This document shows, one piece after another, positions 1 to 64,000 of a DNA stretch of 64,000 nt; the stretch's first letter is position 1, and the number at the start of each line of letters is the position of its first letter. The notes below the pieces were generated by a model that did no database searches, was not told the DNA's origin, and saw only the letters and a program-made list of their open reading frames with translations. The DNA is from Arabidopsis thaliana (lineage: Eukaryota; Streptophyta; Magnoliopsida; Brassicales; Brassicaceae). The position numbers and the translations under genes are program-made. The stretch lies in assembly GCF_000001735.4 (NCBI RefSeq), contig NC_003076.8, positions 19,347,835 through 19,411,834 on the forward strand, in the 5' to 3' direction.

Positions 1-110
1 TAAATAATGGCTGTGAAGGGTAAAAGCGTCTTATCCTCAACGACCACCATCATCATCCAGCTAGCAGCAATTGGTTTTTCACTCACACACTAGAAACAAG
101 AAAAAGAAAG

Positions 111-143
111 ATGGGAGATTTAATGGCTCGGTCTCTCTCTTGA
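111..143 (+). promoter_or_regulatory. Upstream ORF in the GAUT4 leader
   Basis: A short ATG-to-TGA frame of 10 codons (MGDLMARSLS) ends 13 bases before the GAUT4 start at 157. Whether it lies in the mRNA depends on the transcription start site, which I cannot see. If transcribed, a small uORF this close to the main start would be expected to reduce initiation there. Confidence 0.45.
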
Positions 144-156
144 TCTGACGACGACG

Positions 157-2683
157 ATGATGGTGAAGCTTCGCAATCTTGTTCTTTTCTTCATGCTCCT
201 CACCGTCGTTGCTCATATCCTTCTCTACACCGATCCCGCTGCCTCCTTCAAGACCCCCTTTTGTCAGTAGTTCTCTCTCTCTTTCTCAATTCTCCGATTT
301 GAAATTTGCTTCTTATCATCTTCTTTGTTTCGTTCTGTAGCTAAACGCGATTTCCTCGAGGACGTAACCGCCTTGGTCCGTATCTTCTTCCCTCTATCTC
401 TCTCTCTCTTTTGATCTTCCCTTCCATTGCGTCACATTGTGTGTTTCCTTTTCAGACTTTCAATTCCGATGAGAATCGTTTGAATCTTCTTCCTCGGGTA
501 CCTTTTCTTTTTCCAGTTACTTATTGATTCGCCTCACTCAGATCTTAGCTCGTTTCTTCACTTTCTTCTTCACATTCATCTTTAGGAATCTCCCGCTGTG
601 CTCAGAGGAGGACTCGTCGGTGCTGTCTATTCCGATAAGAATTCACGGCGGCTAGGTAACTTCAATTCTCTCACTCGCCTCTCTCTGTGATGTCTTCCTT
701 ACTTGACTTGATTATTTTTTTTAACATTCTCAGACCAATTGTCTGCTCGAGTTCTTTCCGCCACCGACGATGATACTCACTCACATACTGACATTTCCAT
801 CAAACAAGTCACTCATGATGCAGCCTCAGACTCGCATATTAATAGGGTACGTGTTTTCCGGAGAATCAGATTGGATATTCCCTAAGTTGATTGGCTCCAG
901 ATTTGAATTTGATGCTTGGTAATAGTATATATTTGGATCCTTGTAGGAAAATATGCATGTTCAATTGACCCAACAAACCTCTGAAAAAGTTGATGAGCAA
1001 CCAGAGCCTAATGCTTTTGGAGCTAAGAAAGATACTGGAAACGTGTTGATGCCTGATGCTCAAGTGAGGCATCTTAAAGATCAGCTTATTAGGGCAAAGG
1101 TTTATCTTTCCCTTCCATCTGCAAAGGCCAATGCTCATTTTGTGAGAGAGCTTCGACTCCGTATTAAAGAAGTTCAACGGGCACTTGCAGATGCCTCCAA
1201 GGATTCGGATCTGCCAAAGACGTAAGTGTTTCTCACCTCTTGAAATATATGTTTCTTCCTCTTTAACTGATATTTCTCTGCCATTTTTTTGAACCCCAGT
1301 GCTATAGAAAAGCTAAAAGCAATGGAGCAAACACTGGCCAAAGGCAAGCAGATCCAAGATGACTGTTCTACAGTGGTCAAGAAGCTACGTGCTATGCTCC
1401 ACTCCGCAGATGAGCAGCTACGGGTCCATAAGAAGCAAACCATGTTTTTGACTCAATTGACTGCTAAGACCATTCCTAAAGGACTTCACTGCCTTCCTCT
1501 GCGCCTCACTACAGACTATTATGCTTTAAATTCATCTGAACAACAATTTCCAAATCAGGAGAAACTAGAAGATACTCAGCTGTATCACTATGCCCTTTTC
1601 TCTGATAATGTTTTGGCTACGTCAGTTGTTGTTAACTCTACCATAACCAATGCAAAGGTAAGAATTAACTTTCTTCTTTTGTTTGAACATGTAACTGTGT
1701 TTCTTTCTGTTAAACTTACGGTCTTAATGGTTTATTGGCAGCATCCCTTAAAGCATGTCTTCCACATCGTCACAGACAGACTCAATTATGCGGCAATGAG
1801 GATGTGGTTCCTGGACAATCCACCTGGCAAAGCCACCATCCAGGTTCAGAATGTTGAAGAATTTACATGGCTGAATTCAAGCTACAGTCCCGTTCTCAAA
1901 CAGCTTAGTTCTAGATCGATGATAGATTATTACTTCAGAGCCCACCATACAAATTCAGACACCAACTTGAAGTTCCGGAATCCAAAATACTTATCGATCC
2001 TTAATCATCTTCGTTTTTACTTGCCTGAGATCTTTCCCAAGCTCAGCAAAGTGCTCTTCTTGGATGATGATATAGTTGTGCAGAAGGACCTTTCTGGTCT
2101 TTGGTCAGTTGATCTGAAAGGTAATGTTAACGGTGCTGTAGAGACGTGTGGGGAAAGCTTTCATCGCTTTGACCGTTATCTGAACTTCTCAAATCCACTC
2201 ATTTCCAAGAACTTTGACCCTCGAGCTTGTGGTTGGGCGTATGGTATGAATGTCTTTGATCTGGATGAATGGAAGAGGCAAAACATCACAGAAGTTTATC
2301 ATCGATGGCAGGATCTGGTATGCAGAAAATATATATATGCTAGGTCGCATCTGTTTTGATTTCAAGAATGTTTGCTAATCATATACACGAACGATTTTAA
2401 ACTGCAGAATCAAGACCGAGAATTGTGGAAGCTAGGGACGTTGCCGCCTGGTCTAATCACATTTTGGAGACGAACATATCCGCTAGACCGGAAATGGCAC
2501 ATACTAGGGCTTGGATACAACCCGAGTGTGAACCAAAGGGATATTGAGAGGGCAGCCGTGATACACTATAATGGCAACCTCAAACCATGGCTAGAGATTG
2601 GGATTCCAAGATACAGAGGCTTCTGGTCAAAGCATGTAGACTATGAGCACGTTTATCTCAGAGAATGCAACATCAATCCTTAG
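157..2683 (+). CDS. GAUT4: Galacturonosyltransferase 4 (GT8 family), nine exons
   Basis: Exons 157-262, 341-375, 456-497, 586-655, 734-846, 947-1221, 1300-1657, 1742-2317 and 2408-2683 join into 616 codons plus stop. The product is a type II Golgi membrane protein: residues about 5-23 are a hydrophobic anchor (LVLFFMLLTVVAHILLY), then a variable stem region, then a GT8 catalytic domain over the C-terminal half. The GT8 metal/nucleotide-sugar motif is seen as LFLDDDIVVQKDLSGLW, and HYNGNLKPW near the C-terminus is the second family hallmark. The family transfers galacturonic acid from UDP-GalA during pectin homogalacturonan synthesis. ATG codons at 157 and 160 are adjacent; the first is used here. 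Length and sequence match the GAUT4 I remember (At5g47780). Exons 2 and 3 are only 35 and 42 nt. Confidence 0.95.
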
Positions 2684-3108
2684 AATTAGAGTCTGTTGTG
2701 AGGGCAATATTATACGTTTATAATCTGACGAGATGATCATTACATGAAATTGTATATGTCACGGTAAAAGGAGTTCCAATAGGCACGACCGATGTTATTA
2801 TTGCAACATATATATCAACAAGAGGAATGACAACGAAACAATGAAACAACTACTTTTCGTATTCCTTTTTGTCGCTGTTTATGTAAAGCAAGTGACAATT
2901 GACATAGGTCTATAGGAGACTTTAGACTTTAATCAAATTTGCCAAAGAGCAATACAACATAAATAGTCAAGCCGATTATCGAACCAGAGTAGCATGAATA
3001 TTAGCCCAGTGAAGACGAAAAGAGATTCGAATCGGAATTACGTGAATGTGATTTCGAATGACTCTGACAATACGTTTTGACTTGTGTAGTTTATTGTATA
3101 TTCAGTTT
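2684..3108. other. GAUT4 3' flank
   Basis: This stretch holds the 3' UTR of GAUT4 and AT-rich spacer. No open frame or repeat of note was seen until the farnesyl diphosphate synthase-like fragment that begins near 3109. Confidence 0.5.
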
Positions 3109-3333
3109 AACTCTGTCACCCGCCGTGTTCAACCTTGCTGGTTCAGAGTTCCACAGGTAAGTTTTTCATAATTTTCTCACGCTGCAGTCCACTTGAGTAG
3201 TACTCTAACACAATGTTACAGGTTGGTATGGTTGCCATCAACGATGGGATTCTACTTCGTAATCACATCCACAGGATTCTCAAAGCATTTCCGTGAAAAG
3301 CCTTACTATCTTGACCTAGTTGATTTGTTAGGA
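3109..3333 (+). pseudogene. Farnesyl diphosphate synthase fragment, intron retained, frameshifted
   Basis: Bases 3109-3156 read NSVTRRVQPCWFRVPQ, followed by GTAAGT and, after an intron ending in ACAG at 3221, VGMVAINDGILLRNHIHRILK from 3222. After 3284 the frame breaks, and homology resumes in another frame as HFREKPYYLDLVDLL, ending near 3330. Both parts match consecutive exons of plant farnesyl diphosphate synthase (the segment just after the first Asp-rich motif). The spliced intron position is kept, so this is a DNA-level duplicate rather than a reverse-transcribed copy. The lesions are the frameshift and absence of the rest of the gene. FPS1 is, as I recall, the next gene to the left (At5g47770), so this looks like a local partial duplication. 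No promoter or start is visible. Confidence 0.85.
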
Positions 3334-3561
3334 TATGAAATTCACTGATCCATAAAAAAAAACATAGGGGTACGTTTAGAAGAATACATAAAGTATAGGG
3401 ACTGAAGCTGCAAATTTATGTTCTCAGTAGATGTTCGATCTTTGGACAGAATTGAAGAAAGGAGAAACCCTAGACTGAGTCTGGTTACTTGAAGGGGATC
3501 ATGTGAATACGTCGACTGGTAAAGAAAGAAAGATTGCTGCTTTTTAGATTTAGATTCGAGA

Positions 3562-4745
3562 ATGTATGGAAGATCTGGTCTTGACAGGTTTAAGAAGTCC
3601 CAAACTTCGGAACCCTTCTCTGTATCAGCAAATCCTCCTCCGGTGGTACAACAACATCTGTCTCCGGAGGCATTGTCGGGGCAAAAAACTCAGATTGGAG
3701 CTGGTCAATCAAACTGGCATCCCCCTGATTGGGCGATTGAGCCTCGTGCCGGTGTCTACTCTCTGGAAGTTGTGAAAGACGGCCAGATCCTTGATCGGAT
3801 TCATCTAGATAGACGAAGGCATATCTTCGGGAGACAACATCAGACTTGTGATTTTGTCCTTGATCATCAGTCTGTTTCCCGCCAGCATGCCGCAGTTGTT
3901 CCTCACAAGAATGGCAGGTTTGTCATCGCTACTCAATTCTCTCATCACAGCTTTGGCCACTGTTGACATGAGTCTTTTTTATTTTTTGTAGCATCTTTGT
4001 GATTGACTTGGGATCAGCTCATGGTACGTTTGTTGCAAATGAGAGGTTGACTAAAGATACTCCTGTAGAGCTTGAAGTGGGTCAATCCTTACGATTTGCT
4101 GCCTCCACAAGAATCTACCTTCTGAGAAAGAACAGTGAGGCTCTCTTTTCTCGCCCTCCACCTCCAGCTGAGATTAAGCTTCCTCCACCTCCTGATGCTT
4201 CTGATGAGGAAGCTGTTGTTGCTTACAATACCTTGCTGAATCGATATGGTTTAAGCAATGGAGAATCTGGTGGTATGTTAGGGAAAAGGAAAGAGAAGAC
4301 CGGATCAGAAGCGGGAGTGGCTAAGAGGATGAAGAAAGTGAGAGTGAGCTTCAGGGATCAACTAGGAGGAGAGCTGGCTGAGATTGTTGGCATGTCTGAT
4401 GGAGCAGACGTGGAAACAGAGCCTGGTCCTATAAATGTCAAAGAAGGAAGCCTCGTTGGGAAATATGAATCACTGGTGCGAGTGACACTCATACCCAAAG
4501 GCAAAGTGAAGGAAGAGAAAGCCTTTACAGGAGGAACAAGAGGAGGTGTAACAGATCGACTCCAGGAAGCTATGAATATGTTGAAACGGGGTCCAAAAAC
4601 AGGGATTTACGATGACCTTTACGGTGGTGACTCACTTGCCAAGGCTGTTGGTACGTCATGGGCTTCTGTGAGTCAACCAGCAGCTGAAACTGAATGTGGA
4701 GGGGTTGGTGAAGAAGATGATAACGACGATCTGTTTGGTGACTAA
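3562..4745 (+). CDS. FHA-domain protein, NIPP1 (PPP1R8)-like
   Basis: Two exons, 3562-3917 and 3992-4745, give 369 residues. An FHA domain spans about residues 70-150, with the core phosphopeptide-binding signature (FGRQHQTCDFVLDHQSVSRQHA, given here as FGRQ...DHQSVSRQHA, then DLGSAHGTFVANERL). Downstream of the domain, bases 4341-4352 encode RVSF at residues 236-239 preceded by basic residues (KRMKKV); this fits the RVxF docking motif for protein phosphatase 1. FHA domain followed by RVxF is the layout of animal NIPP1, a nuclear PP1 regulator bound to spliceosomal factors. The C-terminus is acidic (EEDDNDDLFGD). I recall the locus as At5g47790, annotated only as an SMAD/FHA protein. The NIPP1 assignment is inference from domain order and the docking motif. 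Confidence 0.88.
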
Positions 4746-6336
4746 CTGATTTTGAACACTGAGATTCCTTTAAGTAACTCTTCTTCTTCTCTAATGCCTA
4801 CATTCCATTCCAAAGGCATTGGTATGTTGTTTCCTCTTTGTCTATCCAATGGCTGCAGCAAGAAAAGAGAGCAGCTCTAAGCCCAGGCCCATTGTCTTGT
4901 GTTATAAGTAAGAACCCTGAAATTTGATATGAGCTTGAGCCTGGTCAGTGGTCATTCTAGTTGTGGGTCTTAACAGGAGATGCATTACATAGATAGTCAT
5001 TACAAATAGTGTGGAGAGTAGAGAGTAGGGCCAATGCAAATGGAGTGCATTTGATTAGACCACTACTGACTTACAGATTCTCTCCTCAAGGCAGACCAAT
5101 TCCATCAGAAGAGGACATTTGTACTCAAATACCTCTCCTCTCATTCTTTTTCACTTTTGCCTTTTTGCATTATTAAAACAGCACACTAATGATGTGGGTT
5201 GACTTCCCTCTCCCCCACAAAAACAGAGATTCCATGGGGGGAAATGGACAACAAGTAAAACACTTGTAAAAATGGTAATCTGCCTCTGATGCTTTAAGAT
5301 ATGATTTGGGGATCAATGCATCTTTGCTTTGGGATTTGCTTTGTGACAGTTAGTATAAAGAAGAGAGAAGCTGAATGTGCTGCAACCAAATTAAAACTCT
5401 CTTTTGAGTTAAGCCTATATCCAACTCCTACTCTTCCTAGTGTGGTCCATTGTATTTATCATAAGAGTAAACTCGCTTGTAATAAATTATAGTAGGGAAA
5501 GGTGGAAGACCCACTTTTGTTTCTCACTTTCTTTCTGTTTGGTGAGAAGTTGTTTTCCTTATGCAAAAGATGGAATGCATGAAGGACACTTGTGTCTGGC
5601 TTTTTATTTATTTTGGTTGTGGATACTTTCATGATATACTTTACGACCTCAACCCTTTAATACCACACAATCTACCTCCATTCATCTTTTCTCTTCTCTT
5701 AATTTTCACCTTATCTCCCAACGAGACCATAGAGGAGTTACTGACTCCAACTTATAGCTACTAGCTATGCTGCGTAACTCTCTTAAACACTACCTTGGCA
5801 CCTATGACAAATATGTTAGTGAGCCAACTTTTCTGGCTTTGATTTTCAAACCAAACAAGTATGAAGGAAATACATATCAGACACCATTTGGAGACTTGAG
5901 TCCATGCGGGGAGCAACAAGTGACGAGGCCGGGACCCTTGTTGCCATTCAACTCTCTCTCTCTCTTGGGATTTAATTTCACTAACACTTTATGTCAATTT
6001 GATCATTACCACTTTCACATCTCTCTCTCTTCTCCTTCTTCTTCTTCTTCTTCTTCCTCCCTCATATCAACCTTTGAGCACACCAGTTTTCATGGTAAAA
6101 TCAATCATCCTTTTGCTTTATCTTTTTCGTTTTTTTTTCTCTCTCTTTTGGTTTTCAGAATTGTATCATAAACAGACTACATGTGAGTTTGTATCATTTA
6201 GGAATACATATAATAAAATTTCAGCTTCATCAATATGTAATTATCTTCCTGTGTCTTTCCCACTTTTACCTAAAGATTTGATCACTTTCTCATCATATGT
6301 ATATATATATTCCTCTTGAACGCAGAGAAGTCTAGG
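4746..6336. other. Intergenic region, leader of the NPH3 gene, CTT microsatellite
   Basis: Small open frames between 5300 and 6320 have no codon bias or recognisable domains and look spurious. The region is pyrimidine-rich toward its right end, with a (CTT)n tract at about 6035-6060 and CT runs at 5950 and 6020, typical of Arabidopsis 5' UTRs. A possible 5'-UTR splice acceptor (GAACGCAG) lies at about 6317-6324, just before the ATG at 6337. Confidence 0.5.
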
Positions 6337-8292
6337 ATGAAGTTCATGAAAATCGGAACAAAGCCTGACACTTTCTACACTCAAGAGGCTTCAAGGTTGT
6401 TCCTTGATCTCTTTGCCTCTAAATTTCCCAAATTCCATTTCTCTGACAAAATTTTTACACTGCAGGATTTTGATAACAGACACACCTAACGATCTTGTTA
6501 TTAGAATCAACAACACCACTTATCATCTCCACAGGGTATATATCTCGATTGACTCTCTTATCATAGCAGCACACACATATATGTATGTTAATAGTGGTTT
6601 CCATCTTTGTCTGCAGTCTTGTCTTGTTCCAAAATGTGGGCTGTTGCGAAGGCTTTGCACTGATTTAGAGGAGTCTGATACTGTTACCATAGAGCTGAAT
6701 GACATACCTGGTGGAGCCGATGCTTTTGAGTTGTGTGCTAAGTTCTGCTATGATATCACAATCAACCTCAGTGCTCATAACCTTGTGAATGCTCTCTGTG
6801 CCTCCAAGTTTCTTCGGATGTCTGATTCCGTTGACAAGGGAAATCTGTTACCAAAGCTTGAAGCTTTTTTCCACTCCTGCATTCTCCAAGGCTGGAAGGA
6901 CTCCATTGTCACTTTGCAGTCCACTACCAAATTGCCAGAATGGTGTGAAAATCTTGGAATCGTCAGAAAGTGTATAGATTCAATTGTGGAGAAGATCCTC
7001 ACTCCAACTTCAGAGGTCTCCTGGTCTCATACATACACCAGACCAGGCTACGCGAAGAGACAGCATCACTCTGTTCCAAGAGACTGGTGGACGGAAGACA
7101 TATCAGACCTCGACTTGGACTTATTCCGCTGTGTCATCACAGCAGCCAGGTCAACCTTCACGTTGCCACCTCAGCTCATTGGTGAAGCTTTGCATGTCTA
7201 CACTTGCCGTTGGTTACCATACTTCAAATCAAACAGCCATTCAGGTTTCTCAGTTAAAGAAAACGAAGCAGCACTGGAAAGGCATCGGCGTCTTGTTAAC
7301 ACAGTTGTGAATATGATTCCTGCAGATAAAGGGTCGGTTTCTGAGGGTTTTCTGCTGAGACTTGTTAGCATAGCGAGTTATGTGAGAGCATCTCTCACAA
7401 CAAAGACTGAGTTGATTAGAAAATCTAGTCTGCAACTCGAGGAGGCAACTCTTGAAGACCTCTTGTTGCCTTCACACTCATCCTCTCATCTCCATCGCTA
7501 CGATACCGACTTGGTTGCTACAGTTCTTGAGAGTTTTTTAATGCTCTGGAGAAGACAGTCTTCTGCGCATCTTTCTAGTAACAACACTCAATTGCTGCAT
7601 TCAATCAGGAAGGTGGCAAAGCTTATTGACTCCTATCTTCAGGCAGTCGCACAAGATGTCCATATGCCAGTTTCCAAATTTGTGTCTCTTTCTGAGGCAG
7701 TGCCCGACATTGCACGCCAGAGCCATGACAGACTTTACAAAGCGATCAACATATTTCTCAAGGTATCAGATGCTCTGGCCTGCTCAAGGGCAACTAGCTA
7801 TGGTTGAGAGTCTCACCAACCTACTTTCAGAAATCATACATTTTGCATACAGTACTTGAAACTGATAAAACATTTGTAACATGGCAGGTGCATCCCGAGA
7901 TAAGCAAAGAAGAGAAAAAACGACTATGCAGAAGTCTTGACTGCCAGAAATTGTCTGCACAAGTACGTGCACACGCTGTGAAAAATGAGAGGATGCCATT
8001 AAGAACGGTCGTCCAAGCACTCTTCTTCGACCAAGAGAGCGGTTCCAAGGGAGCATCAAGTCGATCAGAGAGCCAAGAACTCTTCACAAGAGGTAAAGAG
8101 ACACCCACTGATGAACATAGCATGATGCACAAGCTTCACCTAGGTCCAGCTTCTACAGGGAAAGCTAAGAACGTGCTTGAAGAGGGATGCAAAAGAGGAG
8201 AAGAGAAAACCAGATCCAGTACAGATCCTAAGAAGATAGTGTGGAAAGGAACAGGGTCAGAACATAAGCATCATATAAGTAGAGACAGGTAG
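6337..8292 (+). CDS. NPH3/RPT2-like family protein (BTB and NPH3 domains)
   Basis: Exons 6337-6395, 6466-6535, 6617-7762 and 7888-8292 give 559 residues. The N-terminal part (about 28-110) is BTB/POZ-like ([19 protein letters not shown] then [15 protein letters not shown]). The NPH3 domain runs from about 199 ([19 protein letters not shown]) to about 463, with the family hallmark [20 protein letters not shown] at about 411. The C-terminal tail is basic and Ser-rich. NPH3-like proteins act with phototropins and as adaptors for CUL3 ubiquitin ligases at the plasma membrane; the role of this member is not evident. The start was chosen because [19 protein letters not shown] is the conserved N-terminus of the family; a longer frame that reads through intron 1 from 6404 is not supported. 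I recall the locus as At5g47800. Confidence 0.93.
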
Positions 8293-8734
8293 TGGGGACT
8301 ATACGTCTTAGGCCACAGAGATTCAGTTTCTTGTTTGCACTCGCCAGATTTCTGGTTCTTTTATTTTTCTTTCTAAAAAGAATTGATGATGATTGTAGAT
8401 GGTTAATGTAAACCCAGTGGCACGATCTGTATTAATACAATGCAGAGCTCAAGCTCCTGCTCAACCACTCTCTCTTATGTGCTTAAGAAAACGGTTCAGC
8501 AACAAGCATGAGCCATGGGATAATATGTAGTAATGTGCTTATTAGGATAAATAGGTTCAAGGATCACATACTTTGTTTCAACCTTTTTTTTCCTAGAAAT
8601 CAAGCATTGTTCCCTTGTTGACAATTACTGTTATTTAGATAAGGACATAAGATTGCCTTGATAGTTTCATTGTATACATAATAAGATTATTACTTGCTTA
8701 CAAGATTTTCGCCTCACGCTCGTTCTCAGGGTGA
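8293..8734. other. Convergent 3' flanks of the NPH3 gene and PFK2
   Basis: The two genes end tail to tail here. Only AT-rich 3' UTR-type sequence was seen. Confidence 0.5.
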
Positions 8735-10155
8735 TTAACCCTTAACGTTCGTTTCAAAATCAGGCTGGTTTGTGACTGAGCGCACCCAGGCCCACTTGTG
8801 GTCACGCGTGTTTACTTGGTTCTTAGTCTGTGCCACCTCCTCTAAGGGGATATAAGCATAGTTCCCATTGATCGGGCCAGGGACGAACCCTGTGTAACCA
8901 GCCATGACTCCATGGATAGCCGAGTGGGCCAAGAGTGTACAATACAAGTTATCCGTAGCATTTGCAGGTACAGCTCTTATCATGTAAGTCGGATCGATAT
9001 ACTTGACAGTGAAGAGCTCGTCTGGATGCTCTCGCTCCCACCAGGCCTTGAGCACGGACTTAAACCAGACTCCCACATCCAAGAAAACTGCGTTGCCAGA
9101 TTCATCCCTCTCTTGTTTCTGTGATTCATTTCTTGGGATCATCTCTTGACCTGCCCCTTCAGCCACAACAAGAACAGCATGCCCACGTTCTTTTAGTCTC
9201 TTCTCCAAAAACTCAAAGAGCCCACCTTTGCCTTCAAGGTAGAAGTCCATCTCAGGGATCAAACAACAGTCCACATCACGGCTGCTAAGAGTGGCATGTA
9301 GAGCAATGTGACCAGTACTTCTGCCCATAAGCTTCACAAGTCCAATGCCATTGACTGCACTCTCGGCCTCCACGTGAGCAGCAGATATAGCCTCCTGAGC
9401 CATCTCTACAGCCGTTTGAAAGCCAAATGATCTATCAATGATGCCGACATCGTTGTCTACGGTTTTGGGAATAACCGTGATTCCCACCTCCAGTTTCCTG
9501 AGGCTGATTTCCTTGAAGATCTCAACAGCCCCACGCATTGTGCCGTCTCCTCCTATTATATACACCTGACGAGGGCAAAAGAGGAAACATCAACTTTGAA
9601 CTTCCCTATGATAATGTTACAGAACAAGTAAAAATGAATCAGGGAAGAGACCTGGTTATAACCGTTGAGATGAATGGCATCGACGATCTTTTGGAGATGG
9701 AAGCCACCTCGAGAAGTGGCGAGGACAGTGCCACCCTTCTTGTGCCAATCATGAACCGCCTTGGGATCTAACTTGACGGCTTTCATGGAATAAAAGCCTC
9801 TGTAACCAGCTGGTATCCCATATATCTCTCTCACACCGTACAGCTCCCAAAGACCCACCACGAGTTCTCTTATGACTGTGTTCATGCCAGGGCACAGCCC
9901 ACCGCACGTAACGATCGCCGCCTTGACAGCTGATGGCTCGTACATGATCTCACGGCGAGGCCCAGCCCTGTGGTAGGCCACGCGTGATTGGGAGTGGGCG
10001 GAGTGGTCGTAGGCGACCTGGGCGAGGATGACGTCAGAAGGAGTGATGTAGAAGCCATTGGAGGGGTGGAAGTAGGGATTATCTTCCAGTGGATTACGTC
10101 GGTGACGGAGGCCGGAGAGAGATGGGAGCTTCCTGATGCTAGTTTCGGCGGCCAT
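8735..10155 (-). CDS. PFK2: ATP-dependent 6-phosphofructokinase 2
   Basis: Two exons on the minus strand, 10155-9652 and 9565-8735, give 444 residues. It phosphorylates fructose 6-phosphate with ATP in glycolysis. Motifs seen are [11 protein letters not shown] (ATP site entrance), [10 protein letters not shown] (GGDGT marks the ATP-dependent rather than PPi-dependent type), PKTVDNDV (catalytic PKTxDND) and [10 protein letters not shown] (substrate site). There is no obvious plastid transit peptide, so the enzyme is probably cytosolic. The frame stays open upstream of 10155 but has no further ATG, so [10 protein letters not shown] is taken as the start. A LINE lies about 390 bp upstream, in opposite orientation. 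I recall the locus as At5g47810. Confidence 0.94.
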
Positions 10156-10534
10156 TCTTCGGTGATGAGTGACAACATCGGCAAATTTAGTTAGGGTAAA
10201 AGAATCGGAGGAGGCGGCGGAGACGTGGCAAACGCAGTCGCGCAGGCCTCGACACGTCACCTAGTCGCTTTATTTAATACAACTAGAGTTTGTTTTATTT
10301 AATACAGCTATGAGTTTTTTACCCGCGCAAGGGAAAGATAATTTCACCAAAAGAAACATAAATTACAGAGATTAAACATACACTTTAACAAGTTTAATAT
10401 ATGCCGAAATTATTATAAACGATCAAACATAACGTGTTTAGTACAAACGATTTATCTCTTACTATATAACTCAAAATAATACCAAAATCATCAAACATTT
10501 TGATAGCACTATACAGAAACACTCAATCACAAAA
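10156..10534. other. PFK2 upstream region, truncated by a LINE insertion
   Basis: This is the only sequence between the PFK2 start codon and the LINE 5' junction. It is GC-rich near the PFK2 start and AT-rich from 10260. No coding potential was seen. Confidence 0.5.
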
Positions 10535-10544
10535 CCAACATTTT
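10535..10544. repeat. Target-site duplication, left copy
   Basis: CCAACATTTT occurs here and again at 16231-16240, immediately after the poly-A end of the LINE. A 10-bp direct repeat is in the size range expected from target-primed reverse transcription. Confidence 0.65.
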
Positions 10545-10783
10545 TCAAAAACAAGCAAAGTTCATCAACGATCTTTTGCTCATGAGCAGATCTGAGGGCG
10601 CTTTTTAGGCGATAATTCGTATCATTATCTCCACCTCCGGTTGGCCTCACGCCGTCGGTGAGAACTCTCACCTCCTCCGTTTCTCTCCGATTCAAAGTGC
10701 CTACTTTTTCTGTTCTGCAGCGGCAGCGTTTGCTGCGGCGTTGCTTGCCTGTCCCGGAGTCATCTTCATATCTCTCTCTCTCC

Positions 10784-12481
10784 ATGGCGAAGAAGAAATC
10801 TGTGAAGAAGTCTCCGTCCTCAATTTCAAAAGGGAAGAAGTCGAATTCAAAGCTGGCTCTTCGTTCTGTCTCTAGATCTACTATTCCCATGGCTTCGGAT
10901 CTTTCGACCAAGCTAAGTACTTCGCCAAATTTAGTTGAGAATTCAGGCATTGTCCTGCCATCTCCTTATTCGATGAACGCCATCGACAACCAATTGACTG
11001 TCCCCTCTATAGTCTTGGTTGCTGACTCAGATCTGATTGTTGATACCACTGTTGTCGACTCAGAGCTTATTATTGTTTCGCCGGAAGATGTTGACGCCAC
11101 TGTGAAAGTTGTAATTCCAACTGAGCCAGTCGCGACCATTGACGAGGCAAACCAGAAAGATGATGAACCGATTAAAATCAATCATTCCATTCCTGTGAAT
11201 GTTGCGTCTTTGCCGAACACAGAGACCAGAAAGACTGAAACTAAGGATGGATCTGACTTATGGGTTAATCTCGTAAAAGGATCCTCCAAACCGTTACAGA
11301 AACAAGGTACAACTTTCACGCTTGATTCTGGTGAAGCCTGCATCAATATTCCAAACTATATCATTGAGCGAAACAAAAAAGCGTGGGATTGCTTTGTTCT
11401 GGGTCAGTTCTATTCTGATCCCCCAGCTCAGGGCACAATCCACAATATTGTGAATGGTATTTGGAGCAAGAATTTTAGAGATATTGTTGTGTCAAAGATG
11501 GCAGGAAATGCGTTTCTCTTTCGCATTCCAAACTCCTCAACTCGAAGTCGAGTTTTGAATCAGCGCCTTTGGCAGATAGATGGCCAAACTATGTTCGTTG
11601 CAAAATGGGATCCAGGAGTTGTACCTGCAAAACCAGAATTGACGTCAGCTCCGATCTGGCTTGAACTAAGAAATGTTCCGCTTCAAGTTTTTCATGAAGA
11701 AGGGCTTCAGCGCATAGCGGGTCTTGTAGGGGATCCTAAATTCTTGCACCCGGCTACTGCTAATAAAACTAATCTTGAAGTGGCCAGAGTTTTCACTCTC
11801 ATTGACCCTCGTAAGCCGCTTCCTGAAGCGGTGAATGTCCAATTCGATTCGGGTGCGGTGCAGAGGATCTTAGTTTCAAGTCCATGGATGCCGCCTGTTT
11901 GTGGGTTCTGCAAAGCAATTGGGCATAGCTTGAGGCACTGCAAAACAGCCCCTATTACTTGCCAAGAGTGTCTTTCCTCTTCTCACTCTTCGCTTCAATG
12001 TCCAAAGCAGAAAACTAATGGCCCGAAAAAGAAAAGAAGTTCTAGCAGAAGACGGTCTAGATCGCCGAAAAAGGCCTCTGTTCCGAAGCAAGATGCTGCT
12101 CCAGTCCTTGTTCAAGATACCTCTGCTTCCACTAAAGGTAAAGAGGTCTCTGGCAAGATTTGGGCTGTTAAGAATAATGGTTCATCTCAGCCGTCTACAA
12201 AGGACGTGAGTACTTCAGGGTCACTTTTGGCTCAGTCTTCTGGGCTGAATCTTGGTCTTGGAAAGCTTCAGGTAGGTGAACCTAGTATTATCAATCTGGA
12301 TGGTAACATTTCAAATTCTGGTAATAAGGTTTCGGGTCAGCGGTCTGATTCTAATTCAGAAGTGGATGAAGATTCTTCTGATGTCGTTTCATCTGATCCG
12401 GAAGAAGAGGTTTTTATAAAGGTGTTGTCAAAGAGACAACGTAGAAGCATTCGAGGCAAGAGCCTCAAAACCCCAGCTTAA
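10784..12481 (+). CDS. LINE ORF1 protein (DUF4283, CCHC zinc knuckle)
   Basis: The ORF is intact, 565 residues from the ATG at 10784 (MAKKKSVKKS). The frame is open upstream to about 10658 without another ATG. The N-terminus is basic, the middle is a DUF4283-type domain (DLWVNLVKGS through WLELRNVPLQVF), and one CCHC zinc knuckle follows (CGFCKAIGHSLRHC, C-x2-C-x4-H-x4-C) with a second Cys-rich piece (CQECLSSSHSSLQC). A long Lys/Arg/Ser-rich tail and an acidic C-terminal stretch follow. This is the RNA-binding nucleocapsid-like protein of plant L1 elements. No disabling change was seen in it, in contrast to ORF2. Confidence 0.88.
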   Translation: MAKKKSVKKSPSSISKGKKSNSKLALRSVSRSTIPMASDLSTKLSTSPNLVENSGIVLPSPYSMNAIDNQLTVPSIVLVADSDLIVDTTVVDSELIIVSPEDVDATVKVVIPTEPVATIDEANQKDDEPIKINHSIPVNVASLPNTETRKTETKDGSDLWVNLVKGSSKPLQKQGTTFTLDSGEACINIPNYIIERNKKAWDCFVLGQFYSDPPAQGTIHNIVNGIWSKNFRDIVVSKMAGNAFLFRIPNSSTRSRVLNQRLWQIDGQTMFVAKWDPGVVPAKPELTSAPIWLELRNVPLQVFHEEGLQRIAGLVGDPKFLHPATANKTNLEVARVFTLIDPRKPLPEAVNVQFDSGAVQRILVSSPWMPPVCGFCKAIGHSLRHCKTAPITCQECLSSSHSSLQCPKQKTNGPKKKRSSSRRRSRSPKKASVPKQDAAPVLVQDTSASTKGKEVSGKIWAVKNNGSSQPSTKDVSTSGSLLAQSSGLNLGLGKLQVGEPSIINLDGNISNSGNKVSGQRSDSNSEVDEDSSDVVSSDPEEEVFIKVLSKRQRRSIRGKSLKTPA

Positions 12482-12483
12482 GT

Positions 12484-15400
12484 ATGTGTACTAAGCTCTT
12501 TTGTTGGAATGTCCGCGGTTTTAATATTTTTTCTCACCGACGCGGTTTTAAAAATTGGTTCCAAGTAAATAAACCACTTTTTGGCGGTATTATAGAGACT
12601 CATGTTAAACAGCCAAAGGAGAAGAAGTTCATCAACGATCTTTTGCCGGGCTGGTCTTTTGCTGAGAATTATCAATTCTCTGTTTTGGGAAAAATTTGGG
12701 TTGTTTGGGATCCGAGTGTGCAGGTGGTTGTTATTGCGATATCACTTCAAATGATTACTTGTGAAGTCTTGCTCCCTGGCTCTACGGCCTGGATGGTTGT
12801 TTCTATTGTTTATGCATCAAATGATGAAGGTCTTAGAAAAGATCTCTGGGAAGAAATGGCACAGCTTGCTATTTCGTCTACTGTTATTGGATTGCCTTGG
12901 ATTGTTCTTGGGGACTTCAACCAAATCTTAAATACTTGGGATCATTCAAATGAAGCTAGTCAGAAAGTTGATAGAAGAATCCGTGATTTCAGAAATTGTT
13001 TACTTGACTCTGAGCTGCAGGATCTACTCTACAAAGGAAGCACTTTCACTTGGTGGAACAAAAGTGATTCTAGACCTGTGGCGAAAAAGATTGACAGGAT
13101 CTTAGTCAATGACAATTGGCTTTCTCTTTTTCCTTCAGCTTATGCTTTGTTTGGAGAGCCAGATTTCTCGGACCACGCTGCTTGTGGTGTTGTTATGGAT
13201 GGTTTGGGCCAGAAGGATAGAAGACCTTTCAGATTCTTCAATCTTCTTTTGCAGAACCCTGGTTTAATCCCTTTAATTGCTGAGTATTGGTTTTCTCTCA
13301 GTGTTACTGGTTCTGCAATGTTCCGGGTTTCCAAGAAGTTGAAACTCCTAAAGCCGCACATTAAAACGTTCAGTAGGGATAATTACTCAGATTTAGAGAA
13401 GAGAGTTCTTGAAGCTCACGAGATTGTGCTTCTCTGCCAGAGGAATACTCTAAATTCCCCCTCAGTTCTTCACGCTTCTCTTGAGTTGGAAGCCACTAGG
13501 AAATGGCTCATTCTGGTTCGCGCTGAGGAAAGTTTCTTTTGTCAAAAATCGAGAATAACTTGGCTCTTGGAGGGTGATAGTAACTCTGCTTACTTTCATA
13601 AAATGGCTGACATGAGAAATCTCTTAACACTATTCACTTTCTGTTTGATGATAGTGGGGAAAGAATTGAGTCCCAACAAGCCATTAAAGACATTGTTGTG
13701 ACTTCTTTGAGTCTTTACTTAATGATAACCAAGGTGAGCAGTCTTTGGAGCAGAGTGATATGAACTTATTACTTTCTTATCGCTGCTCTCCGGACCAGAT
13801 TAGAGATTTGGATGCCTCATTCTCAGATTTGGAAATTCAAGAGGCTTTCTTCTCTTTGCCAAGGAATAAAACCTGCGGGCCTGATGGCTACTCTTCCGAA
13901 TTTTTCAAAGGTGCTTGGTCTATTGTGGGTCCTGAAGTTATTGATGCTGTTCAGGAATTCTTCAGATCAGGTCAACTACTGAAACAATGGAATGCAACTT
14001 CACTGGTCCTTATTCCAAAAATCCCTAATGCTTCTCGTATGACTGACTTCGGGCCTATATCATGTCTTAATATCTTGTACAAAGTTATTGCAAGGCTATT
14101 GACATCGAGACTTAAAATCTTATTGTATCAAGTCATCTCTCCTTCTCAGTCTGCTTTTTTGCCAGGTCGTCTTCTTGCTGAAAACGTTCTGCTTGCAACT
14201 GAAATTGTGCATGGGTATAATTGGAGAAGCATAGAGCCTCGTGGTATGCTTAAGGTTGATCTTAGGAAAGCGTTTGACAGTGTAAGATGGGACTTTATCA
14301 TCTCTGCCCTTCGCGCTCTTCTAGTTCCTGAAAAATTCATAAACTGGATTCACCAATGCATCTCTACTCCTACGTTCTCTATATCTGTTAATGGAGCTTC
14401 TGGGGGTTTCTTTAAAAGCAGTAAGGGTTTGAGACAAGGTGACCCTTTATCTCCTTATCTTTTTGTTCTCGCAATGGAGGTTTTCTCCTGCCTTCTGAAG
14501 TCCACATTTGATGCTGGTTTTGTTCACTATCATCCTAAAACCTCTGAGCTTCAAATATCACATTTAATGTTTGCTGACGACGTCATGGTTTTTTTTGATG
14601 GTGGAAGTTCTTCCCTTCATGGTATTTCAGAAGCTCTTGATGACTTTGCTTCTTGGTCAGGGCTTACAGTGAACAAAGATAAGACGCACCTTTATTTGGC
14701 CGCCACTGATCAATCTGAAGCTTTGGCCATCTCTCGTTACGGTTTTCCTACAAGCTCTCTTCCTATCAGGTACCTAGGGCTGCCTCTTATGTGTAGGAAA
14801 CTCAAGATTTTGGAATACGAGCCGCTCATGGAGAAGTTGATTAAGAGATTCAGGTCTTGGGCAGTAAAGAGCCTTTCTTTCGCCGGTCGGGTCCAATTAA
14901 TTGCTTAAGTCATCACGGGTTTGGTTAATTTCTGGATGTCTACCTTCTTGCTGCCATTGGGATGTATTAAAAGAATTGAATCGATGTGCTCGAGATTTTT
15001 GTGGTCTGGCAACATTGATGTAGGTAAAGGTGTTAAGATTGCCTGGTCGGGTGTGTGCTTATCAAAAAAAGAAGGAGGTGTTGGACTGCGCAGATTTTCT
15101 ATGTGGAATAGAACTTTATGCCTCCGTTTTATGTGGCTGTTATTTGCTAATAATGGGAGTCTTTGGGCCTCTTGGCATAAGTCCCAGCACATCAAAAACA
15201 AGTCTTTTTGGGAATTAGAGGAGAATACCAGGGACTCTTGGACATGGAGGGCGCTTCTCCGTCTGCGGCCTTTGGGAGAAAAATTCTTATTGACTCACGT
15301 TCGCAACGGACATAAGGCCTCTTTCTGGTATGATAACTGGACTCCTTTCGGTCCCTTAATCAAATTTTTGGGTCTTGACGGTCCTAGATCTCTTCGCATC

Positions 15401-16094
15401 CCTATTTCTGCAAAGGTCAATGAAGCATGTTGCAGATCAGGTTGGCTGCTCCCTTCGCCAAGATCTGAAAATGCTTTACTGCTTCACACGCATTTAACTA
15501 CTCTTACCTTGCCAAGCCTTTTGACTTGAGGATGCTGATTGTAGAGGTTTCTCTTCTTCTAAAACTTGGGAGGTCCTTCGACCTAGGGAGAGTGAAAAAC
15601 GATGGGCTAGCTCTGTCTGGTTCAAAGGAGCTGTCCCAAAACACGCCTTCAATATGTGGGTAACCACGTTAAACAGACTCCCAACCCGACAAAGATTGGC
15701 TTCTTGGGGAGTCATTTCTTCTGCCGATTGTTGTCTCTGTTCCTCATTGCCTGAAACCCGTGACCACCTTCTGCTGGTGTGCGACTACTCATCTCAAATT
15801 TGGTCTCTGATATTCGCGAGGTTAACTCCCTCTCATCGCCTCATATGTACTTGGGATGAGCTTCTCTCTTGGACTAGACTTTCCACCAACCAAGCTCCGT
15901 CTTTGCTCCGTAAAGTTGCTGCTCAAGCTGTTGTGTACCACATTTGGCGTCAAAGAAACAATGTGTTACATAATGATCACAGGATCCATCCTTCTGCTCT
16001 CTTTAAGATGATTGATCGAGAAATCCGCAACACCATCACGGGAAGACGCTCTCGGAAGCGTTGGAGACCACTCATGCTTCTTTGGATCAGATAA
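12484..16094 (+). pseudogene. LINE ORF2: endonuclease plus reverse transcriptase, disrupted
   Basis: The frame starting at 12484 encodes an AP-type endonuclease (LFCWNVRGFN, IIETHVK, LGDFNQIL, PDFSDHAACGVV). The frame shifts near 13615-13625 and again near 13700-13712 in a T-rich run. The reverse transcriptase follows from about 13745 to 14908 (KTCGPDGY, SQSAFLPGR, VDLRKAFDSVRW, GLRQGDPLSPYLF, and FADD in place of YADD). A TAA at 14906-14908 interrupts the frame, which continues without shift to 15529. A third frameshift lies between about 15480 and 15522, and the C-terminal zf-RVT-like segment reads from there to 16094 (WVTTLNRLPTRQRLASWG, then C-x2-C ... H). No RNase H domain was seen. The four lesions make this a pseudogene. 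Confidence 0.9.
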
Positions 16095-16230
16095 TTTCTA
16101 TCATATTTTTCAAATATTGTAACCTTGTTTTTATTTCTTTTTGCCAAGGTTACTCTAGATTAGGTATTGCTTTTGTAATACTTCCACTTCATTTTTAATG
16201 ATATTTACAAGTTTAGCAAAAAAAAAAACC

Positions 16231-16240
16231 CCAACATTTT
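16231..16240. repeat. Target-site duplication, right copy
   Basis: This is the second copy of CCAACATTTT, two bases after the LINE A-tail. It lies only a base or so from the stop codon (16242-16244) of the small minus-strand frame next to it. Confidence 0.65.
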
Positions 16241-16241
16241 C

Positions 16242-16765
16242 TTAACATTTAGATATTCTACGAAATGATTCCATATAAAATTGTATGGGTTTCTTAAATT
16301 TGTCTTTCACCTCAAGCATAGACCTTGTTTCTTCTAGCATGTTCTCCAGTTGTTCAACATTGGTTAACAGGGTTACAATCTCGTGGTGAGGTGAACTTGC
16401 GTCGCTGACTTGTTCATGATGTTGTGGCATTGGTTCATTCCCGACCTCTTGGAATTACTGAACCTCTGCAAATGGAATTTTATAAAGAGTCACATTAAAC
16501 ATCATAATCATTGTTCATATGATGTTATTAGTTGATTCCAACATGATAATGCAGGCTTATAACAAGAAATAAGTATGTAACATCTGAAAAAATAATGCAA
16601 CTTTGGATACAATCCGCAACAAAAATAATAATCAGAATATCTACCTTTTTCAAGAGCATCTTGCAAGGCCAAGAAACCGTCGATGGCTTCTGTTAATGAA
16701 TCCAGTTCCTCGGAGTAACGATTCGTCGTGTTTATCGACTCTCCTCCTTCTCCTCTGATTATCAT
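16242..16765 (-). pseudogene. Small coiled-coil-like gene, two exons, nonsense-interrupted
   Basis: Exon 1 (16765-16645) encodes about 40 residues starting MIIRGEGGES and containing EELDSLTEAIDGFLALQD, and ends at a good donor (GTAGAT). Exon 2 begins after TTTGCAG at 16465. Splicing gives Glu-Val-Gln and then an in-frame TAA at 16455-16457. Beyond that TAA the same frame stays open for about 70 codons (PMPQHHEQVSDASS, then LLTNVEQLENMLEETRSMLE) to a stop at 16242. The codon use and heptad-like Leu pattern after the stop suggest real former coding sequence, so a sense-to-stop change is the simplest reading. I do not recognise the family. It could instead encode a 43-residue peptide, or translation could restart downstream. 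Confidence 0.4.
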
Positions 16766-18670
16766 TTCTCTAAATCCATACCAGCTGAAAAACCAATCCC
16801 TGCCACAAACCTAGAATTATAACCACTACTCCCTAGTATATCAAATCATAGAAATCAATCTCTCGTAGATCAGTGATCACATCTCCAAATTGGAACAAAT
16901 TTTCACAACCAAATTCTTCGGATAATCAAAAACTTAACATGTTCACTATTCGCGAAGATTTTTTTTTTTTTTTTAATAAGATTTATCCTTTAAATCCCAC
17001 TATTAACAAAAAATCTCATTTTTTCTTTATTTTTGAGATTTTCTTTAAGGACCTCATACCTTTAGAGAACCATGAGAGATATAAGATATTGTTAGAGTTG
17101 GACTTAGAATCCGTCCGTGTATATTACTGGTTTGGATTCGGATTTGGTTTTGCTTTTTTGATTAGTTTCTGTTATTTTCTTGGATCCGAACATTAGCCTA
17201 AGAGTAGGGAGTTCCTTCCCATAAAAGCCGATAAATTGGGACCCATCGCTAAAGCCACGTGACCACGATTCCTCCGCCAGCTCGCATTGTCTCTCCTTGT
17301 GGACCTTTCTCCAAAAGTCGTCCGTGTTTTTTTTCTCTTTTTTTTTTCTTTTCTAATTCTGTGCAACTGTGCATTAAGCTTTCAGAAAAAAAGAATGACA
17401 CTTTTTGTCAACGATCGTAGCCACAATTTGCATTCACTGTTTGTTCACTTTCATATCTAACATTTCTTTAATTTCTCTTTTAGTTTTTCACTGCAGTAAT
17501 TATTTAGTTTTTTCATCTGAATATAAATATAAATATACATATATAAAAATAAGAAAATAATATATATCATAGCCGTCTTTGCTTCATAATTACGTCAACA
17601 ACCCATTTTTTTGGCGGTGTCTGTTTTCTTACCTAATCATATTTAAATACCAAACTGACACTATAAACAATTGTAGTTTAGATGTAAACCTTTAAACCAA
17701 TCCGTTGGTCATAGCTTGTGAGACATAACTCCACAAAGGTATTGTTAGTTGCAAATATAAGGAAAACGAATTAAACTTAAAACTTACAGTTGTAATTTAG
17801 GTGAACACATAATTGCTAAATAAACTCTAAAAGGAATGTATTCAATCAAACATTTTAGGTGATTTGTATTTAAATAACAAATTTTATGTTATTCAATTAT
17901 GGATTTTTGAAAATCTCATTAGATTAGATTCTAAAATCTATTTAAAAATCATTAAAAACATTTTAAGAATTAAATTTTTAATGACTATAAGAGACTTAAG
18001 TGAATTTTAGTGGATTTCCTTAGTTAAAAATACAGAATTTGAAATTTCATGAGTTTAGATAGAATTTTAGAAAATTTTACAATAAATCATAACAACTTCT
18101 TAAAATTTATCCAAATTCTTGAAAATTGTATAAAAATTCAAAATAACTCAAATCATTTAAAATATAAGATTGAATACGATCTCCTAAAACTCTTTTATGT
18201 AATAAATTTTACAATCATTTGGTATATGTGTACATTACAACGGCACATGCAATAAAGTAAAGAATTTGACCTAATTTTCTCTCTTTGCTTAAATATTCTC
18301 CTCCACCACTTTTTGTCAGAAGTCACACTTGAAAGATAGAAAGAGAGAGGAGAGGTTAGAACCGGGAAGAGTGAAAGGAAAGTCACGTCGGTCCGTTTTA
18401 TAAGAAAAGAAAGAGATAGTAAGGACTAAAGAGTGTAGCCTAAGGGAAGTTAAAACAGAGTGTTATTGTCGTTGCGGTTAAGCTCTCTCCTCGATAAAGT
18501 TTTTTTTTTCTTTTACAAAATTCCATTTCTACCCTTTCCTTTTTTCCAAGTCTCTCTCTCTGTCCAAACACATCATCAAACCACATTTGTCTGTCTGCCT
18601 GCAACTTCACTGTCTCTCTCTCTCTCTTTCTCTCTTCTTCGATTCTAGATTACTTCTTCTTCTTCTTCCA
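16766..18670. other. FRA1 upstream region with a MITE-like repeat
   Basis: The region is mostly AT-rich. A G-box (CACGTG) lies at 17256-17261, and an inverted-repeat element at 17838-18177 is listed separately. The 5' UTR of FRA1 is pyrimidine-rich, with (CT)n at about 18610-18640 and (CTT)n at about 18655-18668, right before the ATG. Confidence 0.5.
17838..18177. mobile_element. MITE-like element with imperfect long terminal inverted repeats
   Basis: The left end GTATTCAATC (17838-17847) is exactly inverted at 18168-18177 (GATTGAATAC). Similarity continues inward for several tens of bases (left ATTTTAGGTGATTTG, right complement ATTTTAAATGATTTG). The 340-bp element is AT-rich and non-coding. 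I could not define a clear target duplication, so the class is uncertain. Confidence 0.55.
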
Positions 18671-21600
18671 ATGGAATCTACGCCGCCACCGGATGATTGT
18701 TCCGTTAAGGTTGCTGTTCACATCAGACCACTCATCGGCGACGAAAGGATTCAAGGTTGTCAAGATTGTGTCACTGTCGTTACCGGTAAACCACAGGTAC
18801 AGTTGTTTTTTCTTCTTCTTCTTCCAGTTTCGTTAAATGTTAAAGCTCTCTTCTTTTGTTCTGTCTGATTAATCTGAACTTGTAGAAGAATAATCTTTTT
18901 TAGGTGAAATATATTTCAACTGATTAGCTTTTTTTTTTTTTTAAGCGGAATTGTCTCTCCCTGAGATCTAGATCTCGCGACGTTTTTAGAATCAGTGACT
19001 TTTTATCAGTGTTTACTTTATGCATGTTTGACCAAGTACTTCTGTTTTTAGTATTATTGCATCATTAATATCTTTTCCTTTATTAATTAGCTCACTAATC
19101 AATTGTTTTTGTTGCTAATTCTGATCACTGACCTCCTTACCAAAAAAAATTCTGATCACTGACCTTTTTACTCAATATGTGAATTGGAATTGGGGTTTTG
19201 GAATATATATAAGTTTTGGCCCATGCTTGTTAAATTGTTAGTTAGAAATTTTTATTGTAATCATAATCAAATATTTCTTTGAAAATTGGATTTTTGTGAA
19301 ATAATGCTGCAGGTACAAATTGGATCACATTCTTTTACATTTGATCATGTATATGGGAGCTCTGGTTCTCCATCTACTGAAATGTATGAAGAATGTGCTG
19401 CCCCTCTTGTTGATGGTTTATTTCAAGGCTACAATGCTACCGTTCTTGCTTATGGACAAACGGGTTCCGGTAAAACATATACAATGGGTACTGGCTGCGG
19501 AGACAGCAGCCAGACTGGTATCATCCCTCAAGTTATGAACGCTCTTTTCACCAAGATAGAGACTTTGAAGCAGCAGATTGAGTTTCAGATTCATGTTTCT
19601 TTTATTGAGGTTCTTTTTAAACACCTTTCTTTCTTCTGACCGCGCGTTGATTCATTCGTAACACGACTGACCATTAATGATTTTATTTGGTTAGATTCAT
19701 AAAGAAGAGGTTCAAGATTTGCTGGATCCTTGTACTGTTAATAAATCAGACACTAATAACACTGGACATGTTGGTAAGGTAGCACATGTCCCTGGGAAGC
19801 CACCGATACAGATTCGAGAAACATCCAACGGTGTTATCACACTAGCTGGATCCACAGAAGTAAGTGTTAGTACGTTGAAAGAGATGGCTGCTTGCCTTGA
19901 CCAAGGTTCGGTTAGCAGGGCTACTGGTAGTACTAACATGAACAATCAGTCCAGGTGACTTGTGATATTTGTGTTATTATTGTTTTTATGTAACAATCTA
20001 AAACCTCAAGTAGAACGTTGCAGTCAATAACTTTAAACACTTATAAAAGTTTTGTCTTTCTTCTTTGGGTATATGCAGTCGTTCACATGCCATTTTCACT
20101 ATCACCGTGGAGCAAATGCGCAAAATTAATACGGATTCTCCTGAAAACGGTGCTTACAATGGGAGCTTGAAAGAAGAATATTTGTGTGCCAAGTTGCACT
20201 TAGTAGATCTTGCTGGTTCAGAACGAGCCAAAAGAACTGGTTCAGACGGTTTGAGATTTAAGGAAGGTTGGCGTTCTTCTGTTGAATTTGGTTTTAGACT
20301 AGTTTTAAGCGTTTTTGATCTTGGTGCTGTAATGGAAGTTGATTCTTTTCATCAGGAGTTCACATCAACAAAGGCCTCCTTGCGCTTGGTAATGTTATCA
20401 GTGCGCTCGGTGATGAGAAAAAGCGTAAAGATGGTGCCCATGTTCCCTACAGAGACAGTAAACTTACACGGCTTTTGCAGGTATATTTGTTTTCAAATCT
20501 TCTTGATATTACTCTGTTCAATGTTTGCTCCATTCTCATAAGCTTTGCATGTTAATTTCTTAGGATTCCCTTGGTGGTAACAGCAGAACTGTGATGATAG
20601 GTAACCTGCAGTTTTCTTTTTTTACTTTTTCTGAGGAAGTTCTGCTTTAATCCCTGTCCAGTTTGGTTAATGTTCGTTTAATTTCTCTATGCTTGCTATG
20701 CGGGTTCCAGCTTGCATTAGTCCTGCAGATATTAACGCGGAGGAGACACTTAACACTTTGAAATATGCAAACCGTGCTCGAAACATCCGAAATAAACCTG
20801 TTGTAAGCTATTCGGATGTGTCAATCAAAGAAACTAATTATTCACTGAAATAAAATTACTCTAATTATCTCTTTTTTTTGTTTGATTCTTCAAAAACAGG
20901 TTAATAGAGATCCTGTGTCTAGTGAGATGCTAAAAATGCGTCAACAGGTAGAATACTTGCAGGCAGAACTCTCCTTACGGACCGGAGGATCCTCATGTGC
21001 AGAAGTACAGGTATGGCCAGTCTTCCCAGCAGTTTTTTCAGGAGTATAAAGATTAAGATTTGGTGTGATTGTGCAGGCTCTTAAAGAAAGGATTGTTTGG
21101 CTTGAAACTGCTAATGAAGAACTTTGCCGCGAACTTCATGAGTACCGTAGCAGATGTCCTGGTGTAGAGCATTCTGAAAAAGACTTTAAAGACATAAGAG
21201 CTGTAAAATTCTAACTGATACCTTTTTCTCTATTTTTGCTAGATCCTTGTAACTGTTATGAAATGTCGAGTTATTTGGTTGCAGGATGATATTGTTGGTT
21301 CTGTCAGACCCGATGGGCTGAAAAGGAGCTTGCACAGTATAGAGTCCTCTAATTACCCCATGGTTGAAGCCACAACAGGTATAAGAAAGATAACTAGTTA
21401 AAGGGTAAAAGACAGTAATGTTATTAAACACAAGAGTTTTCATTATTTGTAGGTGATTCAAGGGAAATTGATGAAGAAGCAAAGGAATGGGAGCATAAGC
21501 TCTTGCAAAATAGTATGGACAAAGAGTTGTATGAACTGAACCGCCGTCTAGAGGAAAAAGAGGTGTGTTTTATTTGTTAATTATATATAGAAATGCCTCG

Positions 21601-24395
21601 GAGTTCCGTTATGGCTTACAGAGATTATTTATTCTTGATTATAACTGCATAATCAATGCATGAAAACAGTCTGAAATGAAGCTGTTTGACGGCTATGATC
21701 CGGCTGCGTTAAAGCAGCATTTTGGAAAGAAAATTGCAGAGGTGGAGGATGAAAAGAGATCAGTTCAGGTGGAATATCTTTTGCATTGGTGCTTAGGTTT
21801 CATTATAACAAAACATATTATGAGTTGTTGAACTGTTTTCTTTTTTTTTTCTTCAGGAAGAAAGAAACCGTTTGTTGGCTGAAATTGAGAACCTTGCTTC
21901 TGATGGTCAAGCACAGAAGTTGCAAGATGTTCATGCTCAGAACTTAAAAGCGCTTGAAGCACAGATTCTAGACCTTAAGAAAAAGCAAGAGAGCCAAGTT
22001 CAGCTACTGAAACAGAAACAAAAGAGTGATGACGCGGCTCGGAGGTTACAAGATGAAATCCAATCCATCAAGGCACAAAAGGTATAAATATGATCTTTTT
22101 GTTTTACTCTAAAAAATGCATCTAGACCATGTCATTTGCATATAAACTCATGTCATATCCTCTCTTTGAAAGTGCATTAGTTTGATTCTCTTCCTTGCCT
22201 TTCTAGGTTCAACTGCAGCACAGAATGAAACAAGAAGCAGAACAGTTTCGACAGTGGAAAGCCTCCCGAGAGAAGGAACTTTTGCAGGTACACATTACCT
22301 TTTTCTTCCTACTTAAGTCTTTCGTTGATATTTTCTTTCAAAATTCCCAAAGCCTCTTAGATTCTAACTTTACCTTTTACTACAACACAGTTACGGAAAG
22401 AAGGGAGAAAGAGCGAGTATGAAAGGCATAAGCTGCAAGCTTTAAATCAGCGCCAGAAAATGGTAAGCACAAGATTGGTAACATAGAATTTTGTTAGCTT
22501 CAACCTTGAGTATTTTCCATTGTCTCTGAAAGAAAGTTCAAAAAAATAAAAGATTCAGTTGTGAAACTAAAGAAAATTTTCACTCTCAGGTTCTTCAGAG
22601 GAAGACAGAAGAGGCTGCAATGGCTACCAAAAGGTTGAAAGAGTTGTTAGAAGCTCGAAAATCATCTCCTCGTGAACACTCAGGTATGAATAACAATACT
22701 TTAATGGAATCATGTCACTGAGTATTTAGCTGATTGTTGTGATTCATTTTCATAGTCTACTGGAAATTGCACGTAAAGTAGTTTGTAGCTGAATATCTTG
22801 TGCCCTGCAAGAGTTATCCCGTATTTCAAGGAATAGGACTTTTATTTTTTAAGCTTTTGAGATTCTAAGTTAAAACACTATTGATGCAGCTGGTACAAAT
22901 GGCTTTGGAACAAATGGTCAGGTATTGATTGAACACAGTCCCATTTTTCTTTATCTTGTGTAGTTTGTATCATTGTGGTTCCTAAGAAATCTAATTCAAT
23001 ACCTACTCTTTTAGACAAATGAGAAGTCATTGCAGCGTTGGCTTGATCATGAGTTGGAAGTCATGGTAAATGTGCATGAAGTACGTCATGAGTATGAGAA
23101 ACAAAGCCACGTGTATGTCCCGAATGCATTTAACCTCTCCGATAATTTTAACGTCACAACAACCATTAACTTCTTTGTGGTTACTGATTATGCATATAAT
23201 GATAATTTCAGACGAGCTGCACTGGCGGAAGAGTTGGCTGTTTTAAGACAAGTAGATGAGTTTGCAGTGAAAGGATTAAGTCCTCCAAGAGGAAAGAATG
23301 GCTTTGCTAGGTACTTCTTCATGAATTCTCACCGCTTTCTAAGTTTTCCTTGGTCCTTATCTACAAGTTTTTGTTTCAGGGCTTCATCGTTGTCACCTAA
23401 TGCAAGGATGGCCCGTATATCTTCACTTGAGAACATGCTCGTTATATCTTCTAATTCTTTAGTAGCGATGGCATCACAACTTTCTGAGGCAGAAGAACGG
23501 GAGCGTGCTTTTACAAACCGTGGTCGCTGGAACCAGCTACGATCAATGGGAGAGGCAAAGAATTTGCTTCAGTATATGTTCAACTCTCTTGCAGAAACAA
23601 GGTGCCTCCAGCATTGAAGAAAACCGTTTTCACCTTTAAAGTTAAACTTCCAATCAACATTTTCATCCTTTTCTTTTTTTATGCCAATGCAGGTGTCAAT
23701 TATGGGAGAAGGATGTAGAGATAAAAGAAATGAAAGATCAGTTCAAAGAAATTGTTGGTCTTCTGAGGCAGAGTGAGTTGAGAAGGAAAGAAGCAGAAAA
23801 GGAATTAAAATTGAGGGAGCAAGCAATTGCAACTTCATTAGTAAGACTATGCCATGTTTTATCCATATTTCAGTATACTTAAGTTTTGGTTGGTGAAAGC
23901 AGCATGAAAAATAAAATGTTGGTATTATAGGGTACGCCGCCGAGTTCAGTGAAACATGTAGCTGAAGACTTGAGCACACCTTCTCCAATGACCGTGCCAG
24001 CACAGAAACAGCTCAAATTTACGCCAGGGATTGCTAACGGAAAAGTGAGAGGACCGGCTGCATTTCTTGATACAAACAAGAAGGTTAAATTCTTTTACTA
24101 TACTTGCTTAGGATTATGGAAATACATGTTTCACTCTATAGGGATTTTGAGTCCTATATACTTTTGTTGTGTGCAGATGGTACCGATGGGACAAGTATCG
24201 ATGAGAAAACTATCAGCCGTAGGAAAACAGGGTGGGAGACTTTGGAGGTGGAAGAGAAGTCATCACCAGTGGATTGTTCAATTCAAATGGAAATGGCAAA
24301 AGCCATGGAGACTCTCTGAGTGGATTAGGACAAGTGACGAAACACTCCTCAAGTCAAAACCCCGACTTAAGGCTCTACCTAATAAGATCATGTAA
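18671..24395 (+). CDS. FRA1: Kinesin-4 motor protein FRA1 (FRAGILE FIBER 1), 23 exons
   Basis: Exons: 18671-18796, 19313-19609, 19695-19954, 20079-20266, 20356-20480, 20564-20600, 20711-20802, 20900-21010, 21077-21202, 21285-21378, 21453-21562, 21670-21768, 21857-22081, 22207-22287, 22391-22462, 22590-22683, 22890-22921, 23015-23112, 23212-23310, 23380-23601, 23693-23840, 23931-24083, 24177-24395. They total 1036 codons (1035 residues) with every junction in phase. The motor domain is N-terminal (about 1-370): P-loop GQTGSGKT at about residue 90, switch I NNQSSRSHA, switch [15 protein letters not shown]. Long coiled-coil stretches and a basic tail follow. It is a plus-end-directed kinesin moving along cortical microtubules and needed for cell-wall and fibre organisation. 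Exons of 37 and 32 nt are unusually small. I recall the locus as At5g47820. Confidence 0.96.
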
Positions 24396-25178
24396 TCAAG
24401 TTGCTTGCCGTTTTCTGAGAGAATCTTTTAGTTTTCAAGCTCTCTCTGCCTGTGAGTATGAGACTTTTATGGAAAGGATCATACAAGTGGGTGCAGGTAA
24501 TTTATCAATCCTTCCTAGATTATTTAAGCAATTCGGAGAGGATATCATTGTGTTTCTCTAACGTAGATCAGTTCATGCACGACAGAGATTAGACTTGCTG
24601 CCGTGTTTCATTTGGGAGGAAAAGTCTTTAAGGTTTTGTGTGATATTGGAAATTTCGTTATTAGGCGTGTCTACCGCATCAAGGAGAACCACCAGGACGA
24701 GCGGCGGGTGCTGCTGATTGCTTGTTGTAGCTAACAGATAGCTGATGGCTTTTTAGGAGTCAGATTGTTCTTTTCATGTTGATAGAATTGACATCTTATA
24801 CACATCACTAAATGAGCTCATGAGGAAATAAACCTCATCCTCAAGTTGCAGATATTTGTATGAACAATACAGGTTTTATTTGTTCTTTGGTTTGTTGTAA
24901 ATGATAAAATATTTGTTTAGTGTCCACTTTTGTTCAAGTACCTTAAGACTGAGACAAGAAACCAGAGCAGAGGCAAAGCGCAAAAAGATGCAAAGTCTTT
25001 TCTTTAAGCGTTAATTGATAAGCATAAGACACATTACAAGTAAAGGTTAAGACAAATTTGAAGTGTTGTATATCTCCCATTCCATTCAAAGATCAACAAC
25101 ATTTAGCAACAAAATATTACAGTGAAGGCAATTTGCCGCAGATTCTCATGTAATGGCCAACAAAATAGCATCCTTGTA
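24396..25178. other. Convergent 3' flanks of FRA1 and the next gene
   Basis: This holds the FRA1 3' UTR and then the 3' flank of the minus-strand gene that ends at 25179. No further gene or repeat was recognised. Confidence 0.5.
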
Positions 25179-26478
25179 TTACATATTGCTACACCAGTAC
25201 GCATAGTGTTCATCTCTCCTATGGATGCTCACCAGACCACCGCATTGCAGACAGATAAAACTGCTTCCGTCAGCAAAGGCATCGAGCATGATCTGTGACC
25301 TCCCACTTTTTTCCAGAATAGATATGCCATGAGCATCTGCTGTAACTGTTTGTTTGGTACCAAATAAGTCTTTTGACGTTGTAGGCTCATCAAGCGCAAG
25401 AGGCTGTGCTTCTGTAATGGCACACTCTGCAAATATAGAAGCCAGCTGATCCATACTAGCTGTTTCTTGAATTCTACGCTTGTATAGTTCACGGGTACGG
25501 TTCAGTATCTGAAGAACCGCCTCATCTCCTCCTTGGTTTCTCATCGCCATCACGACCTGTTCAGAACAAGATAGACTGACTCAGAGAAGGGTTTTATAAA
25601 GAAAAAAGTTCAATGCAGTCTATATACATAAAGTGAACGATCTTGCCATCATACATTTCCACAAATGCGACGAACACTCAAAAACTAATCCCAATTCAAC
25701 AAGGAAGATACTTTTATCATTCTAAAAGTCTAAAAGAAGATAAAGAATAAAATTGCAATCTTATGATAAAGAAAGAGATCATTCTTCTAAGATGTTATAT
25801 CTGCTTAATATGATATAGGCAATGGATGAAGGCGATGTGATAGGATTCAAACCAGTAAACTACTTCTTTATTCACATCCCCAATGAAGAGACAGATTTGA
25901 CCAAGGGATGTAGTTGATGCTGCTGTATCTGTTGGCAACTAGACGAAGGAAATGAATGTAACAGATCAAGCTTATGATACAGCTATAAAATCTGTCGTTA
26001 TAATGGTAACTAATGATCATAGGGATAGAATCACGAAACAAAATCTATCTTTGTGATTCATCAAGCAATACACAAGCCTCCAAAAACTAGTTGTTCATCC
26101 TTATGCGAGAAAATAAATTTAACTTCTAAGTAGTATTTAATTTCGATTCTGTGACTTAAGCCACAAATTCCAACGAACCCTAATTCTAAAGTCCAAAGAT
26201 AGCAAAAAGAGCACCAAAGCAAAACCGTATAGATATAGAACAATTGGAAGAAGAATGTTTGAAATGCAAAAATAGGGAAAATTTCGGAGATGGAAAAGAA
26301 ACCTAGAAGAAATCGAAAATACCGCTTGGAGAGCTTGAGATGGTTCTCCTTGATCGACGAGCCTACGAGCGGCGGAGAGGAAATCTCTGGCGGTGCTGGG
26401 TTTGTCGAGCATGAACGTTTCGGTGGAGTCGGCATCCATCATCTGCGTCTCGGGATCACTGTTCATGGCGTAATGCAT
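25179..26478 (-). CDS. Small conserved protein of unknown function with a C-terminal Cys cluster
   Basis: Two exons, 26478-26323 and 25556-25179, give 177 residues from the first ATG ([20 protein letters not shown]). The frame is open upstream, but only through a TTG. The N-terminal third contains a helix-rich segment ([21 protein letters not shown]) that resembles a repeat-type helical hairpin. The C-terminus has CLQCGGLV then a His and a final Cys (YWCSN), which could bind zinc. I do not recognise a named family. I recall the locus as At5g47830, of unknown function. Intron 1 is 766 nt, long for this region. Confidence 0.85.
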
Positions 26479-27653
26479 CTGCGAATGGAGAGAATCCAAG
26501 GAAAAAAAAAGACAAGGAGAGACTAGTAGTGATGAAAACGCCAGAGGATTCTAGCAACTTCTTGTCTCATTCCCTAATTTCTCCGACAAATTATACCTCT
26601 TATGTAATTCGGAACACTTTCAATCAAAAAATAAATAATTAAAAACTAATCTGAACATTTTCAAGCAAAAAAAAAGAAGAAATTCGGAACATTTTCAAGC
26701 AAAAAAAAAACTAATTACAAATATATTTAACAAATCATGGAACATAGATAATCCTTAGAATACATATTCAAAAAAATTCACAGCAATAGGGTAAAGTGTA
26801 AATATATGGTCTTAATTTTGTAGAACATATCAAATTAGAATTTCTGAAACTTTTAGAACATGTCAATTTTAAAATGAGTAGAACATCTACAATGTATAAA
26901 AATACATGATCTAAAATATTTAGAATTTAGACAAAAATTAGAGAACATATTCTAAACTTTTTAGAACGAATTTCAACTATTTTTTAAAAAACCAGTTTTC
27001 GACAAAATCATAAATTTTCTTCTCTAACACTTCTTCATCATTATTGGTCAACATATGTTTTCTGATCTGAACTTGGCATAAATGTTACCTTCTTTTTCGG
27101 TGATATATTGTGATAACCTGGTATTCACTAAAAAATGATGAAGCGTATAGCTCTAGACATTGAAGTCTCAAAAATGGGAAAGGATCAACATTGCTTTATC
27201 ATCACAACGACAAGATTTTTCCACTACTTAGCAGGATTTGCAGGACAAAACCAATCTCTGTTTTCAAGATTCTACTTTGATTAATATAAAAACATAGCTG
27301 TTGGTTATTTGTTACTTAACATAAGGCGTTTTACTCATTTTTATATATATGAGAATGTCAATGATCTATCCAAATAATCAAACAAACAAAACTCTATTTA
27401 CATCATCTAGATGAATTAGCAAATGATCAAATAAACAACATTCACATGCTGGATGCAAATACCAAATGCAAACGAATAGGCCCTTAAAACAATTCAAGTA
27501 TACCAAATGATCAAACAAATAGACCCTTAAAATAATTAAAGTGAGTCCATTTAGGTTTGGGCCCTCCACTAAATTATCGGAACAGTGAAGTCCTCTGGTC
27601 CCTCTGTATTCACCACCACAGGCTCATTGACAGAAAGAGAGTGGGAGAGAGAC
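26479..27653. other. Divergent promoter region between the small gene and AMK2
   Basis: The sequence is very AT-rich. Two short local repeats were seen: a segment like ATTCGGAACATTTTCAAGC followed by an A-run (near 26600, 26660 and 26690), and a tandem of about 50 bp near 27475-27540 built on GACCCTTAAAA with AATGATCAAA. Nothing coding was recognised. Confidence 0.5.
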
Positions 27654-30224
27654 ATGACGGGCTGTGTGAATTCTATTTCTCCGCCGCCGGTGACTTTATA
27701 CCGGCATCGTGCCTCTCCGTCACGGTCGTCCTTCTCATTATCCGGCGATGCCTTACACTCTCTTTACCGGCACCGACGTGTATCAAGATCTCCGTCGATT
27801 ATCGCTCCCAAATTTCAGGTGAATGATTGTTTTGACCTCCGATTTTTGAATGCGATTTGCGAGCTTGTAATTTTGGATTTTATTGTGTGTGGAAGGAATA
27901 TAGATTGTGGCGGCTGAAAAATCGGAGCCTCTGAAAATTATGATATCAGGAGCTCCTGCTTCTGGTAAAGGTACACAATGCGAGCTGATTACTCACAAAG
28001 TAAGCTTATTGATCTTGTTATTGGATACTATTCTCATGAACCCAATTCAATTTGAAAATACTTTGATCGATTTTGTCAATGAACCTTAACTCGGCCACTT
28101 ATAGCATTGCATGAGCTGATTCAGGGGGTTCTCTAGTAATGATATCAAGCATTAAACCATTTTTTTGGCTGTATTTTGTGATGATGACTACGTTTTAGTG
28201 CTCTTTTATGAAGAGGTTAACATGCTAAAGTAAAGCTTAGGTTGTTGAATAAGTAAGGAAAATCGTGCTCTTAATTTAAAACAAAAACCCGTGTTTCTGC
28301 AGAACTTGCTACTCATTTTTACGGATAATTTTTATGTTTCTGTTTTCATGGAAGACGTCAAGCTTTCTGGTTTAGTAATGTGTCTGGTGTTTGTTTAGTT
28401 AAGAATAGAAGCTCAGGCTGTTGAATAAATAAGGAAACTCGTTTTTGGATATACTTTGATCGATTTTGCGAATGAACCTTAGGCCAACCTAAGACAAGGT
28501 TTAGTAATGTTTTTGGATATACATCAGACAAGGTTTTGGATGTACCAGACATTGTTTTGGATGTATCATGTGAATAAATAAGGGCTTTCTTCAGTTATGA
28601 TTTCAAGCATCAGACAAGGTTTTGGATGTATCATGTGTTGATTCCTGCAATTTTAATACTCTTTGATAAAGAGGTTATCATAGTACATGTTTTAGTAATG
28701 TGTCTGGTGTTTAGTTGAGACTAGAAGTTTAGGTTGTTGAATAGGTAAGAGAAATCGTGCTCGTGATTAAAAAAAGCGGTGTTGCTTTCGAACTTGCTAC
28801 TCGTTTTTACTTCTAATTTTTAGGCTGTGTTTCAGTGGAGAAGACTTCATGCTTTCTTCATGATGGTTAATTATGAAATAAACTACTACCTCTTTGCTGT
28901 AATGTGTCTGATGTTTAGTTGAGACTTAAAAGCAAAGGTTGTTGTTGAATAAATAGGTAATGAAAATTGTGCTCTTGATTAAAAAGCAGTGCTTCTGTCG
29001 AACTTGCTACTCATTTTTACTTCTGTTTCCATGGAAGACTTCATACTTTTTAAGTTCTCTTTGCTGCATGAGATTTTCTCATGAAACAGAAGCAGATTGA
29101 AAATTTTCCTCTTTTGTTGGTATGCAGTATGGTTTGGTGCATATCTCTGCTGGAGATTTGCTGAGGGCTGAAATCGCTTCTGGAAGTGAAAATGGAAGAC
29201 GTGCTAAAGAACATATGGAGAAAGGACAATTGGTCCCTGATGAAATAGTTGTAATGATGGTAAAAGATCGTTTATCACAGACAGATTCAGAGCAAAAAGG
29301 ATGGCTTTTGGATGGATATCCAAGGAGTGCATCACAGGCAACAGCTCTCAAGGGATTTGGATTCCAGCCTGATCTATTCATTGTCCTCGAAGTAAGCACT
29401 GTTCTTAATTTCAATGTTCCTTATCTCTCATCTAAAGGCTTTCTCTAGAACTTGCTAGATTTTACCTATACTTGTGAGTTCAATGCAATGGATAAACTCT
29501 TACTTCTTTGCACCAGTTATTCTGCAACAGATTGCTGAAATGTTTAATTCTGGCAAATCAGTCTTAAAATCCGGACAACTGATAATAAAACTAGGTTCAT
29601 TAGCTTCTGTCACATTGCTTTGACTCTTTATCCTATGAATACTCTAGCCTCATTTGATTCTCGCCTACTCTGCTTTTGGGACAGGTTCCTGAAGAAATTC
29701 TAATTGAAAGAGTTGTTGGGCGTCGATTGGATCCTGTCACAGGAAAGATCTACCACTTGAAGTATTCGCCTCCAGAGACAGAAGAGATTGCTGTTAGACT
29801 CACCCAACGTTTTGATGATACCGAAGAGAAGGCAAATCAATACTTCTTATATATCTCTTGAAAGTTTCTCATTCGATAATTATTTCTACACATGAGATTG
29901 ACTCTTAGTCAAATTATGTCTCTGAAGTTTTTCTCTTTCGCTGTAGGCAAAACTGCGGCTGAAGACTCATAACCAAAATGTGAGTGATGTGCTTTCTATG
30001 TACGACGATATAACAATTAAGGCATGGGATCTCATCCACACCCTTTCTATTTTGGTTTTGCTATCTCTTCTTTAATGTTTTCGTGAAGCAAAATCACCTC
30101 ATTTCTTATTATTATCCAGATCGAGGGAAACCGCTCAAAAGAGGAAGTGTTTGCCCAGATCGATTCTTCTCTGTCCGAATTGCTTCAAGAGAGGAACACT
30201 GCTCCAAGTTCACTTTTAAGTTGA
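27654..30224 (+). CDS. AMK2: Adenylate kinase, chloroplast type (AMK2)
   Basis: Exons 27654-27818, 27904-27999, 29128-29391, 29685-29831, 29947-30021 and 30120-30224 give 283 residues. It interconverts ATP, AMP and ADP. The first ~60 residues are Ser/Arg-rich and poor in acidic residues, as in a plastid transit peptide. The P-loop GAPASGKGTQ lies at 71-80, followed by the AMP-binding HISAGDLLR, the DGYPRSASQA motif, and a LID beginning GRRLDPVTGKIYH. Intron 4 starts with GC (AAG|GCAAAT) and has no in-frame GT alternative. Intron 5 is modelled as GC-AG (AAG|GCATGG), but a GT donor 33 nt downstream would also keep frame. I recall the locus as At5g47840 and a 283-residue product, which fits the GC model. 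Confidence 0.92.
28000..29127. repeat. Imperfect repeats inside AMK2 intron 2
   Basis: This 1.13-kb intron is built largely from diverged copies of one unit. AACTTGCTACTC followed by TTTTTAC occurs at about 28303, 28791 and 29001. A GTTGTTGAATAA/AAGGAAA-type block occurs at about 28241, 28417, 28731 and 28939. TTTTGGATGTA and CAGACAAGG recur between 28500 and 28630. Confidence 0.65.
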
Positions 30225-30340
30225 TTCGTTCTTGGTACAAACCTGATGAAGTGCTTACCCAGATCGACACTACTATGTCCAAATTGCTTCAACAGAGGAA
30301 CTCTGCTTCAAGTTCACTTGTAAGTTGAATCATTCTTAGC
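30144..30340 (+). repeat. Tandem duplication of the end of AMK2's last exon
   Basis: Bases 30144-30235 (end of the AMK2 coding sequence plus stop) are repeated with substitutions at about 30248-30340. The second copy would read EVLTQIDTTMSKLLQQRNS against EVFAQIDSSLSELLQERNT and ends at an equivalent TGA. It lies after the real stop, in the 3' UTR, and is not translated in the main frame. Confidence 0.85.
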
Positions 30341-30968
30341 AAGGACCTAACCAGCGGTAAATATCCTTTCTTGCATTTATCACACTCGATTGATATCTCT
30401 TGTATCGCAATAACGGGTTGTTTTGTCGCCAGTAAGACAATGTACCTCACACCTCAGAAATATGCAGACCTTCTTCTTATTACCTGTAGATTTACTGAAA
30501 ATAACCCATTGTGTTCTCTTGTCGCAATCATGAAGAATAGAACTGAGTTACTAAAAGTTTAGGACCTTCAAAATTTCTTTAGTGTTTCGTATCAGTCAAA
30601 TTTTGACCATTGGCGTCTAAATTCAATTTGACAATTCAAACCAATTATTCACCAACTCTTTTTCCTAGCAACTAATATTAGAAGACTTTTAGACTTTTCC
30701 CATGGAGTATAATATAAGTTGGTAAGCTTTAACAATTCTTTGTCTTCAAACAATTAACTTGGAATTAAAATGCGTACAAAAAGAAGCAGCGAATCTCATT
30801 GGCTTTTGCTTTGAGCTTTTCACATTAAGCTACAAAAAGAAATTGAATTGTGCAAGGGTTTTCGTCGAAGAAAATATTAAAATTCTGTACCAATTAATTA
30901 AATTCCTAATCCCTAGAAAAATAAATACAATTACAGTTGACCACAAGATTTAATTAAGCTAAACGTGG
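30341..30968. other. Convergent flanks of AMK2 and CCR4
   Basis: AT-rich 3' UTR-type sequence. The short open frames here have no recognisable features. Confidence 0.45.
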
Positions 30969-33224
30969 CTAATAAGTGTTTGATCGAGATACGGTCTCCG
31001 TCTTTGGAGCCGTCAAACAAGCGGCCAAAGCACTCTCTAGTTTACTGACTACCTCCACCATTGACGGCCTTTTCCGACTACACGGCATCAAACACTCCGC
31101 TGCCAAGTATCCGACATGAGCCACCGCCTCGATTTCGTAAGGGGTCGGCGGTGGAATCCTCTGGTCAAGTATTCTATGAGCCTCATCCAGCAAAATGTAT
31201 GGTACAACATATTCCACTAAGTTTCTAGGGTTTTCGTCTTCGTTATTGTGTATCGCTTTGTGACCAGACAGCAACTCCAGCAACACCACGCCAAAGCTGT
31301 AAACATCGCTCTTGGTTGTGAGCTGTTGAAACTTGTAGTACTCCGGGTCGATATATCCCAATGTACCGGCAGCGTGTAAAGAGAGATGTGAGACGTCATC
31401 TTCTTCCGTTGGACCCATTTGAGATAGGCCGAAATCTGAAACTTTGGCTGTCCATGTGGCGTCCAAAAGTATGTTTGATGACTTTATGTCACGGTGGATC
31501 ACCGGAGGCACGATAAACTCATGAAGGTATTGGATCCCACGAGCAGCGTCAAGCGCGATCATCAAGCGTGTTTGCCACGAAAGAGGGTCAAATTGAGGAT
31601 TGTGAAGGTGATCGGCTAGAGATCCATTTTTCATGTACTCGTACACCAAAATCCTCTCTTCTGTGTCCTCATAGAAACCCAGAAGTCGAACAAGATTTTT
31701 GTGGTTAAGCCGCGACATAGACTCTAGCTCGTTCACGAACGCTGAATCCTTATCTGCTCGTCGGTGTCTCATCGTTGTCCCAGACAATGTAGGATTTGTT
31801 AGCTCAGCTCGTTTGATTGCGACATGACGTCCATCCGACAAAACACCTTGATAAACAGAGCCGAAGCTGCCTATACCAAGATGAAACCGGACAGAGAAAC
31901 CATCCGTGGCTAGAGCTAGCTCGTCAATTGAGAACTCCATTAGCTGCCCAGGATTACCTAAACTTGCTAGAGTGCACAGCCTCTTCTCGAGCTTGGGTAT
32001 GTCTATTGTCCTAGTATCATCAAGACGTCCAGAGTCATGGACACGGCATCGACAGTGGCTTTTAAAGATCAAGAAACTGATGACAAGGAGCAAGGAAAAC
32101 GTTCCAACGCATCCGACCACTAGAAACGCAATGTTTCTTCTGCTCCAAGTTTTGTTCTTAGAGTTTTGAGCCCTAGTATCAGGAAACTCTCCATCATTTC
32201 TTTTCAAATCGCAAATCATCAACTCATTGCCGCATAAGGACTGTGATCCTGACAATGGACGGTAAGGGCATTCTCTTCTACACGGTCCTGGCATTACCAC
32301 TTGAGAAATTAGGCCTTGGAATGGAGTGAAAACACCGGATTTAAAATTCTCATTCCCCCAACAAATTAGAGTGTAATTTCTTGTGGCAACACCGCAAAAC
32401 ATTGGCCCTTTAGCATATATTGATGTAAAATGAATGTCCTTAAGCGTTTGAGGCAAACTAAAGTTGTTGTTGTTGCCCCAACACACCACAGTTCCATTAG
32501 ACCATCTAACACCGCAACCACGGTCTTCCCCAACCGCTAGTGCTAAGAACTTTTCACGTGGCAGCGACTGTGTTTGTCCCCAACACTCGACATCATTGTC
32601 AACAGTGATCGCACACGCTTGTCGTGATCCAGCCGCTATCGCGATGTAGTGGTCTCCACTCGGCACTTTGGCTATACCTTCACAACTGATCATACCAGGT
32701 GGCTGAGATAGCCCACAGAAAAAATTATCTCCCAAGGCAATGGAACGGTAATTATCCGGCCGTGGCAGATAGTACGGTTGCCAGCAACGGAGGCGCCTTG
32801 AGACTCTTTCAACTCCACAAATGCGGAAATTCCCGGCTTCTAGCTCTTCGAGCTCAGGACCGTGGTAGATTCTTTTGTGCAACATATTAGTTCCATCAAC
32901 AGAGAATCTCCAACAAAGAAGTGTGGAAGTGTTGGAATCCAGCCGCGATATCAATCCGCACACAAACCCATTCCCTGAAACAACCCCCGAAAACCTTCGA
33001 TTTCGAAGGTTACCGGTTAAAGAAAATGGAATCGAATTTAAAGGGAAACTGGAACATTGAAGATAAGAGTGGTTGTTGAGAGCACATACAAGAGTCTGAT
33101 TAGAGATGTGGGAGATGGAGACGGTGGAGAGGGAGAAGCAAACAAAGGAGAAGGAAGATAGAACAAGAAGAAGGAGAGACACAAAGTAAGAGGAGAAACA
33201 AGAGATTGAGATGGTAAGTGCCAT
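30969..33224 (-). CDS. CCR4: CRINKLY4-related receptor kinase CCR4
   Basis: A single-exon gene of 751 residues. A signal peptide occupies about residues 1-32. Seven crinkly/RCC1-like repeats (CGL... LLCW, CGV...LRCW, CAI...VECWG, CGV...VVCWG, CGV...LICWG) follow up to about 300, with a short Cys-rich segment at 314-339. A transmembrane helix lies at about 365-388. The kinase domain runs from about 443 to 730: Gly-rich loop GIGSFGSVYQG, lysine in VAIKRAE at about 471, catalytic HRDIKSSN at 577-584, DFG at 597-599, and LGYIDPEYY in the activation segment. The key catalytic residues are all present, so it is probably an active Ser/Thr kinase at the plasma membrane. CRINKLY4-type receptors act in epidermal and meristem patterning; this member's role is not shown by the sequence. 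I recall the locus as At5g47850. Confidence 0.93.
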   Translation of the reverse strand: MALTISISCFSSYFVSLLLLVLSSFSFVCFSLSTVSISHISNQTLVCALNNHSYLQCSSFPLNSIPFSLTGNLRNRRFSGVVSGNGFVCGLISRLDSNTSTLLCWRFSVDGTNMLHKRIYHGPELEELEAGNFRICGVERVSRRLRCWQPYYLPRPDNYRSIALGDNFFCGLSQPPGMISCEGIAKVPSGDHYIAIAAGSRQACAITVDNDVECWGQTQSLPREKFLALAVGEDRGCGVRWSNGTVVCWGNNNNFSLPQTLKDIHFTSIYAKGPMFCGVATRNYTLICWGNENFKSGVFTPFQGLISQVVMPGPCRRECPYRPLSGSQSLCGNELMICDLKRNDGEFPDTRAQNSKNKTWSRRNIAFLVVGCVGTFSLLLVISFLIFKSHCRCRVHDSGRLDDTRTIDIPKLEKRLCTLASLGNPGQLMEFSIDELALATDGFSVRFHLGIGSFGSVYQGVLSDGRHVAIKRAELTNPTLSGTTMRHRRADKDSAFVNELESMSRLNHKNLVRLLGFYEDTEERILVYEYMKNGSLADHLHNPQFDPLSWQTRLMIALDAARGIQYLHEFIVPPVIHRDIKSSNILLDATWTAKVSDFGLSQMGPTEEDDVSHLSLHAAGTLGYIDPEYYKFQQLTTKSDVYSFGVVLLELLSGHKAIHNNEDENPRNLVEYVVPYILLDEAHRILDQRIPPPTPYEIEAVAHVGYLAAECLMPCSRKRPSMVEVVSKLESALAACLTAPKTETVSRSNTY

Positions 33225-33821
33225 TGAAGAAGAGTTCTCATGGCGTGTGAATGTTTTATGTTTGAGGAGTTGTGTTTTTAAGACGGCAAATCAACGCGGT
33301 TAGAGAGACATGAGACAGAGACAGAGACACCTCCTTACCAAGAGACCAAAACTAAGTCTTATTTACTTCATTCATAGTGATTTTTCTCTATTCTAAATTA
33401 TTTTTATGGTCAACTCTTTGAAAATTTCAACACTTACTTTCAGTGGCATCGTCGTATCTAAAAACTATACTTAATCCTTTGGTTGAAACAAAATAAAGAA
33501 TGACTTTCGTTTATATATTCCAAGATCTTTTAACATTCATAATAGGGCTTGTACAAATCCTTCATGAGAGGATGACACTCTTCGTCATTTAATGAAAGCA
33601 AATGTGGCCCATTAAGTATAATTGAAGCCCAATTACCTTTCACACAGTTAACAATTAAGTTTTTGGTCTGATCACAATGTTTGCGTTAGCTGCGAAACAA
33701 GATGCTGTTACAGTCATAGAAGTCTTATGCGTACACGACTCCGATTTCAAAATCTGAACGGAATATAAACTCTCGACGACGAAAATCTCAAAAACCCCAA
33801 AATCTCCTCCAACTCCGAGTT
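33225..33821. other. Divergent promoter between CCR4 and the DUF1350 gene
   Basis: About 600 bp of upstream sequence shared by two divergent genes. No element was identified with confidence. Confidence 0.45.
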
Positions 33822-36476
33822 ATGGCTACATGTTCCCTCTTACCACCACCGTCTTTTTCTCCGCGCCGGCGATTCTGTAGTTTTTCTCACAATCGCCGGT
33901 CTCTACCTTCAATATTCAGTTTCAACAAAGAGCGTGTCTCACGAAGAGTCTTCTGTAGCTCCAAAGAGAACGATATAAACAGAGATCGGAATCAGTCTAC
34001 AGGAATTCAAGTCTACGGCGAAATCGAGAGGTAAAGCCACTCTTGATTTTTCGCGTAGCTAGCTTCATCTTTAAGCTCACTATGGTGGAATCAAATTTGA
34101 TTTTCAGGTTATTAACAGAGACTGTAAAAAATTCTCAGAGTAGCTCCGGTGGATCCTCTGATTGGTCAGAAGTTGAGGTGTGTGTTTTTGTGTTATCTCA
34201 ATTTCTCTATGTGTTTTTGGATATGAACATTTTAGGAGCTTATCTTCAAATGTTGATTTGAATGTTTAATGGATGATTCTTAGAATCTAAGTCAAATTTA
34301 GGAGAATTGTCTGGTTTTAGAATAAGTTTTTTGTTTCAGATTTATGTTCTCAACGATTCGGTGAACTTGTTTTAGGGAGCATGGGTGCTGAAACCAAGAA
34401 ACTCGAAACCGAAGATGGTTGTTCATTTCATTGGCGGTATATTTGTCGGTGCAGCACCACAGCTTACTTATCGATTGTTTCTCGAGAGATTAGCGGAGAA
34501 GTAAGTCTCATGGTGTAGACAATTTCATAAGATAGATGAGCAAACAAAAAAATGTACTAATGAATCTGGCTTATCTAACTCTAGTTTGTTTCATGAATTT
34601 ATGATAACGTTGTGATGTTTGCAGGGATGTTTTGGTTATTGCGACACCATATGCTAGTGGTTTTGACCACTTCAATATTGCAGATGAAGTACAATTTAAG
34701 TATGATAGATGTTGCCGATCTCTACAAGAAGAAGTGAGTGTCCTTTTGTGATCCTAGAGAAACAAGAAATCTTTTTTGTTCTAGCTTTTTCTATGATCCA
34801 GGAGAAGAAAAATTGGTGTCAATGTTGAATAGTAGTTCATTTTCTTTCAACAGGTGCAGGATCTTCCGTCTTTTGGGATCGGTCATTCACTGGGATCTGT
34901 TATTCACCTTCTGATTGGTAACTAGGTTTAAATGGTTGTGAATGTTTAAAACTGATTCAGCTCATTAGTTTTTTTATTGAGTTGGTTTTCACTAGTCATT
35001 CAGGATCAAGGTATGCTGTTCAGCGAAATGGGAACGTATTTATGGCATTCAACAACAAGGTAAATTGGTTTTGCTATCTTACCAAAGTCAATCAGAGTTG
35101 CAATCAGAATTGTTTGGGGAAAACTGATCTAAAGTAATACTTTTTTTTATTGTAAAGATATTGTGAATCCTGTTATGGAATCACAAAACCTGTAAAAAGT
35201 GATATCTTTTTGGAACCCTACATTTTTGCAGGAAGCAAGCTTAGCTATTCCTTTGTTCTCCCCAGTTCTTGTCCCGATGGCTCAAAGCCTTGGACCACTG
35301 TTGTCACAGGTGGCAACATCCCCAACAATCCGCCTTGGGGTAAGGTTTTGATTCATTTGCTCTACTCTTTTTAAGATGTGCAGCTCTTAGCTAGTTTCCC
35401 AAGTGATAGTCTAACTTCTTGCTGTTGGTGTTGTATATGATCAATTTGTTTGGTAACTCAAGAAATGCTGTCATAAGTGCACTTAGTCCCTATAGATTTT
35501 GTTCTCTAATTATGTTTTTAAATGGCAGTAAATACTACCTTTGAATTTTGACACATGAAGTCATAATGCTTTCTACCTTGTAATGTCTTTCATCCTTTGT
35601 CGTTTATGTTCTCCTACATGCAGGCAGAGATGACGCGAAAGCAATTAGAAACGCTTAGCCCTCCCATCATGAAGCAAATTCTGCCTTTAGTGGAACAGCT
35701 CCCTCCCTTGTACATGGACTTAGTAAAGGGAAGAGAAGATTTTGTTCCAAAACCAGAAGAAACAAGACGCCTTGTAGGTGAAACGCATAATGTTATTGGG
35801 TTTATGTCTCATCATGGAGCCTTATCTCGTCCTAATAAACCATCTATCTTATTCCCTCACACTAATCGAGATTCTTCCTAATAATGTACAGATAAGATCC
35901 TACTATGGAATCTCTAGGAATCTGTTGATAAAATTCGAGGATGATTCAATAGATGAAACATCAATCCTAGCTCAGGTGCTTGGTGTGGAATCATCCATAA
36001 GCTCAAAGCTAGACATGTCTATCCGTACACTGCCCGGAGATCACGGTCTCCCTCTGCAACAGGTACCGAGTTCTGTTTAAGACAAACTATTTTGCAACTG
36101 TGATTTGAGCCATCACCATGGAGATAGTCATAAACAAAAGCAGATTGAACATGCATCCTTAGTTAGAATCAATATGGAGACTTTTTTGTTGCTTTCGATA
36201 AGGTGGTAATGTTGAAAGTGGGTTATATTACTGTCTGGACAGGCTCTTCCGGATGTTCCACCAGGAATGGCAGAAGCGGTGAATCGAGGAAGTGAGTTTT
36301 TAGCGAATATTGCTGTCGGGACTCCGTGGGAATCTATGGCTAAAGAGGTTGGAGGTTCGCTGGGAATGGACTCGAAGATCCTTCGTGCTGACATGTCCAA
36401 AGATCTTGCGCAGCTCGTTGATGCAATCACTTCTTGGATGATTTCAAATATGGGTCCAAAGCTTCTGAGACCATAA
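33822..36476 (+). CDS. DUF1350 alpha/beta-hydrolase-like protein, plastid-type
   Basis: Exons 33822-34030, 34108-34177, 34376-34500, 34625-34733, 34854-34917, 35004-35059, 35232-35339, 35624-35773, 35892-36062 and 36243-36476 give 431 residues. The N-terminus (MATCSLLPPPSFSPRRR...) is Ser/Arg-rich and looks like a chloroplast transit peptide. The DUF1350 domain follows (VVHFIGGIFVGAAPQLTYR, then GHSLGS at 181-186, the nucleophile elbow with Ser183). The start of the fold resembles an oxyanion-type HFIGG turn. The family is shared with cyanobacteria; its substrate is not known to me. The annotation name Gut esterase, which I recall for At5g47860, should not be taken as a function. Confidence 0.9.
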
Positions 36477-36720
36477 TGTTTTCTCATGTACACAAAACAT
36501 ACAAAAATCTATTAACACAGGGCGATTGCATACTATTTAATGTAATGTAACTGTATATATTATAACATGAAGAGTTTGGTTATACATAAAAACTCCTGTT
36601 AATTGCATGTTTTGGTACTCTAGATAACACAAGGATGTCAAAAAGAAGGAAGAAAAAACAAACAGATCACGGAATTGAGGGTCTTGAAAAACAGTAAGGA
36701 AACTTGATATGATCGGTGAA

Positions 36721-37974
36721 CTATTCGTGGTATAGATACAAGCCGAGACCAAATCGAGCACATGCTCTGCAGAATGCTATTTCCTCAGCTGCAGTAACTG
36801 GATCCTCGATGTGATCATCAGTCGTCGTTACTGTCCCAGTTGATTCACGATGTGCCTGCATTACATAAAACTTCAAAACTTAGTCCTGTCATCAATGGTA
36901 CATATGTTGGTTCACTAATCTACAACTTCAACAACCAATCCAACTCGCTCTCCACAAAACAACCTTCTATCATATCAAAGTCATAAAAATGGGATTTTGC
37001 TGGTTTAGGCATTGCCATAGATGACCAAAGTCATAAGGCTCGAGGACTTCCACGATCACATTACCTTTGGTTTCAATCTACCAAAGCATATGCTTATAAT
37101 CGTTGTTATACTCGTGAAATATACCATTAGCAAAATGAACCTCTAGAAAGGTTTGATTTTGCACAAAAACAAGACAAACAAGCATCAATACATGAACTAG
37201 AATCTTTTCCTTAATCATTAATAAACTCTTGAAAACTACCATCAAAGTTTTTTCCTCTACAAAGATACAATAAGAGAGACACAATGTATGCAATGCAAAG
37301 GTTTAATTTTTCACAAAATTAGTCAAATCAGACATAAGTTTCTTTGCTTACCTACTCAATCACACACAACTACACCCAAGGAAAGAAAGAAAGAAAGAAA
37401 TTGAGGAATGTTGAAGAACTTTTACCTCACCATCAGAGCCACGAATAGTGAGACGATAAACAACAGTAACATTTCCATTCTCAGAGAAAATAACATCTCT
37501 AACTTCACCACACCAACCAGGAGCATAGAAGCTAAGCATCCGATTTGCATGGTACCTATAAATTAAAACCTCAGATCAAGAACCAACAAGAATCTTCTTA
37601 ACAACAAAAAGATAATAAAAAAAAAAAGATAATTAATACCAAGGGATAAAACCAGAAGTAGCAGCAGAAGTAGAAGGAGGATCATGACTCTTAACAATGT
37701 TATCAGGAATCTTCTTATTAAGGTCACGAAGTATCTCAATCAAAGGCCTAGTAATCGACGAAGAAGACGAGAATTTGTCAATAGGAACTACATAATTCGA
37801 ATTAGGAACTGCTTTTTTCTTCCCGGCATCTCCGCCTCCGACTCCACCGCCGCTGCATCTAACTCCGCGGTTAACCGCCACGGTTCTGAAAGGGGAGAGT
37901 TTGATGCGTGCAGCGGCGGTGGATGGTGAGGAGATTGTGAAGGCTGCTGAAGTTTGCTGCACTTGCAAAGCCAT
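36721..37974 (-). CDS. RAD52-2: RAD52-2, organelle-targeted RAD52-like protein
   Basis: Exons 37974-37640, 37555-37426 and 36855-36721 give 199 residues. The first ~50 residues (MALQVQQTSAAFTISSPS...) are Ser/Ala-rich and look like a plastid transit peptide. The rest matches the plant RAD52 family core (ITRPLIEILRDLNKKIPD, WYHANRMLSFYAPGWCGEV, VVYRLTIRGSDGE, CRACARFGLGLYLYH), the single-strand annealing domain. As I recall, A. thaliana RAD52-2 (At5g47870) has splice isoforms with different C-termini and locations. Retention of intron 2 here would extend the frame past GSDGE by about a dozen codons to a stop, which fits such an isoform. Intron 2 is 570 nt. Confidence 0.9.
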
Positions 37975-38513
37975 TGATTTTTTGTCTGAGCAAAATTGAG
38001 AGTTGGGGAAGAGGAAAACAGGAGAAGAGAGTGGTAAATTGTGAGAGACATGACGTTACATTTAGTAGTAGGTGACTAGGTGAGGTAGGTGGAAGCTCTA
38101 AACCAAACCAACCCCTTTTTTGGTCTTTGAATTTATTAACAAGTTTTTATTACAAAACGATTTTGTTTGGGATATTATTCAAGGCAACTTGTTTTATAAA
38201 CCCAAGTGTGGTTCATGCCAAATGTTTAATTATAAATTTTCTCTTTTTTTTAACTGAAGAAATTCCAATGCCGAATTTTAGATTAATTCTTTGAACTTAT
38301 AGAATTTAGGATTTAATTAAGGTTTTAAAGACATCCATGTAATAAAAACCCAAATTCTCTCAGACAAGAGTATTCCAATTCTGAAATAAAACTGACCAAA
38401 GTAAATTATTAAAGAAACACCAACTCAAAATAAAACTCCATAAATGTCTAGGCACCAACAACGCTACCAAAGCCAAGGCTTCTTCACTCTCCACATGTTC
38501 CTTCATTCATCAC
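37975..38513. other. RAD52-2 upstream and eRF1-1 downstream spacer
   Basis: AT-rich spacer between two minus-strand genes. It carries the RAD52-2 promoter and the distal 3' UTR of eRF1-1. Confidence 0.5.
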
Positions 38514-38590
38514 CTGTTTTAACACCAGTATCGAGATTAAGGTAGGGTTTTCAAAGAAGAAACCTAAGTTTAAAGAGATCGATCATTTAC
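38514..38590 (-). promoter_or_regulatory. 3'-UTR intron of eRF1-1 (NMD trigger)
   Basis: On the minus strand the sequence GTGAAG|GTAAAT opens a 77-nt candidate intron that closes at TTAAAACAG|GTGATG. It lies in the 3' UTR, 130 nt downstream of the normal UGA and 20 nt downstream of the second in-frame UGA at 38612-38610. A 3'-UTR intron more than about 55 nt past the stop is a known NMD trigger in plants. Confidence 0.65.
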
Positions 38591-38656
38591 CTTCACAAAA
38601 GATGCTTCTTCAATTTATTTTCAAATTCTTCAGCGCGACCCCGACAGCCCGCGCAA

Positions 38657-38697
38657 GCTGGTTCAGGCATGGCGGAGCGCCATCTTCCCCAACCAGC
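38657..38697 (-). promoter_or_regulatory. GC-rich nested hairpin downstream of the eRF1-1 stop codon
   Basis: In the mRNA, GCTGGTT (24 nt after the UGA) pairs perfectly with AACCAGC, and inside it ATGGCG pairs perfectly with CGCCAT around a CTC loop. A further short GCGCG/CGCGC pairing is possible just downstream. The block is far more GC-rich than its surroundings. A stem-loop at this distance is the kind of structure that can aid stop-codon readthrough. Confidence 0.65.
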
Positions 38698-38714
38698 GAT
38701 GGTGAGGATTTGAT

Positions 38715-38723
38715 TGATTGTCA
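38715..38723 (-). promoter_or_regulatory. Readthrough-type stop context of eRF1-1 (UGA CAA UCA)
   Basis: On the minus strand the stop reads UGA followed by CAAUCA. This fits the stop-CAR-YYA consensus that promotes readthrough in plants. The frame stays open for 36 codons after it, to UGA at 38612-38610. Confidence 0.8.
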
Positions 38724-40031
38724 TTCCGAATCATCATCAAGAGCTTCTCCATCCTCGGAATCAAAGGCAGTCATGTCAAGCTGGTAACGAAGTATTCCTC
38801 CGATTCCTCCAAACCCTCTGCAAAACTGAGAACCTTCCTGTGACTTGTTGGTCACAAACTCTAACGCACAACCAAAACGCCTGTACTCATTGGCAAGCCA
38901 CTCCAGTAACGACAGCTTCTCCTCCACGTCCAAAGCCAAGTCACTGTCGGCTACTTTGAAGTTCTCAGTGTTGGCTTCTTGTTCCTTGTTCAGGTGTTTG
39001 ATCACAGTTTCACCAGTCGCACTGTTCTTCATCACATATCTGTTGATATCGAGATTTTCCCATACAATCAGTGTCTCAATAGCACCAGACTCCAAAGCGT
39101 TCAACGTATCTTCCACACCAAACACATACTTCCCCGTGTCCTGGCTTATCTCCTCAAAGTACTTCCCAATCAGACGCTTCTCTTGGATAAACTTCACATT
39201 CGCAAGGATTTCAGCTGACAGCTCAATAGCTTGATTAAAACCATTTTCTCCTCCATATGATACATCCACCACATTCAGTATCTTCGCAGCCAGTCGGGGA
39301 TCAAACATATCAGACTGACTCAACTCAGTCTTGAAATCTGCTGAACCAGCAAGAATCAGTCCAGACACATTAGGCTGACTTGTAGCAGGATTGATGTAGT
39401 ACTGTGTGGCGAGCTCAGCAGTCTTCCTAACATAATTGTGACGCTTCTCCATACGGAGACGGGCAAAACGAAGAGCAGACTGTCCTCCTCTTCCGTGTTT
39501 CTTCGGAAGATCAACAGAGAACTTGTGAAGTACCTCACGGGTGTTACCACTAAGAGTTCCAAAGAGAGTCCCGTTTCCATCCATTACAATGAAACCAAAC
39601 TTGTCATCAGACTCCAACAATTCATTCAAAGCTTCCGTGTGAAACTTGTTGTCACAAAGGTAGAGAGAAGCATTGATGGGTCTGAAAGGCTCAAAGTCAA
39701 TAGTAACCTTCTTCTCCTTACCATCCTCATTAACAATGGTTCCAGTATAGAGTACAAGACCATTAGGAGGGACCCTGTTGTAAAGTTTCAACCTTTGCTG
39801 AGCAGAAGTTATGGCCCCCAAAACAGATTGACGATTGACTCTGCTCTTGATGTTTGACGCGGTTCCATACTCATCACCCAACATCTTGGTAACACGAGAG
39901 ACCTGATCACGCGGAGGCATGATGAGTGAGATCATGCTGGTTCCATTACCCCTAGCAGCTTCAAGTGATTTGATCAGCTTCTTAATCTTCCATATCTCAA
40001 TGTTCTTGTCGTCATCGTTTTTGTCTCCCAT
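38721..40031 (-). CDS. ERF1-1: Eukaryotic release factor 1 (eRF1-1)
   Basis: An uninterrupted coding exon of 436 residues starting [10 protein letters not shown]; the frame is open upstream only through a TTG. eRF1 recognises all three stop codons and triggers peptide release with eRF3. All hallmarks are present: NIKS at 60-63 and YLCDNKF at 124-130 (stop-codon reading), and GGQ at 182-184 (peptidyl-tRNA hydrolysis). The C-terminus is acidic ([13 protein letters not shown]). A 619-nt intron in the 5' UTR runs from 40670 to 40052 (donor GTACTTT). The stop codon is in a leaky context and a 3'-UTR intron follows, both described separately, which suggests feedback control of its own expression. 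I recall the locus as At5g47880. Confidence 0.96.
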
Positions 40032-40971
40032 CTTAACAATAGAACAAAAACCTACAACAACAGTACATAAGCTAGTTAATACCGAAAACAGAGTAATATA
40101 ACTCAAAACTGGAATACGGATATAAAATCCTCAAGAAACAATAACCGAAGCTGTAATAATACAAAGTGTGTCATGTAACCTTAATCATACAATAAATATT
40201 GTGCAATTTACCATTAAAAAAATCAGCCATAAAAGTTGAATTAAATTCAATAATCTTAATAACATGCGTTCATCAGTAATGAATAATGATACTAATAAAT
40301 CTTAAAAGAAATTAATAATACAAAAAATATTACATATTAATTTCAAAGATCAAGACAATAATAGATTTAGCTGATGGATCTGTCTTACAAAAACCAATCT
40401 CTTCAATTCTATATTACGGAATAACTAATCTTAATTCAGATTAAAATTAATTCAACACACGAAATCGATTGCTATGATATCAAAACGAGAAAAGCCGATA
40501 AACAAGTATACTTAAGAATCTAAAATTCCCGAAACCTAAAACAACGATAACCACATGCAAAACAAATCAGATCACAGAATCAATCGATCAAATCGAATAA
40601 TCAAATCAAACAATTACGAATTCATAAGGACAAATTAAAACCCAAAAAAAAGATGAAGATCAAAAAGTACCTGAAGAAGAAGGAACAACGCTCAAGCCTT
40701 CGACAACTTATTATATTCTTTACTGTATGAAGACAATTTGTGGCAGAGAAAGAGAATATATATAACCTAGTTTTTTTTTTTTTTTTTTTGGTCTAAACCT
40801 AACAAAACCGACTCATTTAATGGGCCTAAGCCCAGTAACTTTCCGACTCACTTAATGGGCCGAAGACCAATAACTTTACTTAATTCATTTTCACATGAAC
40901 ACAAAGTTCTCTCTGGTCTTTGATTCTTTCGTTGTGTGGCATCTGAAGAGTTAAGAGGAAGAAGAAGAACG
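40032..40971. promoter_or_regulatory. eRF1-1 5' UTR intron and bidirectional promoter with site II elements
   Basis: The left part (40052-40670) is the eRF1-1 5'-UTR intron. The short gap from about 40740 to 40971 serves both eRF1-1 (minus) and the complex I B8 gene (plus). It carries TGGGCC at 40821-40826 next to AAGCCCA, and again at 40856-40861. These are site II-type elements common upstream of plant ribosomal, translation and mitochondrial genes. A T19 run lies at 40771-40789. Confidence 0.7.
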
Positions 40972-42575
40972 ATGGCATGGAGAGGAAGCATATCGAAGTC
41001 TATGAAAGAGCTTAGGATTCTTCTTTGTCAATCTTCTCCAGCTAGTGCTCCCACCAGGTTTCAATTTGATCAAAGCAATCTCTGAGATCGGAATTTTTTT
41101 TCAATGTTCCATATCCGTTTTGTGATTTATAGGGTTTTTGTTTCGTTGTTTCAGAACGTTTGTTGAGAAGAATTACAAAGATTTGAAGTCTCTAAACCCT
41201 AAATTACCAATCTTGATCCGTGAATGTAGTGGAGTCCAGCCTCAGATGTGGGCAAGATATGGTAAATTTGCTTTATCTCTTATCTCTGTGAAGGAAAATT
41301 TTGACTCAAATTGTTTAATTTTTAGAGATATGAAAATTAATTGTGCTCTTTTAAAGATTTGATATGAATGTAGTTACATATGTGACTTCTTCTATTGCTT
41401 CTGCATTCATATTTTGTATGGAGGTGTCTTTATAACATCTTGTGTTCACCCATTATACACTCACTATCGAGCCTTGTACATCTTGTGATGAAAATGTTTC
41501 TTGTTGTGTTTGATGTGAATGCTGAAATTTATGGTTTATGGGATTTTCTAATGTGGGTTGTTCTTTTTCTTTCTCGCGATTCTGTTTGTTTTGAATTTTC
41601 TACAGTGTTAAATTTTGGTTTGTTTGTTTTTAAAAAACTTGACATGAATGTGGTCATTGGTAATAACAGATGTGGCTTCTTTCTTTTGTTTCTGCATTAA
41701 GTTTTTTAGGGAAGAGTCTTTTAACACTATGAGTTAACCAATTACACTTAAAGTAGTACACTCACACTCACCCTTAGAGTCTTGGTCATTGATGATAAGG
41801 AATTGTGTATAACCGCTATGTATATTGGCTTGTGCTTTATAAGATGAGGATTGTTTTCCCTTGTCCCTTGTTGTGTTTTATGTGAATGCCAAAATCTTAT
41901 GGTTTATGTGATTGCCTACTGCTGTTGTTCATTTTCTCTCTCTCGTTTTTGTTTTGTTTTGAACTTTATGGTTGTCGCATATCAGCCTTAAATTTTGAGT
42001 GAGTTTTAACATCTTGAGTTACTCTTAAAGTACACACTCACCCTTAGACTATTGGTCATTAATGAAAATGCATATTGGCTTGTTCTTTTGAAATGAGACT
42101 GGTTTCCCTAGTTCCTTGTTGTGTATTTATGTGAATGCCAAAATCTTATGGTTTATGTTATCTCATTAGCTGATCCATTTTATATGGTTTCCCTGACCAA
42201 ACATATCAGTGTCTTCAGCAACTTAAAGTATTTAAGCATCTGTGTTGAGTGAACTTTGAACATCTTTAAACTATGTTCCCACACTCCGATAATGTAGTAA
42301 AGTATAATACTGTAAATATGAGAGAACAAGATGATTCTTTTTCTTTTTGGTGATAAACTTGTTTTACGCAACAGTCATATGCGTTAAAATTGTCATCCTC
42401 GATTCTACTTCGGAACTAGTATTTATAAATGTGTCTGTTTTTGTATTGCGTTAATTCGTGCTTGGCTTGTGCAGATATGGGTGTGGAGAGGTGTGTAAAC
42501 TTGGATGGTCTGACAGAGCCACAGATTCTAAAGGCCCTTGAAAACCTTGTGAAATCCGGAGCTACAAAGGCCTAA
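40972..42575 (+). CDS. NADH dehydrogenase (complex I) B8 subunit (NDUFA2-like)
   Basis: Exons 40972-41057, 41155-41261 and 42475-42575 give 97 residues. It matches the plant B8/NDUFA2 accessory subunit: [20 protein letters not shown] at the start, then [23 protein letters not shown] and [19 protein letters not shown]. The protein has a thioredoxin-like fold and sits on the matrix arm of mitochondrial complex I. No cleavable presequence is obvious, as expected for this subunit. Intron 2 (1.2 kb) is long and holds internal repeats. I recall the locus as At5g47890. Confidence 0.93.
41500..42165. repeat. Triplicated segment inside intron 2 of the B8 gene
   Basis: A block like TATGTGAATGCCAAAATCTT then ATGGTTTATG occurs at about 41507 (diverged), 41870 and 42118. 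The last two copies also share an upstream part (CACTCACCCTTAGA, then TTGGTCATT and ATATTGGCTTGT) at about 41767 and 42035. Confidence 0.7.
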
Positions 42576-42900
42576 GTTTGTTTGTTTGTTTGTTTTTCTC
42601 TATATGATCCCGAATAAGATTAAACCGCAAAACAATCATTTGACATTTCCTGTCATTCTACTACTTTGTAACTCCGTGGTGTCATATCGCCTTGCATTTG
42701 AGTTGGTTTTTTTGTGTAATCCTTGAACTTGGAATTAAACCATTCCGTATAATTGAAATCACAGAAAGGAGAAAAATAAACCATCTCTGTTTAAACTTTT
42801 TGTTTTAGGGGATGTGGGCATGTCGGTTTTTGACCGTGTTTTCCGCAACAATTCCCGGTCCGATCAGCCGGTTCAGTCCGGTTTCAAAAACATTGCTAAG

Positions 42901-43007
42901 AGCGAATCAAGTTCGCAACCTCAATAGGGTCCAATCCCAACACATTCACGTGCGAAGCTCAAGTGATCTCTCTCAACCGTTCTCGTTAACACGCATCTGT
43001 TTCTTTT
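42901..43007. repeat. Direct repeat with G-box, left copy
   Basis: The segment starts AGCGAATCAAGTTCG, has GGTCCAATC and a CACGTG G-box (42947-42952), and ends AACCGTTCTCGTTAA ... TCTGTTTCTTTT. The same order of blocks occurs at 44364-44500. Confidence 0.8.
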
Positions 43008-43158
43008 CCATATTCACAATTTTACTTACATAATGTTTTTTTAAGTTTTTCCGAATTTATATTCCAAAATAAATCAGATTTGATCTTCTCTATGAGATTT
43101 TATAATTACACTACATTTTATAACAAATTTGAAAAGTTCTTTATTTATATTTATAGTA

Positions 43159-43696
43159 CAGTAAAACCTCTATAAATTAGTAATGTTGGGACTGCGAAAT
43201 TTTATTAATTTAGAGAGGTATTAATTTATCTATAAATTAATATTTATCAATTTATAAAAAGATTTTCCTAATTTGGTAATTTTTTGAAAATTTCTACAAA
43301 ATTTCTTTATTATAGAAAATATCTTTCTAGAACCAGTTACAAGTAAAACATAATAATAATGTCTAAAAACAGCACCAAAAGTATTGATACAATAAAATAT
43401 GAAAACTATAGTCAAACAAATAACAAATATGAATTTAAGCAAAAAAATTATTATAAATATATTATAAAGAAATCTTTTACATATAATATATATATATAGT
43501 TGATACATTTATACAATTATTAATTTATGATATTGATGGACCATATATTTACATAAAATTTTTTTAAAAAATTATTATCTTATTAATTTATCGATTTGTG
43601 TCACTTTTTACACTGGTCCCAATTCGGGACCAGAAGAATTTATTAATTTATAAAAGTTATTAATTTATAGACTATTAATTTATAGAGGTTATACTG
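43159..43696. mobile_element. Emigrant-type MITE (Tc1/mariner-pogo related)
   Basis: The left end CAGTAAAACCTCTATAAATT is mirrored at the right end (complement CAGTATAACCTCTATAAATT, one mismatch in 20). TA flanks both ends (43157-43158 and 43697-43698), as expected for a mariner-type target duplication. The terminal sequence and TA preference match what I recall of Arabidopsis Emigrant elements. The 538-bp body is AT-rich and has no coding capacity. Confidence 0.85.
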
Positions 43697-44363
43697 TAAT
43701 TTGAAAACATTTTTTTATATATTGAAAATGCACCATAATACTCTTTCTATTTATTTAAGCATTTTAAATTTTAAATATATTATTTTTAATTAAATTCGTA
43801 AATTATTTATTAATAATAAAAAGTTAAGAAAATTATTTAATATGTTTAGATTAATCATTATCTCAAATTTTGAATATATAGAAATATAAAATATTACTAT
43901 TGAAATATTATTTAGATATTAATTCATTAAAAAGTAAGGAATTCAAAAAAAAAATGATTATATAATAAGATATGTCTCCAATTCTACAAAATTATAATAC
44001 AAATTTCAAATTTCTGATTTTAGGTATATACAATCTAATTATTCCTCTTCCATGATTCTTTTACAATCTTACCTTCTCTTCCGATTTTAGTTCGAAATGG
44101 AATCATTAGTTTCTCTGGCGAATCCAATAAAAAAAGGATATCATCGGTATGTTCTCTTCTTCTTGGCAAAAACACATTCTCCAATATGTATCGGAGATTT
44201 TACTTTTGTTTCTTTTCAATTTTAACGAAATATGCATTAGTCTTCGTAGAAGTAGCATACCAGTAAAAAGATTTTTATTTTTAACCTTATCACTTCAGCG
44301 TGGGCTTTCTCTTATTTGCAGGCCCATAAAGCGAGAGAGTAAAAAAGAGATAAAGTCGCTGCG

Positions 44364-44500
44364 AGCGAATCAAGTTCGGATAAGGTCCAATCACAACACA
44401 GCCACGTGCGAATCCCAGGTTATTGAACAGTAAAACAAACGGCTCAAGTGGCTCACTCCAACCGTTCTCGTTAAGGCAAATCAAGTTCTGTTTCTTTTTC
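44364..44500. repeat. Direct repeat with G-box, right copy
   Basis: This is the second copy of the segment at 42901-43007, with a CACGTG at 44403-44408 and an extra insertion of about 25 bp. It lies directly upstream of the start codon at 44574 and is presumably part of that gene's promoter or leader. Confidence 0.8.
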
Positions 44501-44573
44501 TGACTTTTGATAATTTTGGATATATTTTCCTAATTATATATAGACGACGCCTGCGCTAGATGAATTTGTTGTG

Positions 44574-47129
44574 ATGCGAACGAAACTAACGATGTACGAA
44601 GCAATCAAAGACAATGATGATAATGATCATCAATGGCGAGAGAAGAAAGACATTGAGTCTGCTCTTCAGATTTCTCGTTCTTCCTCTCTTCCTCCCGACA
44701 AGGAACGATTAGTTTCCCTTGATGTCTTTCGCGGTCTTACCGTCGCAGTAAGTTTTTGTTCTAATCACTTTCTAATACGTGATCAACAATGTAATTAGAG
44801 TATAATTGTTGTGTTTAACCACAGTTTATGATACTTGTGGATGATGTTGGAGGGATTTTACCATCTATTAATCATTCACCTTGGGATGGTGTCACACTAG
44901 CGGATTTTGTCATGCCTTTTTTCTTATTTATTGTTGGTGTCTCTCTTGCCTTTGCTTACAAGGTAACTTCTTTTTTTGTTTATTCTATGTTGGAGTCTCA
45001 TTCTTCAATCCACACTAGCTTGTTGACTCACTACATGTTTGTTTATAGAACTTGTCATGTAGGTTTGTCGCAACAAGAAAAGCTTTGATTCGATCTTTGA
45101 AACTTCTATTACTTGGTCTTTTTCTCCAAGGTTTGGTTCTAATTTTATATTCTTAACTCCAAAGGTGTTGATGATGTGATATATGACATTCATTATTGTT
45201 TTTAACTTTTCAGGAGGATTTATTCATGGTCTTAATAACTTAACTTATGGAATAGATGTAGAAAAAATTAGACTCATGGGTATATTACAGGTATACATAT
45301 CTAGTGTTTTCTCTAGAACTAGCATTAAAAATTATGTGTTCCAACATTCTTATTGTAATAGTATTAGTATTTTCTTTTGTTTGTTATGTTTTCAGAGAAT
45401 AGCGATAGCATACTTAGTTGTTGCATTGTGCGAGATTTGGTTAAAGGGAAACCATAATGTTAGCTCAGAGTTATCTATGATCAAGAAATATAGATTTCAT
45501 TGGTAAGTGTCTTAATCTTGAGTTTGTACACATATGATGTTCATGCACTTGTTTGATTTTGTCCTGGTATTTGACAGGGTGGTTGCTTTTGTTATCACAA
45601 CTATATATTTGTCCTTGTTATATGGTTTATATGTACCTGACTGGGAGTATCAGATTTTAAAAGAAGACCAAGGATCAACATTGACAACATTCTTGGTTAG
45701 ATAATGGTTTCTTCCTTCTACAACAACTTAGTTACATATTCTGTCGCGGTCATAATATCGAAACTGTTTAGAATCTGAAGGTGAAATGTGGGGTACGAGG
45801 TCACACTGGACCAGGCTGTAATGCAGTTGGAATGCTTGACCGTATGTTTCTAGGAATCCAGCATTTGTACAGAAAACCTGTATATGCACGAACCAAGGTT
45901 CTAGATTTTAACCCAAGTCCTGTTTTTCTCAATCTTTGTTTTATGTCCATTTCATTTGATCTCTTATATATTCTCAGCAATGCAGTATAAATTATCCAAA
46001 CAATGGGCCATTACCTCCAGACGCTCCTTCTTGGTGTCAAGCGCCTTTTGACCCCGAAGGCCTCTTAAGGTCTCTGCTTCTACTCTCCAAGAAAAATATT
46101 AAATAGTAAGTTGTGTTTTATCATTGTTCAGAAAATAACTTGCAAGTTTGTTTAATTGTAGTTCGTTGATGGCCACCGTAACATGTCTAGTGGGTCTGCA
46201 CTATGGCCATATTATCATCCACTTCAAGGTAAACATATCTTTTTATGAAGAAGTTCGGCTGCTCTGCTCAACTCTTAGCTATATGTCTCCTCTATGTAGC
46301 ATATTAGAGCTGTTGTGTTTTGGTTAGAGAAATGGTAGTAAGGGACAGGTTTATAACGAGCCTTCAATTAGCATAAGACGTACGTTAAGCGTCTCTTGTT
46401 AGTCTAGTCCCTATGGTTTTGGTGAATTGGAATAAGAATATCAGTTGTATAGCATTTTTTTTTATCTTATCAGAAACTTACTTGTTGCTATATGTAATTA
46501 ACTTTTTACAGGATCACAAAAAGCGTTTGAATCAATGGATTTTACGTTCTTTTTGTCTTCTGATGTTAGGTCTCGCACTGAACCTCTTTGGTATCTTCCT
46601 TGACTCTTATAGCTCTCATTTACATCATTTGTTGTCCTAATTCATTGCAAGATCAAAATACCTTAGTAAATCACATGTCATTCGTTTTTTTGGTTGCTTG
46701 CAGGAATGCATCTAAATAAACCTCTATACACATTGAGTTACATGTGTGTCACCTCAGGGGCCTCGGGATTTTTGTTATCCGCGATATACCTAATGGTTTG
46801 GTTTGCTATTATCTTGAGACTCCTAATGAAAGCATCACTCATGGTTAAAATGTAAATCTATCTCTCACTATCTTCACAGGTCGACGTTTATGGATACAAA
46901 CGAGCAAGCCTTGTGTTAGAGTGGATGGGAATACATGCCTTACCGATTTACGTTCTCATTGCTTGCAATCTTGTCTTTCTAATCATTCATGGATTCTACT
47001 GGAAGAACCCCATTAACAATCTCGTAAGTTTTACTTTCGTTTTTTTTTTTACCGTTATTAACGTTTTGTGTTGGAGTTCAAAAATGTTATTGTTGTTTGC
47101 AGCTTCATTTAATCGGAATCGGAAAGTAA
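44574..47129 (+). CDS. HGSNAT-like (DUF1624) multi-pass membrane acyltransferase
   Basis: Exons 44574-44747, 44825-44962, 45049-45130, 45214-45290, 45396-45502, 45578-45695, 45772-45897, 45978-46069, 46162-46228, 46512-46590, 46704-46795, 46880-47023 and 47103-47129 give 440 residues. An in-frame ATG at 44592 (MYEAIKDNDD) would give 434 and could be the real start. The cytosolic N-terminus leads to SLDVFRGLTVA and DFVMPFFLFIVGVSLAFAYK, the first membrane segments and signature of the heparan-alpha-glucosaminide N-acetyltransferase family. Many further hydrophobic helices follow. Animal homologues transfer acetyl groups across the lysosomal membrane; plants lack heparan sulfate, so the substrate here is unknown. 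I recall the locus as At5g47900. Confidence 0.9.
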
Positions 47130-49750
47130 AGAAGAGAAGAGAAGGGAGGTGAAGAAATAAGTTTCATCAACCAAAACCTTAATTGTTTTTGTTAGAAATA
47201 AACAAATGCCATCTTCATCTTCACATCCCATATGGAATCCAATTTATGCTATACTTTTGTAAACATACGGTATATCGTAGAAAAATTAAAACTTCATGGC
47301 TATATAAGCAAAGCCTTTTGTCGAAAATACACATGTTGGCAAGTTGTGGGAGCCACCAACATAAGCATATTATATTCAAACAAATGTTCAATCGCACATG
47401 TGATGGTTTAGCGATTTAGCTACCGCACAACTGAATCAAAAGACTTGTTAAATTGCTCTCTTAGTCTTATCATACCTTCATCTCATATCCATTATAATCA
47501 TCTTTAGCAATACTATTTTATTTTTAACTACGAAAAATAAACCTTGTTACGCCGTTATTAACAGTGATCATTTTTTTCGTTAAAGAAATTTAACATTCAA
47601 AAAAGATAAAGAATGATCACCAATAAGCGTCATGATCTTCCGTATGGTGATGATAAACATCGTTTGCAGTTTTGTTGTATAGTACAACGTATATGTAGCC
47701 GTAACGTGTGAATAGTGTATGGTTAGGGTCATTTTATTTGTGAACTACCACAATTTTGATAGCAGTGGAGATAAGTCAAAGGTTCGTCTTCTAATTAATT
47801 AACAGCGATTATTAGACTATCTAACTTTTCTTCTTTTCTTATTTTGATAATAACTATATATCTTCTTTAGCCACCTTACTTTCTCATCGGGTTCTATTTA
47901 AATAGGGACAAAGAAAACAAACCATCGATTTGTACTATGTGCTCAATTATATCATATGTTTTGTCTCCATCTATGTATCTATTTCTCTTTTCCATTTGGT
48001 AAATTATTTAAGACCCTTAAACTGACTTTTCTCGTGGGCGGCGTCGAAGTTTTGGTTAACAGACAAAACATCTGTTCATGATGCCTGCATAACTCTATGT
48101 TTTTATACTACTCATTTGCCCTCTATTTCATGCTACTCTTAAAAATAGCTAAATAAAAATACTTCAATATTAGAAAAAAAATCTTCTTGATGTCAAAAAT
48201 ACACTTTAGATATCCCCTCTAGTTCTTGTGATGCTAATATATTACAAAATTGTTTATATATATAGAAATATTACCTCTAGCAATACAAAAATCTTGTTAT
48301 ATCAATTAAATATAACACTATCCGACTAGTGTTTACTAAAATAACACATAATTTTTAATTATGATCTTTGAATTTTAGTTTATGTATTACGCTTTATAAT
48401 TTTGTTATCAAAAACTATAAAAGCTCAAAAGTGAGCATCTATACCCTAATTCCGTTTTTATGCATACACTTAGGTTTATTTTTATTACGAGAATCTGTGT
48501 TTAGTATATATAAAATAGAGTTTATGAATGACTAAGTTAAATACTTCAATACTAATTAAAGTAAGTCGTATTGATGCAGACAATATAAACTTTAGATATC
48601 TCCGCTAGTTTGTATAATGCTAATAGATTCAAATTGTCTTTATGTAGAGGAATTACCTCAAATAACATAAAATTTTCATTTTATTAATTAAATCTCATTT
48701 TGTCATTTCAAAAGTCATTTTAATTACTGTGTTATTTGTCTAAAGTATACTCCAAACAAGAAACCAAAGTAGAAGGTCAGTGCCCAAGAGACAAATAAAC
48801 TTAAGCATGTCCACTCTTTTTAGCGATCGGATCGCTTATCTGTTCTTATCCATTATGGAACATGAACGATGTTCCTTTAAGACTACCACATTCAAACGAA
48901 AAATAAGTCATCGATGATAGACTGGATAGTTATAGTTTGATGATCTAGCTAATTGACTTTCATATTTACATAAAACAGAAATGTGTTTTTATCAAAAAAG
49001 AAAAAAGAAAAAACAGAAAATGAACAATACATCTCACATGGAGTTTGTACAAGAATCCATAATAATTTTTTGTTCGGTACAGTAGGTTAGATATACATTT
49101 GAATACAGTTTACAAGCCAAATGTTAGAAGCAACATATTTATATAGTATCATCAATATACGATCCAAAATGAATTATAGATTGACTTATGGAAAAGTTAG
49201 ATACTATATGCATGATTGCCAAATACATTGAAAAATAACAATTTAAGTTCTTCAAACAAAAGTTTATAAATGACTCGGTGTTTGACATAACTCGGGGTTG
49301 TTTTTCTTTGTTAATTCACACACGGGGTTGGTGTATAAATGACTTCGGTGTTTGAAATGTATGACACGGTATAAATAAAAAAGGTAAGGAAGAAATGAAG
49401 AATAGAAGAAGAACAAAAAAAAAAGGAAATTAAAAAAAAGTCAAAATAAATGGTCAGTAAAGGATTTTGACCAGACCGGAGCGGTCCATCCATAGTTTCC
49501 CACTACCTTCCCTGATTTAGCACAGAAGAATGGCAATTTGCATGCCATTTATTTCATCTATTCCTCCTTCACTCTATAAATATATTTTAAACAAAATCAA
49601 TTTCTTCCATACACAAAAATCAAACACCTTTTGAGAGCGGTTATTTTTTCTCTATCAACTAATACAGTAACCTTACGGGTGTTTATTTGTATAGATCTCT
49701 GTGGTTTTCTTGGCCAAATCTAGTGAGATCTTTTTGGTTTCTCGAATTCG
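47130..49750. other. RBOHD upstream region with an internal duplication and TATA box
   Basis: 2.6 kb of AT-rich DNA. A likely TATA box (TATAAATA) lies at 49575-49582, about 170 bp before the RBOHD ATG. TTGAC W-box cores occur, for example in GATTTTGACCAGACC near 49467 and ATTGACTTTC near 48954; they are too short to be decisive. A diverged direct repeat (48159-48320 and 48539-48700) is listed separately. No gene was recognised. Confidence 0.5.
48159..48700. repeat. Diverged direct duplication in the RBOHD upstream region
   Basis: Two copies of about 160 bp start near 48159 and 48539. Shared blocks in the same order are AATACTTCAATA, ACTTTAGATATC, CTAGTT, ATGCTAATA, AAATTGT and ATTACCTC. Confidence 0.65.
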
Positions 49751-52700
49751 ATGAAAATGAGACGAGGCAATTCAAGTAACGACCATGAACTTGGGATTCT
49801 ACGAGGAGCTAACTCGGACACCAACTCGGACACGGAGAGCATCGCTAGCGACCGTGGTGCCTTTAGCGGTCCGCTTGGCCGGCCTAAACGTGCGTCCAAG
49901 AAAAACGCAAGATTCGCCGACGATCTTCCCAAGAGAAGCAATAGTGTTGCTGGCGGCCGTGGTGATGACGATGAGTACGTGGAGATCACGCTAGACATCA
50001 GGGACGACTCGGTGGCCGTCCATAGTGTCCAACAAGCAGCTGGAGGTGGAGGCCACCTGGAGGACCCGGAGCTAGCCCTTCTTACGAAGAAGACTCTCGA
50101 GAGCAGCCTCAACAACACCACCTCCTTATCTTTCTTCCGAAGCACCTCCTCACGCATCAAGAACGCCTCCCGCGAGCTCCGCCGCGTGTTCTCTAGACGT
50201 CCCTCCCCGGCCGTGCGGCGGTTTGACCGCACGAGCTCCGCGGCCATCCACGCACTCAAAGGTCTCAAGTTCATTGCCACCAAGACGGCCGCATGGCCGG
50301 CCGTCGACCAACGTTTCGATAAACTCTCCGCTGATTCCAACGGCCTCTTACTCTCTGCCAAGTTTTGGGAATGCTTAGGTAAGTAAATCACTTCTTACTA
50401 AGCAATTCTATTAGTACTATATGTTTCCATTTTTGTGTTAGTCTCATTTTTGTTTTGTTTTTTACTCTAGGAATGAATAAGGAATCTAAAGACTTCGCTG
50501 ACCAGCTCTTTAGAGCATTAGCTCGCCGGAATAACGTCTCCGGCGATGCAATCACAAAGGAACAGCTTAGGATATTCTGGGAACAGATCTCAGACGAAAG
50601 CTTTGATGCCAAACTCCAAGTCTTTTTTGACATGTAAGCTTTTTTTTACATATCTTCACCTAACCCACAATAAATATATAACGCGTAATCACTATTTGTC
50701 GTTTAATATTGACTCTTAATGAAAATTAAACGGTCATCAGAATTTAAGGACCAAAAGTAGTAATATTAATCATTTGTGGAGTTTTGGTGGATTTGTAACT
50801 AATATATGACATCACTGTTTGGTCAGGGTGGACAAAGATGAAGATGGGCGAGTAACAGAAGAAGAGGTGGCTGAGGTGAGAAAACACACACACCACTCAA
50901 TAATTATCTTTTTCAAATATTTTATTATATTTATACATTTTTTTTATCTTATATTTATTCATATTCCTGGTTGAATTTTTTTTCTCTTATTTTATACGTT
51001 ATTCTTGGTTGATTATTTTGACAATTTTGTCCACGCGCAAATCCCCACTGACTTTATCTGCTGACGTTTACTATTAACATCATCAATATATTAACTTCAT
51101 GTGAACACGACAAAATGGTAATAGATAGATAGAGTAGTAGTCTTTGTTACTTTAGCTTAGGTTATTAATGTTTCAAATACTTTAGCTTTTGTTTTCTAAT
51201 TTGTTGGTAATTTATTGCAGATTATTAGTCTTAGTGCTTCTGCAAACAAGCTCTCAAATATTCAAAAGCAAGCCAAAGAATATGCGGCACTGATAATGGA
51301 AGAGTTGGACCCAGACAATGCTGGGTTTATTATGGTACGTGTGGTCCACTTTCACCCACTCAATCACACTAATGGTATTATGTACGTCGTAAATTTAACC
51401 ACTCTTAAAATACTAGAAAAAACGTGGAAAAACATAACGTTCTAGAAGTCTTTAGTGGTCAAAATTGGGTCACCATGATGTTTTTTAATTTCCAACTTAT
51501 TGGGCCATCTTGAACTTTTTACCAAACCAATCAACAAAATCTCGACAATGGGTGGTTAGTGGTTACGATATGAAGAAATGACCAATAAAATTGTAAAATA
51601 TATGAACTAACACTATAATCCAAGCTTAGAAAGTCTTAGGCGGCTTCCGATAGTATATTGTTTTTTAATTATTGGAGAAACCTATGAAAAGTGTTTTTAA
51701 GAAAAACAGTTTGGAACATTAATGTTTTATTGTAACGTTTTAGTTAATTATATGATATGGACATTGGTGAAACAGATCGAAAACTTGGAAATGTTGCTAT
51801 TACAAGCACCAAACCAGTCGGTGCGGATGGGAGACAGCAGGATACTTAGTCAGATGTTAAGTCAGAAGCTTAGACCGGCAAAAGAGAGCAACCCTTTAGT
51901 GAGATGGTCGGAGAAAATCAAATATTTCATACTTGACAATTGGCAGAGACTATGGATAATGATGTTATGGCTTGGCATCTGTGGTGGCCTCTTTACTTAT
52001 AAATTCATTCAGTACAAGAACAAAGCTGCCTATGGTGTCATGGGTTATTGCGTTTGTGTCGCCAAAGGAGGCGCCGAGACTCTCAAATTCAACATGGCTC
52101 TCATATTGTTGCCTGTTTGTCGAAACACCATCACTTGGCTTAGGAACAAGACTAAGCTTGGTACTGTCGTTCCTTTTGATGATAGTCTTAACTTCCACAA
52201 GGTTATTGCAAGCGGGATAGTCGTCGGTGTTTTACTCCATGCGGGTGCCCATTTAACGTGTGATTTTCCACGTTTAATTGCCGCGGATGAGGACACCTAT
52301 GAGCCGATGGAAAAATACTTTGGGGATCAACCGACTAGCTACTGGTGGTTTGTGAAAGGAGTGGAAGGATGGACTGGCATTGTGATGGTTGTGCTAATGG
52401 CTATAGCCTTTACACTCGCGACGCCTTGGTTCCGACGTAACAAGCTTAACTTACCTAACTTCCTCAAGAAGCTTACCGGTTTCAACGCCTTTTGGTACAC
52501 CCACCATTTGTTCATCATTGTTTATGCTCTTCTCATTGTCCATGGTATCAAGCTCTACCTCACAAAGATTTGGTATCAGAAAACGGTACTCTCTTCAAAC
52601 CTCATTTTATCTGTTTTAATTTCTTATTTTCTTTCCTTTTTCCGGTTAATAACATTTATTACCTGTTTGTATGATTCTTGTAGACATGGATGTATCTTGC

Positions 52701-53934
52701 TGTACCCATCCTTCTATATGCATCGGAGAGGCTGCTCCGTGCTTTCAGATCAAGCATCAAACCGGTTAAGATGATCAAGGTCAGATATATTTCTATTTAT
52801 CTCTTGAAAACCTTATGTTTCAAGAAATATTTCAACTAATACTTTTAAACCATCTTATTTTATAGTTCTTTTTGATAAAAGTTTGAAAATTGCCTTTGAA
52901 CTTAATCTATATATATGTAACAACAGGTGGCTGTTTACCCCGGGAACGTGTTGTCTCTACACATGACGAAGCCACAAGGATTCAAATACAAAAGTGGACA
53001 GTTCATGTTGGTGAACTGCCGAGCCGTATCTCCATTCGAATGGCATCCTTTCTCAATCACATCAGCTCCCGGAGACGATTACCTGAGCGTACATATCCGC
53101 ACTCTCGGTGACTGGACACGTAAGCTCAGGACCGTTTTCTCCGAGGTTTGCAAACCTCCTACCGCCGGTAAAAGCGGTCTTCTCCGAGCAGACGGAGGAG
53201 ATGGAAACCTCCCGTTCCCGAAGGTCCTTATCGACGGTCCATACGGTGCTCCCGCACAAGACTACAAGAAATACGACGTGGTACTCCTCGTAGGTCTCGG
53301 CATTGGAGCCACGCCTATGATCAGTATCCTTAAGGACATCATCAACAACATGAAAGGTCCTGACCGCGACAGCGACATTGAGAACAATAACAGTAACAAC
53401 AATAGTAAAGGGTTTAAGACAAGGAAAGCTTATTTCTACTGGGTGACTAGGGAACAAGGATCATTCGAGTGGTTCAAGGGAATAATGGACGAGATTTCGG
53501 AGTTAGACGAGGAAGGAATCATCGAGCTTCACAATTATTGCACGAGTGTGTACGAGGAAGGTGATGCAAGAGTGGCTCTCATTGCCATGCTTCAGTCGTT
53601 GCAACACGCTAAGAACGGTGTGGATGTTGTGTCGGGTACACGTGTCAAGTCCCACTTCGCTAAACCTAACTGGAGACAAGTCTACAAGAAGATCGCTGTT
53701 CAACATCCCGGCAAAAGAATAGGTAACTAATCTCGACCGTTAATCTCGTTATGTACGTGATGTTGTATAATAATTAATAAAGTGATGAATTTAGACTAAA
53801 TACTAATATGAATTTTGATTGCAGGAGTCTTCTACTGTGGAATGCCAGGAATGATAAAGGAATTAAAAAATCTAGCTTTGGATTTTTCTCGAAAGACAAC
53901 TACCAAGTTTGACTTCCACAAAGAGAACTTCTAG
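49751..53934 (+). CDS. RBOHD: Respiratory burst oxidase homologue D (NADPH oxidase)
   Basis: Exons 49751-50378, 50471-50633, 50827-50875, 51221-51334, 51776-52585, 52684-52779, 52927-53722 and 53825-53934 give 921 residues, the length I remember for A. thaliana RBOHD (At5g47910). It makes superoxide in the apoplast using cytosolic NADPH, in immunity and stress signalling. The cytosolic N-terminus is Ser/Arg-rich with known kinase target sites. An EF-hand reads [13 protein letters not shown] at about 264-276, with a degenerate second one after it. A ferric-reductase-type six-helix membrane domain follows, with histidines in HKVIASG, HAGAHL and THHLF. The FAD site HPFSITSAP is at about 660, and NADPH-binding DGPYGAP and GLGIGATP lie near 710-750. 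Exon 1 is unusually GC-rich for the window. Confidence 0.97.
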
Positions 53935-55623
53935 ATTAATTATATACGTTGTAGAAAAATAAAACAAGAAACAACTATACAAATAAATATTTATTTTAAA
54001 TTCTTTTCATTTTTATGTAAAATTATCTGAGTTATCTTTTTTTGTTCTTCTATATCCCTACCGTTTTGTTGGTTACTTTTTCACTACTTAGTTTAATGCC
54101 AAATTAAGTATAAGATAGTAGAAGTTTATATAGTTACAGCTTTGGTGTTGTAAACATGTAATCATGGAGTTATCTGTACTATTATTTTGTACTTATATTC
54201 GAATATTAACAACTAAAGATAGTTTTGATATTCAATACCCATTACTCATTTAACATAATGAATAGAGATATCAACATTAGATACGTCTTGATTATTTGCT
54301 CACCAATGCATTTGCGTGTTTAACTTGTTTATATGTTATTAATAGTGTTCTTTTAGTTAAAATGACAAATAATTTCTTAACTCAAAAGCATCTTATATCA
54401 CAACTCTAGCTAGATTAGTTTAGCTTTTCATAAGTCTTCTTGCGTTTACGTCTTTATTTATGGGTTGATACCCTATTCACTACTTTAATTTGCCTTGCAC
54501 TTGGGATAGTTTAAAAGACTTTAAAATTATGCAGCTAGAATATAATCAAAACTTGATATAAGTATCAAAATAATTAAATACAATTGCTATCGATAATAAT
54601 CAGAAACAATCGTTATGAATGGTTAAGTTTGTTTCCTTAAAATGGTTACGAATGATTAATTTTGTTCCTTAGGTAAACTAAAAGTTCAAAAACAAATCCA
54701 ACCTACTACAATCTAAGAAAACTGACAAAGTTTATGGTTGATTACAGAATAGGTCGCTTGAGCGTCAAATTAAGATAAAGAAGGAGACTTATGTAGAGCC
54801 GGCCCTTGGGCCAACCAGGCGAAGCATAGGTTTGCAGCTGCTAATAATATAATTTGAGTTTGGCTTTTTTCTAGAAAACTTTCTTTAAGTCTAGTGGTTC
54901 AATTATGGTGGGTACATCATCAGTTCATGGGTTTGACTTTTGAGACAAGTGAGACCGAATTTTTTTGTTTTTTCAACAAAATTCTAAAATAGATAAAACT
55001 TATGCGGCCCATTTCATTGTTCACTTGTAGGCTTGTAAAACTCAAGGCCGGGTCTGGAGTGTGATGTCAAGACTCAATATTATAACACTCTACTTCATAT
55101 TTCACTATTTTGTGCATTATCTAGCTTCCAATTTTCTTTGCATTTCACAGTGTATCAATAGTTACTTTAGTGATGTCAAGATTACACTTTTAACACATTT
55201 TAAGTGTAGTTTTACAACATAAACTTGTGTCTCTAATTGGCAAAGTGAATTGCTAACGAGATCATGAATTCTGACTGTTGAGTCTGAGCGAATGAAACAA
55301 ATGGACCAACATATGATTAAGGCCTGGAGTGACATATAAGCCAAAAAATAATGCTCTATATTGTAACACTTAAAAGATCTTACACAGTACGGTCTCAAGG
55401 AGGAAGAAAACATATTCCGCAAAGCAGATCCTTCCTTCAACTTCAACATATTAAATGAAAACAGATCTAAGAGACCGTAATATTTCGATCCTAGAAAATA
55501 AGAGAACTCGAAGGATTTATCATAGACAACACAAAATAAGAACGTACGTTAGCAAAGATCATAATATGAATCTATTATTCATATCTATTGCCAACATGTT
55601 TATATATATATATGGATATGGGT
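53935..55623. other. RBOHD 3' flank with a possible MITE remnant
   Basis: AT-rich spacer. At about 54795-55058 the ends AGAGCCGGCCCTTGGGCC and (complement) CCAGACCCGGCCTTGAG resemble degenerate terminal inverted repeats, but no target duplication was found. Segments at 55043-55095 and 55321-55375 resemble each other. Confidence 0.4.
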
Positions 55624-56187
55624 TTAGGTGCCTCGGGCTAGCATTTCTTGATACCTCTTGAAGGACAAGAGTTTCTGAAGCTTCATCTGCTTATGAAACC
55701 TAGAAATAAAGAGATCCGCGACATGGTCGATCTCATCTTCTAGCTTGAAATTCTCTCCTTCTTCTTCCTTCGAGGTCCTCACCATATCTATCACAGAACT
55801 ACCTTGACCTTCCTCCTCCAAGTCCCCGAAGTCCTCCTCTCCTTCGAACAACGTGTGCCTCAGATCAGGATACTTGTCGCTTTCCTCCTCGTGAACGTCA
55901 TATTCCTCATGATGAGCCATTGTGGATGCCTTGCTGTTGTAGAGGACTATAGCCTTGTTCTTGTCTTGGTCCTGGTCGTTATCGTCGTCTTGATCCGCAT
56001 GGCCCAAGAGGTGGTGAATCTTGTTGGAAATGGAACGGAACCCGAGTTTCTTGTGTTTCACTAGAGACAACATGAGTACTCGTGTCTTGAAAGCACTCGT
56101 TTTGTTCTTTATGGCTATAGATTTTGCCTTCGCCATGGAACTCAACAATGCAACGATATGTTTCATCAATGCCGTAGCTTTCTTCAT
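55624..56187 (-). CDS. DUF761 family protein
   Basis: A single exon of 187 residues starting MKKATALMKHIVALLSSMAK. The N-terminus is a basic amphipathic helix and a Lys-rich segment. The middle is acidic with an Asp-rich run (DQDDDNDQDQDKNK). The C-terminal 35 residues (DEIDHVADLFISRFHKQMK, then LLSFKRYQEML) are the DUF761 motif found in many small plant proteins of unknown function. I recall the locus as At5g47920. No signal peptide cleavage site is clear. Confidence 0.85.
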   Translation of the reverse strand: MKKATALMKHIVALLSSMAKAKSIAIKNKTSAFKTRVLMLSLVKHKKLGFRSISNKIHHLLGHADQDDDNDQDQDKNKAIVLYNSKASTMAHHEEYDVHEEESDKYPDLRHTLFEGEEDFGDLEEEGQGSSVIDMVRTSKEEEGENFKLEDEIDHVADLFISRFHKQMKLQKLLSFKRYQEMLARGT

Positions 56188-58588
56188 ATTTTTTCTTTGT
56201 AAGAGCTTCTATAATAGTGTTTTACTTATGTTTTGGATGTTGCTTAATTAGCATGGAAAGGAACATTGGAGGTGAGAGCCCTTCGGGGATTATATAGACC
56301 ATGGAAAGGTACGGCCACAAGTCATGGCTTTATGAGTCTTGTCGTATGTTTTTAAATTAACGGCTATATGTTTTACTTAATGGCGCAGCAATCTTCTCAC
56401 AGTTCGCCACGTGGAAATAAGCCATTTGATGTAGTGGATCACTTGCTTTTTCTAGTTCAAACTTTATGCACGTTCTCTTTTATCAAATTTCATCGTGCCT
56501 ACAATTTACGAACGTAAGCATTTGATATTTCTATATTACTTCTTTCTATGATAAAGGATCTCAAGAAATTAAGTTTATGTTGATTTCGTATAAAAATGTG
56601 GCCTAACGAGGTTGCTTTGCCGATGAGTCGGGTATGTTTTTTCTTATAAAGTATCATGCGACATAATTCATGCCTACTATGAATTTAAAATGGTTATTAT
56701 TTTTCGACTAGAAGTCATGTTTGGTACGTCAAAAATATGGACAAAGTTTTTGTAAAGCCAACATGGCGTTTTTAACATTCTAAATGTTTAAAGGGACTCT
56801 TGAGTGGTTCGGGTGTTGAGGCCTCTAGACTCCGGATCATACGTTCCAACAATTGGAGCCTCTAGTCAACAAGTGGACTCTAGATCGCATTGTTGCGGTA
56901 TGGTTATGAGAGAGCACTTCTGAAGAGCTTCAACATAAAGAATTTCGAGAGTAAAACATCTCAAACGGTTTTATTTACGCGTTTTGCATCCCGATCGATT
57001 AATCTCTGAAATCCAAAAATTCACCCCCAACGAGTATAGTTGAAATGGATCGATTAGTCTCAAGTGGAATAACTCTTCTGTAACTTCTTTGTTTGATTTT
57101 TGTTTTTGTGAAGAATGTACTATTTAATAAGAAAGATTAATTAGAGCAGTTGGGACTGAGATTACAGAATTTGTAAATGACATAGATACATCCACAAGGA
57201 ATTCAAACTATTGTCCACTTCTTCTTTGAAAAGATTTGATTGATTAGCAACTTTGTTTTTAAATGTGATTAACTTTACATACGAAAGCAATTGTACAGCT
57301 AAGTTATCTAAATAAAAGTGTCATTTGTTACCCAAAAAGAAGTTCCATCAACTTTGTGTAAAAATATGTTTTTATAGAAAAAAACTCAGAATTAGGAAGA
57401 TGCTTCAGTAAAGTTACAAAAACAGCTTAAGAGATCCAAACGTAAATTCATTGTACTTCTCTCACAACTACTTTTACTTTAATTTTTTTAATAGCTATTC
57501 TTATTTACTTTTTCTAAAAATCACAAAGATGAGATGGAGAAAAAGCATTTGATGTTTTTGTATAATTGGAAAGTGTTTACTCACTTGGTCTCTCTCACAT
57601 TTCAAGGCGCCGCGAAATTGCTTGCTCATGATATTTAGCTTTACAAGATTCTCTTTCACTTAGAACCACACTTCAATCCCTATACTTTTCTAGATTTCTA
57701 GATTTTAGATATTATACATTGTCGATGTTGAAAGGAAAACATAAGATATTATACATTGGTCTTGTCATTTATCAATTATTAGTTTTAAGATTGATGTCAA
57801 AAGGAATAGTTTCATTGCTCAGTATCCAAATTTGCACAAAACGAATCGAGTTGTTTCGATTTTAGACAATAGAGTACAACCGATATTAACAAAGAGTTTC
57901 TTGCAAAAAATGGGGTTCAATTGTTGTAGTATGTCAATATGACCATAGATTTCAAAAAACTTCTCCAGCTCAGAGTTTTAGATCTCAGCCCGTAAAACAT
58001 ATTTCCAGTCTTAATGCATGTTAGAGCCTCGAGCCATCGGATAAGACATTCCCATATTAGATTGCAGAAGAGATAAAATTGGAGCATTGTTTAGAACAAT
58101 TCTTATTCCAATTCATCAAACCAGAGACTAAACTCTCAACCAAAAGCTAACATCTTACAAACACGTCACTCACCGATGTGTAGCGTTCAGTCCTAACCTA
58201 GTTAGCTAAAGTTTAACAACTTCATCAACTTAACTTCATAAAGCAGGCCGAATATCTCATGTTAAGTCAAGTCTGAGTATCTTCTAGTCATAGATAGCAA
58301 TATTACAATTCTTTTGCACAAGTCATTAAAATTTAACCAAGGTTGTTTGTTCAAATTAAAGAATTGTAAACATGAACAAGAAGCCAGACAACTGATGCAA
58401 TCCGAGAAAGATTTAAACTTAAAATGAAAGCATATTCTGTTTCAACAAGACCAAGTTCTGAACAATTACTCAGCTAGTAGTTTTATCATGCATTCAAAAT
58501 CTTCTCATAAGCAGAAAAACGTCATAGATATCAAAACTACTAAAGCAAAACATCTGCGAACGGATGAATGATTCGTGAGATCTCAATC
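56188..58588. other. Intergenic spacer, 2.4 kb
   Basis: This holds the upstream region of the DUF761 gene and the 3' flank of RPS27. I saw no convincing open frame, RNA gene or transposon ends in it. A short repeat, AGATATTATACATTG, occurs at about 57708 and 57745. Confidence 0.45.
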
Positions 58589-59495
<907 letters not shown>

Positions 59496-59627
59496 GATTG
59501 CTTGTGGAAAGGCGGCGAAAGCGAATTTGGTTGATGAAACCCTAGAAGCGAAGAGACGGAGACTGCAGCTTTAGCTTCAATCTAAGTATATATGTCTGTG
59601 GGTGACGAAATGTGACACACAAAACAT

Positions 59628-59651
59628 TGGGCCTTATAGGCCCAGCCCATT
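59628..59651. promoter_or_regulatory. Palindromic site II cluster upstream of RPS27
   Basis: TGGGCC, GGCCCA and a further GCCCAT lie within 24 bp, about 135-155 bp upstream of the RPS27 start codon. Such TGGGCY elements are widespread in plant ribosomal-protein promoters. Confidence 0.7.
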
Positions 59652-61572
59652 GTACATATAAACAAGTAGGAGTGGGAGAAATTCGGCTTAGCAATTTGTA
59701 TGCTCTTACTTTGGAAAACTAAAAAACGTAAACAAAAAGTGTTATGTATAGTTGAATATTTATCACCATTAACCCCAAAAGATTAATTGAAAAGGATAGA
59801 TTTGTAACAATAAACTAGATATCCTCTCAATATGTACAACTTAAACTTAGGTCTCACTGAGAGTTGTCTTTATGTCACATTAGTGTTCCCTCATAGCTCC
59901 AAGTCACGTTGGTTTACTCTATGCGGCAGACCAACTCCCCTAACCCTTCCTCAAGATGGTCAATTCTTTGCTATAGTCTATCTATCCTAACAAATCGTAC
60001 TAAGAAGTCGAGTGGCAACGTACTGGTCTGAGTCCTAGCGCATAACTTTTTTTCTCCACGTCATTGGATTTCTGCCACAATTGGTTCTAATATCTACACT
60101 TGCATTTGTCGCATATAGAACACAGTAATCCATGGTATCATTAAAGCTTACAACTTCTTTCAACAGAGTATAGAGTAAAAACTTCGTTGAAACTATAAAC
60201 TATACTAGAATTTGACCCGCGGTACACCGCGGGGCTAATTTTTTAAGAAAATGTATATATTGAGTGAAATTCATATTGTTGAATTGTAGATTATGTATTT
60301 GGGTTTACGGATATTTTTTTTGGTAGGGTGGGTTTACATTTATAATATCTGTTTTCTTAGTATATTAGTTGGTATTACGATTAAAATGTATAGTGTATAT
60401 AATAAAAGCATGATAAACTATATTATGTAAAATTCTAAAAAAAAATTCATCTTGGATTTTAGACTGAATAATTTGTGAAAAATACATGACTTTTGTAATG
60501 TGGTAAGAGTAGTATGTGTTTTTAGCCGTTATGTATCTTGGATTCTAGATTTTAACCCGCGGTACATATCTTGGACGATTTTTCTTTATAAAGTTAGTAT
60601 ATATAAAAGTTTGTAAATTGTATCTATAAAATATTTTTATTTTATAGTTTACAATTGTTATTAAGTAACGTCCTGCCAAACTCATCCCGTAAAAATAATC
60701 TATTTATTTTATTAATGTTGATCTTATTTATGATATGTTTGTGAATCATTGTCTAAATATTTTAGTCGATGCGGGACGCTGAACCCACACATTTTTTGTC
60801 AATTGGTTAATATATGTTCATTTTTAAAATTTCGAATTACAAAATATGACGGAAAAAAATTTTGGTGACGGAATTTTTTTTGAGATTTTTTTAAACTCTA
60901 TATATTATATGATGATGTCAAAAAATTGTGATATATTAAACTTTTTATAAATTTAAATATTAGTAATGTTTTATAAAGTTGAAATATATAAATAATAATA
61001 TTTAAAAAATTAATTTTTTTTTTGCTTTTTAGGTAATGACATAATAACTCTAAAAATGTACTTCAATTTTTTACTATGGATAATGTTATAAATAAATCTT
61101 TAGTTTAATCACAATTAGTGATTGATATACTTGGGTTTTGGATTTTTTCACGTCATTTAATAACCTAAATTTGGGTAGTTTTGTAAACATTATTTGAAAC
61201 AATAATAGTTTACAAAATCGTTCATGTTTTTTGGTTTGTTACAAAAATTTTGTTTTAATTCTTTGCAAATTATTCGCAGAAATTTAATTCAAATAATTCA
61301 AACTGTGGTTGTTTTAAGATTTCGTTGCTAGAGAATATATGATTTTATTGTGTGTTGCTAGAGTAAAGGAAATACCATATATATCGGGTATAATCGGTTT
61401 GGGTAATAAGTATTAGTCGCAAGATTTTAATTCAAGTAAATAAATTCGGTAGTATGTCATTGTAAATAAGTGCAAAATAGAGAATATATTTGCAAAAATA
61501 GTTCCAAAAAAAAATATGTAGATATCAGAAGAAAACAAAATGCGGGCTTTGATGCCGCATTTAATTTTCCCT
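59652..61572. other. AT-rich spacer with Helitron-like remnants
   Basis: At 60216-60233, CCCGCGGTACACCGCGGG is a perfect 8-bp inverted repeat with a two-base loop in an otherwise AT-rich sequence. A partial copy (CCCGCGGTAC) lies at 60556-60565, in similar context (TAGAATTTGA or TAGATTTTAA before it). GCGGGAC...CTGAACCCACACATTTTTTG near 60770 is another segment of a type I associate with dispersed repeats of crucifer genomes, probably Helitron remnants. No gene was seen. Confidence 0.45.
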
Positions 61573-64000
61573 TTATATAAGACTCGCTTCTGATATTTCA
61601 CCATTCCAGTGTATAGGCATCTCGTTCGTCGCATAGTGATTCATCTCCACAGACGAAAGGGTATCTGTTGGTGGTCCTTTGAGTTCTTCTTCATCTTCCA
61701 CTGAGACTAAGTTATCATCAAAAACATCGTTCTTGCAATCTACATAAGTTTTCGATTCTTCTGTGAAGAGTACCTCAAAGAAATACTTGCTGTCTGAGTC
61801 TTTATTCTCTAAATTAAATTTCACATCCAGGACTGGTGTTAGGAAATCGACCGAAGAAGTAGTCGGTTGAAAACCTAGAACACTCTTCAAGACATCATCC
61901 ATTGAAGGCTCTCCTTTGCATTTTGCGGTAGTTACATTTGAACTCTCGAGCTCGTGAATCAGGGAATCAGGTTCCGTGGGTTTATAACTGAGGTTTTCCC
62001 TTTCTGTGTAACAATCAGCTTTTGTGCTTGATGTTACCGTCTCTTCATCTAAAGCATTGTCGCTGACGCTAACCACAGTCTCAGCTTCCTCATCTCCTCC
62101 AAAACTATCATCCAGTTTTTTAAAAACTCCATACATCGTTCCATGAGAATCGTCTGGAGTAATTCCGGGCTCTTTCTGTGACGAAGTAGAGCTCTCCAAG
62201 GAAGAAGAGTACCTGTTTTCAGACTCCTCTGCTGCAACTTGGCTATCGTCTGGATGGGCACTCGTCCCAGGTTTCTCTTCTATCTCCACATCATCTTCAC
62301 TTGAAAATTCTGGGGCTGTAATTACGAGGGCTTGACTGTATTTTCCATCGGTGATCGAATGTGAAGACAATAACCCAGCAAGTGCAGATGCTAAAGCATC
62401 ATTTATAGACAACGAATGTTTTGGTTTCTCTTCAAATGAATGACCAACCTCCTCATTACTGATCTCAGGTTCAGCAGAAATCATCTCATTCCCTGAGATT
62501 GAGCTATTTTCACTCTCCAGTTCCACAGACTTTGAAAGAATATTATCAAGCCTGTTCTTCGGTAGTACAACAGCACAATCTTCACTGTTGTCTATACTAG
62601 AGGAGTCAGGAACTACATCCGTGTTTTTAGTCAATCCATCACTCTCATCGGTATCAGGAGTTTTATCAGTATCACTGCGCAGAGAATCTTGATTGGGTAT
62701 TTTCGTTCGAAAACCCAAATCAGATTCAAATGATTTCTTTCCTAGCTGTTCGAGTTTCTTCTCAACTAACTGGAGCCTTGCATCAATACTATTAATAGGT
62801 TTCAACATCTGATCTTCAAATCTTATCAAGATAGTTTCTATCATACTTACCTTGTTAACAAGCTGATTCAGAATAGTCTCCACATTATTGCAAGGTATAG
62901 CAGGCTTGCTTTCTGCTCCAGATACTCGTGTTGCTGCATCAACCTGCTTTGCAACAGTATCAACTAAAACTGGTGAGCTCACTCCTATCTGATCAGTATT
63001 TCCTATAGCTACTGGATCTGTACTGTTGGACTTGTCGGAAACTTGTATATCCCGTTCTTTTCTGACATCTTTTCCTCGAGATAGCTGCAAAAGAGCAGGC
63101 ATAAACATAGCCATCAACGAACTACTAGATGAATTTCCTGTTCCAGTTGCTTCTTCCTTCTCTGACTCACTTGGATCAACAGGATCAGCAAATACATAAA
63201 CTTCATCTACAAGTGCACATCTTTTATCCTGAAGGGAGAGGAGACGAACTGTAATCGAAGTGCAAGGTTCCGCATCATTGATCTCCGCAGTAGCTTCATA
63301 AAAATCCTGAAAAAAGCATTACCACATTAACATCAACAAATGTGATTTTACTTGTGCAAAAATATTTGTTACCTGTTTTTCATTATTCAACAGAGAATCA
63401 TCACTAGCTTTCACTTCAACCCAATCATCTTCGCTCGTCCGTCCATTACCATTATCTGCAACCTTCCTCTCGATCAAATCCTTTACTGGTTTAGAATCAG
63501 CTGACTCTGTAAGAGGGATCTGAAGCACTTCTTCATCTCTAATTGCAACACCACATCGAACAGTACACAGATATTCCTTATCATGTCGTCGCTTTTTCGT
63601 GTAATACACTTCGTATACTCGTGCACTACTTCGGATGTAGATTTGCCTTAATTCATGTTCTTGTGCAAATGTAACTGCAACCAAAACCACACACATTTCA
63701 CAAAACACCAAAAAAATTATCATCAATTTTATCGTATTAACACTATCGATCTACTTCAAACTAACAATTAGAGGTTTAATAACACCGGATCGGAGTGTAT
63801 TTTTCAGAATCTCGGAGAAGAACGAAGACAAATTAAGGACCGTACTTGTAATTTCACAAGGCTCGCCGTTGGGAACCGGAGGGAGAAGAAGTAACGGGGA
63901 TTTGGTTACATGATCGACGGCGGCAGAGATGATTCCGTCGTCAGATTCGGGGTTTGCAGTGAAGGAGGATTCAAATGAGATGGCGTCTATGAGTGTACCG
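61573..64000 (-). CDS. Acidic Ser/Glu-rich protein of unknown function, 5' end outside window
   Basis: Three exons are visible: from beyond 64000 to 63846, 63674-63373, and 63306-61573. They give about 729 codons and no start codon, so the N-terminus lies to the right. The first part (about 60 residues in the window) reads ISFESSFTANPESDDGIISA and FAQEHELRQIYIRSSARVYEVYY. The rest is long, acidic and Ser-rich, with a short heptad-like segment (VNKVSMIETILIRFEDQMLK, then DARLQLVEKKLEQLGKK). No catalytic domain was recognised. I recall the locus as At5g47940, unnamed. The long exon 3 of 1734 nt codes for exactly 577 residues plus stop. Confidence 0.82.

Follow-up and report, generated by a model that had tools for sequence, protein, structure and literature searches.

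The window analysed here is a stretch of 64,000 nucleotides of Arabidopsis thaliana DNA (contig NC_003076.8, 19347835-19411834), and its minus strand carries a gene which we take to be eRF1-1, AT5G47880. The encoded protein contains the Pfam domains eRF1_1, eRF1_2 and eRF1_3, all of which score over their cut-offs. The gene and the region immediately beyond it contain the following features:

40031-38721, minus strand: eRF1-1 coding region, a single uninterrupted frame of 436 amino acids plus the stop
38723-38721, minus strand: first stop, UGA, with GAA immediately before it
38720-38715, minus strand: CAAUCA, a CARYYA readthrough context in the sequence directly after the first stop
38720-38613, minus strand: in-frame readthrough extension of 36 codons, translation QSIKSSPSLVGEDGAPPCLNQLARAVGVALKNLKIN
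38612-38610, minus strand: second in-frame stop, UGA, in the sequence
38590-38514, minus strand: 3'-UTR intron candidate of 77 nt, GT...AG, read from the sequence as GTAAATGA...GTGTTAAAACAG

An earlier, sequence-only reading of this DNA had described UGA CAA UCA at the eRF1-1 stop as a fit to CARYYA, followed by a 36-codon frame to a second UGA at 38612-38610 and by an intron candidate of 77 nt that starts 130 nt past the first stop. The stop context agrees to the base, and the coordinates of both the frame and the intron candidate, whose ends are GTAAAT...AAACAG, hold as well. The position given for the intron start also stands, and only one spacing has to be corrected: the 5' splice site lies 19 nt from the second stop, the earlier value of 20 having been counted to the first intron base. 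From the first stop the distance to the same 5' splice site is 130 nt.

At the base composition of the window, the probability that CARYYA follows any given stop is approximately 0.0023. The string TGACARYYA occurs three times on both strands of the 64 kb, and one of these occurrences is the eRF1-1 stop. By simple arithmetic an open frame of 36 codons is unremarkable taken alone, as (61/64)^36 is approximately 0.18. No Pfam match for the 36-amino-acid extension was obtained at E 0.01, which counts against the circuit discussed below. Within 38300-38900 no Rfam family matched even at E values up to 1, across the whole window none reached the gathering score, and a tRNA search of the window returned none. 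Comparison of the eRF1-1 protein with a collection of bacterial and archaeal contigs gave 39 pattern stretches, none of which was confirmed as a relative.

A search of the genome (119,662,809 bases in 7 contigs) with Pfam PF03463 identified at least five places, namely eRF1-1, the full-length eRF1 genes L002 and L003, and two further places, L001 and L005, which are presumably Pelota genes. The stop of L002 is TAA followed by GTAAGA and that of L003 is TAA followed by AGTGGG, neither of which is CARYYA. The 130-nt stretch from the eRF1-1 stop onward has no second copy in the genome at E 0.001, the only match being to itself. Because both other genes end in UAA without CARYYA and this stretch is unmatched, the leaky stop is a property of a single gene among the three eRF1 genes identified in the genome. 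Its absence from the other two is, like the anatomy of the stop region, established directly.

The sequence-only reading had suspected that a circuit of this kind was already known. This is the case: autoregulation of eRF1-1 by readthrough and NMD has been in print since 2017 (Nyiko et al. 2017, NAR 45:4174, as described in PMC11062462, PMC6755094 and PMC9293766). According to the review PMC11062462, which cites Nyiko et al. 2017, eRF1 was the first case of readthrough known in Arabidopsis, with a long 3'UTR and a distant intron; when eRF1 is high, readthrough is disfavoured and NMD promoted, and the reverse holds when it is low. PMC6755094 names the CARYYA element, a first stop (TC1) and a downstream stop (TC2) in eRF1-1, of which TC2 is by our inference the UGA at 38612-38610, the in-frame TGA found 36 codons on. 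The same paper states that eRF1-1 has an intron more than 50 nt past its stop, in line with the 130 nt found here, so that the 3'-UTR intron of the earlier reading is a published feature. It further reports that eRF1-1 mRNA is elevated in upf1-1, the rise anticipated for upf mutants, and after cycloheximide, and that rescue of the mRNA from NMD by the readthrough element is only partial. An eRF1-1 3' decay fragment that starts 22 nt past TC1 builds up in xrn4 and is not found in upf1-1 or following cycloheximide (PMC6755094); plants are described there as missing an SMG6 orthologue. With NMD sensitivity, readthrough and negative feedback all described, the interpretation of this stop region as leaky and self-regulating through NMD is well supported by these sources.

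Ribosome footprints past the first stop, to which the earlier reading had looked for evidence of readthrough, are where published data point the other way. Sahoo et al. (PMC9293766) found none in the eRF1-1 inter-stop region in public ribosome profiling, and cite eRF1-1 as an example of under-detection while accepting the published readthrough. Readthrough of eRF1-1 is not visible in the data of that study, and this counts against the circuit. Aethionema arabicum also has an annotated 3'-UTR intron, 124 bp past the stop (PMC8641386); the difference of six from the Arabidopsis value of 130 preserves frame, which is a weak hint.

The published plant circuit concerns the same gene, with a leaky stop, an NMD-inducing 3'UTR containing an intron, and a downstream stop, and comparison with the descriptions considered here revealed no essential difference from the locus in the window. 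Among other systems, the CARYYA rule for readthrough is that of the tobamovirus UAG-CAR-YYA (type I) signal (PMC3542737). The eRF1-1 stop carries the defining CAR-YYA of type I in the form CAAUCA, right after the stop, and like the tobamovirus signal it has two adenosines before the stop. It differs in that the stop is UGA rather than UAG and the gene is cellular, and in that its readthrough serves control of mRNA stability, whereas the viral signal extends a protein. Other release-factor genes show partial likenesses (PMC3521657). In the bacterial RF2 frameshift, as in eRF1-1, a release-factor gene senses its own level via its own stop codon with negative feedback. The class-I release factor of Mimivirus and Megavirus is likewise an eRF1-type gene with a leaky UGA-C, but the recoding there lies in the 5' region and is required for the full-length protein, and the sections of PMC3521657 considered here do not mention a link to NMD.

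We conclude with high confidence (probability of roughly 0.93) that the locus is the plant eRF1-1 readthrough/NMD autoregulatory circuit. Most ribosomes would stop at the UGA at 38723-38721, leaving an exon junction complex and a long 3'UTR downstream, and because these are left there the mRNA would be degraded by UPF1-dependent NMD. A minority would read the first UGA as sense, owing to its CAAUCA context, and would terminate at 38612-38610. Exon junction complexes lie approximately 20-24 nt upstream of the junction, which would put the complex over the second stop, at about 38614-38610. A ribosome ending at the second stop would then encounter or dislodge the complex formed at the 38591/38513 junction and remove the NMD signal; this geometry fits protection of eRF1-1 mRNA by displacement of the junction complex, which is probably how readthrough acts. 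More eRF1 would mean fewer readthrough events and consequently less eRF1-1 mRNA.

The stretch between the two stops also differs in composition from its surroundings, with 54% G+C against 38% for the window. Its richest 60 bases reach 72% G+C and form one of two such patches in the 64 kb. The other, equally rich 60-base patch is located within 50158-50264. Folding of the stretch predicts a structure that lies next to a published decay end:

38697-38633, minus strand: predicted GC-rich double hairpin, composed of hairpin A (38697-38657) and hairpin B (38654-38633)
about 38699, minus strand: 5' end of the UPF1-dependent decay fragment, by our own mapping with 38720 as +1, accurate to plus or minus a base or so

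The 114 nt running from the first stop to the second fold at -41.9 kcal/mol (z -2.72), and 1 of 200 shuffles did equally well. When 76 windows of 100 nt were taken along the spliced mRNA, between the start codon and position 38350, their z averaged 0.04, with the minimum, -2.69, in the inter-stop stretch; values below -2.7 were found in 1% of 300 random control windows. The hairpin core at 38697-38633, whose boundaries were picked after folding, reaches -37.3 kcal/mol with a z of -3.36, matched by 5 of 2000 shuffles. When windows of 65 nt were folded on both strands in 3-base steps, none of 42,624 reached -37.3 kcal/mol, and the best of them, at -34.3 kcal/mol, is the double hairpin itself shifted by one base. 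The next most stable folds in the window are at 53245-53309 on the minus strand (-33.9 kcal/mol) and 26350-26414 on the plus strand (-33.8 kcal/mol), both of them without an Rfam match at the gathering score. The three helices that were measured pair with a mean probability of 0.95-1.00 in five sequence contexts.

Between the first stop and this robust hairpin lie 23 nt, and viral readthrough structures typically start about 8 nt past the stop (PMC3542737). The type II signal, in which UGA is followed by CGG or CUA and often by a stem-loop about 8 nt on, therefore does not describe eRF1-1, where the triplet is CAA and the spacing longer. A lower stem that would shorten the gap to 7 nt has a pairing probability of 0.78 in the isolated 114 nt and of 0.00-0.12 in the three longer contexts that include it. 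Because this stem is weak in the longer contexts, we dropped the classical form of the proposal, a readthrough stimulator located about 8 nt past the stop.

In a looser form, the double hairpin may be a third working part of the circuit, either raising readthrough above the level due to CAAUCA or holding the terminating ribosome or UPF1. We consider this possible but doubtful, and any part played by the hairpin is putative. If true, a hairpin that holds the ribosome or UPF1 would make the NMD cut fall just before it, and the eRF1-1 signal would combine a type I context with a structure downstream of it. An alternative that is compatible with the circuit, and to which we give about even odds, is that the double hairpin has no function and is a neutral, GC-rich feature that arose by accident in this lineage. 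The structure has been examined in one species, the z of the whole inter-stop stretch is moderate (a similar value being found among the random windows), and the core limits were set after folding; at two other places the window folds to within 4 kcal/mol of the core, and the distance from the stop is greater than for typical readthrough structures. Against neutrality stand the stability of the core, unmatched in the scan, the position between two stops, and the mapped decay end at about 38699, approximately 2 nt upstream of where hairpin A begins. PMC6755094 nowhere uses the words hairpin, secondary structure or stem-loop, and in PMC9293766 stem-loop and RNA structure appear only in general statements and a reference. 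The predicted double hairpin is the main addition made here and is testable, and we make no claim that it is unpublished.

Two other explanations would replace readthrough as the deciding event, and each starts from a further element of the same region:

38619-38614, minus strand: AATAAA, a possible early polyadenylation signal, beside the second stop
38724-38593, minus strand: overlapping frame of 43 codons, the AUG of which shares bases with the first stop (AUGA)

It could be the choice of poly(A) site, not translation, that decides the fate of the mRNA: use of this AATAAA, which lies 23 nt upstream of the first intron base, would place the end of the mRNA close to the 5' splice site, and since early use drops the intron from the mRNA, the product would escape NMD. 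To our knowledge AATAAA is not required by plant poly(A) sites, which counts against this explanation. PMC6755094 does put a downstream stop close to the polyadenylation signal, as the explanation would have it, but the same paper reports a 0.5-kb 3' fragment and a 1.7-kb full-length RNA on eRF1-1 northern blots, and these suggest that the form with the long 3'UTR is the main one. We regard the choice of poly(A) site as improbable. In the other explanation, ribosomes restart at the AUGA and translate the 43 codons, and it is reinitiation rather than readthrough that removes the junction complex. The sequence does contain an AUG overlapping the stop, as termination-reinitiation demands of an overlapping or adjoining AUG (AUGA at 38724-38721), and an open frame whose stop is separated from the 5' splice site by 2 nt. 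An open frame of 43 codons is, however, not unusual, as (61/64)^43 is approximately 0.13, and protection is ascribed to readthrough in PMC11062462, PMC6755094 and PMC9293766. No reference to the AUGA overlap was met in the passages considered here. The 43-amino-acid product of this frame has no Pfam match. Reinitiation seems to us very improbable.

Of the features described here, the predicted double hairpin most deserves a test at the bench. Mutating it would be a simple way of testing what sets the level of readthrough, and also where plants, which are without an SMG6 orthologue, cut NMD targets. More generally, eRF1-1 illustrates cleanly how a termination factor gauges its own activity via the stop codon of its own gene.
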